Of a DNA stretch of 64,000 nt, positions 1-64,000 are shown piece by piece. The stretch is taken from the NCBI RefSeq assembly GCF_000092645.1, contig NC_014165.1, forward strand, positions 2,356,001 through 2,420,000, written 5' to 3'. Each line of letters opens with the position of its first letter. Position 1 is the stretch's first letter. This DNA is from Thermobispora bispora DSM 43833 (lineage in GTDB: Bacteria; Actinomycetota; Actinomycetes; Streptosporangiales; Streptosporangiaceae). A model generated the notes under the pieces. The model was not told the origin of the DNA. It ran no database searches and saw nothing but the letters and a program-made list of their open reading frames with translations. The translations under genes and the position numbers were made by a program.

Positions 1-206
1 GAGCGCGCGTCGTGCTCCGCGAGCGCGTCGAGCACGACGAACTCCCGCGCGGGCGGCCCTTCCGGGGCCTTCTCGGCGCTGAACCGCGCGTACACCCGGC
101 GCAGCAGGTAGCCGGGGTACGCGCGCAGCTCCTCGGGCGGGGCCGCGTCGAGCACCTCGGCCGACCGCTCACGGCACCCCTCGTCCTCGTCCTCCCGCCG
201 CCGCAC
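1..206 (-). CDS. MarR-family transcriptional regulator (N-terminal part, runs off the window)
   Basis: Only the first 68 codons are present; the gene continues past position 1. The GTG start at 206 is set by a strong GGAGGTG Shine-Dalgarno seven bases upstream (212-218). The visible protein has a charged N-terminus and then YLLRRVYARFSAEKAP and REFVVLDALAEHDAR, which resembles the first helices of MarR proteins just before the winged helix. It is transcribed away from the hemerythrin gene at 337, and the shared 130-bp gap holds a promoter with an inverted repeat in its spacer, so it is probably the local repressor. The DNA-binding helix lies outside the window, so the family call is an inference. 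Confidence 0.6.
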   Translation of the reverse strand, partial: MRRREDEDEGCRERSAEVLDAAPPEELRAYPGYLLRRVYARFSAEKAPEGPPAREFVVLDALAEHDAR

Positions 207-270
207 CGGCCCACCTCCGAGCGCTCAGCGTAGCAAGCGGAGATGGTTAGGCGAGTAATCAGTTGGAATG

Positions 271-299
271 TTGACACTTAAGCAAGTTGACAATAGCCT
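271..299 (+). promoter_or_regulatory. Promoter of the hemerythrin gene with an embedded inverted repeat
   Basis: TTGACA (271-276), a 17-bp spacer and TAGCCT (294-299) form a near-consensus housekeeping promoter, predicting a start near 306. Within the spacer, ACTT-AAGC-AAGT (276-287) is a short inverted repeat of the kind MarR proteins bind. A second GTTGACA copy lies at 286-292. Placing the repeat between -35 and -10 would suit repression by the divergent MarR gene. Confidence 0.5.
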
Positions 300-336
300 C
301 GGAGGCCCGCGAAGCAGGACGGAAGCGAGGAACACC

Positions 337-987
337 ATGGGAAACCGGCCCCACCGGCTCGACATGACGATGATGTACGCGGTGCACGACGCGCTCCGGC
401 GGGAGGCGGAGCACATCGCCCGGCTCAGCGCGCGGGCGGGCGACGACCCGTGGCGGGTGCTGCGCACGGCCGCCGGCTGGGAGATGTTCAAGGCGTACCT
501 GCGGGTGCACCACACCACCGAGGACGACGTGCTCTGGCCGGCGATGCACGAGGCCCTCACCGAGCGGCCGGACGGCCTCGCCCTGCTCGAGGTGATGGAG
601 GCCGAGCACGCCGCCATCGACCCCCTGCTCCGGGGCATCGACGCGGCGCTCGCCGACCGCGACCGCGGGCCCGAGCTGCTCGGCGGGCTCACCGACGCGC
701 TCGCCACCCTGCTCCACCGGCACCTCAAGCACGAGGAGGACGAGGCGCTGCCGCTGATCGACGCCACCCTCACCGAGGGGCACTGGCGGCGCTTCGGCGA
801 CGAGCACCGGACCCGGATCGGCGCGGACGCCCGCCGCTACCTCCCCTGGGTCCTCGACGGCGCGAGCCCGGAGCGCGTGGCGGCCGTCCTCGGCCGGCTG
901 CCGGAGGAGCTGCGCGCCGCCTACGCGGACGAGTGGCGGCCCGCCTACGCCCGGCTCGACCGCTGGGGCGCCGGGGTCTCCGCCTGA
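337..987 (+). CDS. Hemerythrin HHE-domain protein
   Basis: This 216-residue cytosolic protein carries spaced His/Glu motifs typical of a four-helix hemerythrin-like di-iron site: AVHDALRRE, HHTTEDDVLW, MEAEHAAIDPLL and HLKHEEDEALPL. Such proteins bind O2 or NO or sense redox and iron state; no exact role can be assigned here. The ATG at 337 (MGNRPHRLD) is preferred over the upstream in-frame codon at 268 because GAGG lies just before it and 268 precedes the predicted transcription start. It is a single-gene unit divergent from a MarR regulator, which suggests induction by a small ligand or redox signal. Confidence 0.85.
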   Translation: MGNRPHRLDMTMMYAVHDALRREAEHIARLSARAGDDPWRVLRTAAGWEMFKAYLRVHHTTEDDVLWPAMHEALTERPDGLALLEVMEAEHAAIDPLLRGIDAALADRDRGPELLGGLTDALATLLHRHLKHEEDEALPLIDATLTEGHWRRFGDEHRTRIGADARRYLPWVLDGASPERVAAVLGRLPEELRAAYADEWRPAYARLDRWGAGVSA

Positions 988-1138
988 GGCCGCCTCCCCT
1001 GACCCGGCCGGGCAGGCGCGCGGGCGGCCGGAACGCTCCGGCCGCGGCCCGGACCGGCCGGCCCGGCCGCACACCGCTCCCGGTGCCCCGCAACGTGGCC
1101 CGCCGCGCTCACTGATCGACGACCGCGCGGCTCACCCA

Positions 1139-1167
1139 TTGATCAACTGGCGGGCAGGGCGTATCGT
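1139..1167 (+). promoter_or_regulatory. Promoter of the secreted acylase gene
   Basis: TTGATC (1139-1144), exactly 17 bp, then TATCGT (1162-1167) matches the actinobacterial TANNNT -10 pattern. Transcription should start near 1174, leaving a leader of about 80 nt. The rest of the gap between 988 and 1255 shows only GC-rich sequence without a convincing ORF. Confidence 0.45.
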
Positions 1168-1185
1168 CCGAAGTTGAGTGCAGCT

Positions 1186-1205
1186 CATGTTACGCGCGTG
1201 ACATG
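1186..1205. promoter_or_regulatory. 20-bp near-perfect inverted repeat in the acylase leader
   Basis: CATGT-T-ACGCGCGT-G-ACATG reads the same on both strands except for one symmetric mismatch pair. It begins about 12 bp downstream of the predicted start point, a typical place for a repressor operator. No regulator gene lies beside it, so the protein partner is unknown. Confidence 0.45.
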
Positions 1206-1255
1206 TCCTCATCTCTCCCCCTGCACCCTCCGTTATCGCGAAGGGACGTTCTCCC

Positions 1256-4200
1256 ATGCACGCGCGTCTTCGACGGCTGGTCACCGCCGTCGCGCTGCTG
1301 GGTCTCGCCTGCGCCGGGCTCCCGGCGCAGGCGGCCTCGGCGGCGCCTGCGGCGGTGGAGACCACGGCGGACACCTCGTACTATCCGCCGGACGACTTCT
1401 GCCTCGGGGTGTGCTTCGACATCCTGCCCCCGGGCCAGAACGGCAACGCCACCCTGGTCGACATCCTCGGCAACCAGACCCTCGGCACCTACCCGCGGCA
1501 CAGCAGGGACCAGCTCGACCGGTACGCGAGCCTGATCTCCGGATACACCGGGCTCACCGAGGAGCAGGTCGCCAAGTTCTTCAACGACGCCAGCTTCGGC
1601 GTGCCCCCGGGGCAGGTCGAGAGCACCACCCGGCCGCGCTCCGACGTCACGATCGTCCGGGACAAGGAGACCGGGGTGCCGCACATCACCGGGACCACCC
1701 GGGAGGGCACCATGTTCGGCGCCGGGTACGCGGGAGCCCAGGACCGCCTCTGGCTCATGGACGTGCTCCGGCACCTCGGCCGGGGTGAGCTCACCTCGTT
1801 CGTCGGCGGCGCTCCCGGCAACCGGGCGCTGGAGCAGAGCGTGTGGCGCAACTCCCCCTACACGGAGGAGGACCTCGAGGCGCAGATCGAGCGGCTCAGG
1901 AACTCCGGCCCGCGCGGCGCCCAGCTCTACTCCGACGTGCAGAACTACGTCGCCGGGATCAACGCGTACATCGACCACTGCATGGCCCACCGCAACTGCC
2001 CCGGCGAGTACGTGCTCACCGGGCACCTGGACGCGATCACCAACAAGGGCGGCCCGAAGAAGTTCAAGCCGGCCGACCTCATCGCGATCGCCGGCGTGAT
2101 CGGCGGGCTGTTCGGCGGCGGTGGCGGCGCGGAGATGCAGTCCGCCCTCGTCCGGGTGGCCGCCCGCGCCAAGTACGGCACCGCCGAGGGCGACCGGGTG
2201 TGGGAGGCCTTCCGCTCGCAGAACGACCCGGAGACCGTGCTCACCCTGCACGACGGGCAGAGCTTCCCGTTCGGCCAGGCCCCGGCCGGGGCCACCGGGG
2301 TCGTGCTGCCCGACCCCGGAACGGCGCGGCCGGTCGACGTCACCGAGAACGAGGAGGGCTCGGCCCGGACCATGGAGGCCGCAGGGGCGGACCCGCTCGC
2401 CGGCCTCACCGTGGAGCCCAACCGGCCCGGCATGTCGAACGCGGTCGTGGTATCGGCCGCCAAGTCGGCCACCGGCCACCCGATCGCGGTCTTCGGGCCG
2501 CAGACCGGGTACTTCGCGCCGCAGCTCCTCATGCTCCAGGAGCTGTCCGGGCCGGGGATCCGGGCCCGCGGGGCCGCGTTCGCCGGGCTCAGCTTCTACG
2601 TGCTGCTCGGCCGCAGCACCGACTACGCGTGGAGCGCCACCTCGGCGACGGTGGACATCACCGACACCTACGCGGTCACCCTCTGTGAGCCGGGCGGCGG
2701 CACGCCGACGCTCTCGTCCGACCACTACCTGTACCGCGGCCAGTGCATCCCCATGGAGACGCTGCGGAAGCGGAACTCCTGGAAGCCCAACACGGCCGAC
2801 CCCACGCCCGCCGGGTCGTACGACCTGGTGATCAAGCGCACCAAGTACGGCCTGGTGACCTGGCGGGGCATGGTCAACGGGGTGCCGACCGCGTTCACCA
2901 CCCTCCGCTCGACCTACCTCCACGAGGCCGACTCGGCGATCGGCTTCCAGATGTTCAACGACCCCGACGAGATGGGGTCGGCGAGCGGCTTCATGAACGC
3001 CGCCTCCAAGATCGGATTCGCGTTCAACTGGTTCTACGTGAACTCCCGCGAGGCGGCGTACTTCACCTCGGCGGACATCCCGGTGCGCTCCCCGGTCTCG
3101 GACCCGAACCTGCCGATGGTGGCCGACGAGGCGCACGAGTGGGAGGGGTTCGACCCGGAGACCAACACCGCGACCTACCTCCCGGCGAGCGCCCACCCCC
3201 AGGCGGTGGACCAGGACTACTTCGTCAGCTGGAACAACAAGCAGGCGAAGGACTTCAGCGCCGCCGACGGCAACTTCAGCTTCGGCGCCGTCCACCGGGG
3301 CGACCTGCTCGACGCCCCGCTCCGGGACGCGCTCGCCCGGGGCCCGGTCGGCACCAGCGACGTGGTGAAGATCATGGCGGAGGCGGCGGTGACCGACCTG
3401 CGCGGCTGGAAGGTGCTCCCGCTGCTGCTCCGGGTGATCCAGAGCGCGCCGGTGACCGATCCGTCGCTCGCCTCGGCCGTGAGCAAGCTCTCCGCCTGGG
3501 CGCAGTCCGGGGCCAAGCGCGTGGAGACCTCGCCCGGCAGCAAGACCTACGCGCACGCCGACGCGATCCGGATCTTCGACGCCTGGTGGCCGAAGCTGGT
3601 GCGCGCCATGTTCCGGCCCGAGCTCGGCGACGAGCTCTACCAGGCGCTGGTCGACGCGCTCCAGATCAACGAGTCGCCCTCCGGCCACCAGCAGGGCGAC
3701 GTGTCCGCGCTGCCCACGTCGGCCCAGGGCGGGCAGACGCACAAGGGCTCGGCGTTCCAGTTCGGCTGGTGGGGCTACGTGCACAAGGACCTGCGGTCCG
3801 TGCTCGGGGACCCGGTGGAGGCGCCGCTGCCGCGCCGGTTCTGCGGGCAGACCGTGGCCGACTGCCGGACCGTGCTGCTGGACAGCCTCGCCCAGTCGGT
3901 GGCCGAGCCGGCCTCGGTCACCTACCCGGGCGACGACCGGTGCAAGGCCGGGGACCAGTGGTGCGCCGACGCGCTGCTGCAGGCACCGCTCGGCGGCATC
4001 AAGCACCCGCTGATCTCCTGGCAGAACCGGCCGACCTACCAGCAGGTCGTGTCGTTCCCGGCCCACCGGGGCGACGACATCGGCAACCTCGCCCTCGGCG
4101 GCACGGCCACCGCGTCGAGCCGGCAGAGCTCCACGTACGCCCCGGCCAAGGCGATCGACGGCGACCCGACGACCCGGTGGGCGAGCCACTGGACCGACAA

Positions 4201-4468
4201 CCAGTACCTCCAGGTCGACCTCGGCTCGCCACAGGAGATCTCCCGGGTGATCCTGCGCTGGGAGACCGCGTACGGGAAGGCGTACCGGATCGAGACCTCC
4301 ACCGACGGGTCGAACTGGACCACTGTCTACGCCACCCAGAACGGGGACGGCGGGGTGGACAACGTGACCTTCGCCCCGGTCACCGCGCGCTACGTGCGCA
4401 TGCAGGGCGTCAAACGCGGCACCGTGTACGGCTACTCGCTCTACGAGCTGGAGGTGTACCGGCACTGA
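1256..4468 (+). CDS. Secreted penicillin/acyl-homoserine-lactone acylase-family Ntn hydrolase with C-terminal F5/8C domain
   Basis: The 1070-residue protein starts with a Sec signal peptide ending near AQAASAAPA. Residues about 125-390 form the alpha-chain region (ITGTTREGTMFGAGYAGAQDRLW). GMSNAVVV follows, where Ser394 is the expected autocatalytic cleavage point and N-terminal nucleophile of the beta chain. The beta region continues with a PQTGYFAPQLL loop. Residues about 943-1070 form a discoidin (F5/8 type C) module (SSTYAPAKAIDGDPTTRW, LQVDLG, YVRMQG, LYELEVYRH). The family hydrolyses amides of penicillins, acyl-homoserine lactones or lipopeptides; the substrate cannot be told from sequence. 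The discoidin module suggests attachment to a polysaccharide or cell surface. It is monocistronic, with its own promoter and a strong terminator. Confidence 0.88.
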   Translation: MHARLRRLVTAVALLGLACAGLPAQAASAAPAAVETTADTSYYPPDDFCLGVCFDILPPGQNGNATLVDILGNQTLGTYPRHSRDQLDRYASLISGYTGLTEEQVAKFFNDASFGVPPGQVESTTRPRSDVTIVRDKETGVPHITGTTREGTMFGAGYAGAQDRLWLMDVLRHLGRGELTSFVGGAPGNRALEQSVWRNSPYTEEDLEAQIERLRNSGPRGAQLYSDVQNYVAGINAYIDHCMAHRNCPGEYVLTGHLDAITNKGGPKKFKPADLIAIAGVIGGLFGGGGGAEMQSALVRVAARAKYGTAEGDRVWEAFRSQNDPETVLTLHDGQSFPFGQAPAGATGVVLPDPGTARPVDVTENEEGSARTMEAAGADPLAGLTVEPNRPGMSNAVVVSAAKSATGHPIAVFGPQTGYFAPQLLMLQELSGPGIRARGAAFAGLSFYVLLGRSTDYAWSATSATVDITDTYAVTLCEPGGGTPTLSSDHYLYRGQCIPMETLRKRNSWKPNTADPTPAGSYDLVIKRTKYGLVTWRGMVNGVPTAFTTLRSTYLHEADSAIGFQMFNDPDEMGSASGFMNAASKIGFAFNWFYVNSREAAYFTSADIPVRSPVSDPNLPMVADEAHEWEGFDPETNTATYLPASAHPQAVDQDYFVSWNNKQAKDFSAADGNFSFGAVHRGDLLDAPLRDALARGPVGTSDVVKIMAEAAVTDLRGWKVLPLLLRVIQSAPVTDPSLASAVSKLSAWAQSGAKRVETSPGSKTYAHADAIRIFDAWWPKLVRAMFRPELGDELYQALVDALQINESPSGHQQGDVSALPTSAQGGQTHKGSAFQFGWWGYVHKDLRSVLGDPVEAPLPRRFCGQTVADCRTVLLDSLAQSVAEPASVTYPGDDRCKAGDQWCADALLQAPLGGIKHPLISWQNRPTYQQVVSFPAHRGDDIGNLALGGTATASSRQSSTYAPAKAIDGDPTTRWASHWTDNQYLQVDLGSPQEISRVILRWETAYGKAYRIETSTDGSNWTTVYATQNGDGGVDNVTFAPVTARYVRMQGVKRGTVYGYSLYELEVYRH

Positions 4469-4532
4469 GAGATCGCTGAGCGGCGCCCTCCCGCGGCGCC
4501 CGCCCCACGTCGGACGCCACCGCACATGACGA

Positions 4533-4569
4533 GAGGCGGGTCCCGCCGATCCACGGCGGGACCCGCCTC
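4533..4569. terminator. Bidirectional terminator between the acylase gene and pheT
   Basis: A perfect 16-bp stem (4533-4548 with 4554-4569) closes a 5-nt loop midway between two convergent genes, so it can serve both. There is no long T run, as is usual in GC-rich actinobacteria. Confidence 0.8.
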
Positions 4570-4607
4570 GTCACGTCGTCAGATCCGGCCCGGCTCCGGG
4601 CGCGGGC

Positions 4608-7186
4608 TCAGGCGCCGCGCAGCCGCGCCCCGGTCCGCTCGGCGGCGAGGGCCACGGCCGCGTCCCGGGCCGCCGTGGTCTCCTCGACCGTGAGCGTCCG
4701 GTCGGGCGCCCGGAACCGCAGGGTGTAGGCGAGCGACTTATTGCCCTCCCCCACCTGCGGGCCGGTGTACACGTCGAACAGCCGGACGGACTCGAGCAGC
4801 TCGCCGGCGCCCTCACGGAGCGCCGCCTCCACCTCGGCGACCGGCGTGTCCGCCGGGACGACCAGCGCCACGTCCTGGGTGGCCACCGGGTAGGTGGAGA
4901 TGGCGGGCGCCTGCACCGGCCCGGACGGGCGGAGCAGCGACAGCTCCAGCTCCATGGCGGCGGTCCGCGGCGGCAGGCCGAACGCCTCCACGACCCGCGG
5001 GTGCAGCTCGCCGGCGTGGCCGACCACCACCGGCTCGCCGGAGGCCTCCCCGGCGACGCTGAGCTCGGCGCAGCGGCCCGGGTGCCACGGCGCGTGCTCC
5101 ACGGCGCGCACCCGGAGCTCAACCCCGTACTCGCGGGCGACCACCCGGGCGGCCTGGATGGCGTCGGCCCAGGAGGCGCCGCGGCCCTGGCCCCACCACC
5201 CGGAGCGCTCGGCCTCCCCGGCGAGGACCACGGCCACCCGGAGCGGCTGCCGCGGCAGCGCGGCCTCGAGCCGGGCGAGCTCCTCGTCCGTCGGCCGGCG
5301 ATCGACCGCGAGCACCGGCGCGATCTCGGGAGCGCCCTCCTGCGGCAGGAAGACCCGGCCGATCTCGAAGAGCGCCACGTCGGAGAAGCCGCGGCCCACG
5401 TTGCGCGCGAGCGTGCGCAGCAGCCCGGGCAGCAGCGTGGTCCGCATGAACGGCTCGTCCTCGCTGAGCGGGTTGAGCAGCCGGGTCGCCCGGCGCCGCG
5501 GATCGTCCGCGGGCAGCATCAGCCCGTCGAAGTCCTTGAGGCCGACGAACGGGTAGGAGAGCACCTCCACGTACCCGGTGTACGCCAGCGCCCGGCCGAC
5601 CCGGCGGAGCGCCCGCTGCTCCTCGGTGAGGCCCGCCCCGGCCGGCGCGGGCGGCAGGATCGAGGGCAGGTGCTCGTACCCCTCGAGCCGGATGACCTCC
5701 TCGGCGAGGTCGTTCGGGTCGGTCAGGTCGGGACGCCATGACGGCGGGGTCACGGTGATCATGTCGTCACCGCGCACCGCGAGCTTGTCCGCGAGATCGC
5801 CGGTGGAGACGGTCCCGGTCGCGGCGACGCCGTGCCCGGCCCGCGGCCCGGCGTCCTGGGCGGGCACGCCCTCGGTCACCGTGCAGCCGATCTGCTCCAG
5901 CCTGCGGATCACGGTCTCCCGGGGGTACGGCACGCCGGCCACCCGGCCGGGGTAGTCGGCCGGGATGCTGATCGTGACCGGGCTGACCTCGACCTCGGCG
6001 TGGGTCACCCCCGGGTCGATGGTGGCCCGGCCCAGCTCGGCGAGGAGCTGCACCGCCCGCCACGAGGCGACCAGCGGCAGCTCCCGGTCGACGCCCCGCT
6101 CGAACCGGCGGGAGGCCTCGCTCACCAGGCCGTGCCGGCGCGACATCCGGGCCACCCCGGTGGCGGAGAAGTGCGCCGCCTCGATGACGATGTCCGTGGA
6201 GGCGTCGGAGATCTCGGTGTGCAGGCCGCCCATGGTCCCGGCGAGGCCGATCGGGCCCGAGGAGTCCGTGATGAGGATGTCCTCCTCGTGGAGCTCGCGG
6301 ACCACGTGGTCGAGGGTCTCCAGGGTCTCCCCGGGGCGGGCCCGCCGGACCACGATCTCCCCGTTGAGGCGGGAGCGGTCGAACGCGTGGAGCGGCTGGC
6401 CGAGCTCGAGCATGACGTAGTTGGTCACGTCGACGGCGAGCGAGATCGACCGCATGCCCGCGCGGAACAGCCGGATCCGCATCCACGGCGGGGTCTCGGC
6501 CGAGGTGTCGAGCCCGGAGACGGAGCGGAGCACGAACCGGTCGCAGGCGGTCGGGTCGGCGATCGACGCGGGCCACGACGAGCCGGAGGTCTCCGGCACC
6601 TCGATGGCGGCCGGGTCACGGAACGGCGCGTCGAACGCGATCGCCACCTCGCGCGCCACCCCGCGGATGGAGAGCGCGTACCCGCGGTCGGGGGTGACCT
6701 CCAGCTCCAGCACGTCGTCGCGGAGGCCGAGCAGCTCCACGACGTCGGCGCCGATCGGCGAGTCCGGCGGGAGGAGCATGATCCCCGGGGACTTCTCGGC
6801 GATGCCCAGCTCGGCCTCGGAGCAGATCATGCCGTCCGAGATCCGCCCGTACACCTTCCGGGAGCTGATCTCGAACCCCCCGGGCAGGATGGCCCCGGGC
6901 AGGGCGACCGGGACCACGGCGCCGACGCCGAAGTTGGTGGCGCCGCAGATGATCTCCCGGGGCGCGTCCTCCCCCACCTCGACCCGGCAGTACCGGATGG
7001 GCTTCTTGAAGCCGGTGAGCTCCTCGATGCCGACCACGCGCCCGACGACCACGTTCTTGATCTCGTGGCCGTGGGGGATGAGGGCCTCGACCTTGAAGCC
7101 TGCGGCGGTGAGCCTGTCGGCGATCTCGCGCGCGGTGACCGCGGGGAGGTCGACGTACTCCCGCAGCCAGGAAAGCGGGACCTTCA

Positions 7187-7187
<1 letters not shown>
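4608..7187 (-). CDS. pheT: Phenylalanyl-tRNA synthetase beta subunit
   Basis: This 859-residue protein forms the alpha2-beta2 PheRS with PheS and charges tRNA-Phe in the cytosol. It shows the family start [15 protein letters not shown], the tRNA-binding EMAP-like segment (about 40-150), the B3/B4 editing region, the B5 domain and a C-terminal anticodon-binding ferredoxin fold ([22 protein letters not shown]). An extra Gly/Ala-rich stretch at about residues 440-465 lengthens it beyond the usual roughly 800 residues. The ATG overlaps the pheS stop by one base (TGATG), so translation is probably coupled. Confidence 0.97.
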
Positions 7188-9495
<2,308 letters not shown>

Positions 9496-9560
9496 GAGAC
9501 CGCCTCCTCGACCGTCGGATAAGGGCGACAATAGCGGGTTTCCTGCGATCGTCAGCAGTC

Positions 9561-10394
9561 TCAGCCCAGCGAGGTGGAGGGATCTTCCACGGGGTGGAGG
9601 CTCCGCCGCTGCGCGCGGGCCGAGGCGTACAGGCAGACCGCCGCCGCGGTGGCGAGGTTGAGGCTCTCGGCCCGCCCGTAGATCGGGACCCGCACCACCT
9701 CGTCCGCCAGCTCGAGCAGCTCGGGCGGCAGCCCCCACGCCTCGTTGCCGAAGACCCACGCGGTGGGCCGGCTCAGGTCGACCTCGTCGAGCGTCCGGGC
9801 GCCCGACGCGTCCGCGGCGAGGATCCGCAGCCCCGCCTCCCGGGCCTGCCGTACCGTCTCGGGGAACCGGGCGTTGATCGAGACGGGGAGGTGGAAGAGG
9901 CTGCCGGCGCTGGCCCGGACGCACTTGCCGTTGTACGGGTCGACGGAGGCGTCGGTGAACACCACGGCGTCCGCCCCCGCGGCGTCGGCGGTGCGCAGGA
10001 CCGTGCCCGCGTTGCCCGGGTCCCGGACGTGGGCGAGGACGGCCACCAGCCGGGCGCCGGGGCGCACCGCCTCCTCCAGCGGGACGTGGACGAACCGGCA
10101 GACCGCGACCAGGCCCTGGGGCGTGACGGTCTGGGTCAGCTCGGCCATGACCTCACCGCTCGTGCGGTGCACGGGGACGCCGGCGTCACGCGCCGCCGCC
10201 ACGATGTCCGGGTGGCGGGCCTCCGCCTCGGTGGTCGCGTACAGCTCGACCGTGACCCCTGGCGTCCGCAGGGCCTCGCGGATGGCCTGCGGCCCCTCGG
10301 CGAGGAACGCGCGATCCCGGTCCCGGAAGGCACGCTTGGTGAGCCGGCGGACCGCCTTGACGCGTGGCGACTTGACGTTGGTGATCTCGGCCAT
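9561..10394 (-). CDS. TrmH/SpoU-family RNA 2'-O-ribose methyltransferase
   Basis: The 277-residue SPOUT enzyme has an N-terminal substrate-binding part (SPRVKAVRRLTKRAFRDRDR, FLAEGPQAIREAL) and the knotted SAM-binding core. The core motifs are visible as HVRDPGNAGTVLRTADAAG, VFGNEAWGLPPELL and the C-terminal PIYGRAESLNLATAAAV. It probably methylates rRNA; the exact nucleotide cannot be assigned. It follows the infC-rpmI-rplT operon but is separated from it by a terminator. MAEITNVKSP at 10394 is chosen as the start because the upstream extension overlaps that terminator. Confidence 0.88.
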   Translation of the reverse strand: MAEITNVKSPRVKAVRRLTKRAFRDRDRAFLAEGPQAIREALRTPGVTVELYATTEAEARHPDIVAAARDAGVPVHRTSGEVMAELTQTVTPQGLVAVCRFVHVPLEEAVRPGARLVAVLAHVRDPGNAGTVLRTADAAGADAVVFTDASVDPYNGKCVRASAGSLFHLPVSINARFPETVRQAREAGLRILAADASGARTLDEVDLSRPTAWVFGNEAWGLPPELLELADEVVRVPIYGRAESLNLATAAAVCLYASARAQRRSLHPVEDPSTSLG

Positions 10395-10414
10395 GCCTTC
10401 CCATCCCGGAACGT

Positions 10415-10453
10415 GATGAGGGCCCACCGGACGGTGCACGGCGGGCCCTCATC
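10415..10453 (-). terminator. Terminator after rplT
   Basis: An 11-bp perfect stem (GATGAGGGCCC at 10415-10425 with its complement at 10443-10453) encloses a GC-rich loop. It lies just after the rplT stop and ends the infC-rpmI-rplT transcript before the methyltransferase gene. Confidence 0.7.
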
Positions 10454-10462
10454 CCTGAAGCG

Positions 10463-10852
10463 CTACGCGACCGAGGCGGCCGGTGCGTTGACGTCGGACG
10501 GCAGCGCCTTCTTGGCGGACTCGACCAGGGTGGCGAACGTCTTCGCGTCGTTCACCGCGAGATCGGCGAGGATCTTGCGGTCCACCTCGATGCCGGCGAG
10601 GCGCAGGCCCTGGATGAACCGGTTGTAGGTCATGCCGTTGGCCCGGGCCGCAGCGTTGATGCGCTGGATCCACAGACGCCGGAACGCGCCCTTCCTGTCC
10701 TTGCGATCCCGGTACGCGTAGGTCATCGAGTGGAGCACCTGCTCCTTGGCCTTGCGGTACAGGCGCGACCGCTGGCCTCGGTAGCCGCTCGCCTGCTCGA
10801 GGATGACCCTGCGCTTCTTCTTGGCGTTGAGCGCCCGCTTGACGCGTGTCAT
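10463..10852 (-). CDS. rplT: 50S ribosomal protein L20
   Basis: The 129-residue L20 binds 23S rRNA early in assembly of the large subunit. Its basic N-terminal helix ([15 protein letters not shown]) and the conserved [19 protein letters not shown] and [21 protein letters not shown] segments are unmistakable. The C-terminal [11 protein letters not shown] extension is slightly longer than in many homologues. It lies 18 bp downstream of rpmI in the standard infC-rpmI-rplT order. Confidence 0.98.
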
Positions 10853-10870
10853 GATGATCTATCCCCTCGA

Positions 10871-11065
10871 TTACTTCGCGAGCAGCTTCCTGACCTTCTT
10901 GGTGTCGGCGGCGGACACGACCACCACACCCTGGAGACGGCGCGTACGGGTCGACGGCTTGTGCTCGAACAGGTGCTGCCGGTTGGCACGGCGGCGAATG
11001 ATCTTGCCGGAACCGGTGAGCCGGAACCGCTTCTTCGCACCGCTGTGCGTCTTCATCTTCGGCAT
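10871..11065 (-). CDS. rpmI: 50S ribosomal protein L35
   Basis: This 64-residue basic protein opens with [20 protein letters not shown] and ends [10 protein letters not shown], the full family length. It sits between infC and rplT; a 160-bp gap with hairpins separates it from infC, and only 18 bp separate it from rplT. Confidence 0.98.
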
Positions 11066-11134
11066 CTCAGCCGTCTCTCCCTTTCGTCCGTGCCGGCGGA
11101 CAGGGGTTTCCCCACGCCGACGTGTCTGACTCCG

Positions 11135-11188
11135 CGAGACCGTCGTCCCGGTCTCGGCTTACCGATTCGTGTTCCGATCCGTGATCGG
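11135..11188 (-). promoter_or_regulatory. Two hairpins between infC and rpmI
   Basis: A 7-bp stem (CGAGACC at 11135-11141 with 11150-11156) and a 6-bp stem (CCGATC at 11174-11179 with GATCGG at 11183-11188) lie in the 162-bp infC-rpmI gap. Bacteria often regulate rpmI-rplT through L20 binding at such a place. That role here is inference only. Confidence 0.3.
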
Positions 11189-11227
11189 TCGGCGGTCCGG
11201 AGTGCCGTGCCGGTGCTCAGACGGAAC

Positions 11228-11827
11228 TCACCGCGGCCGTGCGGCGGACTCCGCCGCCTTCTGGCCCGCCCCGCGCTGTGCCCTGGCCGCCAGCTTCTCG
11301 GCCCTCGCCTCGGCCTTCTTCTTATGCGGCCCGATCACCATGATCATGTTGCGGCCGTCCTGCTTGGGCTGGGACTCGACGTAGCCCAGCTCGGCGACGT
11401 CCTCGGCGAGGCGCTGCAGCAGCCGGTAGCCCAGTTCGGGCCGGGACTGCTCACGCCCGCGGAACATGATCGTGACCTTGACCTTGTCGCCCCCGCGGAG
11501 GAAGCGCTCGACGTGACCCTTCTTCGTCTCGTAGTCGTGCGGGTCGATCTTCGGCCGGAGCTTGATCTCCTTGACGACCGTCTGCGCCTGGTTGCGACGG
11601 GCCTCCCGCGCCTTCATCGCGGACTCGTACTTCCACTTGCCGTAGTCCATGAGCTTGCAGACGGGCGGGCGCGCCGTCGCGGCCACCTCGACCAGGTCGA
11701 GGTCGGCCTCCTGCGCCAGTCTCAGCGCATCGGCGATCGGAACGATCCCGACCTGTTCGCCGTTCGGACCGACCAGGCGAACCTCAGGCACGCGGATCCG
11801 TTCGTTGATGCGGGGCTCGGTGCTGAT
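11228..11827 (-). CDS. infC: Translation initiation factor IF-3 (predicted ATC start)
   Basis: IF-3 binds the 30S subunit, prevents premature 50S joining and proofreads start codons. The N domain ([24 protein letters not shown]), linker ([12 protein letters not shown]) and C domain ([34 protein letters not shown]) are complete. The first canonical in-frame start, a GTG at 11791, would cut off the conserved [12 protein letters not shown] segment. Reading from an ATC at 11827 restores it, with GGAGGT placed just upstream, giving 199 residues. A rare start codon is known for infC elsewhere and permits autoregulation, because IF-3 discriminates against such codons. Confidence 0.93.
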
Positions 11828-11864
11828 GGGACCTCCAAGTGTCTGTCGTTACCGTCTGTTCCGC

Positions 11865-11924
11865 CTAGTGCTCGACCGTGTGGGGAAAAACCAAAAACCC
11901 CGCACGGTACGCATGCGGGGTCAC
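11865..11924 (-). CDS. Putative infC leader peptide, 19 residues
   Basis: GTG at 11924 has AGGAGAG five bases upstream and opens MTPHAYRAGFLVFPHTVEH, stopping at TAG 11865, 38 bp before the infC start. The reading frame runs through the terminator stem and its T-rich tail (Phe-Leu-Val-Phe codons), the arrangement of an attenuator leader ORF. No single amino acid is clearly over-represented, so ribosome initiation rather than amino-acid starvation may be the signal. Confidence 0.45.
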   Translation of the reverse strand: MTPHAYRAGFLVFPHTVEH

Positions 11925-11962
11925 TGAGCTCTCCTGCCGAAAACTCTGGTGTTCCGTGACCC
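11885..11962 (-). promoter_or_regulatory. infC leader attenuator: terminator with a competing antiterminator
   Basis: Terminator: ACCCCGCA (11921-11914) pairs with TGCGGGGT (11904-11897) around a 9-nt loop, followed by TTTTTGGTTTTT (11896-11885), the most canonical intrinsic terminator in the window. Antiterminator: GGGTCAC (11962-11956) is perfectly complementary to GTGACCC (11924-11918), which covers both the terminator 5' arm and the leader-peptide GTG. The two folds exclude each other. A GGAA-capped hairpin lies further upstream (GTCCACC/GGTGGAC, about 11963-11980). A weak -10 (TATGGT, 12048-12043) suggests a leader of about 200 nt. Confidence 0.6.
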
Positions 11963-12066
11963 GTCCACCTTCCGGTGGACCAGGTGGGAGGCGGACCTCC
12001 GCTTGCGTATACCGGCTGGCATACCAGACCGATCGAGCACTCACCATACCACAAACCTGAAGGAAC

Positions 12067-12085
12067 GCCCAGGTATTCCCTGGGC
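12067..12085 (-). terminator. Possible terminator after aroE
   Basis: A 7-bp stem GCCCAGG/CCTGGGC with a 5-nt loop lies 60 bp beyond the aroE stop and before the infC leader. It is short and lacks a T run, so this is tentative. Confidence 0.3.
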
Positions 12086-12147
12086 CCACCGGACCCGGCG
12101 CGGCACGCGACCTCTTCGCCGGGCCCGGTCCCTCCCCGGCCGGGCGC

Positions 12148-12975
12148 TCAGGCCGACCGCCGGGCCAGCTCGGCCTCGCCGGCGGCCCGCATCGCCTCGA
12201 CCGGCACGTCCGTCCGGCCGGTCATCAGCTCCACCTGCCGGACCGCCTGGTGGAGCAGCATGGCGAAGCCGCCCACCACGGTCCGGCCCGCCTCCTGCAC
12301 GGCCCGCGCCAGCGGGGTCGGCCAGGGCGCGTAGACCACGTCGAAGAGCGCGCCCTTCTCCGGCATCGCCGCGGCGAGCCGGTCGGCCAGGTGGTCGGCC
12401 GCGCCCGGCGGCAGCGTGGAGACCAGCAGATCCCCCACGTCGAACCGGTCGTACCCGCGGACCGTCACCGCGACGCCGAGCCGCTCGGCCGCGCGCAGCG
12501 TCTCCGCGGCCCGCGCCGGGCTCCGCACCACCACGGTCACCTCGGAGAGCCCGAGCTCGCGGAGCGCGGCGATCGCCGAGGCCGCCGTGGCCCCGCCGCC
12601 GAGGATCGTGGCGGCCGACGGCGTGCCGACCCCGGCCTCGGTGAGCGCCTGGACGATGCCGTAGACGTCGGTGTTGTCCCCGTGGCGCCGGCCGTCCCGG
12701 AACACCACGGTGTTCGCGCCGCCCACCGCGGCGGCGAGGTCGGAGACCGTGTCGAGCAGGGGCAGCACCGCGCGCTTGAGCGGCATGGTGAGGGACAGGC
12801 CCGCCCACTCCGGGCCCAGCCCGTCGAGGAGGGCGGGGAGGTCCTCCTCGCGGCACTCGATCGCGTCGTACCGCCACCCCTCCAGGCCGAGCACCTGGTA
12901 CGCGGTGCGGTGCAGCACCGGGGAGAGCGAGTGGGCGATCGGGGAGCCGAGCACCGCCGCCCGGCGGCCGGTCAC
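12148..12975 (-). CDS. aroE: Shikimate dehydrogenase
   Basis: AroE reduces 3-dehydroshikimate to shikimate with NADPH in aromatic amino-acid synthesis. The 275-residue protein shows the substrate motif (VLGSPIAHSLSPVLHRTAY), catalytic Lys in SLTMPLKRAVLP, GGANTVV and DGRRHGDNTDVYG, and the nucleotide fold at ILGGGATAASAIAALRELG. The GTG at 12975 overlaps the mltG stop as GTGA, so translation is coupled; the longer frame to 13074 is discarded. It is the last gene of the alaS-ruvX-mltG-mltG-aroE run. Confidence 0.92.
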   Translation of the reverse strand: MTGRRAAVLGSPIAHSLSPVLHRTAYQVLGLEGWRYDAIECREEDLPALLDGLGPEWAGLSLTMPLKRAVLPLLDTVSDLAAAVGGANTVVFRDGRRHGDNTDVYGIVQALTEAGVGTPSAATILGGGATAASAIAALRELGLSEVTVVVRSPARAAETLRAAERLGVAVTVRGYDRFDVGDLLVSTLPPGAADHLADRLAAAMPEKGALFDVVYAPWPTPLARAVQEAGRTVVGGFAMLLHQAVRQVELMTGRTDVPVEAMRAAGEAELARRSA

Positions 12976-14144
12976 CCGCGGTTCCGGTTGAACTCCTCGC
13001 GAAGCTTCCAAAACTCCGACTCCTTGTCGGTGAACTTGGTGATGCCGCGCTTCGGGTCCACGGTCACGAACCACAGCCAGTTGCCGTCGGCGGGATTGAG
13101 CGCGGCCTCGATCGCGTGGTCGCCGGGGTTGCAGATCGGGCCCGGGGGCAGGCCGTACCGCCGGTAGGTGTTGTACGGGCTGTCGCTTTTGAGGTCCTCG
13201 TTGGTGGCGGCGATGCCGTACTTGCCGAGCCCGTACATGAGGGTGCTGTCCATCTCCAGCTTCATCGGCGGGTTCCGGCTCAGCCGGTTGTAGATCACCC
13301 GGGCGACCTTCGGCATGTCCTCGAGCCGTCCGGACTCGGCCTGGACGATGCTCGCGATGATCATTATCTGCCGGGGCGTGTAGCCGAGCTCCTTGGCCCG
13401 CCGCTCGAGATCGAGGCGCTCCGCGGTCTGCACGAACCGCTCGACCATCCGGGAGAGGATCGTCTTGGGGGTGTCCTTGGGGCTGATGTCATAGGTCGCC
13501 GGGAAGGCGAAGCCCTCGAGCCGGCCCTTGGCGTACGACGGGAGGCCGATGTCCTCCTTGGCCGCCTTCTGGAACTCCTCGACCGGCCTGCCGGTGGCCG
13601 TGGAGAGCTCGGTGAAGATCTTGCTCAGCCGCAGCCCTTCCCGGATGGTGACCCGGTTGACCACCTTGTTGCCCGGGTCGAGCATCGCTTTGAGGGCCGC
13701 CTCGGCCGACATGCCCTTGCGCAGCGTGTACACGCCGGGCTGGAGCGAGGAGGTCTTGCCCGCGGCGCCGATCACGTTGAGGAACGTCCGGGCGCTCGCC
13801 ACGACGCCCTCCTTCTCCAGGAGCTGCGCGACGTCGGTCGCGGTCGCCCCTTCCTTGACCTCGACCTCCACCTCGCCATGCCCCTCGCCGGTGAAGTCCT
13901 TGGGGGTCAGCACCTCGCGCGCCACGTTGACGCCGTAGTACACGCCACCGCCGAGGACGCCGACGATGACGAGCATGGCGAAGACGGTCGCGATGTACCC
14001 CTTCCGGCGCTGCCGCCTGCGCCGCTTGCGGCTCCGGCGCTGCTGTACCCGGCTCCCGGGGGGACGACGCCGGGACGGGCGTTCGTCCTCCGCATCCCCG
14101 AGGAGGAAGTCCAAGTCAACGTCGTTCATAGTGCGCTGGTCCAT
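12972..14144 (-). CDS. mltG: Endolytic murein transglycosylase MltG, copy 1
   Basis: MltG cleaves nascent peptidoglycan strands at the outer face of the membrane. This 390-residue copy has a basic cytosolic head rich in Arg/Lys (31-48), one membrane helix (about 50-70), a LysM-like subdomain (VEVKEGATATDVAQLLEKEGV) and the YceG catalytic domain with the expected catalytic Glu270 in ASIVQAESG. The C-terminal PICNPGDHAIEAALNPADGNWLWFVT is intact. The start may be ATG 14144 or ATG 14129 (MNDVDLDF); neither has ideal ribosome-binding spacing. Its stop overlaps aroE. Confidence 0.9.
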   Translation of the reverse strand: MDQRTMNDVDLDFLLGDAEDERPSRRRPPGSRVQQRRSRKRRRRQRRKGYIATVFAMLVIVGVLGGGVYYGVNVAREVLTPKDFTGEGHGEVEVEVKEGATATDVAQLLEKEGVVASARTFLNVIGAAGKTSSLQPGVYTLRKGMSAEAALKAMLDPGNKVVNRVTIREGLRLSKIFTELSTATGRPVEEFQKAAKEDIGLPSYAKGRLEGFAFPATYDISPKDTPKTILSRMVERFVQTAERLDLERRAKELGYTPRQIMIIASIVQAESGRLEDMPKVARVIYNRLSRNPPMKLEMDSTLMYGLGKYGIAATNEDLKSDSPYNTYRRYGLPPGPICNPGDHAIEAALNPADGNWLWFVTVDPKRGITKFTDKESEFWKLREEFNRNRG

Positions 14145-14198
14145 CTCCCGGTACGGCCGTCCCAGCGCCCGAGCCAGGCCGAGCCGGGCGATCCATAC

Positions 14199-15227
14199 CT
14201 AGTTACCTCTGAGATACCGGTTCAGCTCTTCCCGATATTTCCGGAATTCCGTCTCCTTGTCAGTAAATTTGGTGATTTTCCGTTCAGGGTCCGTGGTGAC
14301 GAACCAGTACCAGTCGCCATCGGCCGGATGGAGCATCGCCTCGAGGGCGCGCTCCCCTGGATTGCAGATCGGCCCGGGCGGCAGACCGGGGTGAAGGTAC
14401 GTGTTGTACGGCGAAGCGACCTTGGTGTCCTGTTCGGAGACCTTGAGGGTGTGCCGGCCCAGCGCGTAGTTGACCGTGCTGTCCATCTCCAGCTTCGCGC
14501 CGCGGCCGAGGCGATTGTAGATGACCCTCGCGATCTTGGGAAAGTCCGGGTCACGGCCGCCCTCGGCCTGCACGATGCTCGCCGCGGTCACCACCTCGAA
14601 GGGGGTGAGGCCGTGCCGTCCGGCCAGCTCCGTGAGCCGGAGCCGCTCCGCCGTCCGCTTGAACTCGGCCACCATCCGCCGGAGCAGCTCCCGGGCCGGC
14701 ATGGCGGGCTCCAGCTCGTACGTCGCCGGGAAGAGGAACCCCTCCACCGTGCCCTTGGCGTACCCGGGCAGGCCGAGGGCATCCGGCCTGGCCACCGCGT
14801 CGGTGAACTCCCGCAGCGGCAGGCCGGTCGCCGACGCCAGCAGCGTGAGCACCTCGGAGAGCCGCTTCCCCTCCGGCACGGTGACCGTGCGCACCACCCG
14901 GGATGCCGGGGAGAGCATGAGATCGAGGGCCGACGCGGCCGCCATCTCCCGCCGCATGCGGTACCAGCCGGGCTGCAGGCTGCCTTCCTTCGACCGGGCC
15001 ACCACCTCGGCCACGAACGCCTCGGTGCTGCCGACCACCCCCGCCTTCGCGAGGATCTCCCCGATCTCCTGCGCGCTCGCGCCCCGGCGGACCTCGACCA
15101 CGACCGTGCCGTGGCCCGGGCCCCGGTAGTCCCGGACCTCCGGGGCGTCCCGCCGGAGCGCCTGCACGCCGAACACGGCGGCGGCGACGACCGTCACCCC
15201 GCCGGCGATCAGAGCCGGCCGCCTCAC
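14199..15227 (-). CDS. Endolytic murein transglycosylase MltG-like, copy 2
   Basis: This second YceG/MltG protein (342 residues) lies 54 bp upstream of copy 1. It has a short N-terminus with one membrane helix ([19 protein letters not shown]), the LysM-like part ([21 protein letters not shown]) and a catalytic Glu222 in ASIVQAEGG, so it looks active. GTG 15227 overlaps the ruvX stop as GTGA. It lacks the long basic cytosolic head of copy 1. Its last roughly 35 codons (14202-14300) are unusually AT-rich (AAA, TTT, ATT, TAT) compared with the rest of the gene. Confidence 0.87.
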
Positions 15228-15715
15228 GCCCCGGTCCCGCCGTTCGGCTCCGCGCGCCCCTCCGGCACGTCGAGGCACTCCCCGGGAGGACGGCCGGTGG
15301 CCCGCTCACCGTCGAGCGCGGCCTGGAGCAGCTCGACGGCGGCCGCCTGGTCGATGATGTCGCGCTGCTGCCGCGCCCGGATGCCGCTCGACCGCAACCG
15401 CCGCTGGGCGGTGACCGTGGTGAGCCGCTCGTCGACCAAGCGGACCGGGATCGGGGCGAGGCGGGCGGCGAGCCGGGCGGCGTACTCCCGCGCCGCCTTG
15501 GCCGCGTGGCTCTCCCGGCCGGAGAGCGAGGTGGGGAGGCCGACGACCACCTCGATCGCCTCGTGCTCGGCGGCGATCTCGGCGATCCGGTCGAGGTCGT
15601 CCCGGCCGCGCCGTACCGTCTCGACCGGTACGGCGAGCACACCGGAGGGGTCGCTGCGGGCCACGCCGATCCGGACGGAGCCCACGTCGACCCCGATCCT
15701 CACCCCGCTCCGCAT
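15224..15715 (-). CDS. ruvX: RuvX/YqgF-family RNase H-fold nuclease
   Basis: The 163-residue protein has the RNase H-like opening [17 protein letters not shown], then [14 protein letters not shown] and [17 protein letters not shown], matching YqgF/RuvX, which acts in 16S rRNA 5' maturation and possibly Holliday-junction processing. MRSGVRIG at 15715 is preferred; the longer frame to 15850 overlaps alaS with Arg/Pro-rich filler. It lies 25 bp after alaS and overlaps the second mltG. Confidence 0.9.
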
Positions 15716-15740
15716 CGCACGGTCCCCGGAGGGCGGGCGG

Positions 15741-18410
<2,670 letters not shown>

Positions 18411-18411
18411 C

Positions 18412-18675
18412 TCAGCGGCCATCCTTCACGTCGTCGTCTCTGCTGGCACCGGTTGCGTCAACCTTGTCGAGCCCGAACCCGGTTCGCAACTCGCTTTCCC
18501 TGATCGCCGAATGGTGGCGCACCTCGTCGGCGAAGTCCCTGAGCCGGTCGGCGAATCGCACCGTGCGGTCCACCGCACGCCTCGCCACATGGTCGGGCCG
18601 CAATGATTGAAGCTTACGCATCGACCAGACCGCGAGGCACGCTCCCACGGCCATGTAGAAGAGCCGCCGGATCAC
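18412..18675 (-). CDS. Small membrane-anchored protein upstream of alaS (DUF6167-like)
   Basis: The 87-residue protein has one N-terminal membrane helix ([15 protein letters not shown]) and a charged helical tail ([24 protein letters not shown]). It resembles the short actinobacterial protein usually found between a DUF948 gene and alaS; its function is unknown. Its ATG overlaps the DUF948 stop by four bases, and its stop abuts the alaS start, so it belongs to that operon. Confidence 0.72.
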
Positions 18676-19139
18676 CCGCGCCCCCTCCCGATGGCGCGCC
18701 GCTCCGGGGCCCGCTCGGCCGACCGAAGTGAGCGGCCGGTACGGCCGGCCACGATCCGGTGGCCGTTCATCCGCAGCGCACCGGCCCGGCGCTCGCGGCG
18801 GGCCATGGCGACCCGCAGCCCGTGGCCGAGCGCGGAGATCTTGATCATCGGGCCGGCGAGCAGCGTGGACGCGACTCCGGTGATCTTCACCATGTTGCCG
18901 CTCACCTCGCGGACGTTGTCGGTGATCGCCTCCATGTCGGCCAGGCGGCGGTTGGTCTCGGAGACGGCCTTGTTCACGTCGTCGAGCAGCGGTGTCAGGC
19001 GCTCGCTCAGCTCGGCCACGGACTTGGTCGTCTCGGTGAGCAGCCTGGACAGCTTGACGAGCGCGACGGCCATGAAGCAGACCAGGATCGCCCAGAAGAC
19101 GGCGATGAGCAGGCCCGCCAGCTCTCCCGCGGTAAGCAT
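18672..19139 (-). CDS. DUF948 domain-containing membrane protein
   Basis: This 155-residue protein has one membrane helix (LAGLLIAVFWAILVCFMAVALVKL) followed by a DUF948-type amphipathic coiled coil (LLTETTKSVAELSERLTPLLDDVNKAVSETNRRLADMEAITDNVREVSGNM) and a basic, disordered tail. Function is unknown. ATG 19139 has GAGGGAG eight bases upstream and is preferred to 19160. TAGGGT (19184-19179) could be the -10 of the operon leading to alaS. The gap 19161-19370 contains only GC-rich, low-complexity sequence. Confidence 0.8.
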   Translation of the reverse strand: MLTAGELAGLLIAVFWAILVCFMAVALVKLSRLLTETTKSVAELSERLTPLLDDVNKAVSETNRRLADMEAITDNVREVSGNMVKITGVASTLLAGPMIKISALGHGLRVAMARRERRAGALRMNGHRIVAGRTGRSLRSAERAPERRAIGRGRG

Positions 19140-19370
19140 GTGCCGAACTCCCTCGATCACCCGAGCCGGAATGGCAAGACCCTACCGCGAACGGCGCGCG
19201 TCATGATTCACCGCGCACGGTCTTGTGGATCGGCCGCGCCGGCCGGGGATTCGGCACCGCCCGGTGGACCGTGTCCCCGCGCCCCGGACCGTGCCCGCGC
19301 CGGGGTCGCGCCCGCGCCCCGCGGCCGGGACCGCGGCCGCGCCCGGGCGCCGGTCGGCCGCCGGGCCGGG

Positions 19371-20681
19371 TCAGCCGCCGCGGAGGAACTCGCGGATCCG
19401 CGCCCACCGCTCGGCGAAGGTGGCCTCGGCGCCCCGGGTGGTCGGCTCGTAGTACCGGCGGTCCCGCACCGCGTCGGGGGCGTACTGCTGGCGGACCAGG
19501 CCGTGCTCGTGGTCGTGGGGGTACAGGTAGCCGACGCCGTGGCCGAGCTTGCGCGCCCCCGGGTAGTGGGCGTCCCGCAGGTGCGCGGGGACCGGCCCGA
19601 GCAGGCCGCGGCGCACGTCCGCGGTGGCCGCGCCGATCGCCTTCACCACCGCGTTCGACTTGGGGGCGAGCGCGCAGTGGATCACCGCCTGGGCGAGGTT
19701 GAGCCGCGCCTCCGGCAGCCCGACGAGCTCCACCGCCTGGGCGGCCGCCACCGCCACCTGCAGGCAGGTGGGGTCGGCCATGCCCACGTCCTCGGAGGCG
19801 AAGATGACGATGCGGCGGGCGATGAACCGGGGGTCCTCCCCCGCCTCGATCATCCGGGCGAGGTAGTGCAGTGCCGCGTCCACGTCCGAGCCGCGCATGC
19901 TCTTGATGAACGCGCTCACCACGTCGTAGTGCTGGTCGCCCTGCCGGTCGTAGCGGACGGCCGCCTTGTCCACGGCGCGCTCCACCACGTCCACGGTGAT
20001 GTCCTCGGCGAGCAGGGCCGCGGCCTCCAGGTAGGTGAGCGACCGGCGCGCGTCGCCGCCGGCGAGCCGGATGAGCTGCTCGAGCGCCTCGGGCCGGAGC
20101 GTGACCCGGCCGGCGAGGCCGCGCTCGTCGGCCACGGCCCGCTCCAGCACCGTCCGGATCTCGTCATCGCTCAGCGGCTCCAGGGTGAGCAGGAGCGACC
20201 TCGAGAGCAGCGGGCTGACCACGGAGAAGAACGGGTTCTCCGTGGTGGCCCCGATGAAGGTGACCCAGCGGTTCTCCACCGCAGGCAGCAGCGCGTCCTG
20301 CTGCGCCTTGTTGAACCGGTGGACCTCGTCGACGAAGAGGACCGTCTGCCTGCCGGTCATCCCGAGCTCGCGGCGCGCCTGCTCGATCGCGGCGCGCACC
20401 TCCTTCACGCCCGCGGAGACCGCGGAGATCTCGACGAACCGGCGGGCGGTGGTGTTGCTCACCACGTAGGCGAGGGTGGTCTTGCCGGTGCCGGGCGGCC
20501 CCCACAGGATCAGCGACATCGGGGCGTCGCTCTCGACCAGCCGCCGCAGCGGGGTGTCCGGGCCCAGCAAGTGCCGCTGGCCGACCACCTCGTCGAGGGT
20601 GCGCGGCCGCATCCGGACGGCGAGCGGCTCCCGGACCCGGCGGGCCCCCGGTTCGGCCGCCGAATCGAACAAGCTCTCCAC
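19371..20681 (-). CDS. rarA: Replication-associated recombination protein A (RarA/MgsA) AAA+ ATPase
   Basis: RarA (436 residues) is a clamp-loader-like AAA+ ATPase that acts at stalled replication forks. The sequence has [19 protein letters not shown], Walker [11 protein letters not shown] (about 60-69), Walker [13 protein letters not shown], sensor 1 [11 protein letters not shown], and the C-terminal tetramerisation domain ([29 protein letters not shown]). GTG 20681 ([10 protein letters not shown]) is chosen because upstream residues overlap the preceding gene and are Arg/Pro/Ser-rich filler. No clear ribosome-binding site is visible, and it follows a DUF2231 gene by 16 bp. Confidence 0.93.
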
Positions 20682-20697
20682 AACGCCGACACTACCG

Positions 20698-21171
20698 TCA
20701 GGCGCCCCATACCGACGTCGCACCGCTGTGCCCGGTCCGCACCGCGTAGTAGCCCACGGCGAGCGCGAGCAGTACGGCCACGGCGGAGACGAGCGCGGTG
20801 GCCGCCCGCGCCGCCTTGGACGGGCCGGTGGCGCGGCCGGGCCGGGTGAGGAGCACGAGCGCGAGGGCGGCGGCGCCGAGCAGCACGGTGAGCGGGACCA
20901 GGACACCGGCGAGGGCCGAGTGCTCCTCCACCGGGGCGGGGTACGGCCCGCCCCCGGTCATCCGGCGGGCGAGCGCCTCGCCGCTGAGCTTGGCCGCCAC
21001 CGCGGAGACGGGCGCCGCGAACGCGGAGAGCGCCACGGCCCAGCCGATGCGGTCCCGGAGGCGGGGCACGGCGGCGTACGCGATCACGAGCGCCGCCAGC
21101 AGCGGGGTGAACACCACGGTCGCATGCACGATCAGTGGGTGGGCGGGGAGGTCCGCGATGCGGTCGAACAC
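20698..21171 (-). CDS. DUF2231 four-helix membrane protein
   Basis: About 157 residues with four hydrophobic segments: [59 protein letters not shown] and [21 protein letters not shown]. The conserved [15 protein letters not shown] start and the EEHSAL and GHSG motifs match DUF2231; its role is unknown, possibly haem- or metal-related. GTG 21171 lies nine bases after GAGGA; GTG 21177 is also possible. Confidence 0.75.
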
Positions 21172-21394
21172 GTGCACAGCTCCTCGGGGGTCGGATCGAT
21201 CCGGGGTCATGACGCCAGGGGTGTGGCGTTCAGCCATGCATACGGTTCCAGCCGGCAGATGGTTAACTGCGGGACGGTTGATCCCAAATTTTCGGTTGAT
21301 ACCCATGGAGCGGGTGTTTTACCCGGAACAGACGGGATCGCGGCTAGAGTGACGGTTCGCAATCGTCAGCGAAGGCACAAGGGAAGGCAAAGCG

Positions 21395-22312
21395 GTGACG
21401 GACAACGATCGGCACAAGCAGCCGGCGGCGACGGCACGCCCGGCGAGGACCACGGCCCGGGCCGGCTGGCGCGGTCGCCTCGGCGCCGGGCTCGGCATCC
21501 TCGCGCTCCTCGGTGGCCTCGCCGCCTGCGGCGGGGACGCGTCCGAGCCCACGGCCCAGTCGAGCCGGTCCGCCCCGGCCGCCTCGGCGGGCCCGGTGGC
21601 CCCCGAGTCGGCGAGCCCATCGGCCGAGCCCTCCGAGCTGCCGGAGCCGTCGCCGAGCGCACCCCCCTCCGACCTGCGGAAGGTCACCTGCGAGTACCGC
21701 AAGGACACCACGGGCGCCCCGGCCAAGTTCGTCGGCTACCCGCCGAAGAAGCTGCCCCCTGATGTGATCAAGGCGAAGACGATGACGATCAAGACCAACC
21801 ACGGCGACATCGTCATCGACCTCGCCACCGGGCAGGCCCCGTGCACGGTGAACTCGTTCGCGTTCCTCGCCAAGAAGGACTTCTTCGACAACACGGTCTG
21901 CCACCGGCTCGCCACCCTGGAGACGAACGGCGTCGGGGTGCTGCAGTGCGGCGACCCGCAGGCCAAGGGCGACGGCCGGAACCCGACCGACGGGCTGGGC
22001 GGCCCCGGCTACCTGTTCAACGACGAGAACCTGGGTCCGCAGTACCTGCGCGGCGTGGTGTTCATGGCCCAGGGCCCGGAGGAGGCGAACTCCAACGGCA
22101 GCCAGTTCGCCATCTCGTTCACCGACGAGAACGCCCAGCTCCCCCAGGTCTACACGCCCTTCGGCCAGGTGCGGAAGGGCATGGACATCATCGACAAGAT
22201 CGCTAAGGGCGGGGTGATCCTCTTCCCCGACAACGGCGACATCACCGGTGACAGCGGCGGCTCCAACGCCCCCAAGATCCGCGTGGTGATCAAGGACCTG
22301 ATCATCTCCTGA
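21395..22312 (+). CDS. Lipoprotein cyclophilin-type peptidyl-prolyl isomerase (first copy)
   Basis: The 305-residue protein has a basic N-terminus, a lipobox LGGLAAC with Cys45, an Ala/Ser/Pro linker, then a cyclophilin domain (IKTNHGDIVIDLATGQAPCTVNSF, GGPGYLFNDEN, NSNGSQFAISF, YTPFGQVRKGMDIID). It should be anchored outside the membrane and help fold exported proteins. The active-site Arg is kept (CHRL), but the usual QFFI Phe is changed to Ala. GGGAAGG lies seven bases before the GTG at 21395. TAGAGT a few dozen bases upstream is a candidate -10. Confidence 0.9.
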   Translation: MTDNDRHKQPAATARPARTTARAGWRGRLGAGLGILALLGGLAACGGDASEPTAQSSRSAPAASAGPVAPESASPSAEPSELPEPSPSAPPSDLRKVTCEYRKDTTGAPAKFVGYPPKKLPPDVIKAKTMTIKTNHGDIVIDLATGQAPCTVNSFAFLAKKDFFDNTVCHRLATLETNGVGVLQCGDPQAKGDGRNPTDGLGGPGYLFNDENLGPQYLRGVVFMAQGPEEANSNGSQFAISFTDENAQLPQVYTPFGQVRKGMDIIDKIAKGGVILFPDNGDITGDSGGSNAPKIRVVIKDLIIS

Positions 22313-22318
22313 GCCGAG

Positions 22319-22360
22319 CGGAAGCGGCCGCCGCCCGGCTCCGGGCGGCGGCCGCTTCCG
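22319..22360. terminator. Bidirectional terminator between the cyclophilin gene and aspS
   Basis: A perfect 20-bp inverted repeat (22319-22338 with 22341-22360) separated by two bases lies six bases after the cyclophilin stop, between convergent genes. It is the longest perfect hairpin seen in the window. Confidence 0.82.
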
Positions 22361-22439
22361 TCATGACGTCCTCTCACCCACGGCGTGCCGGACCGGGCCC
22401 ATGCCGGCACCCGGCGGGAGCGGGCGCCGGCCGGGCGCG

Positions 22440-24194
22440 TCAGCGGGCGGGCTCCGCCTTGGGCCGGGCGTCCACCCCGGCTTCCTTGCGCTGCTCCGGC
22501 GTGATCGGCGTGGGCGCCCCGGTGAGCGGGTCGTACCCGGACGCCGTCTTCGGGAAGGCGATCACGTCGCGGATCGACTCCCCGCCGGCGAGGAGCATGC
22601 AGATCCGGTCCCAGCCGAAGGCGATGCCGCCGTGCGGCGGCGGGCCGTACTTGAACGCCTCGAGCAGGAAGCCGAACTTGGTCTCCGCCTCCTCCTTGGA
22701 GATGCCGAGCACGTCGAAGACGCGCTGCTGCATCTCGGCGCGGTGGATACGGATCGAGCCGCCGCCGATCTCCATCCCGTTGCAGATCATGTCGTAGGCG
22801 CAGGCGAGCGCCTCACCCGGGTGGTCCTGGAAGTTGTCGGCCCACTCCGGCTTCGGCGCGGTGAACGGGTGGTGCACCGAGGTCCAGCCGATCTGCTCGC
22901 CGCGGTCGTCGTAGAGCGGCTCGAACATGGGCGCGTCGACCACCCACAGGAACGACCACTTGGACTCGTCGATCAGCCCGCACCGGCGGCCGATCTCCAG
23001 CCGGGCGGCGCCGAGCAGCTCCCGGGCCGCGGCCGGCTCGCCCGCGCTGAAGAAGATCGCGTCCCCCACCTGGGCGCCGGTGGCCGCGGTCAGCCCGGAC
23101 AGCTCCCGCTCGGAGAGGTTCTTCGCCACCGGGCCGGCGAGGCCGTCCTCCTTCACCAGCACGTAGGCCAGGCCCCGGGCGCCCCGCGACCTCGCCCACT
23201 CCTGCCAGCCGTCCAGCTCCCGGCGGGTCTGCGACGCGCCGCCCGGCATCACCACGGCGCCCACGTACGGCGCCTGGAACACCCGGAACTCCGTGCCCTT
23301 GAAGTACTCGGTGAGGTCGACCAGCTCGACCCCGAACCGCAGGTCGGGCTTGTCCGTGCCGTACCGGGCCATCGCCTCGGCGTAGCTCATCCGCGGCAGC
23401 GGGGTGGGCAGCTCGTAGCCGAGGATCTCCTTCCAGATCCGGCCGATCAGCGTCTCGGCGACCGCGATGACGTCGTCCTCGTCCACGAACGACATCTCGG
23501 CGTCGATCTGGGTGAACTCCGGCTGCCGGTCGGCCCGCAGGTCCTCGTCGCGGAAGCAGCGGGCGAGCTGGTAGTAGCGCTCCAGGCCGCCCACCATGAG
23601 GAGCTGCTTGAAGAGCTGCGGCGACTGCGGGAGCGCGTACCAGTTGCCCGGCTGGAGCCGCACCGGGACGAGGAAGTCCCGCGCGCCCTCCGGGGTGGAC
23701 CGGGTGAGGTTCGGCGTCTCCACGTAGACGAAGCCGTGCTCCCGCATCACCTCGTGGGCCAGGTAGGTGGCCCGGGAGCGGATCTTCAGCGCCTCGGCCA
23801 CCTGCTGCCGGCGGAGGTCGAGGTAGCGGTACTTCAGCCGCGCCTCCTCCGACACGTTGACGGAGCCCTCGATGGGGAACGGCAGCGGGGCCGATTCGCT
23901 CAGCACCTCCACCTCGGAGGCGGCGACCTCGATGTCACCGGTGGGCAATTCGGGGTTCTCGTTGCCCTCGGGCCGGCGGCGCACCTCGCCCGTGACCTTC
24001 ACGCAGTACTCGGCGCGCAGGTCGTGGGCGTGCTCCTCCTCCCGGAAGACCACCTGAACCGTGCCCGAGGCGTCGCGCAGGTCGATGAAGACCACGCCGC
24101 CGTGGTCGCGGCGGCGCGCCACCCATCCGGCCAGCGTCACCCGCTGGCCCACATGGTCGATGCGGAGCGTCCCTGCCTCATGGGTACGGATCAC
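22440..24194 (-). CDS. aspS: Aspartyl-tRNA synthetase
   Basis: The 584-residue bacterial-type AspRS has an OB-fold anticodon domain ([23 protein letters not shown]), class II motif 2 ([23 protein letters not shown]), the GAD insertion (about 285-420) and motif 3 ([16 protein letters not shown]). GTG 24194 overlaps the hisS stop as GTGA; the much longer upstream frame is an artefact of GC bias. hisS and aspS are therefore translationally coupled. Whether it discriminates tRNA-Asp from tRNA-Asn cannot be judged here. Confidence 0.96.
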
Positions 24195-25447
24195 GAAAGT
24201 CTTCCCTTCAGGACGTCGACGACCTCGGCGAGCGGCACCGCGGTCTGTTCTCCTGTGGTCATGTCCTTGATCTGCGCGGCCCCCGCCTCGAGGTCGCGTT
24301 CGCCGAGGATGACGGCGTACCTCGCCCCGCTGCGGTCGGCCGCCTTCATCGCGCCCTTCACGCTCCGGCCCCCGAACGCCATGTCGACGGCGAGACCCGC
24401 CCGGCGGAGCCCGGTGACCAGCGGGAAGATGCGCCGCCGCGCCTCGTCGCCCAGGGGCACGGCGAACACGTCCACCCGCGTGGGCCGCTCGCTCAGCAGG
24501 CCCTCCGCCTCCATGGCGAGCACGGTGCGGTCCACCCCGAGCGCCCAGCCGACACCGGGCAGCGGCGGGCCGCCGATCATCTCGCTGAGGCCGTCGTAGC
24601 GCCCGCCCCCGCCGACCGAGGACTGGGCGCCCAGGCCGTCGTGGACGAACTCGAAGGTCGTGCGGGTGTAGTAGTCCAGGCCGCGGACGAGCTTGGGCTC
24701 GTCGATGTAGCTCACCCCGGCGGCGGAGAGCAGCCCGCGGACCTCCTCGTGGAACGCCTTGCACGCGCCGCACAGGTGGTCGATCACCAGCGGGGCGTCG
24801 GTGAGCTGGGCGCGGACCTCCTCGCGCTTGTCGTCGAGCACGCGCAGCGGGTTGATCTCGACCCGGTGCCGGGTGGCCTCGTCGAGGTCGAGCCCGCGCA
24901 GGAACTCCTGGAGCGCGGCCCGGTAGCCGGGGCGGCACTCCCGGCAGCCGAGGGAGTTGAGCAGCAGCCGCACCCGGCGCAGGCCGAGCGAGGCGTAGCC
25001 GTCGAGCGCGAGCACGATCAGCTCGGCGTCGATCGCCGGATCCTGGGCGCCCAGCGCCTCGGCCCCGACCTGGGAGAAGTGACGGTACCGGCCGGCCTGG
25101 GGGCGCTCGTAGCGGAAGTAGCTGCCCGAGTACCAGAGCTTGATCGGGAGCGGCCCGCCGTACAGGCCGTGCTCGAGCACGGCCCGCATCACGCTCGCCG
25201 TTCCCTCCGGGCGGAGGGTGAGCGACTGCCCGCCCTTGCTCTGGAACGTGTACATCTCCTTGGTGACGATGTCGGTCGACTCACCGACACCGCGCTGGAA
25301 CAGCCGCGTGTCCTCGAAGATCGGCGTCTCGATATAGCTGTAACCCGCCCGGCGCACCGGCGCGGCGAGCGCGTCGCGGATGGCGAGCACCGACTCGGAG
25401 CGCGGCGGCATCCAGTCGAAGGTGCCCTTGGGCGCCTGAAATATCAT
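24191..25447 (-). CDS. hisS: Histidyl-tRNA synthetase
   Basis: HisRS of 418 residues: [12 protein letters not shown] start, motif 1 ([24 protein letters not shown]), motif 2 ([38 protein letters not shown]), His-A loop ([15 protein letters not shown]) and C-terminal anticodon domain ([15 protein letters not shown]). ATG 25447 shares one base with the upstream stop (TGATG); a GTG one codon earlier is possible. It lies between an MBL-fold hydrolase and aspS in one minus-strand operon. Confidence 0.96.
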
Positions 25448-26136
25448 CACAACCCCCTGGTCGGGCCGTGGGGCGGCACGATCTCCCTGAGGAAGGGGTT
25501 GGTCGCCCGCTCACGGCCGATGGTCGTCTGCGGTCCATGGCCGGGCAGGACCACGGTGTCGTCCGGCAGCCTCATCGTCTTGGCGAGGCTGCGCAGCATC
25601 GTGGGGTAGTCACCGCCCGGCAGGTCGGTCCTGCCGATGGAGCCGGCGAAGAGCAGGTCGCCCGAGAACAGCAGGAGGGTGTCCCGCTCCTGGTCGGGCG
25701 TCCGGAACGTCACCGACCCCGGAGTATGGCCGGGGGTATGATCAACCGTTATGTCCAGACCGGCCAGCCGCAGGGTCACGCCGTCGGTGAGCTCCCTGAC
25801 GTCGTCCGGTTCGGTGAACTCCAGCCCGCCGAACAACTGCCTGGTCGGGGGCGGGAACCCCTTGGCGGGATCCGACAGCAGGTCACGGTCCTCGGGGTGG
25901 ATCCAGGCGGGCACGTCGCGTGCGCCGCACACCGGCACGACCGACCAGATGTGATCGATGTGGCCATGGGTGAGCAGCACTGCCACGGGCTTGAGACGGT
26001 GCTCGCGCAGCAGCTCGTCGAGGCCCTCGACAGCGCCCTGACCTGGATCTATGACAACACACTCCTCGCCAGCGGCGGGAGCGACCACGTAGCAGTTGGC
26101 CTGAAACGACCCTGCGGGAAACCCGGCGACGAGCAC
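25447..26136 (-). CDS. MBL-fold (glyoxalase II-like) metallo-hydrolase
   Basis: The 229-residue protein has the zinc site THGHIDHIW, then [32 protein letters not shown] and VLPGHGPQT, the pattern of glyoxalase II-like hydrolases that act on thioesters such as S-lactoyl-thiols. Substrate is not known; actinobacteria would use mycothiol derivatives. GTG 26136 ([16 protein letters not shown]) has AGGTG upstream and matches the family start. It heads the MBL-hisS-aspS operon and diverges from the second cyclophilin gene. Confidence 0.87.
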
Positions 26137-26273
26137 GGAAACGGCACCTGCGTCTCGTGAGGATGTACCAAGGATTACGCGTGCGAATGTAACCGAAGGG
26201 TACCGGTGTGAGCTGCCCGGCTGCGAATCAAACCCCGTCTCCGGATACGATTCGCCCACCTCAATAGTCATTC

Positions 26274-26303
26274 TTGGCACAGTCGAGCCGGACGCGATAC
26301 GAC
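26274..26303 (+). promoter_or_regulatory. Candidate promoter of the second cyclophilin gene
   Basis: TTGGCA (26274-26279), an 18-bp spacer and TACGAC (26298-26303) resemble a housekeeping promoter about 100 bp upstream of the GTG at 26401. The divergent MBL gene has only weak candidates (TACATT). Confidence 0.3.
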
Positions 26304-26400
26304 GGGTCACGGCCGGGGAGCGATCCGTCCCGCGGTGCCCGGGGCAGGGCCGGGCGCCCGACCATGGAGAATCCGGACGAGTCTGGAGGTCGAAGGCAAA

Positions 26401-27240
26401 GTGGTCACCGGCAAGGACCGGCGGAGGCAGCTTGCCAGGGAGCACTACCAGCGGCAGCTCAAGGCCCGCGCCGAGCGGCAGCGCAGAGCGCGCCGCAGGG
26501 CCATCATCGGGACCACGGCCACGGTCGTGGTGGTGATCGGCGGCGTGGTGGCGGCCACGGCCTTCCTCGGCAAGCCGGACGGGACCGCGGCGGCGCCCAC
26601 GCCGACCGACCTGTCGGCCCCCGAGCCTCCCAAGCCGTACGACCCGGCGACCGGCAAGTGCGGGTACGTGCCGGACACCAGCGGCGCGCCGTCGAAGTTC
26701 GTCGGCATGCCGCCCGAGGAGGCGAGCACGGCGCCGGCCACGATGACGATCCGGACGAACCACGGCGTCATCCGGGTGCGGCTCGACGCCGAGAAGGCCC
26801 CCTGCACGGTGAACTCGTTCAAGTTCCTCGCCGAGAAGGACTACTTCGACAACACCAAGTGCCACCGGATGGGCACGAGCTTCCCGATCCTCCAGTGCGG
26901 CGACCCGCTGGCGAAGGCCGACGGCAAGAACCCGACCGACGGCATGGGCGGCCCCGGCTACCGGATCGTCGACGAGAACCTCAACGGCGCCAAGTACACC
27001 CGGGGCGTGGTCGCGATGGCGAACAGCGGCCCCAACACCAACGGCAGCCAGTTCTTCATCGTCTACGGCGACGTCGAGCTTCCCCCGCAGTACACGCCGT
27101 TCGGTACCGTTACCAGAGGACTCGACATCCTGGACAAGGTGGCCAAGAAGGGCGTCATTCAAGGGCCGAGTGGTGACGGCACGGGAGCGCCTAAGGAGCC
27201 GGTCATCATCAAAGACGTGACAATCACCAGCAAGAGCTGA
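26401..27240 (+). CDS. Membrane-anchored cyclophilin-type peptidyl-prolyl isomerase (second copy)
   Basis: The 279-residue protein has a strongly basic N-terminus (KDRRRQLAREHYQRQLKARA), one membrane helix (AIIGTTATVVVVIGGVVAATAFL) and an external cyclophilin domain (IRTNHGVIRVRLDAEKAPCTVNSF, GGPGYRIVDENLNG, NTNGSQFFIVYGD). It is a paralogue of the lipoprotein copy at 21.4 kb but is anchored by a transmembrane helix and keeps the canonical QFFI active-site stretch. GTG 26401 has GAAGG four bases upstream; the 22 residues before it look non-coding. A DUF349 gene follows after 60 bp. Confidence 0.9.
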   Translation: MVTGKDRRRQLAREHYQRQLKARAERQRRARRRAIIGTTATVVVVIGGVVAATAFLGKPDGTAAAPTPTDLSAPEPPKPYDPATGKCGYVPDTSGAPSKFVGMPPEEASTAPATMTIRTNHGVIRVRLDAEKAPCTVNSFKFLAEKDYFDNTKCHRMGTSFPILQCGDPLAKADGKNPTDGMGGPGYRIVDENLNGAKYTRGVVAMANSGPNTNGSQFFIVYGDVELPPQYTPFGTVTRGLDILDKVAKKGVIQGPSGDGTGAPKEPVIIKDVTITSKS

Positions 27241-27300
27241 CGTAATACACCAACGGGCACATCGGGCCCTGGAGGCTGATTAAAAGTGCGGGAGGACACG

Positions 27301-28533
27301 GTGAGCACCGACCCGTGGGGCCGGGTAGACGAGGACGGCACCGTCTACGTGCGAACGGCTGAGGGAGAACGGGCGGTCGGGTCCTGGAAGGCCGGTGAGC
27401 CGGAGGAGGCCCTGGCCTACTTCCGCCGCAAGTACGACGAGCTCGCCGGACAGGTCCAGCTCCTTGAGCAGCGGGTGCACGGCACAGACCTGCCTCCCGC
27501 ACAGGCCGAGGCGAGCATCGCGCGGCTGCGGGAGGCGGTGGCCACGGCCAAGGCGGTCGGCGACCTCGACGCGCTCCAGCACCGCCTCACGGCGCTGAGC
27601 GAGGTCGTCGCCAAGCGCCGCGAGGAGCTCAAGGCCGCCCGCGAGCGGGCCCGTGCCCAGGCCCGGGAGACCAAGGAGCGGATCGTCGCCGAGGCCGAGC
27701 GGATCGCCGCGGAGGCCACCCACTGGAAGTCGGGCGGCGAGCGCCTCCGCCAGCTCGTCGAGGAGTGGAAGGCCGCCGACCGCGCCGACCGGGCCACCGA
27801 GGCCGCGCTCTGGAAGCGCCTCTCCGCGGCGCGCACCGCCTTCGCCAAGCGGCGCAAGGCCTACTTCTCCTCCCTCGACAAGCAGCGGCAGGCGGCGCGC
27901 GAGGCCAAGGAGCGCATCGTCCGCGAGGCCGAGGAGCTCTCCACCTCGACCGACTGGAACGGCACGGCCGCGGCCTACCGGGAGCTGATGCGCCAGTGGA
28001 AGGCCGCCGGGCGGGCCACCCCCGAGGCCGAGGAGGAGCTGTGGGCGCGGTTCAAGGCCGCCCAGGACCGGTTCTTCCAGGCGCGGCAGGCGGTGTTCGC
28101 CGAGCGGGACGCCTCGCTCGCCGCGAACGCGGAGGCCAAGGAGGCGCTGCTCGCCGAGGCCCAGCGGCTCCTCCCGGTCACCGACGCCCGCGCCGCCCGG
28201 CGGGCGCTGCGGGGCATCCTCGAGCGCTGGGAGGAGATCGGGCCGGTGCCGCGGGACAAGCGGGACCGGCTGGAGGGCGGTCTCCGCAAGGTCGAGGACG
28301 CCATCCGCAAGGCCGAGGAAGAGGAGTGGCGGCGCAACAACCCCGAGGCCCGCGCCCGCGCCCAGAGCACCGTGGAGCAGCTCCGCAAGTCGATCCAGCA
28401 GCTCGAGGCGCGGCTCGCCGCGGCCCAGGCCGCCGGCAAGGAGAAGGAGATCAAGGAGACGGAGGAGGCGCTCGCCGCCCGCCGCTCCTGGCTCGAAGAG
28501 GCCGAGCGTACGCTGGCCGAGTTCACCTCCTGA
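27301..28533 (+). CDS. DUF349 coiled-coil protein
   Basis: This 410-residue cytosolic protein is almost wholly alpha-helical, with repeated DUF349 segments in which Trp is regularly spaced (SGGERLRQLVEEWKAADRADRATEAALWKRLSAARTAF, TAAAYRELMRQWKAAGRA, ALRGILERWEEIGPVPRDKRDRLEGGLRKVEDAI). The C-terminal 50 residues form a further coiled coil. Function is unknown; the gene is commonly close to rel in actinobacteria. GTG 27301 (VSTDPWGRV) has GGGAGGA five bases upstream and is preferred to 27286. Confidence 0.85.
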   Translation: MSTDPWGRVDEDGTVYVRTAEGERAVGSWKAGEPEEALAYFRRKYDELAGQVQLLEQRVHGTDLPPAQAEASIARLREAVATAKAVGDLDALQHRLTALSEVVAKRREELKAARERARAQARETKERIVAEAERIAAEATHWKSGGERLRQLVEEWKAADRADRATEAALWKRLSAARTAFAKRRKAYFSSLDKQRQAAREAKERIVREAEELSTSTDWNGTAAAYRELMRQWKAAGRATPEAEEELWARFKAAQDRFFQARQAVFAERDASLAANAEAKEALLAEAQRLLPVTDARAARRALRGILERWEEIGPVPRDKRDRLEGGLRKVEDAIRKAEEEEWRRNNPEARARAQSTVEQLRKSIQQLEARLAAAQAAGKEKEIKETEEALAARRSWLEEAERTLAEFTS

Positions 28534-28557
28534 GCGCCTCCTGAGCACGGCCGGTCA

Positions 28558-28591
28558 CCGCGGCCGGGCGCCCAGGGCGGCCCGGCCGCGG
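28558..28591 (+). terminator. Terminator after the DUF349 gene
   Basis: CCGCGGCCGGGC (28558-28569) pairs perfectly with 28580-28591 around a 10-nt loop, 24 bp after the stop codon. Confidence 0.7.
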
Positions 28592-28759
28592 GCGGGCCCG
28601 TGCGCGGCCGCCGGACGCCCTCACCCCGGCCGAGGGCATCCGAGGTGTGACCCGGACGCCGAGGGCACACGCCGCGGCTCACCGTGGGCGCCGTGCCGCG
28701 CACACCCCGGCCGGCGGCACGCACGCCGCGAGCCCGCGCTCACGGTGAACGTGCGGTCG

Positions 28760-29047
28760 CAGACGGGCGCTCACCCCGGACCCGGCGCCGTGGACACCCA
28801 GATGGACGCCCGGCGGCGGACACGCCGCCGGGCGCTCGCGCGCGTGCACCGGAGCGCGGACCGGCGCACGATCCGGCGGGCCGTCGGGCGCTCCGCCGGG
28901 AGCCGACAGGCGCTCACCGCGCGCCGATCTCCGGACGGGGCGACGGCGCTTGCCACCGTGGCCCGGCGGGTGGCCGGCAGGCGGTACCGCCGCACATCGG
29001 CCCCGGCGAAGGGCGACGGCGGACGCCCGCCGTGGAACCGGCGGGCG
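28760..29047. repeat. Non-coding spacer with repeated GGGCGCTC motifs and hairpins, ending in the rel terminator
   Basis: No credible gene lies between 28534 and 29061. GGGCGCTC or a one-base variant recurs near 28774, 28831, 28887, 28911, 28945 and 29043, partly at 56-58-bp steps. A perfect 12-bp stem with a GACA loop lies at 28807-28834. A 9-bp stem (29024-29032 with 29039-29047) sits just after the rel stop and probably terminates that gene. The sequence looks like decayed repeats. Confidence 0.45.
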
Positions 29048-29061
29048 CTCGGGACGGTCCC

Positions 29062-31422
29062 TCAGTCGTGGACCCGGTAGACGTCGTACACGCCCGGGAC
29101 GTTCCGCACCGCCCGGAGCACGTGGCCGAGGTGCTTGGGGTCGCCCATCTCGAAGGTGAACCTGCTCACCGCCACCCGGTCCCGGGACGTGGTCACCGTC
29201 GCCGACAGGATGTTCACGTGCTGGTCGGACAGGGTCCGGGTGACGTCGGAGAGCAGCCGCGGCCGGTCGAGCGCCTCCACCTGGATCGCCACCAGGAACA
29301 CCGTGTCCTCGCCCGGCGCCCACGTGACGTCCACCAGGCGGTCCGGCTGCGAGCTGAGCTGGGCGACGTTGGGGCACTTCGTCCGGTGCACCGAGACGCC
29401 CTTCCCCCGGGTGACGAACCCGATGATCTCGTCGCCCGGGACCGGGGTGCAGCACCGCGACAGCCGTACCCACACGTCGGGGTCGCCGGCCACGATCACG
29501 CCCGAAGTGGACTTGCCCCGGTCCCGCCCGGTGAGCCGGGTCGGCACCGCGGCCTCGGCGATGTCCTCCTGGGCGCCCTCCACCCCGCCGAGGGACTGGA
29601 CCAGCTTCTGGACCACGGATTGGGCGGAGATGTGGCCTTCGCCGACCGCGGCGTAGAGGGCGGACACGTCCGGGTAGCGCAGGTCCCGGGCGAGCGCGAG
29701 CAGCGCCTCACCGGACATCAGGCGCTGCAGCGGCAGGCCCTGCTTGCGCATGGCCCGGCCGATCGCCTCCTTGCCCGCCTCGATCGCGGTCTCCCGGCGC
29801 TCCTTGGAGAACCACTGGCGGATCTTGTTCCGGGCGCGCCCGCTCTTGACGAACTTCAGCCAGTCCCGGGACGGCCCGGCGCTCGGCGACTTGGAGGTGA
29901 AGATCTCCACGGTGTCGCCGTTGTTGAGCCGGGACTCCAGCGGCACCAGCCGGCCGTTCACCCGCGCCCCGATGCAGCGGTGCCCCACCTCGGTGTGCAC
30001 CGCGTAGGCGAAGTCCACCGGGGTCGCGCCCTCGGGCAGGGCGATCACCTGGCCGCGCGGGGTGAAGACGTAGACCTCGGAGACCGACAGGTCGAACCGG
30101 AGCGACTCGAGGAACTCGCCCGGGTCGGTGCTCTCCTTCTGCCAGTCGAGGATCTGCCGCAGCCAGGCCATGTCGGCCTGCTTGCCCTTCGTCCCCCCGG
30201 AGGCGGTCATCTCCTCCTTGTACTTCCAGTGGGCGGCCACGCCGTACTCCGCGCGCTTGTGCATCGCGTGCGTGCGGATCTGCAGCTCGATCGGCTTGCC
30301 CTCCGGGCCGATGACCGTCGTGTGGAGGGACTGGTACATGTTGAACTTGGGCATCGCGATGTAGTCCTTGAACCGCCCCGGCACCGGCTTCCACCGCGCG
30401 TGGATCGTGCCGAGCGCCGCGTAGCAGTCCCGGACCGTGTCGACCAGGACGCGGATGCCCACGAGGTCGTAGATGTCGTCGAAGGCCAGGCCCTTGGCGA
30501 TCATCTTCTGGTAGATCGAGTAGTAGTGCTTGGGCCGGCCCATGACGGTGGCCTTGATCTTGGCCTCGCGCAGGTCGGCGGAGACCTTCTCGATGACCTG
30601 CTGCAGGTACAGGTCCCGCCGCGGTGCGCGCTCGAACACCATCCGGGCGATCTCGTCGTACCGCTTCGGGTAGAGCATGGAGAACGCGAGGTCCTCCAGC
30701 TCCCACTTGATGGTGTTCATGCCGAGCCGGTGGGCGAGCGGAGCGAAGATCTCGAGGGTCTCCCGTGACTTCTGCTTCCGCTTCTCCTCCGGCATGTAGC
30801 GCATGGTGCGCATGTTGTGCAGCCGGTCGGCGAGCTTGATCACCAGCACCCGGATGTCGCGCGACATCGCGACGATCATCTTCCGGACCGTCTCGGCCTG
30901 CGCCGCGTCACCGTACTTGACCTTGTCGAGCTTGGTGACGCCGTCGACGAGCCGCGCGATGTTCTCGCCGAAGTCCGCTCTTAACTGCTCGAGGCTGTAC
31001 TCGGTGTCCTCGACGGTGTCGTGGAGGAGCGCCGCGCACAGGGTCTCATCGTCCGTGCCCAGCTCGGCGAGGATCGTGGCCACGGCGAGCGGGTGCGTGA
31101 TGTACGGGTCGCCGCTCTTGCGCTTCTGGCCGCGGTGGTAGTAGGCGGCGGTCTCGTAGGCCCGCTCGATCAGCCGCAGATCGGCCTTGGGATGTGTGGC
31201 GCGGACTGTCTTGAACAGCGGCTCCAGCACCGGGTTCATGGCACCCCATTGCCCTCCGAATCGGGGGAGTCGCCGCCGTGCCGCCGACGCCGGTCGCTCC
31301 TCGGTGCCCGGCGAGGTGTCGCGCGCCGGAACCGGCTGCGCGCCGGCCGGCGTCGGGGACTCGCGCGGGACCGGATCGCCCCCGGCCCGCGCACCCTCGG
31401 GTGCGACTACATCACGGGGCAC
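29062..31422 (-). CDS. rel: Bifunctional (p)ppGpp synthetase/hydrolase, RelA/SpoT family
   Basis: The 786-residue Rel makes and degrades (p)ppGpp during amino-acid starvation. It has an HD hydrolase domain ([22 protein letters not shown]), a synthetase domain ([47 protein letters not shown]) with the RFKD motif typical of bifunctional enzymes, a TGS domain ([32 protein letters not shown]), a zinc-finger part ([12 protein letters not shown]) and a C-terminal ACT domain. GTG 31422 has GAGGAG five bases upstream, leaving a disordered N-terminus of about 60 residues. Confidence 0.97.
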
Positions 31423-31530
31423 ACAGACTCCTCGGGTCGAGTCCTGTTATCTGAGTGTATCCGGGGACCGGACCACGGCTCCCCGGCGCCGCCTCCCCCG
31501 GGTCCGGGGCGTCGCCCGGCCGCCCCTCCG

Positions 31531-32037
31531 TCACATGGTGACCAAGGTACGGACGTCCACGCCGGCCAGCCGGTCACGGCCGGAGAGGTGGGACAGCTCC
31601 AGAAGGAACGACACCGAAACGACCTCGGCGCCCGCCTGCCGGACCAGCTCCACGGCCGCGCTGGCCGTACCGCCCGTGGCGAGCACGTCGTCGACGATCA
31701 ATACCCGCTCGCCCGGGGCGAACGCGTCGGCGTGCACCTCCATGGCCGCGGTTCCGTACTCCAAATCATAGGATCTTTCGATCGTGGTGAAGGGAAGTTT
31801 GCCCTTTTTGCGAAGAGGCACGAAACCCGCCCCATAGCGGTACGCCACCGGGGCGGCGAGGATGAACCCCCTCGCCTCGATGCCGGCCACCTTGTCGAAG
31901 TCCAGGCCGTCGGCGAGCTCCTCGATGGCGCGGGCGAAGGCCGTGCGGTCCGCGAGCAGCGGGGTGATGTCCTTGAAGACGATGCCCGGCTTGGGGTAGT
32001 CGGGAATGTCCCTGATGTAGGTGCTCCAGTCGGTCAC
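31531..32037 (-). CDS. apt: Adenine phosphoribosyltransferase
   Basis: Apt (168 residues) salvages adenine with PRPP to give AMP. The PRPP-binding motif VLIVDDVLATGGTASAAV and the IRDIPDYPKPGIVFKDITPLL and GIEARGFILAAPVAYRYGAGFVPLRKKGKLP segments are complete. GTG 32037 follows AAGGTGAG. It lies between secF and rel in the common actinobacterial secDF-apt-rel order. A short AT-richer patch (31765-31815) encodes the KKGKLPFTTIERSYD loop. Confidence 0.95.
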   Translation of the reverse strand: MTDWSTYIRDIPDYPKPGIVFKDITPLLADRTAFARAIEELADGLDFDKVAGIEARGFILAAPVAYRYGAGFVPLRKKGKLPFTTIERSYDLEYGTAAMEVHADAFAPGERVLIVDDVLATGGTASAAVELVRQAGAEVVSVSFLLELSHLSGRDRLAGVDVRTLVTM

Positions 32038-32114
32038 GTGCTCACCTTAAACCGCGGTAAATGCATCTCCGGATGGTCGTAAAGCGATCGGGGGAAGCGG
32101 CGACTCCGTACGCC

Positions 32115-32175
32115 CCGGCCACCGGAGGATGCCACACCCCGCCATGCCACCCGGCCACCGGGGTTGCCACACCCG
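32115..32175. repeat. Direct repeat downstream of secF
   Basis: CCGGCCACCGGAGG and the following TGCCACACCC recur with few changes at 32115-32139 and 32152-32175, a 37-bp step. The pair lies just after the secF stop and before apt; no gene is present. Confidence 0.5.
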
Positions 32176-32185
32176 GGCCCGCCGG

Positions 32186-33166
32186 CTACCTCCGGGCGGC
32201 CCGGGCCCTGGCCGCGGACGCCCGGCCGGCCGTCCCTCGCGCCGGGACGCGCCACCGCGGCTCGCGCTCCTTGAGCGTGACCAGGATCGGCGTGGCCACG
32301 CACAGGGACGAGTAGGTGCCGACGATCATGCCGGTGAACAGGGCGAGCGCCAGCTCCCTCAGCGTGCCCGCGCCGAGCAGCGTGGTGCCGACGAACAGGA
32401 CCGCGGCCACGGGCAGGATCGCCACGAACGAGGTGTTCAGCGACCGGACCAGCGTGCGATTGAGCGCCGCGTTCGCCGCCCGCGCGTAGGTCATCCGGGC
32501 GGACCGGCCGGGCCCCGCGGTCACTTCCTTGATCATGTCGAAGACGACCACGGCGTCGTACAGCGAGTAGCCGAGGATCGTGAGGAAGCCGAGCACGGTC
32601 GCCGGGGTCACCTCGAACCCGGACCAGGCGTACACGCCGGCCGTGATGACCAGGTCGTGGCCGAGCGCGACGACGGCGGCGAGGGCCATCCGCCACTCGA
32701 AGGCGACGGAGAGGTAGAGCGTGATCGCCGCCAGGAACACGGCGAGGCCGAGCAGGGCGCGCCGCGACACCTCCCCGCCCCAGGTGGCGCCGATCACCTG
32801 CGTGCTCACCCGGTGCTCCGGCACCCCGAACCGCTCGGCCACCGCGCGCCGCACCGCGGCGATCTCCAGGCCGTCCAGGCTCTCGGTGGTGACCCGCCAG
32901 CCGGACCCCGCCGTCTGCACGATCACCCGGCCGGGGCCGGCCGCCTGCACGGCCTCGCGCACCTGCGCCACGGTGGCGCCCGGGGTACGGGGGAAGGTGA
33001 AGACCGAACCGCCCTCGAACTCGACCCCGAGGTTGAGGCCCCTGCCCACCAGGCCGGCGAGCGAGACGGCCAGCAGCACCGCGGACAGCCCGTACCAGAG
33101 CCGCCGCCTGCCGATGAAGTCCACCTCCGTGCCGCCCCGGAGGCGGCGGCCGAGGAATCCCGCCAT
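32186..33166 (-). CDS. secF: Protein-export membrane protein SecF
   Basis: SecF (326 residues) works with SecD to draw preproteins out of SecYEG using the proton gradient. It has TM1 followed by the external EFEGGSVFTFPRTPGATVAQVREAV domain and five more helices, with hallmark motifs GLNLGVEFEGG, LGFLTILGYSLYDAVVVFDMIKE and RSLNTSFVAILPVAAVL. The ATG at 33166 overlaps the secD stop by one base (TGATG). The tail is short, basic and Ala-rich. Confidence 0.95.
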   Translation of the reverse strand: MAGFLGRRLRGGTEVDFIGRRRLWYGLSAVLLAVSLAGLVGRGLNLGVEFEGGSVFTFPRTPGATVAQVREAVQAAGPGRVIVQTAGSGWRVTTESLDGLEIAAVRRAVAERFGVPEHRVSTQVIGATWGGEVSRRALLGLAVFLAAITLYLSVAFEWRMALAAVVALGHDLVITAGVYAWSGFEVTPATVLGFLTILGYSLYDAVVVFDMIKEVTAGPGRSARMTYARAANAALNRTLVRSLNTSFVAILPVAAVLFVGTTLLGAGTLRELALALFTGMIVGTYSSLCVATPILVTLKEREPRWRVPARGTAGRASAARARAARR

Positions 33167-34809
33167 CAGGCCTCCCCCACCGCCCGGCCGGCGGCGCCCG
33201 GCACCGGGCCCAGCCGCCCGGGGTCGAGCCCGGAGAGCCGGTGCCCCCGGGCGAAGAACCCCAGCCGCGCCGCGAGCGAGGTGACCGGCTTGGTGAACAG
33301 GACCACGACGATGAGGTCGATGAGCGTGGTGAGGCCCATCGCGAACGCGAACCCGGCGACCCCGCCCACCGCGAGGACGTAGAGCACCACGGCGGCGATG
33401 AACATCACGGTGTCCGCGATCAGGATGGTGCGCCGGGCGCGCCGCCAGGCGACCTCCACCGCCGGGCGCAGCGCCCGGCGTCCCCTCCGGAGCTCGTCGC
33501 GGATGCGCTCGAAGAAGACGATGAACGAGTCCGCGGTGACGCCGATCGACACCACCAGGCCGATCAGGTGCGGCAGCGAGAGCCGGAACCCGGCGTTGTG
33601 GCTGAGCAGCGCCACGGCCAGGTAGGTGATCACCCCGGCCACGCCGAGGCTCGCCACGCCGATCAGCCCGAGGCCCCGGTAGTAGCCGAGCAGGTACGGC
33701 ACGACCAGGAGCAGGCCGAGCGCGCCCGCGAGGAGCCCGCCGCGGAGCTGGTCCTGGCCGAGGGTGGACGAGACCGAGACCACCGAGGCCGTCCGGAACG
33801 TGAGCGGCAGCGCGCCGTACTTGAGCTGCTCGGCCAGCTCGGTCGCGCTCCGCTGGGTGAGGTCGCCGAAGATCCGGGCGGTCCCGCCGGGGATGGCCTC
33901 CTTGATCGCCGGTGCGACGATCACCACCCCGTCGAGCACGCTCGCGAGCCGGTTGCGCGGGGCGGGGAGCCCGGAGATCCGCCGGGTGACCTCGGCGAGC
34001 TGCGCGGCGCCCCGGGGCTTGAACGAGACCTGCACGGCCCACTCGCCGATGGTCCGGTCCGCGCCCGCCGTGGCCCCGGCGATCTCGGTGCCCTGGACCG
34101 CGGCCTTGTCGAGGATGTACCGCAGCGACCCGTCCGCGCTGCAGGCCACGATCTGCCGGTCCGGGTCGTCCTGCGTGCCCTGCCCGCGGTTCCGCGCGGT
34201 GCAGTCGAGCGTGCGGAACCGGTCGAGCAGGGCGGGGTCGATGCCGGTGAGGTCCTGACCGGCGAGCGGGTCCGCTCCGGTGGGGGTGGGCGACGGTGAC
34301 GCCGCCGGGGATCCGCGTCCCGGCTCGGCGCGCTCCCGTGCCCCGGCCGCCTGCGCGGCGGGGGTGGGGGCCGCGGTCGGCAGCGGGCCCTGGCCGGCAG
34401 CGGCGGTGGGCGCCGGGGTCGGCAACGGGCCCGGCCCGGGCCGGGCGGGGGCCACCGCCAGCACCGGGCGCATGCGCAGCTCGGCGGTGGTGGAGATGAG
34501 CTTGATCGCTTCCGGCCGGCCGGCACCCGGGATCGAGACGACGATGGTGTCGTTCACCTTGGCGACCTCCGCGTCGGTGATCCCGGTGCCGTTCACCCGG
34601 GCGCGGATGATGGCCACGGCCCGGTCGAGGCTCTCCTGCGAGGGCGATCCGCCGTCCGGGGTCACCGGCGAGAGCGTCACGGTGGTGCCGCCGGCGAGGT
34701 CGAGGCCGAACGCGGGGACGAACGCCTTCTGGAGCACGGCCGTGACGCCCATGGCGAGCACGAGCACCGCGAGCAGGAGGAGCGCGCGCCGGGGCGCCTT
34801 ATCGTCCAC
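33166..34809 (-). CDS. secD: Protein-export membrane protein SecD
   Basis: SecD of 547 residues: N-terminal helix (ALLLLAVLVLAMGVTAVLQKA), then the P1 head (FGLDLAGGTTVTLSP, AVAIIRARVNGTGITDAEVAKVNDTIVVSIPGA) with a long Pro/Ala/Thr-rich insertion at about residues 105-170, and five further helices with the conserved GVTADSFIVFFERIRDE. It forms the SecDF export motor. GTG 34809 lacks a clear ribosome-binding site but gives the expected N-terminus. It is 60 bp downstream of yajC. Confidence 0.95.
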   Translation of the reverse strand: MDDKAPRRALLLLAVLVLAMGVTAVLQKAFVPAFGLDLAGGTTVTLSPVTPDGGSPSQESLDRAVAIIRARVNGTGITDAEVAKVNDTIVVSIPGAGRPEAIKLISTTAELRMRPVLAVAPARPGPGPLPTPAPTAAAGQGPLPTAAPTPAAQAAGARERAEPGRGSPAASPSPTPTGADPLAGQDLTGIDPALLDRFRTLDCTARNRGQGTQDDPDRQIVACSADGSLRYILDKAAVQGTEIAGATAGADRTIGEWAVQVSFKPRGAAQLAEVTRRISGLPAPRNRLASVLDGVVIVAPAIKEAIPGGTARIFGDLTQRSATELAEQLKYGALPLTFRTASVVSVSSTLGQDQLRGGLLAGALGLLLVVPYLLGYYRGLGLIGVASLGVAGVITYLAVALLSHNAGFRLSLPHLIGLVVSIGVTADSFIVFFERIRDELRRGRRALRPAVEVAWRRARRTILIADTVMFIAAVVLYVLAVGGVAGFAFAMGLTTLIDLIVVVLFTKPVTSLAARLGFFARGHRLSGLDPGRLGPVPGAAGRAVGEA

Positions 34810-34869
34810 GGGCGCTGGGGTGCCGCGTCACGCGGGCGCGGACCGGCTCGGAACCGGGCGCGGACCGGC

Positions 34870-35211
34870 TCAGGACTCGCTCCCCGGCTTGTCCTCCTGG
34901 GCGTCTCCCGTGCCGCCGGCCGGGCCCGGCTGGGCCTCGCCCTCCTCCGGCGGGACGATGCGGGCGATGGCCGCCTTGACCCAGCGCGTCTCCACGCCCG
35001 GCGCGACCTCGAGGATGACGTCGTCGCCGCGGAGCGCCACGACGGTGGCGAAGAGGCCGGTGCTCGTCATCACCCGCATCCCGGGGGTGAGCGAGTTCTG
35101 CATCTGGATGAGCTCCTGCTGGCGCTTGCGCTGCGGCCTGAGCAGCAGGAAGTAGAAGATCAGCAGCAGGAGGATGAGCGGCAGAAAAGTCCCAAGGGGG
35201 TTGTTACCCAC
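34870..35211 (-). CDS. yajC: Preprotein translocase subunit YajC
   Basis: About 113 residues with one N-terminal membrane helix (TFLPLILLLLIFYFLLLRPQRKRQQE), the YajC core (LTPGMRVMTSTGLFATVVALRGDDVILEVAPGVETRWVKAAIARIV) and an acidic tail. It accompanies SecDF. GTG 35211 has GGAAGG eight bases upstream; the in-frame GTG at 35220 overlaps that site and is less likely. Confidence 0.93.
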   Translation of the reverse strand: MGNNPLGTFLPLILLLLIFYFLLLRPQRKRQQELIQMQNSLTPGMRVMTSTGLFATVVALRGDDVILEVAPGVETRWVKAAIARIVPPEEGEAQPGPAGGTGDAQEDKPGSES

Positions 35212-35313
35212 GGGAGTCACCTTCCGTCAGTCGATGAACCGGTCAGTGCACCGGAGATGCTGCGCGCACACGGCCGTGGCCGAGCCCAGCCCAAGCCGCC
35301 GACCAAGCCACGC

Positions 35314-35342
35314 AGTGTATGCGTCAGCGGGTAACCCGGCAA
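35314..35342 (-). promoter_or_regulatory. Promoter of the yajC-secD-secF operon
   Basis: Reading on the minus strand, TTGCCG (35342-35337), a 17-bp spacer and TACACT (35319-35314) form a good promoter. Start is predicted near 35307, leaving a leader of about 95 nt. Confidence 0.5.
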
Positions 35343-35379
35343 TGAGCACACGATTTCGTCTCTGCGAAAGTTCCCATTC

Positions 35380-35411
35380 CCGGCATCCGGGCGATATTCC
35401 GATGATGCCGG
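35380..35411 (-). terminator. Terminator after ruvB
   Basis: CCGGCATC (35380-35387) pairs with GATGCCGG (35404-35411) around a 16-nt loop just beyond the ruvB stop. Confidence 0.5.
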
Positions 35412-35421
35412 ATCTCCCGCG

Positions 35422-36471
35422 TCACTGATCGTCGAACAGGCCAGGCCCCGCCTCCGCGCCGTACGCGCCGGGCGGCGGGGTGAGGCCGAAGTGCTTCCAG
35501 GCGAGGGCGGTCGCCACCCGGCCGCGGGGGGTGCGGGCGAGCAGCCCCTGCCGCACCAGGAACGGCTCGGCCACGATCTCCACGGTCTCGGGCTCCTCCC
35601 CCACGGCGACCGCGAGCGTGGACAGCCCGACCGGCCCGCCGCCGAACTTGCGCAGCAGCGCCTCCAGCACCGCCCGGTCGAGCCGGTCCAGGCCCTCGGC
35701 GTCCACCTCGTAGAGGTCGAGCGCGGCCGCGGCCACCTCCCGGGTGATCACCCCCTGGGCCCGCACCTCGGCGTAGTCGCGCACCCGCCGCAGCAGCCGG
35801 TTGGCGATCCGGGGGGTGCCGCGCGACCGCTTGGCGATCTCGTGGGCGCCGTCCTCGCGCAGGTCGGCGCCGAGCAGCCGCGCCGAGCGGTGGAGCACCT
35901 GCTCCAGCTCGGCGACCTCGTAGAAGTCCATGTGCGCGGTGAAGCCGAACCGGTCGCGCAGCGGCGCCGGGAGCAGCCCGGCCCGGGTGGTCGCGCCGAC
36001 CAGGGTGAACGGCGCGATCTCCAGCGGGATCGACGTCGCCCCCGGCCCCTTGCCGACCACGACGTCGATCCGGAAGTCCTCCATGGCCAGGTAGAGCATC
36101 TCCTCGGCCGGCCGGGCCATGCGGTGGATCTCGTCGATGAAGAGGACCTCGCCCTCGGTGAGCGTGGACAGGATCGCCGCGAGGTCGCCGGCCCGCTCCA
36201 GGGCCGGGCCCGAGGTCATCCGGATCGGCGCCCCGAGCTCCGCCGCGATGATCAACGCCAGGGTGGTCTTGCCGAGGCCGGGGCCGCCGCTCATCAGCAC
36301 GTGGTCCGGCGGGCGCCGCCGGCGCCGCGCGCTCTCCAGGACCAGCGAGAGCTGCTCGCGTACCCGCTGCTGCCCGATGAACTCGCTCAGCCGCTTGGGA
36401 CGCAGCGTCGCCTCGATCACCGGCTCGTCGCCGACCGGCTCGGGCGACACCAGATCCCGCTCAACGCTCAC
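35422..36471 (-). CDS. ruvB: Holliday junction branch migration helicase RuvB
   Basis: RuvB (349 residues) is the AAA+ motor that drives branch migration with RuvA. It shows [18 protein letters not shown], Walker [12 protein letters not shown], Walker [11 protein letters not shown], sensor 1 [11 protein letters not shown], Arg finger region RDRFGF and a C-terminal winged helix ([40 protein letters not shown]). It is the third gene of ruvC-ruvA-ruvB, 60 bp after ruvA. Confidence 0.97.
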
Positions 36472-36531
36472 GCGAACTCCCGAAGAACGATCTCAGCGCC
36501 GGGTGGCCGGCCAGGGCGGGGTGCGGGCCGC

Positions 36532-37152
36532 TCATCGGACGCTCAGCACCCGCAGCGCGGACTTCAGCAGGGCGGCGATCTCGGGCTCGCGCCCGGCCGC
36601 CTCCGCGGCCTCGGCCTCGTGGGCGATCGCGGCGATCGCCTCATCCGCGTCCCGGGCCGAGTATCCGAGGCCGACCAGGCCGGCGTGCACCTGCTCCCGC
36701 CAGGGGGACGGTCCGCCCCGGCCGTCGGGCATCCCGGCGGCGGTGGCCCGCGCCGGGCCGAGCCGGTCCCGCAGCTCCAGCATGATCCGCTGGGCGCTCT
36801 TCGGCCCGATGCCCGGGACCATGGTGAGCGCCTTGACGTCCCCGCTCGCCACCGCCGTCCGCAGCGCGTTCGGCGAGTGCACGGCGAGCATGGCGAGCGC
36901 GAGGCGCGGCCCGACGCCGTTCACCGTGAGCAGGCTCTCGAAGATCGCGCGCTCGTCGTCGGAGGCGAAGCCGTACAGGGTGAGGGAGTCCTCCCGGACG
37001 ACGAGCGCCGTGGCGAGCCGGGCGGGCTCGCCGACGCGCAGCCCGGCCAGCGTCGCGGGGGTGCAGTGGACCAGGACGCCGAACCCGCCCACCTCGATGA
37101 CCGCGGTCTCGGGGCCGATGGCCGCCACCTTCCCCGCCACGGATGCGATCAC
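36532..37152 (-). CDS. ruvA: Holliday junction DNA-binding protein RuvA
   Basis: RuvA (206 residues) has domain I ([32 protein letters not shown]), helix-hairpin-helix domain II ([42 protein letters not shown]) and C-terminal domain III that contacts RuvB ([19 protein letters not shown]). GTG 37152 overlaps the ruvC stop as GTGA, with GGGAGGGAG upstream. Confidence 0.97.
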
Positions 37153-37730
37153 CGCGCGCTCCCTCCCCCGTCCGGGTCACCCGCCCATGCGGGCGCGGCC
37201 GGGCGCCGCGCCCGGGCCAGCGCCTCCGCGAGGCGGTGCTGCGCCCCGCCCCGCCAGACGTGGCAGATGGCGAGCGCGAGCGCGTCCGCGGCGTCGGCCG
37301 GCTTGGGCATGGCGTCGAGCCGGAGCAGCCGGGTGACCATCGCGCCCACCTGGCGCTTGCCGGCGTCGCCGTTGCCGGTGATGGCCGCCTTGACCTCGCT
37401 GGGCGTGTGCAGCGCGACGGGAAGTCCCCGGCGGGCGGCGCACACGATCGCGATCGCGGCCGCCTGCGCCGTCCCCATCACGGTCCGGACGTTGTGCTGG
37501 GCGAAGACCCGCTCCACCGCCACCGTGGACGGCCGCACCTCGTCGAGCCACCGCTCGATCTCCCGCTCGATGGCGAGCAGGCGGGTGCCGATGTCGTCAT
37601 CGGCCGAGGTGCGCACCACCCCGGCGGCCACCAGCCGGAGCGGCGCCCCGGGCCGGCCTTCCACGGCGCCGAGGCCGCACCGGGTCAGGCCCGGATCCAC
37701 ACCCAGCACCCGCGCCTCGGGTGATCTCAC
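37149..37730 (-). CDS. ruvC: Crossover junction endodeoxyribonuclease RuvC
   Basis: RuvC (193 residues) resolves Holliday junctions. The RNase H-like catalytic acidic residues are in [39 protein letters not shown] and [16 protein letters not shown] 37730 has GGGAGG five bases upstream; the longer frame to 38048 is Arg/Pro/Gly filler. A LexA box lies just upstream, so the ruvCAB operon should be SOS-induced. Confidence 0.96.
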
Positions 37731-37768
37731 GCACGCCTCCCTGGCTCGCCGCCCGGCGGCATGGCACC

Positions 37769-37797
37769 GCCGAACACCTGTTCGGCACCGCACTCTA
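37769..37797 (-). promoter_or_regulatory. LexA (SOS) box at the ruvC promoter
   Basis: GCCGAAC-ACCT-GTTCGGC (37769-37786) is a perfect 7-bp-arm inverted repeat matching the actinobacterial LexA core CGAAC-N4-GTTCG. A -10-like TAGAGT (37797-37792) sits immediately upstream, so LexA would cover the transcription start. The rest of the ruvC-yebC gap (37798-38063) is GC-rich with no credible gene. Confidence 0.75.
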
Positions 37798-38063
37798 CCG
37801 CGATCAGGGGCCCGCGGTCGCCCCCCGTGGGCGATCGATCGGCGCGCGGGACGGCGGGACGCGGTCCCGGGAGGAAGGCGGCGCATGCCGGAGGAGGGGC
37901 CACCGGCGCCGCCCGGCCGGTGCGGAACCCGCCGGCCGGGCACGGTGACCGGAGCGGGGCCCGCGGCACGGCCGGTCGCACCGATCCCCGGAGGCCGGGC
38001 GCGGGGCGCGGCCACGGCCCACGGGCCGGCGCCGCGGGCGAGCGGCACGGGCGCGCACGGACG

Positions 38064-38816
38064 TCAGACCGCGAGCTTCTCCATGATCTCGTCGCTGACG
38101 TCGTAGTTCGCGTAGACGTTCTGGACGTCGTCGCTGTCCTCGAGCGCCTCGATCAGGCGGAACACCTTGCGGGCGCTCTCCTCGTCGAGCGGGACGCTCA
38201 CCGTCGGCAGGAAGCTCACCTCGGCCGACTCGTACTCGATCCCCGCGTCCTGCAGCGCCTGGCGCACCGCGATGAGGTCGGAGGGCTCGCAGATGACCTC
38301 GAAGTTCTCACCGAGGTCGTTGACCTCCTCGGCCCCGGCGTCGACCACGGCCATGAGCACGTCGTCCTCGGTGCGCGACCCCTTGGGAACGATCACCACG
38401 CCCTTGCGCTTGAACATGTACGACACCGAGCCGGGGTCGGCGAGGGACCCGCCGTTCCTGGTGAGGGCGACGCGGACCTCGGAGGCGGCGCGGTTGCGGT
38501 TGTCGGTGAGGCACTCGATGAGGATCGCGACGCCGCCGGGGCCGTACCCCTCGTACATGATGGTCTGCCAGTCGGCGCCGCCCGCCTCGAGCCCGCCGCC
38601 GCGCTTGCGCGCCCGCTCGATGTTCTCGAGCGGCACGGAGTTCTTCCGCGCCTTGAGGATCGCGTCGTACAGCGTCGGGTTGGCGTCCGGATCGGGCCCG
38701 CCGAGCCTGGCGGCGACCTCGATGTTCTTGATGAGCTTGGCGAACAGCTTGCCGCGCCGGGAGTCCAGCACGGCCTTCTTGTGCTTCGTCGTCGCCCATT
38801 TGGAGTGGCCGGCCAT
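38064..38816 (-). CDS. YebC/PmpR-family protein
   Basis: The 250-residue protein has the full family pattern: [49 protein letters not shown] opening, then [22 protein letters not shown] and the C-terminal [15 protein letters not shown]. Family members are annotated as transcription regulators and more recently linked to translation of difficult sequences. It lies between pdxT and ruvC, the usual actinobacterial order. Confidence 0.93.
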
Positions 38817-38819
38817 CGC

Positions 38820-39410
38820 CTAGTGCTCCCTCACCATTTCCACGAAGTACGAGTGGACCCGCGCGTCACCGGTCAGCTCCGGATGGAAGGATGTCGCGAG
38901 CAGAGATCCTTGGCGGACCGCGACGATCCTATCCTCAGGTCCGACCCTGCCCAGGACTTCCACGTCAGGGCCGACGGACTCGACCCACGGCGCCCGGATG
39001 AAGACGGCCCGGATGGTCCCCCGGCCGGCGAACTCGAGGTCGGTCTCGAAGGAGTCGACCTGGCGGCCGAAGGCGTTGCGCCGGACCAGCATGTCGATGC
39101 CGCCGAAGGTCTGCTGGCCTTCGATCCCACCCTCGATGCGGTCGGCGAGCATGATCATTCCTGCGCAGGAGCCGTACGCGGGCATGCCGTCCTTGATACG
39201 CAGCCGCAGCGGTTCGAACAGGTCGAACGCCACCGCCAGCTTCCAGATCGTGGTGGACTCGCCACCGGGGATGACCAGACCGTCGACCGCGTCGAGCTCC
39301 GCCTTCCGGCGCACGGGCACGGCGCGGGCCCCCGCGGCCTCCAATGCGCGGATGTGCTCGCGGACGTCGCCCTGCAGGGCGAGCACGCCGATCGTCGGCG
39401 CAGCGGTCAC
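38820..39410 (-). CDS. pdxT: Pyridoxal 5'-phosphate synthase glutaminase subunit
   Basis: PdxT (196 residues) supplies ammonia from glutamine to PdxS. It has [24 protein letters not shown], the nucleophile Cys in [10 protein letters not shown] and the His/Glu pair in [12 protein letters not shown] 39410 (VTAAPTIG) follows AAGGGG. It ends three bases before the yebC start. A MarR gene separates it from pdxS. Confidence 0.95.
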
Positions 39411-39447
39411 GGTGCACCCCTTCTGATGGATCCGTTCTGGCCGCTTA

Positions 39448-39477
39448 AGAGTACGGCGCATGCGGCGGTTGCCCCAA
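39448..39477 (-). promoter_or_regulatory. Candidate separate promoter for pdxT
   Basis: TTGGGG (39477-39472), 18 bp and TACTCT (39453-39448) lie in the 79-bp gap between the marR stop and pdxT, so pdxT and yebC could be expressed apart from pdxS. Confidence 0.3.
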
Positions 39478-39489
39478 ACCGCCGGGCGT

Positions 39490-39918
39490 TCAGCCGCGGC
39501 CCAGCTTGGCGAGGGCGGGGAGGGCGACGGCGATGGCCTGCCGTTCCTCCGGCGTGAGGGCCTCCAGGCACCGGGCGAGGTAGCCGATCCGGGCCCGGCG
39601 CACGGCGATCAGGCGGGCCCGGCCCTCACCGGTGAGCTCGACCGTGCGGACCCGGGCGTCCGCCGGGTCGAAGCCCCGGGCGACCAGGCCCGCCTCCTCG
39701 AGCCGGTTGATCTGCACGCTGATCGTGGGGAGCTGCACGCCGTGCTCCTCGGCGAGGTCGGTCATCCGGCGCGGGCCCGCTTCGAGGGAGCCGAGCACGG
39801 CGTACTGCTGGGCGGTCACCGGCTGCCCGGCGCTCGCCCGGCGCAGCAGCATGACGAGATGACGCAGCTCGCGCGAGAGTGCGGCGGCGAGCTCCTGGAC
39901 GTCCCCTGTGCCGGTCAC
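39490..39918 (-). CDS. MarR-family regulator between pdxS and pdxT
   Basis: This 142-residue winged-helix protein shows the MarR core: [63 protein letters not shown], including the beta-wing DPADARVR. Its GTG overlaps the pdxS stop by four bases, so it is cotranslated with PLP synthesis. This placement suggests a sensor of B6 vitamers or of a linked stress, but the ligand is unknown and the true target may be elsewhere. Confidence 0.88.
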
Positions 39919-40829
39919 CAGCCCCGCTCGGCAAGGCGATGGGAGGCGGGAATCTCGCTCACGTTGATGCCGACCATGGCCTCGCCGAGGCCGCGCGACA
40001 CCTTGGCGATCACGTCGGGGTCGTCGTAGTAGGTGACGGCCTTGACGATCGCGGCGGCGCGCTTGGCCGGGTCGCCGGACTTGAAGATGCCGGAGCCGAC
40101 GAAGACGCCGTCGGCGCCGAGCTGCATCATCATCGCGGCGTCGGCGGGGGTGGCGATGCCGCCCGCGGTGAACAGCACGACGGGCAGCCTGCCGGTCCGG
40201 GCCACCTCGGCGACCAGCTCGTACGGCGCCCGCAGCTCCTTGGCGGCGACGTACAGCTCGTCCTCGGGGAGCGCGGAGAGCCGCTTGATCTCGCTGCGGA
40301 TCTTGCGCATGTGGGTGACGGCGTTGGACACGTCGCCGGTGCCCGCCTCACCCTTGGAGCGGATCATCGCGGCGCCCTCGGCGATCCGGCGCAGCGCCTC
40401 CCCGAGGTTGGTCGCCCCGCAGACGAAGGGCACCGTGAACTTCCACTTGTCGATGTGGTTCTCGTAGTCGGCCGGGGTGAGGACCTCGGACTCGTCGATG
40501 TAGTCGACGCCGAGCGCCTGGAGGACCTGAGCCTCGACGAAGTGGCCGATCCGGACCTTGGCCATGACCGGGATCGACACCGCGTCCATGATCTTCTCGA
40601 TCAGCTCGGGGTCGCTCATGCGGGCCACGCCGCCCTGTGCGCGGATGTCGGCCGGAACCCGCTCCAGCGCCATGACGGCGACCGCCCCGGCGTCCTCGGC
40701 GATCTTGGCCTGCTCCGGGGTGACGACGTCCATGATGACCCCACCCTTGAGCATCTCGGCCATCCCGCGCTTGACGCGGGGGGTGCCCACGGTGGTGGTC
40801 TCGTTGGCTTCGGGGGTGCTGCTGGACAC
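39915..40829 (-). CDS. pdxS: Pyridoxal 5'-phosphate synthase lyase subunit
   Basis: PdxS (304 residues) builds PLP from ribose 5-phosphate, glyceraldehyde 3-phosphate and ammonia as a dodecamer. It shows [31 protein letters not shown], the catalytic-Lys region [25 protein letters not shown] and [43 protein letters not shown] (40877-40872) is a possible -10. The direct repeat GCGGTCAGGC occurs twice near 40970-40990, in the gap between pdxS and the DUF3048 gene. Confidence 0.97.
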
Positions 40830-41003
40830 GTTGCTCCCTACGACGGCGGGGCTGTGGACGATTTCGACTCCATGGTAGGCGCTCGCCGGAAGCGCTCCTC
40901 ACGCGCCACGGTGTCGCGGTGACCGATGTGACTTGTCCACTCCGGAGTGGCGCCGTGCGGGCGGTCAGGCACCGTCCGCGCGGTCAGGCGCAGTGCGCGC
41001 GGC

Positions 41004-42008
41004 TCAGGGGACGACGGGCTTGCGCGAGGCGAGCACGATCCAGACCTGGCCTCGGGCGAACGGCATGGGCGTGCCGTCGGCGAGCGTGTAGACGGTGCCC
41101 TCCTCCTTGGAGGCGCGCGACCACCGCACCCGGTAGGCCTTGCCGTCGCGCAGCACGATCCCGGTGCCCTTGCCGACCGTGTGGAGGAGCGGGGTGTAGG
41201 CGCCGTTGACGTCGTGGAACTCCGAGCGGGTCGTCTTGACCCACTGGATCACGATGGTGGGCGCGCCCTGCTGGCCGCCCTCCGCGGCCATGTTCTTGGC
41301 CCCGTCCTGGGAGATGAGCCAGCGCTTCTGCCGCTCCGACCAGGTGAAGGTGAACCGGGCGGACGGGTAGCGCACGGTCACGGAGCGCCGCTCGGTGCCG
41401 CCGGGCGGCGGCTCGTCGGAGAAGACGAAGCCGATGTCCTTGGCCTTGCTCGCCTGGGGCGCCCGCGCGAGCAGCTTCCGCGGGCTGGCGAACAGGTTGT
41501 ACGGCGCGACCCGGCCGGGCATCCGGCGGTACGCGTCGGGCGCCGCCGAGTCGGAGACGTCGTACAGCGGGGCCCGCTGGACGTACGGGATCATCTTGGT
41601 CTGCACGCCGGAGTAGGCGAGCGCGGGCTTGCCGAACATCGGCAGGAGGTACAGGTCGGAGATCCGGGCGCTCCGCACCGGCCCCACCTGGGCGGGGAGC
41701 TTCGACGAGAAGATCGCCATGAGCCGGGTCAGCCCGCCCTCGACCTGCTGGACGTAGACGATGTCCGCGCTGCGCAGGCCCATCTGCGGCTTGCCGGCCG
41801 GGGTGTTCTCGATCTTGACGGCGAGCACCGGGCGGAGGGTGGAGGCCGGCAGGCCGGTGAACGGGTGCTCGGGAGGCGGCTCGGGGGACGGTGAGGGTGA
41901 TACCACGGCCTGGCCCGGCTGAGCCTGGGCCTTGGACCCGTCGCCGGAGCAGGCCGCTCCGGCGAGCACCACCGCCGTCGCCAGCGCGAAACGGATCACT
42001 GCCCGCAC
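41004..42008 (-). CDS. DUF3048 (YerB-like) lipoprotein
   Basis: The 334-residue protein has a lipobox (VLAGAACSG, Cys20), a Ser/Pro linker and the DUF3048 fold (PVLAVKIENTPAGKPQMGLRSADIVYVQQVEGGLTRLMAIF, VGPVRSARISDLYLLPMFGKPALAYSG). The C-terminal domain contains YTPLLHTVGKGTGIVLRDGKAYRVRW. It should be tethered outside the membrane; no biochemical function is established. It is flanked by gaps on both sides and is probably monocistronic. Confidence 0.88.
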   Translation of the reverse strand: MRAVIRFALATAVVLAGAACSGDGSKAQAQPGQAVVSPSPSPEPPPEHPFTGLPASTLRPVLAVKIENTPAGKPQMGLRSADIVYVQQVEGGLTRLMAIFSSKLPAQVGPVRSARISDLYLLPMFGKPALAYSGVQTKMIPYVQRAPLYDVSDSAAPDAYRRMPGRVAPYNLFASPRKLLARAPQASKAKDIGFVFSDEPPPGGTERRSVTVRYPSARFTFTWSERQKRWLISQDGAKNMAAEGGQQGAPTIVIQWVKTTRSEFHDVNGAYTPLLHTVGKGTGIVLRDGKAYRVRWSRASKEEGTVYTLADGTPMPFARGQVWIVLASRKPVVP

Positions 42009-42130
42009 CGTGAGCTCCTCCCGTGGAAGCAGCGCGGACGGCGTGCGGCGTCCATGTCTCGTTCAGGATCCGCCGGTCCGTCCTCGAGAAACAGCACGAG
42101 CTTACCGGCGAATCCCAAAAAACGACCTAA

Positions 42131-42148
42131 AACGATTTACAAACCGTT
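42131..42148. promoter_or_regulatory. AT-rich imperfect palindrome upstream of the DUF3048 gene
   Basis: AACGATTTACAAACCGTT is an 18-bp imperfect inverted repeat (14 of 18 positions symmetric) in the most AT-rich gap of the window. It lies about 120 bp upstream of the DUF3048 start and 25 bp after the stop of the LemA-like gene. It could be an operator; no regulator is assigned. Confidence 0.25.
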
Positions 42149-42173
42149 GAGATCCCGGTCACCGGGGCGCCCG

Positions 42174-42719
42174 CTAGGAGCCGCCGCTGAGAGAGCGCGG
42201 CGGCTCGTCGTCGATCTCGAAGTACCGCGGCATCTCGGTGCGGCCGGCGAGCCGGAGGGTGCGGGCGAGCCAGCGCTGCCGGGCGGTCCGGGTCACCTCG
42301 ACCGCGTTGTTGTAGAACCGGCGGGAGTAGACGACCTTGGCGACGGCCGTGTCGAGCTCCTCCAGCAGGGTGCGGCCCGCCGGGTGCTCGGCGAGCTTCT
42401 CCTTGAACCGCTCCTGGTCGACGACGGCGCGCAGCGTCTTGGAGAGGTCGCTCTCGGCGTGCTCCCGCTCCTCCGGCCCGGCGATCCGGGCCTCGTGCGC
42501 GGCCGCGGCGAGCACGAGCGAGGTGGCCGGGTCGAGGATCCGGGACCCGGCGAGCTCCAGGCAGACCGCGGCCCGGCGGAGCAGCGCGGCGTCGAGGGCC
42601 GCGTACGCGCCCTCGAGCCGGATGTGCAGCCGGTCGAGCCGGCCGGCCCGCCAGGAGATGTAGACCGCGGTGAGCACGAGCACGAGCAGCACGAGGACGA
42701 CGGTCAGCCAGGTGGTCAT
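42174..42719 (-). CDS. LemA-like membrane-anchored protein of unknown function
   Basis: The 181-residue protein has one N-terminal helix (WLTVVLVLLVLVLTAVYISW) and a helical domain resembling LemA (AYAALDAALLRRAAVCLEL, SLVLAAAAHEARIAG, RRFYNNAVEVTRTARQRWLARTLRLAG). The similarity is by pattern only. ATG 42719 shares one base with the pimA stop, with GGAGGA seven bases before. It is the last gene of the pgsA-acyltransferase-pimA operon, hinting at a link to PI-mannoside or envelope metabolism. Confidence 0.6.
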   Translation of the reverse strand: MTTWLTVVLVLLVLVLTAVYISWRAGRLDRLHIRLEGAYAALDAALLRRAAVCLELAGSRILDPATSLVLAAAAHEARIAGPEEREHAESDLSKTLRAVVDQERFKEKLAEHPAGRTLLEELDTAVAKVVYSRRFYNNAVEVTRTARQRWLARTLRLAGRTEMPRYFEIDDEPPRSLSGGS

Positions 42720-43846
42720 CACACGTCCTCCACCACGCCGGTGGCCGCCTCGGTGACGGTCTCGTACACCCGGAGCACCTCACGGGCGACGATCGACCAG
42801 TCGTACTTGCGGACCGCCAGCCGCGCCTCCTCCGAGAGCTTGGCCCGCAGGTCCGGGTCGTCGAGCAGCCGCGCCGCCTCGGCCGCGAGCGCGGCCGGGT
42901 CGCCGGTGGTGAAGAGCGCCCCCGCCTGGCCCTCGCCGAGCACGTGCCGGAACGCCGGGATGTCGCTGGCGAGGATCGGGGCCCCGGCGGCCATGGCCTC
43001 GGCGAGGACGATCCCGAAGCTCTCCCCGCCCAGGTTGGGGGCGCAGAAGATGTCGACCGAGTGGTACGCGCGGATCTTGTCCTCCTCGCTCACCATGCCG
43101 AGCACGCCGACCCGGTCGTGGAACTCCGCGGGCACCCGGTCGAACACCTCGCCGGGGTCGCCGGGGCCGGCGATGAGCAGCCGCAGCGCGGGCCGTTCCG
43201 GGGCGAGCAGCGCGAACGCCTCCAGCAGGACGGGCAGCCCCTTGCGCGGCTCGTCCATCCGGCCGAGGAAGCCGATCACGTTGCCGTCCGGCCCCCAGCC
43301 GGGCAGCGGCTCGCCTTCGGCGTACCGGCTCACCGTCACCCCGTTGGGGATCAGCACCGCGTCGCCGCCGAAGTGCTCCACCAGCGTCTTGCGCGCCGCG
43401 TCGGAGACCGCGATCCGGCCGGTGATCTTCTCGAGGATGCTCTGCAGCACCGGCGCGGCCATGGCCATCGCCCGGGAGCGCTCCAGCGAGGCGTGGAACG
43501 TGGCGACGATCGGGCCGCGCGCCGCCCAGCAGGCGAGCATGCTCAGCGACGGCACGGCCGGCTCGTGCACGTGCAGCACGTCGAACCGGCCCTCCCGGAT
43601 CCACTTGCGCACCCGGTTCGCCGAGAGGAAGCCGAACGCGAGCCGGGCCACCGACCCGTTGTACGGCACGGGCACGGCCCGGCCGGCCGAGGTCACGTAC
43701 GGCGGCAGCTCGGCGTCGTCGGCCGCGGGGGCGATGACGGAGACGTGGCAGCCGTGGGCGATGAGCGCCTCGGCGAGGTCGCGGATGTGCGCCTGGACCC
43801 CGCCGGGGACCTCCCAGGTGTAGGGGCAGACGATGCCGACCCTCAC
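42719..43846 (-). CDS. pimA: GT4 glycosyltransferase, probably phosphatidylinositol alpha-mannosyltransferase PimA
   Basis: The 375-residue GT-B enzyme starts RVGIVCPYTWEVPGGVQAHIRDLAEAL and carries VLHVHEPAVPSLSML, TFHASLERSRAM, FLGRMDEPRKGLPVLLEAF and the EX7E motif ESFGIVLAEAMAAGAPILASD. PimA transfers mannose from GDP-mannose to phosphatidylinositol on the inner membrane face. GTG 43846 overlaps the acyltransferase stop as GTGA. The pgsA-acyltransferase-pimA order supports the assignment. Confidence 0.9.
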   Translation of the reverse strand: MRVGIVCPYTWEVPGGVQAHIRDLAEALIAHGCHVSVIAPAADDAELPPYVTSAGRAVPVPYNGSVARLAFGFLSANRVRKWIREGRFDVLHVHEPAVPSLSMLACWAARGPIVATFHASLERSRAMAMAAPVLQSILEKITGRIAVSDAARKTLVEHFGGDAVLIPNGVTVSRYAEGEPLPGWGPDGNVIGFLGRMDEPRKGLPVLLEAFALLAPERPALRLLIAGPGDPGEVFDRVPAEFHDRVGVLGMVSEEDKIRAYHSVDIFCAPNLGGESFGIVLAEAMAAGAPILASDIPAFRHVLGEGQAGALFTTGDPAALAAEAARLLDDPDLRAKLSEEARLAVRKYDWSIVAREVLRVYETVTEAATGVVEDV

Positions 43847-44805
43847 GGCACTCCCCCGCGCGTGGGCTCGAAATCGTCGAGCCACACTCTCTGGAGCATG
43901 TGCCAGTCCTCCGGGTGCTCGGCGATGCCCTGCTCGAACGCCTCCGCCATGCGCTGGGTCATGATCGCGATCTTCTCCTTGCGGGTGCCCTCGGCGGGGA
44001 CGGGGATCTCGTCGTAGACCCGGCCGCCCCACCCGTCGCCCTCGAACCAGAGCACGGCCGGCAGGAGCGCCGCGCCGGTCTGGACGGCGAGCGCCGCGGG
44101 GCCGGGGGCCATCCGGGTCTTCGCGCCGAAGAACACCACCTCGACGCCGGAGTCGGTCAGGTCGCGCTCGGCCGGCAGGCAGACCGGGCGTCCCTCGCGC
44201 AGCCGCCGGGCGAGGGTGGCGAAGGCCCGGGCGCTCCCCCCGTCCCGGTTGGTGAGCGGCAGCACCTCCATGCCGAGGCTCTCCCGGTAGGCGACGAACC
44301 GCTCGAAGAGCGACTCGGGGCGCAGCCGCTCGGCGACCGTGGTGAACGGGTGCCCCATGTGCACCAGCCAGGCGCCGGCCAGGTCGTAGTTGCCGGTGTG
44401 GGGCAAGGCCACCACGACCCCCCGGCCGGAGGCGAGCGTCTCGAAGATGGCCTCCACCCCGATGATGCGGGTGCCCGCGCGGATGCGCTCCGGGCTCATC
44501 GCGGGGAGGCGGAACATCTCCATCCAGTACCGGAAGTAGGAGCGCATGCCGGCGCGGCTGAGCTCCCGCACCGCGGGGTCGGCGGGGTCCTTGCCGACCA
44601 CCCGGGCGAGGTTCGCCTCCAGGCGCCGCACCGAGGTGCCGCGCCGGCGCCAGAGCAGGTCGGCGAGGGTGCGGAAGAACCAGGCGGCGAGCCGCTCGGG
44701 CACCCGGCGCACCAGCGCCCAGCCCAGGGTTAAGCACGCCGCGATGATCCGGTCGGCGAGCGGGAGGCGTTCGGGCCGGTTGCGCGCGCCGGGCCTGCCG
44801 CTCAT
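43843..44805 (-). CDS. Phosphatidylinositol mannoside acyltransferase (LpxL/HtrB fold)
   Basis: The 320-residue membrane-associated acyltransferase has an N-terminal hydrophobic segment, the catalytic HX4D motif (PHTGNYDLAG), GGSARAFATLARRLREGRPVCLPAERDLT and the C-terminal HPEDWHMLQRVW, as in PatA-type enzymes that acylate PI-mannosides. It lies between pgsA and pimA and overlaps pimA by four bases. Confidence 0.88.
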   Translation of the reverse strand: MSGRPGARNRPERLPLADRIIAACLTLGWALVRRVPERLAAWFFRTLADLLWRRRGTSVRRLEANLARVVGKDPADPAVRELSRAGMRSYFRYWMEMFRLPAMSPERIRAGTRIIGVEAIFETLASGRGVVVALPHTGNYDLAGAWLVHMGHPFTTVAERLRPESLFERFVAYRESLGMEVLPLTNRDGGSARAFATLARRLREGRPVCLPAERDLTDSGVEVVFFGAKTRMAPGPAALAVQTGAALLPAVLWFEGDGWGGRVYDEIPVPAEGTRKEKIAIMTQRMAEAFEQGIAEHPEDWHMLQRVWLDDFEPTRGGVP

Positions 44806-44821
44806 ACGACCACCGCCTGAC

Positions 44822-45430
44822 TCATTCGTCGACCACCGCCTGCCGGTACACGTGGACCATCCGCTGGACGACCGTGATCGCGCTCGCCACGGCGAGCAGC
44901 CAGAGCCCGATCGCCAGCACGTACGGCACGCCGAGGCCGGAGAGCCCGGCCGCCACGAGCACGATCACCAGGCGCTCGCCGCGCTCGGCGATGCCGACGT
45001 TCGCGGTCATGCCGAGGCCCTCGGCGCGGGCCTTGGCGTAGGACACCAATGCTCCCGCGACGAGGCAGAAGAGCGCGACGATCGCGAGGACGATCTCCGG
45101 CTGGTCCTTGAGGAGGAGGTACAGGATCAACCCGGAGAAGATCGCGGCGTCACCGACCCGGTCGAGCGTGGAGTCCAGGAACGCACCCCACTTGCTCTTC
45201 CTGCCGATCATCCGGGCGAGCACGCCGTCGAGGAGATCGGCGATCCCGAAGAACGCGATGATCATCGAGCCGAGGAAGAGCCGGCCGCTCGGGTAGCAGG
45301 TGAGCGCGGCGGTCACCACGCCGGCCGTGCCGACCGTGGTGATGACGTCCGGTGAAACTCCCATCCGGGCGAGGGTCCGGCCCACGGGGGCCAGGACCCG
45401 GGAGACGGCGGGGCGCAAGACGTTCAACAT
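44822..45430 (-). CDS. pgsA: Phosphatidylinositol phosphate synthase (CDP-alcohol phosphatidyltransferase)
   Basis: The 202-residue protein has six hydrophobic segments and the complete catalytic signature D-x2-DG-x2-AR-x8-G-x3-D-x3-D at residues 65-90 (DLLDGVLARM, WGAFLDSTLD). It should join CDP-diacylglycerol to inositol phosphate for PI synthesis. ATG 45430 (MLNVLRPAV) is used; the upstream 34 residues look non-coding. Together with the next two genes it forms a PI-mannoside pathway, as in mycobacteria and Streptosporangiales. Confidence 0.92.
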   Translation of the reverse strand: MLNVLRPAVSRVLAPVGRTLARMGVSPDVITTVGTAGVVTAALTCYPSGRLFLGSMIIAFFGIADLLDGVLARMIGRKSKWGAFLDSTLDRVGDAAIFSGLILYLLLKDQPEIVLAIVALFCLVAGALVSYAKARAEGLGMTANVGIAERGERLVIVLVAAGLSGLGVPYVLAIGLWLLAVASAITVVQRMVHVYRQAVVDE

Positions 45431-45681
45431 CGCCGTTGATGGTAGGCCATCCGTCCTGACCACATGATGGTCACCACATTGGGCAGATAGGTCTTGTGCG
45501 ATCCGGCGCGTGGGTAAAGGGTGAAAACACACGCCTGCATCACAGCGGGCGGGAGATCATGCGGCCTCGCCGCCCGCTGGGCCAGCGCGGGCCCAGGCGT
45601 GGGACAGCGACGGCTTGAACGGCCGGCGCGGAGCGCGGCCACGTGCCCCTCGCCGGTCGTTCGGAGACCTCGGGAGGCGAT

Positions 45682-47808
45682 GTGGCCGAGAGATCAACCG
45701 GGGCGACCCAAGGGGCCGCGGGCAGGGCACCCACGGCCGACCGGCCGGACATGGTGCGCAATGTCGTGCTGGTCGGCCATTCCGGATCCGGCAAGACGAC
45801 ACTGGTCGAGGCGCTGCTCGCCGAGACGGGGGTGATCCAGCGTCCCGGCCGGGTGGAGGACGGCACGACGGTCAGCGACTACGACGAGGTGGAGGTGCGC
45901 CAGAAGCGCTCCGTCAATCTCGCCGTCGCTCCCACCGTCTTCAACGGTATAAAGATCAACCTTCTCGACACTCCAGGATACGCGGACTTCATCGGTGACC
46001 TGCGCGCCGGGTTGCGGGCGGCCGACGCCGCGCTGTTCGTGATCTCGGCGGCCGACGGGGTGGACGGCCTCACCAAGATGCTCTGGGAGGAGTGCGCGCT
46101 CGTCGGCATGCCGCGGGCCGTGGTCATCTCCAAGATCGACCATCAGCGGGCCGACTTCGACGGGACCCTCGCCCAGTGCCGGGACGGGTTCGGGGAGGGC
46201 ATCGCCCCCGTCTACCTGCCCGTCGACGGAACCGGCCTGCTCAGCCTGGTGTCCCGGCGGTTCATCGACTACTCCGGCGGGACCCGCACCGAGCGGGACC
46301 CCGACCCCGGCCAGCTCGACCTGATCGAGCGGTACCGCGGCGACCTGATCGAGCAGATCATCCAGGAGAGCGAGGACGAGTCCCTGATGGACCGCTACCT
46401 CGCCGGGGAGGAGATCGACGACGAGTCGCTCATCACCGACCTGGAGAAGGCGGTGGCCAGGGGCAGCTTCTACCCGGTGCTGGCGGCGGCGCCCGGTGTC
46501 GGCATGCAGGAGATCCTCGAGCTGATCACCAAGGGGTTCCCCTCGCCGCTCGAGCACCCGCTGCCGGAGATCACCACGATCGACGGCCGGCCGGTGGAGG
46601 GGCTCACCGCCGACCCCGAGGGCCCGCTGGTGGCCGAGGTCGTCAAGACCACGAGCGACCCGTACGTGGGACGGATCAGCCTGGTCCGCGTGTTCTCCGG
46701 CACGCTCCGGCCGGACATGACCGTGCACGTCTCCGGGCACGGCCTCGCCGACCGCGGGCACGAGGACCACGACGTGGACGAGCGGATCGGCACGCTGAGC
46801 TCGCCGCTGGGCAAGACGCAGCGGACGATCGGCAAGTGCGTGGCCGGCGACATCTGCGCGATCGCCAAGCTGTCCCGGGCGGAGACCGGTGACACGCTCT
46901 CCGCCAAGGACCGGCCGCTGCTCATGGCCCCGTGGCAGATGCCCGAGCCGCTGCTGCCGGTCGCGATCGAGCCGCGGTCCAAGGCGGACGAGGACAAGCT
47001 CGGCCAGGCGCTCTCCCGGCTCGTGGCGGAGGACCCGACGCTGCGGCTGGAGCACAACGCGGAGACCCACCAGCTCGTGCTGTGGTGCATGGGCGAGGCC
47101 CACTCCGACGTGCTGCTCGACCGGCTCTCCCGGCGGTACGGCGTGCAGGTCGACCGGACCGAGGTGCGGGTGCCGCTGCGGGAGACGTTCGCCGGCAAGG
47201 CCCAGGGCATGGGACGGAACGTCAAGCAGACCGGCGGCCACGGCCAGTACGCGATCTGCCACATCGAGGTCGAGCCGCTGCCGGCCGGGAGCGGGTTCGA
47301 GTTCATCGACAAGATCGTCGGCGGGGTGATCCCGCGGCAGTTCATCCCGTCCGTGGAGAAGGGCATCCGGGCGCAGATGGAGCGCGGCGTGCTCGCCGGG
47401 TACCCGATGGTCGACATCCAGGTGACCCTCTACGACGGCAAGTCGCACCCGGTCGACTCCTCGGACATGGCGTTCCAGATCGCCGGGCAGCTCGCGCTGA
47501 AGGACGCCGCGTCCAAGACCCAGGTGATCCTCCTGGAGCCGGTGGACGAGGTCTCCGTCCTCATCCCGGACGAGTACGTCGGCGCGATCATGTCCGACCT
47601 GTCGGCGCGGCGCGGCCGGGTGCTCGGCACCGAGCCGGTCGGGACCGGCCGCACGGTGGTGCGCGCCGAGGTGCCGCAGCTCGAGATCACCAGGTACGCG
47701 GTGGACCTGCGCTCGCTGTCGCAGGGCACGGGGACGTTCACCCGGTCCTTCCTGCGGTACGAGCCGCTCCCCGCCCACCTCGCGGCCAAGGTCACCCAGG
47801 CCGCCTGA
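45682..47808 (+). CDS. EF-G-like GTPase (EF-G2 type)
   Basis: A 708-residue translational GTPase with EF-G domain order: P-loop GHSGSGKT (32-39), switch II DTPGYADF, SKID in place of NKMD, domain II (GRISLVRVFSGTLRPD), then domains III-V (ETHQLVLWCMGEAHSDVLLDRLSRRYGVQV, KQTGGHGQYAICHIEVEPL, VPQLEITRYAVDLRSLSQGTGTFTRSF). The usual DTPGH catalytic His is Tyr100. It is therefore not the canonical fusA, which normally sits with rpsL/rpsG. GTG 45682 has GGGAGG five bases upstream. It diverges from pgsA. Confidence 0.9.
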   Translation: MAERSTGATQGAAGRAPTADRPDMVRNVVLVGHSGSGKTTLVEALLAETGVIQRPGRVEDGTTVSDYDEVEVRQKRSVNLAVAPTVFNGIKINLLDTPGYADFIGDLRAGLRAADAALFVISAADGVDGLTKMLWEECALVGMPRAVVISKIDHQRADFDGTLAQCRDGFGEGIAPVYLPVDGTGLLSLVSRRFIDYSGGTRTERDPDPGQLDLIERYRGDLIEQIIQESEDESLMDRYLAGEEIDDESLITDLEKAVARGSFYPVLAAAPGVGMQEILELITKGFPSPLEHPLPEITTIDGRPVEGLTADPEGPLVAEVVKTTSDPYVGRISLVRVFSGTLRPDMTVHVSGHGLADRGHEDHDVDERIGTLSSPLGKTQRTIGKCVAGDICAIAKLSRAETGDTLSAKDRPLLMAPWQMPEPLLPVAIEPRSKADEDKLGQALSRLVAEDPTLRLEHNAETHQLVLWCMGEAHSDVLLDRLSRRYGVQVDRTEVRVPLRETFAGKAQGMGRNVKQTGGHGQYAICHIEVEPLPAGSGFEFIDKIVGGVIPRQFIPSVEKGIRAQMERGVLAGYPMVDIQVTLYDGKSHPVDSSDMAFQIAGQLALKDAASKTQVILLEPVDEVSVLIPDEYVGAIMSDLSARRGRVLGTEPVGTGRTVVRAEVPQLEITRYAVDLRSLSQGTGTFTRSFLRYEPLPAHLAAKVTQAA

Positions 47809-47822
47809 CCCGGGGCTCAGCC

Positions 47823-47855
47823 GCACCGGGCGCCGGCGCCGCCGGTGCCCGGTGC
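47823..47855 (+). terminator. Terminator after the EF-G-like gene
   Basis: GCACCGGGC (47823-47831) pairs with GCCCGGTGC (47847-47855), and the interior can pair further, 15 bp after the stop. Confidence 0.65.
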
Positions 47856-48272
47856 GCCGCGCCGCCGGCCGTACCGGGGCACGCGGCGAACCCGCGCCGG
47901 GAGGGTCACGGGATCGTGCCGGGCGGGCCATGCCGCGGCCTGCGCGCGGGCTCCCCTGCCCGCATGGGCCGGACCCCACGCGGTGAACTAGGCGTTCCCG
48001 CGCGGCGGAACCGGCCCTGGGCGAGCCCGGCCGGCTGCCCGCGCCGTGCCGTACCCGGCGTGCCGGGCGCGGCATGCCGGGCCGTACGCGGGGACGGCCC
48101 GGTTCCGCCCGGGCGGCCGGGTGCACGGCGGCGCGCGGGTGGGCCACGGCACACCGCGGGTACCGCGCGGCACACCCCGGGTAAGGGAAGATCTCCCTCC
48201 GCTTGGCCGGGCCATCCGGTTCCGATGCCAGACTGTGTGGCTGATGCCCATCGGAATCGGGGAGGACGCCAC
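47856..48272. other. Non-coding spacer between the EF-G-like and GHL10 genes
   Basis: About 400 bp of GC-rich sequence with no credible gene. It has a 16-bp near-identical direct repeat CGGCACACC[G/C]CGGGTA at 48147-48162 and 48168-48183, just upstream of the GHL10 leader. No clear promoter was found. Confidence 0.4.
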
Positions 48273-49859
48273 GTGTCCGGACGGGGCCAGACCGCTCGGC
48301 CGTTACTGATCAGCACCGCCATCGCCGTGCTCGCCACCGGGGCGGCCTACGCCTTCGGCCCGCAGGCGAGCGCGGACCGGTCCGCGGCCTCGGCGCAGCG
48401 GCAGGCGGCGGCCGAGGTCACGGTGCCCACCTCGGCCGCGTCGTGCCGGGTGGACGCGCGCTTCCCCAAGCGGGAGATGCGCGGGGTCTGGATCGCGGCG
48501 ATCCACAACCTCGACTGGCCGTCGCGCGGGGCGCGCACCCCCGAGCGGCAGCGCGCCGAGTACCTGAAGATCCTCGACGCGGCGGTGCGGCACCGGCTCA
48601 ACGCGGTGTTCGTGCAGGTCCGGCCGGCCTCGGACGCGCTCTACCGGTCGTCGCTGGAGCCGTGGTCACAGTGGCTGACCGGCACGGCGGGCAAGGACCC
48701 GGGCTGGGACCCGCTGCCGTTCCTGATCAAGGAGGCGCACAAGCGCGGCCTGGAGTTCCACGCCTGGTTCAACCCGTACCGGGCGGCGCTCACGGACGAC
48801 GTGACCAAGCTCCCGGCCCGGCATCCCGCGCGGCTTCACCCGGAGTGGACGGTCAAGCACGAGGGCCGCCTCTACTACGACCCGGGCCTGCCGGAGGTGC
48901 GGGACTGGGTGACCAAGGTCGTGACCGACGTGGTGCGCCGCTACGACGTGGACGGCGTCCACTTCGACGACTACTTCTACCCGTACCCCGGGAAGGGGAC
49001 GCCGTTCCGGGACACCGCGACCTACCGGAAGTACGGCCGCGGCAAGCCGCTCGCCGATTGGCGGCGGGAGAACGTCAACAAGCTGATCGCCCAGGTCCAC
49101 GCGGCGGTGCGCAAGACCAAGCGGCACGTGAAGTTCGGGGTGAGCCCGTTCGGCATCTGGCGGAACAAGAAGCAGGACCCGGCCGGCTCGGCCACCTCGG
49201 GCATGTCGGCCTACGACGCGATCTACGCGGACGCGAAGGCGTGGATCAAGGCGGGCACGGTCGACTACGTGATCCCGCAGCTCTACTGGCCGCGCGGGTA
49301 CGCCGCGGCCCGGTACGAGGTGCTCGCCCCGTGGTGGGCGGACGCGGTGAAGGGCACGGACGTCCACCTCTACATCGGCCAGGCGCTCTACCAGGTGGGC
49401 ACCAAGGACGTCCCGGGCTGGCGCAAGCCCGGCGAGCTCCCCGCCCACCTCGCCATCAACCGGAAGTACCCGCAGATCCGCGGCGACGTGTACTTCAGCG
49501 CGTCCTCGCTGCTCCGCGACCCGCTCTCGGCGATGAGCACGATCACCAAGGAGTACTACCGCAGGCCGGCCCTGCTCCCGGTGCCGGAGCGGATGGCGGG
49601 CCGCCCGCCCGCGGCCCCGCAGGGCGTGCGGCGCAGCGGCGGCACGCTGGTGTGGCGGCACACGCCGGGTGCCCGCGCGTACGCCGTCTACCGGGTGAAC
49701 GGCAAGGCGGACGCGTGCGCGTTCGCCGACGCCCGCAACCTGGTGGCGATCGTCCCGGCGAGCCGGAACCCGCGCCTGGCCGTCAAGGGCGATGGGAAGT
49801 ACTACGTGAGCGCGCTCGACCGGCTCACCAACGAGAGCCCGGCCGTCCTCGCCCGGTGA
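48273..49859 (+). CDS. Secreted GHL10 (DUF187) glycoside-hydrolase-like protein
   Basis: The 528-residue protein has a signal peptide (LLISTAIAVLATGAAYAFG), then a TIM-barrel GHL10 domain: EMRGVWIAAIHNLDWPS, AVFVQVRPASDALYRS, FHAWFNPYRAAL, DGVHFDDYFYPYP, KFGVSPFGIWR and VDYVIPQLYW. The acidic residues in HFDDYFYP are likely functional. A C-terminal beta-sandwich-like segment starts near residue 450 (APQGVRRSGGTLVWRHTPGARAYAVYRVNG). It probably cleaves a cell-wall or extracellular glycan; the substrate is unknown. GTG 48273 has GGGGAGG seven bases upstream. Confidence 0.88.
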   Translation: MSGRGQTARPLLISTAIAVLATGAAYAFGPQASADRSAASAQRQAAAEVTVPTSAASCRVDARFPKREMRGVWIAAIHNLDWPSRGARTPERQRAEYLKILDAAVRHRLNAVFVQVRPASDALYRSSLEPWSQWLTGTAGKDPGWDPLPFLIKEAHKRGLEFHAWFNPYRAALTDDVTKLPARHPARLHPEWTVKHEGRLYYDPGLPEVRDWVTKVVTDVVRRYDVDGVHFDDYFYPYPGKGTPFRDTATYRKYGRGKPLADWRRENVNKLIAQVHAAVRKTKRHVKFGVSPFGIWRNKKQDPAGSATSGMSAYDAIYADAKAWIKAGTVDYVIPQLYWPRGYAAARYEVLAPWWADAVKGTDVHLYIGQALYQVGTKDVPGWRKPGELPAHLAINRKYPQIRGDVYFSASSLLRDPLSAMSTITKEYYRRPALLPVPERMAGRPPAAPQGVRRSGGTLVWRHTPGARAYAVYRVNGKADACAFADARNLVAIVPASRNPRLAVKGDGKYYVSALDRLTNESPAVLAR

Positions 49860-49877
49860 GCGGCCGGGCCGGAGGGC

Positions 49878-50423
49878 TCAGGCGGGCCAGGCGTCGGCGA
49901 GCAGGTCCCGGGTGTCGCGCAGGAGCTGCGGGAGGACCTTGGTCCGCCCCACCACCGGCATGAAGTTCGTGTCACCGCCCCACCGGGGCACGACGTGCTG
50001 GTGCAGGTGGGCGGCGATGCCGGCGCCCGCGACCGCGCCGAGGTTCATGCCGACGTTGAACCCCTGGGCGCCGCTCGCCTTGCGCAGCGCCTGGATCGCC
50101 CGCTTGGTGAACTCGGCGAGCTCGGCGGTCTCCGCCTCGTCGAGGTCGACGTAGTCGGAGACGTGCCGGTAGGGGCAGACCATCAGGTGACCGGAGTTGT
50201 AGGGGTAGAGGTTGAGCACGGCGTAGACGGCCGAGCCGCGGGCCACGATCAGCCCCTCCGGGTCGGGCCGCTTGGGGATGTCGCAGAAGGGGCAGCCGTC
50301 GTCCGCCCCGGGGCCGCTGGGCTTGTTCTCGCCCTTGATGTAGGCCATGCGGTGCGGGGACCAGAGGCGCTGGAACTGGTCGGGGATTCCGGCGCCGGCC
50401 TGCTCGATCGGCTCTGGATTCAC
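49878..50423 (-). CDS. HIT-family nucleotide hydrolase/phosphorylase
   Basis: The roughly 181-residue protein has the HIT signature GIAAHLHQHVVPRWGGD, the Ap4A-phosphorylase-like SGHLMVCPYRHVSDYVDLDEAE and a zinc-ligand pair CPFCDIP. It probably acts on diadenosine or other nucleotide phosphates. GTG 50423 (VNPEPIEQ) follows GGAGGAG by about ten bases; GTG 50441 is possible. It ends 18 bp from the convergent GHL10 stop. Between 50463 and 50782 there is only GC-rich non-coding sequence and its own leader. Confidence 0.88.
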   Translation of the reverse strand: MNPEPIEQAGAGIPDQFQRLWSPHRMAYIKGENKPSGPGADDGCPFCDIPKRPDPEGLIVARGSAVYAVLNLYPYNSGHLMVCPYRHVSDYVDLDEAETAELAEFTKRAIQALRKASGAQGFNVGMNLGAVAGAGIAAHLHQHVVPRWGGDTNFMPVVGRTKVLPQLLRDTRDLLADAWPA

Positions 50424-50782
50424 GGTCGTGCTCTCCTCCACTCCGTCACTGCCCCGGTTCACCGGTTCCTACCGCACCCGAGCGGGGTTCCTGCCGCCCC
50501 CAAGCAGGATATGCCGCACTGATCGCCATCCGTCCGGGTGGTCGCGACAGTGCGGCCCTTGGGCGCGCGGCGGGCGGGGGCCTCGCCCATGCTCCCCGGC
50601 GGGGGCGGCCCCACGGCGGACGCCGGCCGCACCGCGTCCTCCCGGCCGCGGACGTGGGCCGGGCCACCGGAGCGCGGACCGGCCCCGGCGGACGGGCGGT
50701 TCCGCGGCCGGGGCGCGGACGGCCCGGCGGCACGGGGCGGCCGGCCTCGCGGCCGGGACGCGATCGGGCCGGCGGCCGGAGC

Positions 50783-50816
50783 GTACGGCTCCCGCCGCGC
50801 CGGGCGGGAGCCGTAC
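50783..50816 (-). terminator. Terminator after thrS
   Basis: GTACGGCTCCCGCC (50783-50796) pairs perfectly over 14 bp with 50803-50816, loop of six, five bases past the thrS stop. HIT therefore needs read-through or its own promoter. Confidence 0.75.
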
Positions 50817-50821
50817 CGGGG

Positions 50822-52795
50822 TCAGACCTGGATGCGGCGCTCGACCGCGCTGACGATCTCCTCGATCGCCTGGTCGATCGGCACCCCGTTCTTCTGCTCG
50901 CCGTTGCGGTAGCGGAACGACACGGCACCGGCCGCGACGTCCTTGTCCCCGGCGAGCAGCATGTACGGGACCTTGGCCTTCTGCGCGTTGCGGATCTTCT
51001 TCTGCATCCGGTCGTCCGAGGCGTCCACCTCGACCCGGATGCGCCGCTCGCGCAGGCGCTTGGCGACGTCCTGCAGGTACGGCACGTGCGCCTCGGTGAT
51101 CGGGATGCCGACGACCTGGACCGGGGCGAGCCACGGCGGGAAGGCGCCGGCGTAGTGCTCGACCAGCACGCCGAAGAACCGCTCGATCGAGCCGAACAGC
51201 GCCCGGTGGATCATGACGGGGCGCTTGCGGGTGCCGTCGGCCGCCTGGTACTCGAGCTCGAACAGCTCGGGCAGGTTGAAGTCGAGCTGGATCGTCGACA
51301 TCTGCCAGGTGCGGCCGATCGCGTCCCGCGCCTGCACCGAGATCTTGGGGCCGTAGAAGGCGGCGCCGCCCGGGTCGAGGACGAGCTCGAGGTTCTCCGC
51401 CTCGGCGACCTCGCGCAGGGTCCGGGTCGCCTCCTCCCACACCTCGTCGGAGCCGACGTACTTCTCCGGGTCCTTGGTGGACAGCTCCAGGTAGAAGTCG
51501 TTGAGGCCGAAGTCGCGCAGCAGGTCGAGCACGAACCGGAGCAGCGAGCGCAGCTCGTCGCGCATCTGCTCCTGGGTGCAGTAGATGTGCGCGTCGTCCT
51601 GGGTGAGGCCCCGCACCCGGGTCAGGCCGTGCACCACCCCGGACTTCTCGTACCGGTAGACCGTGCCGAACTCGAAGAGCCGCAGGGGCAGCTCCCGGTA
51701 CGACCGCCCGCGCGCCCGGAAGATCAGGTTGTGCATCGGGCAGTTCATGGGCTTGAGGTAGTACCGGGCGCCCTCGAGCTCCATGGGCGGGAACATGGCG
51801 TCGGCGTACCAGTTGAGGTGGCCGGAGATCTGGTAGAGCTTCTCCTTCGTGATGTGCGGGGTGTTCACGAAGGAGTAGCCCGCCTCCTCGTGACGCCGGC
51901 GGGAGTAGTCCTCCATGATCCGCCGGATGGTGCCGCCCTTCGGGTGGAACACCGGGAGGCCGGAGCCGAGCTCCTCCGGGAAGGAGAACAGGTCCAGCTC
52001 GACGCCGAGCCTGCGGTGGTCGCGCTTCTCCGCCTCCTCCAGGAAGTGCAGGTACTCGTCCTGCTTCTCCTTGGACTCCCAGGCGGTGCCGTAGATCCGC
52101 TGGAGCTGCGGGTTCTTCTCGCTGCCGCGCCAGTAGGCGCCGCTCGACCGCATGAGGGCGAACGCCGGGATCGCCTTGGTGCTCGGCAGGTGCGGCCCCC
52201 GGCACAGGTCCTTCCAGCAGACCTCGCCGGTCTTCGGGTCGATGTTGTCGTAGATGGTGAGCTGGCCGGCGCCCACCTCGACGTTCGCGCCGTCCTCGGA
52301 CCCGGCGGCGCCCTTCAGCTCGATCAGCTCCAGCTTGTACGGCTCGCCGGCGAGCTCCTCGCGGGCCTGCTCATCGGTCACCGGGCGCCGCCGGAAGAGC
52401 TGCCCCTGCTTGATGATCTCGCGCATCCGCTTCTCGATGCGCTTGAGATCCTCCGGGGTGAACGGCTCCCGCACGTCGAAGTCGTAGTAGAAGCCGTTCT
52501 CGATCGGCGGCCCGATGCCGAGCTTCGCCTCAGGGAATAGCTCCTGAACGGCCTGGGCCAGGACGTGAGCGGTGGAGTGACGGAGGATGGCCCGGCCGTC
52601 GCCGCTGTCGATGGTGACCGGCTCGATGACGTCGCCGTCGGCCACCTCGGTCGCGAGGTCACGCAGCTCGCCGTTGATCCGGGCGGCGATCACCGTCCTG
52701 CCGTCCGCCTCGAGCGCCTGCCCGGCCGTCGTCCCCGCCGCCACCACGCGCTCGGTCCCGGCGATGGTGATGCGGATCTCTTGGGCGGAGGACAC
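50822..52795 (-). CDS. thrS: Threonyl-tRNA synthetase
   Basis: The 657-residue ThrRS has TGS ([25 protein letters not shown]), editing ([35 protein letters not shown]), class II core motif 2 ([27 protein letters not shown]), motif 3 ([21 protein letters not shown]) and an anticodon domain. GTG 52795 ([11 protein letters not shown]) has GAAGGAG five bases upstream. TAGCAT (52888-52883) may be the -10. No T-box signature was seen upstream. Confidence 0.97.
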
Positions 52796-52984
52796 GGCTG
52801 CTCCTTCGGTCATGGAAACGGAATCGCACGTGAGTGAACGCCCCTCGAGCCGGCAGGGGCCCGATTCGAGGCACACCATCCGATGCTACCGGTGCCGCCG
52901 CCCGGCGATTCGCATGATCGCTTGCGTGACGGCGGCCGGTGCCCGGCCTGCCGGCCCCGCGGTACGGCGCGGCCGCCCACGGCG

Positions 52985-53016
52985 CGGGCCCGGGACGGCG
53001 CCCGGTCCCGGGCCCG
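52985..53016 (-). terminator. Terminator after the aldo/keto reductase gene
   Basis: CGGGCCCGGGAC (52985-52996) pairs perfectly with 53005-53016, loop of eight, seven bases after the stop. Confidence 0.7.
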
Positions 53017-53022
53017 GCCGGC

Positions 53023-54000
53023 TCACCAGCGGTGGTGGACCTGCGGCCGGATCAGCTCGTCGTACACGGTGCGGACCGCCGCGTGCACCTCGGGGGACAA
53101 GCGCGGGAAACCCGCGGCCGCGGCGTTCGCCCGCGCCTGCTCCGGGTTGCGCGCCCCCGGGATCACCACGCTGACCCCGCTCTGGTCGAGGATCCAGCGC
53201 AGCGCGAACTGGGCCATGGTCATGCCCTCGGGCACCAGCGGGCGGAGCCGCTCCACCGCCTGGAGGCCGACGCCGTACTCCACGCCGGAGAACGTCTCCC
53301 CCACGTCGAACGCCTCACCGCGGCGGTTGAAGGTGCGGTGGTCGTCCTCGGCGAAGACCGACCGCGGGCCGAACTTGCCGGTGAGCAGCCCGCTGGCGAG
53401 CGGGACCCGCGCGATGATGCCGACCCCGGCCTTCTCCGCGGCGGGGAGCACCTCCTCCAGCGGCTTGAGCCGGAACATGTTGAGGATGATCTGCACGGTC
53501 GCCACCCCGGGCCGCTCGATCGCCCGGAGCGCCTCGGCGCAGGTCTCCACGCTCACCCCGTACGCCCGGATGGCGCCCTCCGCGACGAGCGTGTCGAGTG
53601 CGTCGAAGACCCGGTCGTCGTCGTAGACCGGGGACGGCGGGCAGTGGAGCTGCACCAGGTCGATCGTGTCCACCCCCAGGTTCGCCCGGGAGCGGTCGAT
53701 CCAGGAGCGGAAGTTCTCCAGGGTGTAGACCTCCGGCGTCTGGGCGACCCGGCGGCCCATCTTCGTCGCCACGGTGAGCCCGGGCCGTTCCTTGAGCACC
53801 CGCCCGATCAGGCGCTCGCTGCGGCCGTCGCCGTACACGTCGGCGGTGTCGATGAAGTCGACCCCGGCGTCGATCGCGGCGTGGATCGTGGCGAGCGCGT
53901 CGGCCTCGCTCACCTCGCCCCAGTCCCCGCCGATCTGCCAGGCGCCGAGCCCGACCACGCCGACTCGCCTGCCCGTTCTGCCCAAGACGCGCTGTTCCAT
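53023..54000 (-). CDS. Aldo/keto reductase
   Basis: The 325-residue NADPH-dependent barrel enzyme carries the catalytic tetrad pattern: FIDTADVYGDGRSERLIG (Asp, Tyr), VATKMGRR (Lys) and DLVQLHCPP (His). The C-terminal cofactor motif is SVVIPGARNPEQARAN. The substrate is unknown. ATG 54000 lacks a ribosome-binding site, but TACGAT (54012-54007) lies seven bases before it, so the mRNA may be leaderless. Confidence 0.92.
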   Translation of the reverse strand: MEQRVLGRTGRRVGVVGLGAWQIGGDWGEVSEADALATIHAAIDAGVDFIDTADVYGDGRSERLIGRVLKERPGLTVATKMGRRVAQTPEVYTLENFRSWIDRSRANLGVDTIDLVQLHCPPSPVYDDDRVFDALDTLVAEGAIRAYGVSVETCAEALRAIERPGVATVQIILNMFRLKPLEEVLPAAEKAGVGIIARVPLASGLLTGKFGPRSVFAEDDHRTFNRRGEAFDVGETFSGVEYGVGLQAVERLRPLVPEGMTMAQFALRWILDQSGVSVVIPGARNPEQARANAAAAGFPRLSPEVHAAVRTVYDELIRPQVHHRW

Positions 54001-54100
54001 GAGGCCGATCGTATCGAGTGGGTCACGGGCGATTCTCATGCGCCGCTCCCCCGCCGGTCTCCCGGGCCGGATCGCCGGGAAGGCGGGGCCGGAAACAAGA

Positions 54101-54126
54101 AGGGGTGAACCGAGCGGTCCACCCCT
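54101..54126 (-). terminator. Terminator after the exported unknown protein
   Basis: AGGGGTG pairs with CACCCCT with further inner pairing including one G-U, followed on the minus strand by TCTTGTTTC. Confidence 0.6.
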
Positions 54127-54150
54127 CCGTTGCGATGCGCCGGCTCCCGA

Positions 54151-54840
54151 TCACTCCTCGGGCTGGGACTCCGACGTCTGCTGATCGGCGTCGGTGAACT
54201 GCTGGCCGACCGCCTGCTTGGCGAGGTCCTCACCGGAGAGCTTCGCGTTGACCGGCTGGTTGCCCTGCGAGCCGAACAGGAAGTCCTGCCCGCCGTCCGG
54301 GCGGTTCCGCGTGACGACCGGCCCCGTGGCGCCCTGGCCCGCCGGCACGGTGAACCCGGGGACGCCGCGGACGTTGATCGGCTGCTTGCGCACGTTCCGG
54401 TCACCGGTGTTCCACACCGGGATGTCGAAGTCCTCCAGGAGCGGGAAGCTCATCTCCGGGAACTCCGGGAAGCTCACGTTGGCGATCTCCGGGGCCTGCC
54501 CCGAGCCGGATCCGGGGTTCGGGTTCCCCTCCTGGACGGCGGCGTTCTCCGCCGGACCGGCCTCGGCGCCGGTCTGGGCCTCCTCAGCCGCCGGGCGCTG
54601 CGGGCCGCTGGCCTCGGCCAGGTCCTCGAGGTCCATCAGCGGACCGGCCTTCACGGGCTTGCCGAGGATCTCCAGCGTCCGGTTGGCGATGAGGTCCGGG
54701 TTGTCCGGGTGCTGCAGGGCGACCGCGGCGATCTGCTTGCCCGGCGTGAGCACCCCGGGCGCGGCGGCCGGCCCGGGATCGGCGGGCGTCCCCGGAGCCG
54801 CGGCCAGGGCCGCGGCGATGATTGCGCTGCTCAACGGCAT
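54151..54840 (-). CDS. Exported protein of unknown function A
   Basis: I do not recognise this 229-residue protein. It opens with a short hydrophobic signal (MPLSSAIIAAALAAAPGTPA), a Pro/Ala stretch, an NPDLIANRTLEILGKPVKAGP helix, a low-complexity Glu/Ala/Gly/Pro middle (about 80-115), then EIANVSFPEFPEMSFPLLEDF and a Gln-rich, acidic C-terminus. There are no cysteines. GGGGGGA precedes the ATG. It resembles the exported protein at 56.2 kb in layout (signal ending ADPxP, disordered acidic middle), and both genes have TTGACC[C/G]GACA about 90 bp upstream. Confidence 0.7.
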   Translation of the reverse strand: MPLSSAIIAAALAAAPGTPADPGPAAAPGVLTPGKQIAAVALQHPDNPDLIANRTLEILGKPVKAGPLMDLEDLAEASGPQRPAAEEAQTGAEAGPAENAAVQEGNPNPGSGSGQAPEIANVSFPEFPEMSFPLLEDFDIPVWNTGDRNVRKQPINVRGVPGFTVPAGQGATGPVVTRNRPDGGQDFLFGSQGNQPVNAKLSGEDLAKQAVGQQFTDADQQTSESQPEE

Positions 54841-54904
54841 GACATTCCCCCCGAAGGTTGCTGTCGGTTACGGACCCGACGCTATGCGCCACATTCCGGC
54901 TGAT

Positions 54905-54933
54905 CACGTATTTCACGTTCTGTGTCGGGTCAA
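54905..54933 (-). promoter_or_regulatory. Promoter of exported protein A
   Basis: TTGACC (54933-54928), 17 bp and TACGTG (54910-54905) suggest a start near 54898. The -35 block TTGACCCGACA recurs as TTGACCGGACA at 56838-56828 in front of exported protein B. Confidence 0.4.
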
Positions 54934-54965
54934 AGATCGGGTGTGCCCTCGTGACCCACCGCCGC

Positions 54966-55055
54966 CCGCGTGATCGCGGCCCGCGAGATCGCGGTCCTCG
55001 TGATCGAGGGCCTCATCACCGCGGGTCTCATCACCATGGCCCGCGGCACCGCGGC
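54966..55055. repeat. Six tandem copies of a 15-bp unit
   Basis: CCGCGTGATCGCGGC and variants repeat six times without interruption; several units are themselves palindromic (CGCGTGATCGCG, CCTCGTGATCGAGG). They lie upstream of the promoter of exported protein A. Read on the plus strand they give Pro-Arg-Asp-Arg-Gly repeats, but that frame has no gene-like start. Confidence 0.75.
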
Positions 55056-55095
55056 ACGGCGGGGCGGCGCGCCGCGCGGGCCGGCCCGCGCGACA

Positions 55096-55215
55096 GGACG
55101 CCGGGCCACCGGTCGAACCCAGCCGGGCTCGATGTCGCGAGGCGGCGGGCCGCCGGTCCAGCCCGGCCGGGCTCGGGTGCCGCAGGGCGGCGGGCCACCG
55201 GTGCGGGCCCGTTCC
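55096..55215. repeat. 44-45-bp tandem repeat, about 2.5 copies
   Basis: GGGCC[A/G]CCGGT with flanking CCGGGCTCG begins at 55101, 55145 and 55190. The last copy is cut short by the fasciclin stop. Confidence 0.65.
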
Positions 55216-55225
55216 GGCACCCCGC

Positions 55226-55825
55226 CTACTTCGGCAGCAGCACCTTGTCGATCAGGTAGACGGTCGCGTTGCGCGTGCTCAGCTCGCCGCAGATCACCCG
55301 CGCGCCGTTCACCTTGGCCCGCTCGGGCGATCCCTTCACGACCAGCGTGTCCCCCTGCAGGTTGGTCAGCTTGCCCCGCAGCCCGGAGCGGGGCGTGCGC
55401 CCCTGCACCATGTGGTAGCCGAGCAGGCTGCCGACCGCCCGCTGGTCCTTCATCAGCTTCTTGATCTTCCCGTCCAGGGCCTTGTCGAAGGCCTTGTCGA
55501 CGGGCGCGAACAGCGTGACGTCCTCGACCGTGTCGATCTTCTCCACCAGGCCGGTCCGCTTGGCCGCCTTGGCCAGCGTGGAGAGCTCGGGGATCTTGGC
55601 GAGGGCGGTGCCGACCGGTTCCCGCTCCAGCGAGGCCGGCACCCCGGCGCAGGCGGAGCCGGACCGGGGCGCCGCGGCCGGGGCGGACGGTGCCGCGGTG
55701 GCCGTGGCCGTCACCGCGCCGGAGGCGGCCACGCCGGTTTGGGGGTGTTCGGTGCCCGTGCCGCCGCAAGCCGTGGCGAGCCACGCCGCCGCGGCAGCGG
55801 GGAGGGCGAGTAGCCGGGTGTTCAT
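55226..55825 (-). CDS. Fasciclin-domain lipoprotein
   Basis: The 199-residue protein has a lipobox (AAWLATACGG, Cys20), an Ala/Thr linker and one fasciclin (FAS1) domain: LSTLAKAAKRTGLVEKIDTVEDVTLFAPVDKAFDKAL, YHMVQGRTPRSGLRGKLTNLQGDTLVV and ATVYLIDKVLLPK. FAS1 lipoproteins mediate adhesion or surface interactions. ATG 55825 follows GGGAG by about nine bases. Confidence 0.9.
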   Translation of the reverse strand: MNTRLLALPAAAAAWLATACGGTGTEHPQTGVAASGAVTATATAAPSAPAAAPRSGSACAGVPASLEREPVGTALAKIPELSTLAKAAKRTGLVEKIDTVEDVTLFAPVDKAFDKALDGKIKKLMKDQRAVGSLLGYHMVQGRTPRSGLRGKLTNLQGDTLVVKGSPERAKVNGARVICGELSTRNATVYLIDKVLLPK

Positions 55826-56084
55826 GACGTCGTGCTCCCTCGTCGGGTCGCTGCTCGCCGGCGTGGCCGGGATGGTCACCGGAGTGCGCCCGGCCGCCGC
55901 GGTGGCGGCACGGCACGGTGGACGATCAGCGACGGGTCACATTTCGTACCTGCGGATGCGGCTTCGCATGGACGGTGCGGCGGGCGCTCCGGTCGCGGGC
56001 CGCGCAGGGCCCGCGCGGGCTCGCTCACCGTGGGCGGGCCGGCGCGCCGCGCCGGTGCCGGGCGCCGCGTCCCCGCCCATCGGT

Positions 56085-56130
56085 GCGGTGCCGTACGGGG
56101 TGCCGCACGGCCGCCGCCGTACGGCACCGC
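56085..56130 (-). terminator. Terminator after exported protein B
   Basis: GCGGTGCCGTACGG (56085-56098) pairs perfectly over 14 bp with 56117-56130, loop of 18, 34 bp after the stop. Confidence 0.65.
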
Positions 56131-56163
56131 CCACCGGGAAGCGGCCGCGCCGCCGGCGGTGGG

Positions 56164-56748
56164 TCAGCGGTGGAACCGGCTGCCCTTGCGGCCGGCCTTG
56201 CCGGAGAACGAAGGCGTTCCCTTCGCAATCTGGATCTGGCGGCCCGTCAACTGCGGAAGGGTGAAGCTCTGCCCGCCGGTGCCGATCTTGTCGAGCGGCG
56301 GGTGGATGAAGACGTCGCCGGTCTCCGGGTCGACGATCGTGCCGGGCGGCAGCGACTTCGGCCCGGTCTTGTCGACCGCGGGCAGGGTGACGAACTTCTC
56401 GTCGTCCTCGCCCTGGGCGTCGTCGTCCTTGTCCAGCGCGTCGATGTCGGGCACCACGTTCGCGGGAATGAGGGACAGGGGCGATTCGTCGGAGTCCTCG
56501 TCCCCGGCCGCCTGCTTCTCCCCCGTCTCACGCGCGACCGCGTCGTTCGCCCTGGGCAGCAGGCCCGCCTCCTGCTGCCACCAGATCGGCGGGCCCCACC
56601 AGCCGGGCTGGTAGCCCGGGGCGAATCCGGGCACACCGGTCGTGCTCTGAGCGGGCCGGGACGCGGTGGTGTCCCCCGGAGCCGGATCGGCCGGCGCGGT
56701 CACAGGTCCGGCAAGCAGGACAGCGGTGAGCATGGCCGTACTGATCAT
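56164..56748 (-). CDS. Exported protein of unknown function B
   Basis: An unrecognised 194-residue protein: signal peptide (MISTAMLTAVLLAGPVTAPA), a Trp/Pro-rich segment (YQPGWWGPPIWWQQEAG), an acidic low-complexity middle (DEDSDESPLS, DALDKDDDAQGEDDEKF), a LPPGTIVDPETGDVFIHPPLDKI stretch and a basic C-terminus (SGKAGRKGSRFHR). GGGGGAG lies just before the ATG. Its layout parallels exported protein A two genes downstream; distant homology is possible but unproven. Confidence 0.68.
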   Translation of the reverse strand: MISTAMLTAVLLAGPVTAPADPAPGDTTASRPAQSTTGVPGFAPGYQPGWWGPPIWWQQEAGLLPRANDAVARETGEKQAAGDEDSDESPLSLIPANVVPDIDALDKDDDAQGEDDEKFVTLPAVDKTGPKSLPPGTIVDPETGDVFIHPPLDKIGTGGQSFTLPQLTGRQIQIAKGTPSFSGKAGRKGSRFHR

Positions 56749-56880
56749 GAGACTCCCCCGATGTCGTTGACGGTATGTGCAAGACGGTAAGCGCGGTTCG
56801 CCGGATGGTCTGAGCTCCGACGATCAATGTCCGGTCAACAATGGGGATGGGCCACTTCACCCGGATAGGTCCACCGGATC

Positions 56881-57130
56881 CGCGCTCCCCGCACACCCTC
56901 GGCAGGCTGCCGTTCCCGCGCGCTCCCCACGCGCCCTCTGATGGGTGGCGTTCCCGCGCGCTCCCCGCGCGCCCACGGCAGGCGACCGTCTCCACGCGCT
57001 CCCGCGCCGTCAGTGGGCGGGCATTCCCCACTCGCCCTCAGTGGGCGACCGTCTCCCCGCCCTTCGCCGCGCCCGCGGTGGGCGGGCGTTCCCACGCGCT
57101 CCCCGCGCCCATGGCGGACGAGCGTTCCCG
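56881..57130. repeat. Tandem repeat of a 38-bp unit, about 6.5 copies
   Basis: Units begin at 56881, 56919, 56957, 56995, about 57030 (truncated), 57058 and 57095. The first three are exactly 38 bp. The shared head is CGCGCTCCCCGCGCGCCC and the tail is GGC-rich, ending CGTTCCCG. Later units have 1-10-bp deletions. It lies in a 665-bp gene-free stretch (56749-57413) upstream of exported protein B. The remainder of that stretch is plain GC-rich sequence and a terminator. Confidence 0.8.
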
Positions 57131-57359
57131 TCAGCGAGCAGGCCGGGCGGGATGGCTCCACCGTGCGCCCGGCTCCCCGGCCACCACGTCACCGGGCGCC
57201 ACTCCTGCGCCGGACCACGGTGACCTCCCCCGCCGGCGGTGCCCACCCGCCACCGCGATCCCGGCGCGCCGCCCCGCACCCCCGGGACACCACCGGAGAC
57301 GGGCTCGCGCGGCACCGCGGCGGGTGCCCTCGCCCGCCCCGGCGCGCGTACGGCACGCG

Positions 57360-57404
57360 GATGCCCGATGGGCCGGCCACCGCGGCACCGGCCCATCGGG
57401 CATC
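57360..57404 (-). terminator. Terminator after the acyl-CoA synthetase gene
   Basis: A perfect 17-bp stem (57360-57376 with 57388-57404) encloses an 11-nt loop, nine bases past the stop. Confidence 0.75.
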
Positions 57405-57413
57405 GAGGGGTGA

Positions 57414-59048
57414 TCAGGCGCTGCGGATCCGGGCGGCGTCGTGCAGGCCGAGGATCTCGATGGCCTGCTCCCGCATCTCCACCTTGCGGATCTTCCCGGT
57501 GACCGTCATGGGGAAGGAGTCCACGACGTGCACGTACCGGGGGATCTTGTAGTGGGCGAGGCGGCCCGCGCAGAACTCCCTGAGCCGCTCGGCCGTGAGC
57601 GGCTCGGCGCCCGGGCGCATGATGATCCAGGCCATGAGCTCCTCGCCGTACTTCTCATCGGGCACGCCGATCACCTGCACGTCGGCGATGTCCGGGTGCG
57701 TGTAGAGGAACTCCTCGATCTCGCGCGGGTAGATGTTCTCGCCGCCCCGGATCACCATGTCCTTGATCCGGCCGACGATGTTGACGTACCCCTCCTCGTC
57801 CATGGTCGCCAGGTCGCCGGTGTGCATCCACCGGGCGCGGTCGATCGCCTCGGCCGTGGCCTCGGGCTGCTCCCAGTAGCCGAGCATCACCGAGTAGCCG
57901 CGGGTGCACAGCTCACCGACCTGGCCGCGGGGCACGGTCCGGCCCGTCTCCGGGTCGACGATCTTCACCTCGATGTGCGGCATGACGCGGCCGACCGTCT
58001 CGGTACGGCGGGCCAGCCCATCGGTCCGCCGGGTCATCGTCGACACCGGCGAGGTCTCGGTCATGCCGTAGCAGATCGCCACCTCGGACATGTGCATGTC
58101 GGCGACCACGCGCTTCATCACCTCGACCGGGCAGGGCGATCCGGCCATGATCCCGGTGCGCAGGCTCGACAGGTCGAAGGACGCGAACTCCGGGTGGCCG
58201 AGCTCCGCGATGAACATGGTGGGCACGCCGTACAGGGACGTGCACCGCTCCCGCTCGACGGCGCGGAGCGTCGCCTCGGGGTCGAAGCCGGGCGCGGGGA
58301 GCACGACGCACGACCCGTGGGAGGCGGCGGCGAGGTTGCCCATGACCATGCCGAAGCAGTGGTAGAGCGGCACCGGCAGGCAGATCCGGTCCTGCTCGGT
58401 GTACCCGAGCAGCTCGCCCACGAAGAACCCGTTGTTGAGGATGTTGTGGTGCGAGAGGGTGGCGCCCTTGGGGAAGCCGGTGGTGCCCGACGTGTACTGG
58501 ATGTTGATCGGGTCGTCGAAGGTCAGGGTGGCCGCCCGCTCCCGCAGCGCGGCCGCATCCAGGCTCCGCCCGTCCTCGATGAGCCGCTCCCAGCTCGGCT
58601 CGCCGATGTACACCACGTCGCGGAACCCGATCTGCTCGATCATCGCCCGGTAGTCGCTGGTGCGGTAGGCGACCGCGCTGATCAGCAGCCGCATGCCCGA
58701 CTGCCGCACCACGTACTCGAGCTCATGGGCGCGGTAGGCGGGGTTGACGTTGACGAGGATCGCGCCGATCTTCGCGGTGGCGTACTGGACGAACACCCAC
58801 TCCGCGCAGTTGGGCGACCAGATGCCCACCCGGTCGCCCTTCTTGATCCCGCGGGCCAGCAACCCGAGCGCCACCTCGTTCACCGCGGCGTCGAGCTCCG
58901 CGTACGTCCAGCGGCGCCCGGTCGCCGCCTCCACCAAGGCCTCGCGGGCGCCGAACCGCGCCACCGTGCGTTCGAAGTTCTCCCCGATCGTCTCACCGAG
59001 CAGGGGGACGTCGGAGACACCGGAGGAGTACGACAGCAACTCGGCCAT
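57414..59048 (-). CDS. AMP-binding fatty-acyl-CoA synthetase
   Basis: The 544-residue adenylate-forming enzyme activates a carboxylic acid as acyl-AMP and then acyl-CoA. It has the P-loop [18 protein letters not shown] (about 182-200), [51 protein letters not shown] and the catalytic Lys in [14 protein letters not shown]. Overall it resembles medium/long-chain acyl-CoA synthetases. ATG 59048 has GGAGAC eight bases upstream. It diverges from a GAF-LuxR regulator and its predicted start point lies inside a 20-bp inverted repeat. Confidence 0.93.
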
Positions 59049-59080
59049 GCCCGCAGTCTCCGGGCGGGTGCCGAGGCCGG

Positions 59081-59131
59081 CCACCCCCGTTCGGGGGTGG
59101 TTAACAGCAGGCAAAATGCGTGCCAATCTGT
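59081..59131. promoter_or_regulatory. Divergent promoters and operator between acyl-CoA synthetase and LuxR genes
   Basis: CCACCCCCGTTCGGGGGTGG (59081-59100) is an inverted repeat with 9-bp arms. Minus strand: TTGGCA (59126-59121), 17 bp, TAACCA (59103-59098), so the synthetase -10 and start overlap the repeat. Plus strand: TTAACA (59101-59106), 17 bp, CAATCT (59124-59129), placing the LuxR start at its ATG (59136), a leaderless mRNA; the repeat abuts this -35. Confidence 0.6.
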
Positions 59132-59135
59132 CCCT

Positions 59136-60002
59136 ATGCCGGACACCCGCCCACCGGTCGCGACCGCGCAGCACGAGCGCGAGGTGGTGCGCGCCGCCCT
59201 GCGGAGGGTGGGGCTGGCGACCGGGCTCCCCGTCCTGTTCGGCGGGACGATCGGGCAGCGGGGCGTGCGGCTCACCGAGCTGCTGGGCACCCTCACCCCG
59301 CACCTGCACGGCCTGGTCATCCGCCCCGGGGCCGGGCTCGGCGGCCGGGTGATCGTCACCACGCGCCCGGGCAGCGTGGAGGACTACCTCGCCGATCCCC
59401 GGATCACCCACGAGTACGACGGGCCGGTGAGCGCCGAAGGGCTGCGGGCGATCGGGGCGGTGCCGGTCGTCGTGGACGGCTCGGTCGCCGCGCTCATGTA
59501 CGGCGGCACGCGCGAGCCGGTGCCGCTCGGCACCCGGGTGCTGGACGCCATGGCCCAGGCCGCGGCCCGCGCCGGGATCGAGCTCACGGTACGGCGGGAG
59601 GTCGAGCGCCGGATGGCCGAGCTCGAGACGGCGGCGGTGATCCGCGCGGCGCGGGAGGCGCCGGCCGCCCCGGAGTGGGAGGAGATCCGGCAGGCCCACG
59701 CCGAGCTGCGGTCGATCGCCCGGGAGATCACCGACCCGGCCCTGCGCCGGCGCATCGACGAGGTCTGCGCCCGGCTGACACGCCCGGGCGGCCGGCCCGC
59801 CCGCCCGAACCCGCTCTCCCCGCGGGAGCTCGACGTGCTCGCCCTGGTCGCCGTGGGCTGCGGCAACGCCGAGGCGGCGCGCCGGCTCGGCATCGGGCCG
59901 GAGACGGTGAAGAGCTACCTCCGCAACGCCATGCGCAAGCTCGGCACGCACAGCAGGATGGAGACCGTGGTCGCCGCCCGGCGCGCCGGCTTCCTCCCGT
60001 AG
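59136..60002 (+). CDS. LuxR-type regulator with an N-terminal GAF-like domain
   Basis: The 288-residue protein has a sensory GAF-like region (about 15-160: [56 protein letters not shown]), a helical linker and a C-terminal LuxR helix-turn-helix ([46 protein letters not shown]). The ATG at 59136 has no ribosome-binding site and coincides with the predicted start point. Divergence from the acyl-CoA synthetase suggests it controls that gene in response to an acyl or CoA-linked ligand; this is inference. Confidence 0.88.
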
Positions 60003-60017
60003 CGCGAACCGGGATGT

Positions 60018-60045
60018 CCCGCGGCGGGTGCCTCACCGCCGCGGG
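60018..60045 (+). terminator. Terminator after the GAF-LuxR gene
   Basis: CCCGCGGCGG (60018-60027) pairs with CCGCCGCGGG (60036-60045), loop of eight, 16 bp past the stop. The rest of the gap to 60273 shows no gene. Confidence 0.65.
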
Positions 60046-60237
60046 TGCCGGAGTGGCCCTCCGGCGGCCGGGCCGCAGGCCGGCGGATGCGCACGCCCGG
60101 CGGCGGTGGCGGCCGGCGGCGATCGGCATGCGCACGCGCCGCCCACGAGAGTGGGCCGCCCGGCGCCTTGGAACCGCCGCTCCAGCCGGGCGCTTCACAG
60201 CGGGGGCAGCGGGGCCGGAGGAGCGGGCCGGGAGGCC

Positions 60238-60294
60238 CTCACACCCGGGCGAGGCCGGAGACGGGCCGAGCGCTCACACCCGGGCGGTGCCGGA
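60238..60294. repeat. Direct repeat spanning the 3' end of the LAL regulator gene
   Basis: CTCACACCCGGGCG followed by GCCGGA occurs at 60238-60259 and again at 60273-60294, a 35-bp step. The second copy contains the stop codon of the LAL gene, so its terminal codons are duplicated downstream. Confidence 0.6.
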
Positions 60295-63024
60295 GGCCCG
60301 GAAGCGCCGGACCAGCTCGACCCGGGAGCCGATGCCGAGCTTGGCGAAGATGTTCCGCACGTGGTAGTCGACCGTGCGCGGGCTGATGAACAGCCGGGCC
60401 GCCACCTCGCGGTTGGTCGCCCCCTCCGCGATGAACCGGGCGATCTGGAGCTGCTGCGCGGTGAGGGCGCCGGTCTCCTCGCCCTCCGGATCGGTGACCG
60501 TCTCCCCGGCGGCCCGCAGCTCGCCGCGCGCCCGCTCGGCCCACCGGGTGGCACCCAGCCGTTCGAAGATCTCCAGCGCCTCGCGCGTGTACCGCCTGGC
60601 CTGGGCCCGCCGGCGCTGCCGGCGCAGGTGGGCGCCGTACAGCAGGGCGGTGCGGGCCCGTTCGAAGTCCCGCGCGCTGACCGCGTGCAGCTCGAGCGCG
60701 CGCCGGTAGTGCCCGTCGGCGGCCGCGGGGTCGGCGAGCAGCGCGCGGCACCGCTCCACCAAGGCGAGCGCCCAGGCGGACTGCACGGCCTCCGCCCAGG
60801 AGCGGAACATCGCCAGGGCCCGGGCGGCCCGGTCGTGGTCGCCGCTGCGCACCGCCGCCTCCACGTAGTGCGGGGCCGACAGCACGGTGATCACCGGGTG
60901 GCCGTGCCCGGGGCCGGCCTCCGCCATCCGGGTGAGCCGGTCGGCCGCCTCGCCGTACCGGCCCAGCGAGAGATCGCTGAACGCGAGGGCCCAGGTCGCG
61001 ACGGCGGAGACCAGCCCGAGGTCGTGCTCCCTGGCCCGGGCCAGCGCCTCCTGGGCGCGCTCCCGGCAGGTGCGCACGTCGCCTTCGATCGCCGCGTGCA
61101 GGGCGAGCAGCGCCCGCAGGTGGCCGGCGCAGTTGAGCTGCCCGGTCTGGGTGGCGAGCCGCAGGCCCTCCAGCGCGTTCGCCCTGGCGATGGCGAGCCG
61201 GCCGGTCCACAGCTCGCTGTGCACGAGCAGCTCGATGGCCTGCGGCACCTTGGTGACCGCGCCGCGGGCCCGGGCGATGTCGACGGCGCGCGCGGGGAGG
61301 GCGTGGGCGATCGTGTCGTCGCCGACCATCAAGGCGGCGGTCGCCGCCCACCGGAGCAGGTCCGGGTCGTCGATCCGCCCGGCGATCTCCAGGACCGTGC
61401 GGAACTGGCGGATCGACGCCGCGATCTCCCCCTCGGCGGCGTGGGCCATGCCGGCGAAGTACGCGCGGATGAGGGCGGCCCGCTCCCCCGGGACCGGGCC
61501 GAGCCGCCCGATCCGCGCCGCGGCGGCGGTGAACCGGAGCTGGTCGCCCGCGTAGAAGGCCGCCTCGGCCGCGGCGGTCAGGGCGTGCAGCGCCTCCTCC
61601 GGGCCGAGCCGGTCGGCCGCGGACACCAGGGACTGGTAGGCGTCCCGCGCCACCCCGCCGCGCAGGCCGATCATGCCGCGGAGCAGGTCGATCTCGCCGA
61701 GCGTGCCGGCCCGGCCGCCCGCCTCCGCGGCGCGCCGGGCCTGGTCGAGGAGGCCGACGGCGGCGTCGGCGTGCCCGCCGAGCCACCGGTCCCAGGCGGC
61801 GCGGACGAGGCGGCGCGCCCGCACCCCGTCGTCCGGGGTGAGCTCGGCCGCGCGTTCCATGGCGGCGGCCGCGGCCGTGTACCCGCTGCGGACCCGGGCC
61901 CGGCCGGCGCTCCGCTCCAGCTCGTCGGCGAGCCCGGCGTCGGGGTGGAGCGCGGCGGCCGCCCGGTGCCAGGCGCGCCGGTCGTCCCGGGCCGCGACCT
62001 CGCCGAGCACCTGGTGGGCCCACCGGCGGCGGGCGAGCCCCGCGCCCTGGTACACGGCGGAGCGGATGAGCGGGTGGCGGAAGCGCACCCGCGTCTCCGA
62101 CACCCGGATCAGCCCGGCGGCCTCGGCCGCCTCGAGCGCGGACGCGTCGATCCCGGCGTGGGAGGCGGCCCGGAGCAGGGTGACGGCGTCGATCTCGTCG
62201 TCGGCCGCGGCGAGGAGCAGCAGCCGCTGAGCGGCCACCGGGAGCGCGGACACCCGCTCGAGGTACGCGCGCTCCAGGGCCGGGCCGACCGGCAGCGGGC
62301 GCGGCAGCGGGGCCCGGCCGGCGAGCTGGGCGGCGGAGAGCCGTTCGGCGATCTCCAGCAGGGCGAGCGGGTTCCCGCCGGTGTGGGTGATCAGCCGGTC
62401 GAGCACCGGTCCGGCGACCGGGCCGCCGGACCGGGCCCGGATGAGCTGTTCGCAGGCGGCGGGCTCCAGCCCGCCGATGGTCATGACCGGCGCCCAGGAG
62501 AACGGCTCGGGCGGCTCCGGCCGGGTGGCGGCGAGCAGGGCGATGCCCTCCGCTTGGAACCGCGCGGCGGCGAACGCGAGCGCGTCGAGCGACGGGGCGT
62601 CGAGCCAGTGGGCGTCGTCCACCACGACGAGCACCGGCCTCTTCTCGGCCAGCTCCGACAGGAGGCCGAGCACGGCCACGGAGACGAGGAACCGGTCGGG
62701 GGCCGGGCCGTCCTCCTGGCCCAGCGCGGCGCGGATCGCCGTGCGCTGCGGCGCGGGGAGCCCGCCGATGAGCTCGGTGACCGGGCGGAGCAGCCGGTGC
62801 AGCCCGGCGTAGGGCAGCCGCGCCTCGGACGGCGTGCCCCGGGCGCACAGCACGGCGAAGCCGTCGGCGTGCGCCGTGACGCTGTTGAGCAGCGCGGTCT
62901 TGCCGATTCCCGGCTCGCCGACCAGCACCCGCACACCGCTTTCCGACCGTGCCGCCGCCTCGATCACCGCGGTGAGCTCGGCGCATTCCTGCACACGGCC
63001 GTATAACACGGGCATTTCCGCCAC
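60274..63024 (-). CDS. LAL-family large ATP-binding LuxR regulator
   Basis: The 916-residue protein has an N-terminal AAA/NB-ARC-like ATPase with Walker A GEPGIGKT (36-43) and Walker B VLVVVDDAHWLD, a long TPR-like helical middle rich in Ala/Arg, and a C-terminal LuxR helix-turn-helix (LTAQQLQIARFIAEGATNREVAARLFISPRTVDYHVRNIFAKLGIGSRVELVRRF). LAL proteins usually activate catabolic or secondary-metabolism genes. GTG 63024 has no ribosome-binding site; TAACTT lies six bases before it, suggesting a leaderless mRNA (ATG 63015 is the alternative). It diverges from a secreted lipase. Confidence 0.93.
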   Translation of the reverse strand: MAEMPVLYGRVQECAELTAVIEAAARSESGVRVLVGEPGIGKTALLNSVTAHADGFAVLCARGTPSEARLPYAGLHRLLRPVTELIGGLPAPQRTAIRAALGQEDGPAPDRFLVSVAVLGLLSELAEKRPVLVVVDDAHWLDAPSLDALAFAAARFQAEGIALLAATRPEPPEPFSWAPVMTIGGLEPAACEQLIRARSGGPVAGPVLDRLITHTGGNPLALLEIAERLSAAQLAGRAPLPRPLPVGPALERAYLERVSALPVAAQRLLLLAAADDEIDAVTLLRAASHAGIDASALEAAEAAGLIRVSETRVRFRHPLIRSAVYQGAGLARRRWAHQVLGEVAARDDRRAWHRAAAALHPDAGLADELERSAGRARVRSGYTAAAAAMERAAELTPDDGVRARRLVRAAWDRWLGGHADAAVGLLDQARRAAEAGGRAGTLGEIDLLRGMIGLRGGVARDAYQSLVSAADRLGPEEALHALTAAAEAAFYAGDQLRFTAAAARIGRLGPVPGERAALIRAYFAGMAHAAEGEIAASIRQFRTVLEIAGRIDDPDLLRWAATAALMVGDDTIAHALPARAVDIARARGAVTKVPQAIELLVHSELWTGRLAIARANALEGLRLATQTGQLNCAGHLRALLALHAAIEGDVRTCRERAQEALARAREHDLGLVSAVATWALAFSDLSLGRYGEAADRLTRMAEAGPGHGHPVITVLSAPHYVEAAVRSGDHDRAARALAMFRSWAEAVQSAWALALVERCRALLADPAAADGHYRRALELHAVSARDFERARTALLYGAHLRRQRRRAQARRYTREALEIFERLGATRWAERARGELRAAGETVTDPEGEETGALTAQQLQIARFIAEGATNREVAARLFISPRTVDYHVRNIFAKLGIGSRVELVRRFRASGTARV

Positions 63025-63256
63025 ATTTCGAAGTTACTTGTCAGTTAAGGCCGAGTGAATAGGCAACCGCCCACTCCCGGCCGCGCCCCGGGCCGGCCGG
63101 GAAGTGCGGCAGCCCAATCGGATCCTCCGTATTGCGCCCGGTCGCGCGCCGCATGAGAAGACCGGCGATTTCACCGGTGCGCGCGCAATGCGATCGGGCC
63201 GACTCTTTCGGCGGCACCGCCAATCCCCCTGCGGGCCGTACGAAGGAGGATCCCCC

Positions 63257-63934
63257 ATGGCACGTGCGTTACGGCGCGTCGCCGCGGCAGTGATACTCGT
63301 GGCCGCGGCGATTCTCTCCCCCTTCACCACCCCGGCGAAAGCCGCGACCCCTGACCCCGTGATTTTCGTGCACGGCTGGTCCGGCGCGGACTGGAACTGG
63401 GCCGTGATGATCGCCGACTTCCAGCGCAACGGCTGGCCCAGCAACCGGCTTTTCGCCTGGAATTACGACTGGACGCAGTCGAACGCCGTCACGGCGCAGA
63501 AGCTCGCCGCCTACGTCGACCAGGTGCGCGCGCAGACCGGTGCCGCCAAGGTGGACATCGTCACGCACTCGATGGGCGGGCTGTCCTCGCGGTACTACCT
63601 GAAGTTCCTCGGCGGCACCGCGTACGTCGACGACTGGGTGTCGATCGGCGGCCCGAACCACGGCACCAACGCCTCGTACCTGTGCAACCTGCTGATGGTC
63701 TCGTGCGCGGAGATGAACTACAACTCCGCGTTCCTCACCCAGCTCAACGCGGGCGACGAGACCCCCGGGCCGGTCAACTACGGCACGTTCTGGTCGAACT
63801 GCGACGAGATCATCAACCCTGACTCGAGCGTGCTGCTCGACGGCGCGGTCAACACCTACGTCGGCTGCATCGGCCACATCTCGATGCTGGCCTCGCCGTC
63901 GGTCGCGCAGAAGGTCCGCAACTTCATCCGCTGA
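63257..63934 (+). CDS. Secreted triacylglycerol lipase/esterase (alpha/beta hydrolase)
   Basis: The 225-residue protein has a signal peptide (AAAVILVAAAILSPFTTPAKA) and a compact lipase fold: VIFVHGWSGADWNW oxyanion strand, nucleophile Ser105 in THSMGGLSSRYYLKF, the acid region NCDEIINPDSSVLLDGA and the catalytic His in GCIGHISM. Three cysteine-bearing loops suggest disulphides in the exported form. A perfect AAGGAGGA lies seven bases before ATG 63257. It sits divergent from the LAL regulator, its probable controller. The last 66 bp of the window hold nothing recognisable. Confidence 0.93.
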   Translation: MARALRRVAAAVILVAAAILSPFTTPAKAATPDPVIFVHGWSGADWNWAVMIADFQRNGWPSNRLFAWNYDWTQSNAVTAQKLAAYVDQVRAQTGAAKVDIVTHSMGGLSSRYYLKFLGGTAYVDDWVSIGGPNHGTNASYLCNLLMVSCAEMNYNSAFLTQLNAGDETPGPVNYGTFWSNCDEIINPDSSVLLDGAVNTYVGCIGHISMLASPSVAQKVRNFIR

Positions 63935-64000
63935 CCTTCGGCCGATCCGCCTGTCACCCGGCCGCCTTCCACTACCGTCGCCACACCACCACGCGGCCGT

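Follow-up and report, generated by a model that had tools for sequence, protein, structure and literature searches.

A conserved upstream element before two exported-type proteins of Thermobispora bispora that appear to belong to an unnamed, mostly disordered family

In Mycoplasma bovis, the Vsp paralogues have a conserved stretch of 70 bp of non-coding DNA before the ATG and a conserved N-terminus of 31 residues, and the remainder of each protein is variable and repetitive (extract of PMC3365025). The family to which the present locus of Thermobispora bispora leads likewise has conserved DNA before the ATG, a conserved N-terminus and a variable body. It differs from the Vsp paralogues in having no lipobox, and none of the four flanking genes tested encodes a recombinase; 18 genomes, from three genera, keep the gene order, the copies number only two or three, and most members have a C-terminal motif in common. 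In Mycobacterium tuberculosis, SigK controls mpt70 and mpt83 (extract of PMC7509140). The middle gene here encodes a fasciclin protein with an MPT70 relative, and at one Planotetraspora locus (L070), next to a family member, a SigK/anti-sigma pair precedes the fasciclin gene. In contrast to the SigK/RskA regulon with MPT70 and MPT83, the two outer proteins, P1 and P3, and their tested relatives lack a fasciclin domain, the conserved element is not before the fasciclin gene, and the SigK pair lies beside a family member at one locus only among the loci listed. Activator-dependent sigma-70-type promoters, as a general kind, resemble the element in that the midpoint of its box lies some 55 nt upstream of the predicted start and the box is combined with a poor -35, a TAnnnT -10 and a spacing of 17–18 nt; the difference is that the activator here is only putative. 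To our knowledge, no described regulator box has the sequence of this upstream box.

The window analysed is a 64-kb stretch of the 4,189,976-bp T. bispora genome. P1, the fasciclin protein and P3 are all present in it. The preliminary description placed them in an island at 54840–57413, which does contain P3 and the fasciclin gene; the P1 coding sequence falls just outside, its start codon beginning at 54840.

54151..54840, minus strand: P1 gene, group B member; exported-type protein of 229 aa
55226..55825, minus strand: gene for a fasciclin-domain protein of 199 aa, a putative lipoprotein; flanked by P3 and P1, which have the same orientation
56164..56748, minus strand: P3 gene, group A member; exported-type protein of 194 aa
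56206..56349, minus strand: P3 C-terminal motif DVFIHP...FTLPQLTGRQ, alike in other family groups
54099..54128, minus strand: terminator-like hairpin and T run just 3' of P1; two in the region against 1.1 expected from shuffles, a weak excess

The hairpin gives a weak indication that the P1 unit would end ahead of the aldo/keto reductase gene. That gene is one of four flanking genes tested, the others encoding a threonyl-tRNA synthetase type protein, an AMP-binding enzyme and a LuxR-type regulator; none of the four is a recombinase.

P1 and P3 had been called unrecognised, and neither has a match above the Pfam or NCBIfam cut-offs. Up to E 1, Pfam gives nothing for P1; the sole Pfam match of P3 (E 0.88) is far under its cut-off, and the NCBIfam search gave nothing for either. 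The Pfam search finds no fasciclin domain in P1 or P3, and ten of their relatives gave no Pfam match and no fasciclin domain. Profiles A3 and A4 have no match in the PDB, and none of the papers listed by the literature searches deals with the protein family or the element. Both proteins carry PADPxP after a short hydrophobic N-terminus, in agreement with the signal ending ADPxP first proposed. The fasciclin protein scores 88.9 bits with Pfam Fasciclin (PF02469; gathering score 22), and its solved relatives include MPT70 (1nyo, E 1.2e-21) and periostin. Its signal ends in ...WLATACGG, and A-T-A-C fits a lipobox by eye except for Ala at -3.

The sequence TTGACC[C/G]GACA was reported 90–93 bp before both ATGs. 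It is there as TTGACCCGACA, 93 nt before that of P1, and as TTGACCGGACA, 90 nt before that of P3, and these are its only copies in the window. TTGACCSGACAYNG has exactly two perfect matches in the whole genome, the P1 and P3 sites. The motif is the top of an element of about 105 nt that ends at the start codon.

54838..54942, minus strand: P1 upstream element, match to model R1 of 66.9 bits, ending in ATG
54920..54933, minus strand: P1 upstream box, TTGACCCGACACAG
54902..54907, minus strand: P1 putative -35-like GTGATC, 17 nt before the -10-like hexamer, from column conservation and spacing
54879..54884, minus strand: P1 putative -10-like TAGCGT, its T, A and T columns invariant in 67/67 sites
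56746..56850, minus strand: P3 upstream element, match to model R1 of 82.4 bits, ending in ATG
56825..56838, minus strand: P3 upstream box, TTGACCGGACATTG
56784..56789, minus strand: P3 putative -10-like TACCGT

The -35-like hexamer of P3, CAGACC, deviates from the consensus. A third T. bispora copy elsewhere in the genome has a degenerate element (32 bits, TTTGAACCTGCATTG). R1, a sequence-only model of the element, gave 67 strong sites (E < 1e-6) in 24 of 297 genomes of the taxonomic family, in five genera, with three sites per carrier genome and two in one genus. Site L069 runs off a contig end, which leaves 66 testable sites. All 66 directly precede a protein of one kind, the protein being read from the first ATG near the end of the element with an ORF of over 40 aa, and likeness being judged by reading. 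Among them, 51 were not used in building R1, and 28 of these 51 are of types absent from R1, namely the third copies and genus g23. The element and its coupling to one kind of protein are established at the level of the genome sequences compared. Seven genomes have weak R1 matches only (E 3e-4 to 8e-3); in the six inspected, all but G221, the gene caller placed no family-type gene next to the match. The carrier G154 has one weak extra match outside this inspection.

Within a genome, the identity from -105 to -1 is 67% for A–B pairs (18 genomes), 66% for A–C (18), 58% for B–C (17) and 51% for D–E (5), against 30–37% with shuffled partners. Outside the element, at -220 to -111 and +100 to +220, identity ranges from 3 points below the shuffles to 6 above. 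From +1 to +48, the A–C and B–C comparisons give DNA identities just 7–8 points over shuffles. All 67 sites have the T, A and T of TAnnnT, with GTGATC 17 nt upstream in 47 sites and 18 nt upstream in 20. A sigma-70 scan of 54000–57500 gave no promoter-like site with consensus-like -35 and -10. A cis-regulatory RNA, riboswitch or structured leader was tried and rejected: folding gave no pairs on the 67 element sequences and none with compensating changes on 15, so that neither set yielded a consensus structure, and nothing in Rfam came near a gathering score. The element looks like an upstream box with a TAnnnT -10 core, not like an RNA.

Because all 66 testable sites precede one kind of protein, P1 and P3 are best read as paralogues. 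Calling the parts of this region unrelated suits the repeat units described below, not P1 and P3. They appear to be members of a so far unnamed family, present in five related genera, with two or three exported and largely unstructured proteins. A member has a short hydrophobic N-terminus without Lys or Arg, a variable and mostly disordered middle and, usually, a C-terminal D-V-h-h-x-P motif. The AlphaFold2 model of P1 has helices at residues 33–43 and 48–58 with most of the remainder at low confidence (disordered), and that of P3 is of low confidence apart from a short C-terminal beta-hairpin; the mean pLDDT is 51.2 for both models, and the pTM is 0.17 for one and 0.23 for the other.

Aligned directly by BLAST, P1 and P3 share only 23 N-terminal columns (E 0.016), and their relationship becomes visible through relatives. 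For P3, a protein search of 149 further genomes of the taxonomic family gave no relative at E <= 0.001. P1 has eight matches in other genomes; one of them, in G129 (E 2.5e-4), lies inside an 807-aa frame without a strong element. Run against 65 sequences with filters off, the group profiles hit one another, the A profile reaching group B at E 2.7e-10 and the D profile group A at 1.1e-16. Most of this likeness is in the first 28 or so residues, with a weak contribution of the C-terminus, and group C is recovered patchily (6/18 by the B profile, 3/18 by D, 5/18 by E). Low-complexity composition may inflate cross-group scores. We infer paralogy across all groups from these comparisons. A search with the C-terminal motif in 150 genomes gave 31 matches in 13 carriers, 30 of them known members and one on a further contig, and three weak matches elsewhere; it missed T. 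bispora P1 and two of three Planotetraspora members.

The following counts cover 65 of the 66 proteins, G225 being excluded as cut by a contig end. The basic n-region expected of Sec export is nearly absent, with no Lys or Arg in the first 14 residues of 64/65 members. A single Cys, at position 4, is present in 49 members, and the other 16 have none. A-x-A is found within residues 12–35 in 42/65 and DP within residues 15–35 in 54/65, and no member has the lipobox [LVI][ASTVI][GAS]C in its first 40 residues. In codons 2–16 of the A–B pairs, 113 of 171 differing codons are synonymous. The tails are not always basic: group E has a median net charge of -7, and the last 40 residues of T. bispora P1 have a charge of -5, the group B minimum. 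The members are probably exported and retained in the envelope; the Pfam, NCBIfam and PDB searches described above gave no relatives for them. A surface location of the P1/P3 system is plausible.

The order P3–fasciclin–P1 on one strand is found in 18 of the 24 carrier genomes, in three genera, a synteny shown, like the element, by the genome sequences. With the element in 24 genomes and this order in 18 of them, the proposal does not fail through homologues that never co-occur. No copy of the element precedes the fasciclin gene, and an alignment of the DNA upstream of it (11 relatives and the window; no start was found in L123) shows likeness mainly right before the ATG. Fasciclin genes occur in 70 of 150 genomes of the taxonomic family; 58 of these genomes lack the element, so the functional tie of the fasciclin gene to the family is only positional. 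The g23 loci fetched contain no fasciclin gene.

The repeat arrays of this region are real and intergenic.

54960..55014, no strand: 15-bp tandem repeat, 3.1–3.7 copies by TRF, in the P1–fasciclin gap
55102..55202, no strand: 44-bp tandem repeat, 2.3 copies by TRF, in the P1–fasciclin gap
56881..57110, no strand: 37–38-bp tandem repeats, 3.4 and 2.1 copies, upstream of the P3 element

Their copy numbers had been put higher. TRF gives the 15-bp unit fewer than the six copies claimed, and it splits the claimed 6.5 copies of 38 bp into 3.4 copies of 38 bp (56881–57007) and 2.1 of 37 bp (57033–57110); on the opposite strand, the last array reads as 6.6 copies of 38 bp at 66% match. The 15- and 44-bp arrays share one gap, and the fasciclin–P3 gap has no tandem repeat scoring 50 or more. 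The best score observed in each of the two repeat-bearing gaps was reached by none of 500 dinucleotide shuffles. These two gaps are the top-scoring of the 24 of at least 150 bp that a simple gene caller left in the window. Compared by eye, the three repeat units were not seen at 17 related loci. Some repeat units are common to close Microbispora-genus genomes, one 13-bp unit occurring in four loci. A DNA search of the region against the genome gave itself and seven short matches (40–85 bp, six elsewhere), none in a repeat array. The repeats were also considered as shared or mobile sites and rejected: by eye, none of the units listed for the 17 related loci resembles the three here, and these are not scattered over the genome. 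The label of a recombination-prone region is not supported, since the 18 genomes keep one gene order and strand, the four flanking genes tested include no recombinase, and the units were not seen by eye at the 17 loci.

That P1 and P3 are paralogues in a small exported, disordered family, each copy with its own conserved promoter and working as set out below, is the reading we find moderately probable. A Vsp-like system, in which conserved upstream DNA and N-terminus hold expression and export constant and recombination diversifies a repetitive body, matches the layout of conserved element, conserved N-terminus and variable, often repeat-bearing middle. We regard it as quite improbable: the stable gene order is evidence against a recombination-driven system, two or three strong sites per genome give no sign of a larger cassette set, and the flanking genes tested and all 65 N-termini lack the recombinase and the lipobox. 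It is somewhat less improbable, if still unlikely, that the hydrophobic N-terminus is no secretion signal and that the proteins lie in or on the inner membrane face, hence the absent positive charge. The charge-free N-termini of 64/65 members compare with Lys or Arg present in 22 of 32 exported-like controls, a roughly chosen and noisy set with several mis-called starts or cytosolic-looking proteins; against this, A-x-A and DP recur at the frequencies given above, and disordered bodies with charged tails would suit the outside. Seen in a single genome, the locus might pass for orphan genes that lie together by chance in a region rich in GC and spacers and share an 11-mer by coincidence, and the failure of P3 to find a relative at the threshold above fits this. 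The coupling to the same gene kind at 66/66 testable sites excludes coincidence for the element and leaves this account extremely improbable; for the repeats, with units not seen in relatives, chance may still be the explanation.

The element may also be an alternative (ECF-type) sigma promoter, with TTGACC as -35, CGTGAT as -10, 18–19 nt between them, and the downstream TAnnnT repeats as a leader operator; we hold this as a minority possibility. TTGACC and GAT are near-invariant, spaced 28 nt in 59/67 sites and 27 in 8. SigK is one candidate factor, because a SigK/RskA-type operon adjoins the fasciclin and P3-like genes in Planotetraspora: at L070 the neighbours comprise the fasciclin gene, an anti-sigma factor of the RskA type and SigK itself, which scores 267 bits with NCBIfam subfamily PRK09646 (cut-off 226). 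The control of mpt70 and mpt83 by SigK counts for this candidate. L071 and L075 contain other sigma-factor-like ORFs, recognised by eye, at a distance of several kb from family members. Mycobacterial SigK promoters differ in look from the element, which counts against it, as does the finding of a SigK-type operon beside a member at just one of the loci listed. A gapped A–B pattern, searched in eight genomes, gave no new site with 0–1 mismatch that would mark an autoregulated sigma gene among the matches listed (which hold no G000 rows), and an autoregulated sigma factor was rejected; five single 2-mismatch sites are among the matches listed. TAnnnT, moreover, never varies and has the distance from GTGATC that a sigma-70-type core requires.

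Under the paralogous-family reading, each gene would be under a separate copy of a single conserved promoter. A putative transcription factor would bind the upstream box TTTGACCsGACAyTG and recruit RNA polymerase to the poor -35 (GTGATC) and the TAnnnT -10, both predicted, and the family copies would switch on together. Co-regulation had been suggested for all three genes. P1, P3 and the third family gene of relatives are all preceded by the element (67 sites, 24 genomes), and the P1 and P3 genes look co-regulated; the fasciclin gene is without it, so its co-regulation would be at most by read-through from P3, upstream of it. The proteins would be exported through an unusual signal, hydrophobic, with no basic residue and often with a single Cys at position 4, be cleaved near A-x-A/ADP, and be retained in the envelope through the C-terminal hairpin motif and mostly basic tails, while the middle would serve as a fast-evolving spacer beside the fasciclin protein. 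With the strongly conserved promoter-like sequence that they share, the genes form a small, testable and probably jointly controlled set. A more tentative extension, which we doubt at present, is that a dedicated regulator drives a closed regulon of two or three disordered paralogues with a charge-free, single-Cys export signal, forming a lineage-specific outer layer (of spores or aerial hyphae, for instance) in Thermobispora, Microbispora, Sphaerimonospora, Planotetraspora and a fifth genus.

The protein bodies evolve too fast for ordinary homology search, P3 finding nothing at that threshold in the other genomes, and the DNA element still recovers the copies. The locus is a clean case of a promoter-like element and a start sequence defining a protein family. 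For a group of actinobacteria that sporulate, it provides three candidate envelope proteins and a bait of 105 nt with which to look for the regulator, and it raises the direct question of how proteins may be exported without a basic n-region.

All the features named in the preliminary description were found in the window, which has a G+C content of 72.5% and belongs to a genome of a single contig (4,189,976 bases). A G+C content near 72.4% is given for Thermobispora bispora R51T, an actinomycete with paired spores, in excerpts of its published description (PMC3035289). Two placements need adjusting. The P1 gene is present, but at 54151–54840, just beyond the interval 54840–57413 in which it had been put. 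The repeat arrays exist, but not one to a gap: the 15-bp and 44-bp arrays share a gap, and that between the fasciclin gene and P3 has none. P1 and P3, the two exported-type proteins whose genes flank the fasciclin-domain gene on one strand, do not look unrelated. The 11-mer TTGACC[C/G]GACA noticed before both genes is the top of an element of about 105 nt that ends at the start codon.

A protein search with P1 gave matches in 8 of 149 other family genomes, and one with P3 gave none in the same 149. The weak match in genome G129, inside a long frame, was left out, and the other seven loci were fetched at 20 kb each. Six of them carry, among the genes listed, P3-like, fasciclin, P1-like and aldo/keto reductase genes on one strand, with a threonyl-tRNA synthetase gene next in at least two, as in the window; the seventh, L027, has P1 alone among the genes listed. 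The P1-like and P3-like proteins of these relatives have similar starts, mostly MP[IL]CTA..LAAALLSGP, and the approximately 105 nt upstream of the two kinds of gene are alike.

An element model, built by sequence only from 15 P1/P3 upstream sequences, matched 31 of 297 family genomes at E ≤ 0.01, strongly (E < 1e-6) in 24, the carriers, and only weakly in seven. An order-level search of 345 genomes returned the same 24 plus one weak match. The carriers fall in five genera, namely g65, g35 and g59 (corresponding to Microbispora, Sphaerimonospora and Planotetraspora), g23 and Thermobispora; an exact pattern matched 23 stretches of a named collection, which belong to Microbispora, Sphaerimonospora and Planotetraspora. 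There are 67 strong sites, three apiece in 19 genomes and two apiece in five g23 genomes. One site stops at a contig edge, and at all 66 with downstream DNA the open reading frame at the element's end encodes the same kind of protein. Fifty-one of these sites are independent of model building (23 further P1/P3-type copies, 18 third copies and 10 from g23). In six inspected of the seven weak-only genomes, no family-type gene drawn by a simple gene caller adjoins the match. Two individual sites are as follows.

G000:C1:167063-167158 (L066:7064-7159, + strand), outside the window: third, degenerate element copy of T. bispora, followed by a family gene (147 aa) that converges on the gene of a 1461-aa cation P-type ATPase.
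L064:1501-1566, another genus: weak half-element made up of just the core and the ribosome-binding part, with no family-type gene by the simple gene caller; it may be chance or a relic.

Across the 67 sites, the upstream box TTGACCsGACAyTG is invariant in its first four bases and in one C. A GTGATC follows, whose inner G is spaced 27–28 nt from the box's first T; this G and the A are kept in 66 sites. The T, A and T of a TAnnnT occur in all 67, 17 nt (47 sites) or 18 nt (20 sites) past GTGATC, a second TAnnnT-like copy lies 14 nt further on in 63, and GGGGGA stands between this copy and the ATG. No RNA structure was found in the element. The spacing fits a putative core of sigma-70 type preceded by an activator box near -55. 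The main rival is an ECF-type promoter, which would read TTGACC and CGTGAT, 18–19 nt apart, as its two parts.

Over the 105 nt before the ATG, copies within a genome share 67% identity between groups A (P3-like) and B (P1-like) and 66% between A and C (the third copies), in 18 genomes each, 58% between B and C (17 genomes) and 51% between the further groups D and E (5), against 30–37% for shuffled partners. The 110 nt beyond the element and positions +100 to +220 are 3 points below to 6 above the shuffles. Over +1 to +48, identity is 76% for A-B (40% shuffled) and 58% for D-E (45%), and A-C and B-C are only slightly alike (47–48% against 39–42%). Codons 2–16 of A-B pairs comprise 99 identical codons of 270, 113 synonymous differences and 58 residue changes; this synonymous excess indicates that the start is held as protein.

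The 65 complete proteins counted have 118–390 residues. Lys and Arg are absent from the first 14 residues in 64, and Cys occurs exactly once, at position 4, in 49 and not at all in 16; lipobox and LPxTG patterns were found in none of the 65. Group profiles match one another incompletely, mostly via residues 1–28 and partly via the C-terminus, and three of them find just 3 to 6 of the 18 third copies. The C-terminal motif is about [DE]-[VIL]-[VFM]-[VIL]-x-P, followed by an h-x-h-P segment and by G-x-Q. Its profile gave 31 matches in 13 carriers among 150 genomes, 30 of them at family genes, and missed P1 of T. bispora. The remaining match is a 190-aa frame (G083:C143:15957-16100), which could be the gene that the truncated site L069 lacks. 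Since the profile was made from members, matches on members are expected; what counts is the scarcity of others, namely three weak single matches outside carriers (E 2e-3 to 4e-3). Searches of Pfam with P1, P3 and ten relatives, of NCBIfam with P1 and P3, and of PDB with two profiles found no relative. AlphaFold2 predicts a helical pair in P1 (residues 33–58, block pLDDT 82–88) and a short hairpin in P3 (137–148, block pLDDT 65–70), with low confidence elsewhere.

The synteny check proposed earlier bore out the order P3-like, fasciclin, P1-like on one strand in 18 of 24 carriers: T. bispora, both g35 and all 15 g65 genomes. In the DNA fetched for the ten g23 loci there is no fasciclin gene; the aldo/keto reductase is kept at two of the three larger g23 loci of P3-like kind. 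A cation P-type ATPase gene of about 1460 aa is near the third gene in 12 of 18 loci, and five of the other six are short fetches (3.5–4 kb). Of 150 family genomes, 70 have fasciclin genes, which are therefore not specific. In Planotetraspora the fasciclin gene follows a SigK/RskA-type pair and is convergent with the P3-like gene. The row there (L070:4946-9486: SigK, RskA-type anti-sigma, sulfite-dehydrogenase-like, fasciclin) abuts a family gene and may link SigK to the family; SigK is a lead for the fasciclin gene, going by excerpts of PMC7509140.

The window repeats exceed chance. The best scores in the two repeat-bearing gaps, 139 and 149, were reached by none of 500 shuffles each, and these gaps rank top among the 24 window gaps of at least 150 bp drawn by a simple gene caller. 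The next-scoring spacers are 40949-41008 (19-bp x3.1) and 50702-50807 (23-bp x3.5-4.7). By eye, the same gaps and coding middles of 17 relatives hold other units and none of the window's; some units are common to close Microbispora-genus genomes among themselves. The repeats seem to have grown independently in GC-rich DNA under weak constraint rather than to be a shared device. In a Microbispora-genus locus (L120:1323-4131), a 20-bp x9.6 repeat sits between the P3-like gene and the P1-like one, and the C-terminal part of the P3-like protein is built of repeats.

Literature searches listed no work on this family. Mycoplasma Vsp genes, as portrayed in excerpts of PMC3365025, have a similar layout but carry a lipobox, which the present proteins lack, and no recombinase was seen among the four flanking genes tested in the window, nor any rearrangement in the 18 genomes of constant order. 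The genes, of which each carrier has two or three, are marked as a set by one promoter-like element and by the one kind of protein that they encode; their order is stable in 18 genomes. We infer that all groups are paralogous and under joint control, and that the proteins are exported and stay at the envelope. Patchy cross-group matches and the acidic tail of T. bispora P1 lower our confidence slightly; on balance, the family is rather probably a small co-regulated set of exported, mostly disordered paralogues.
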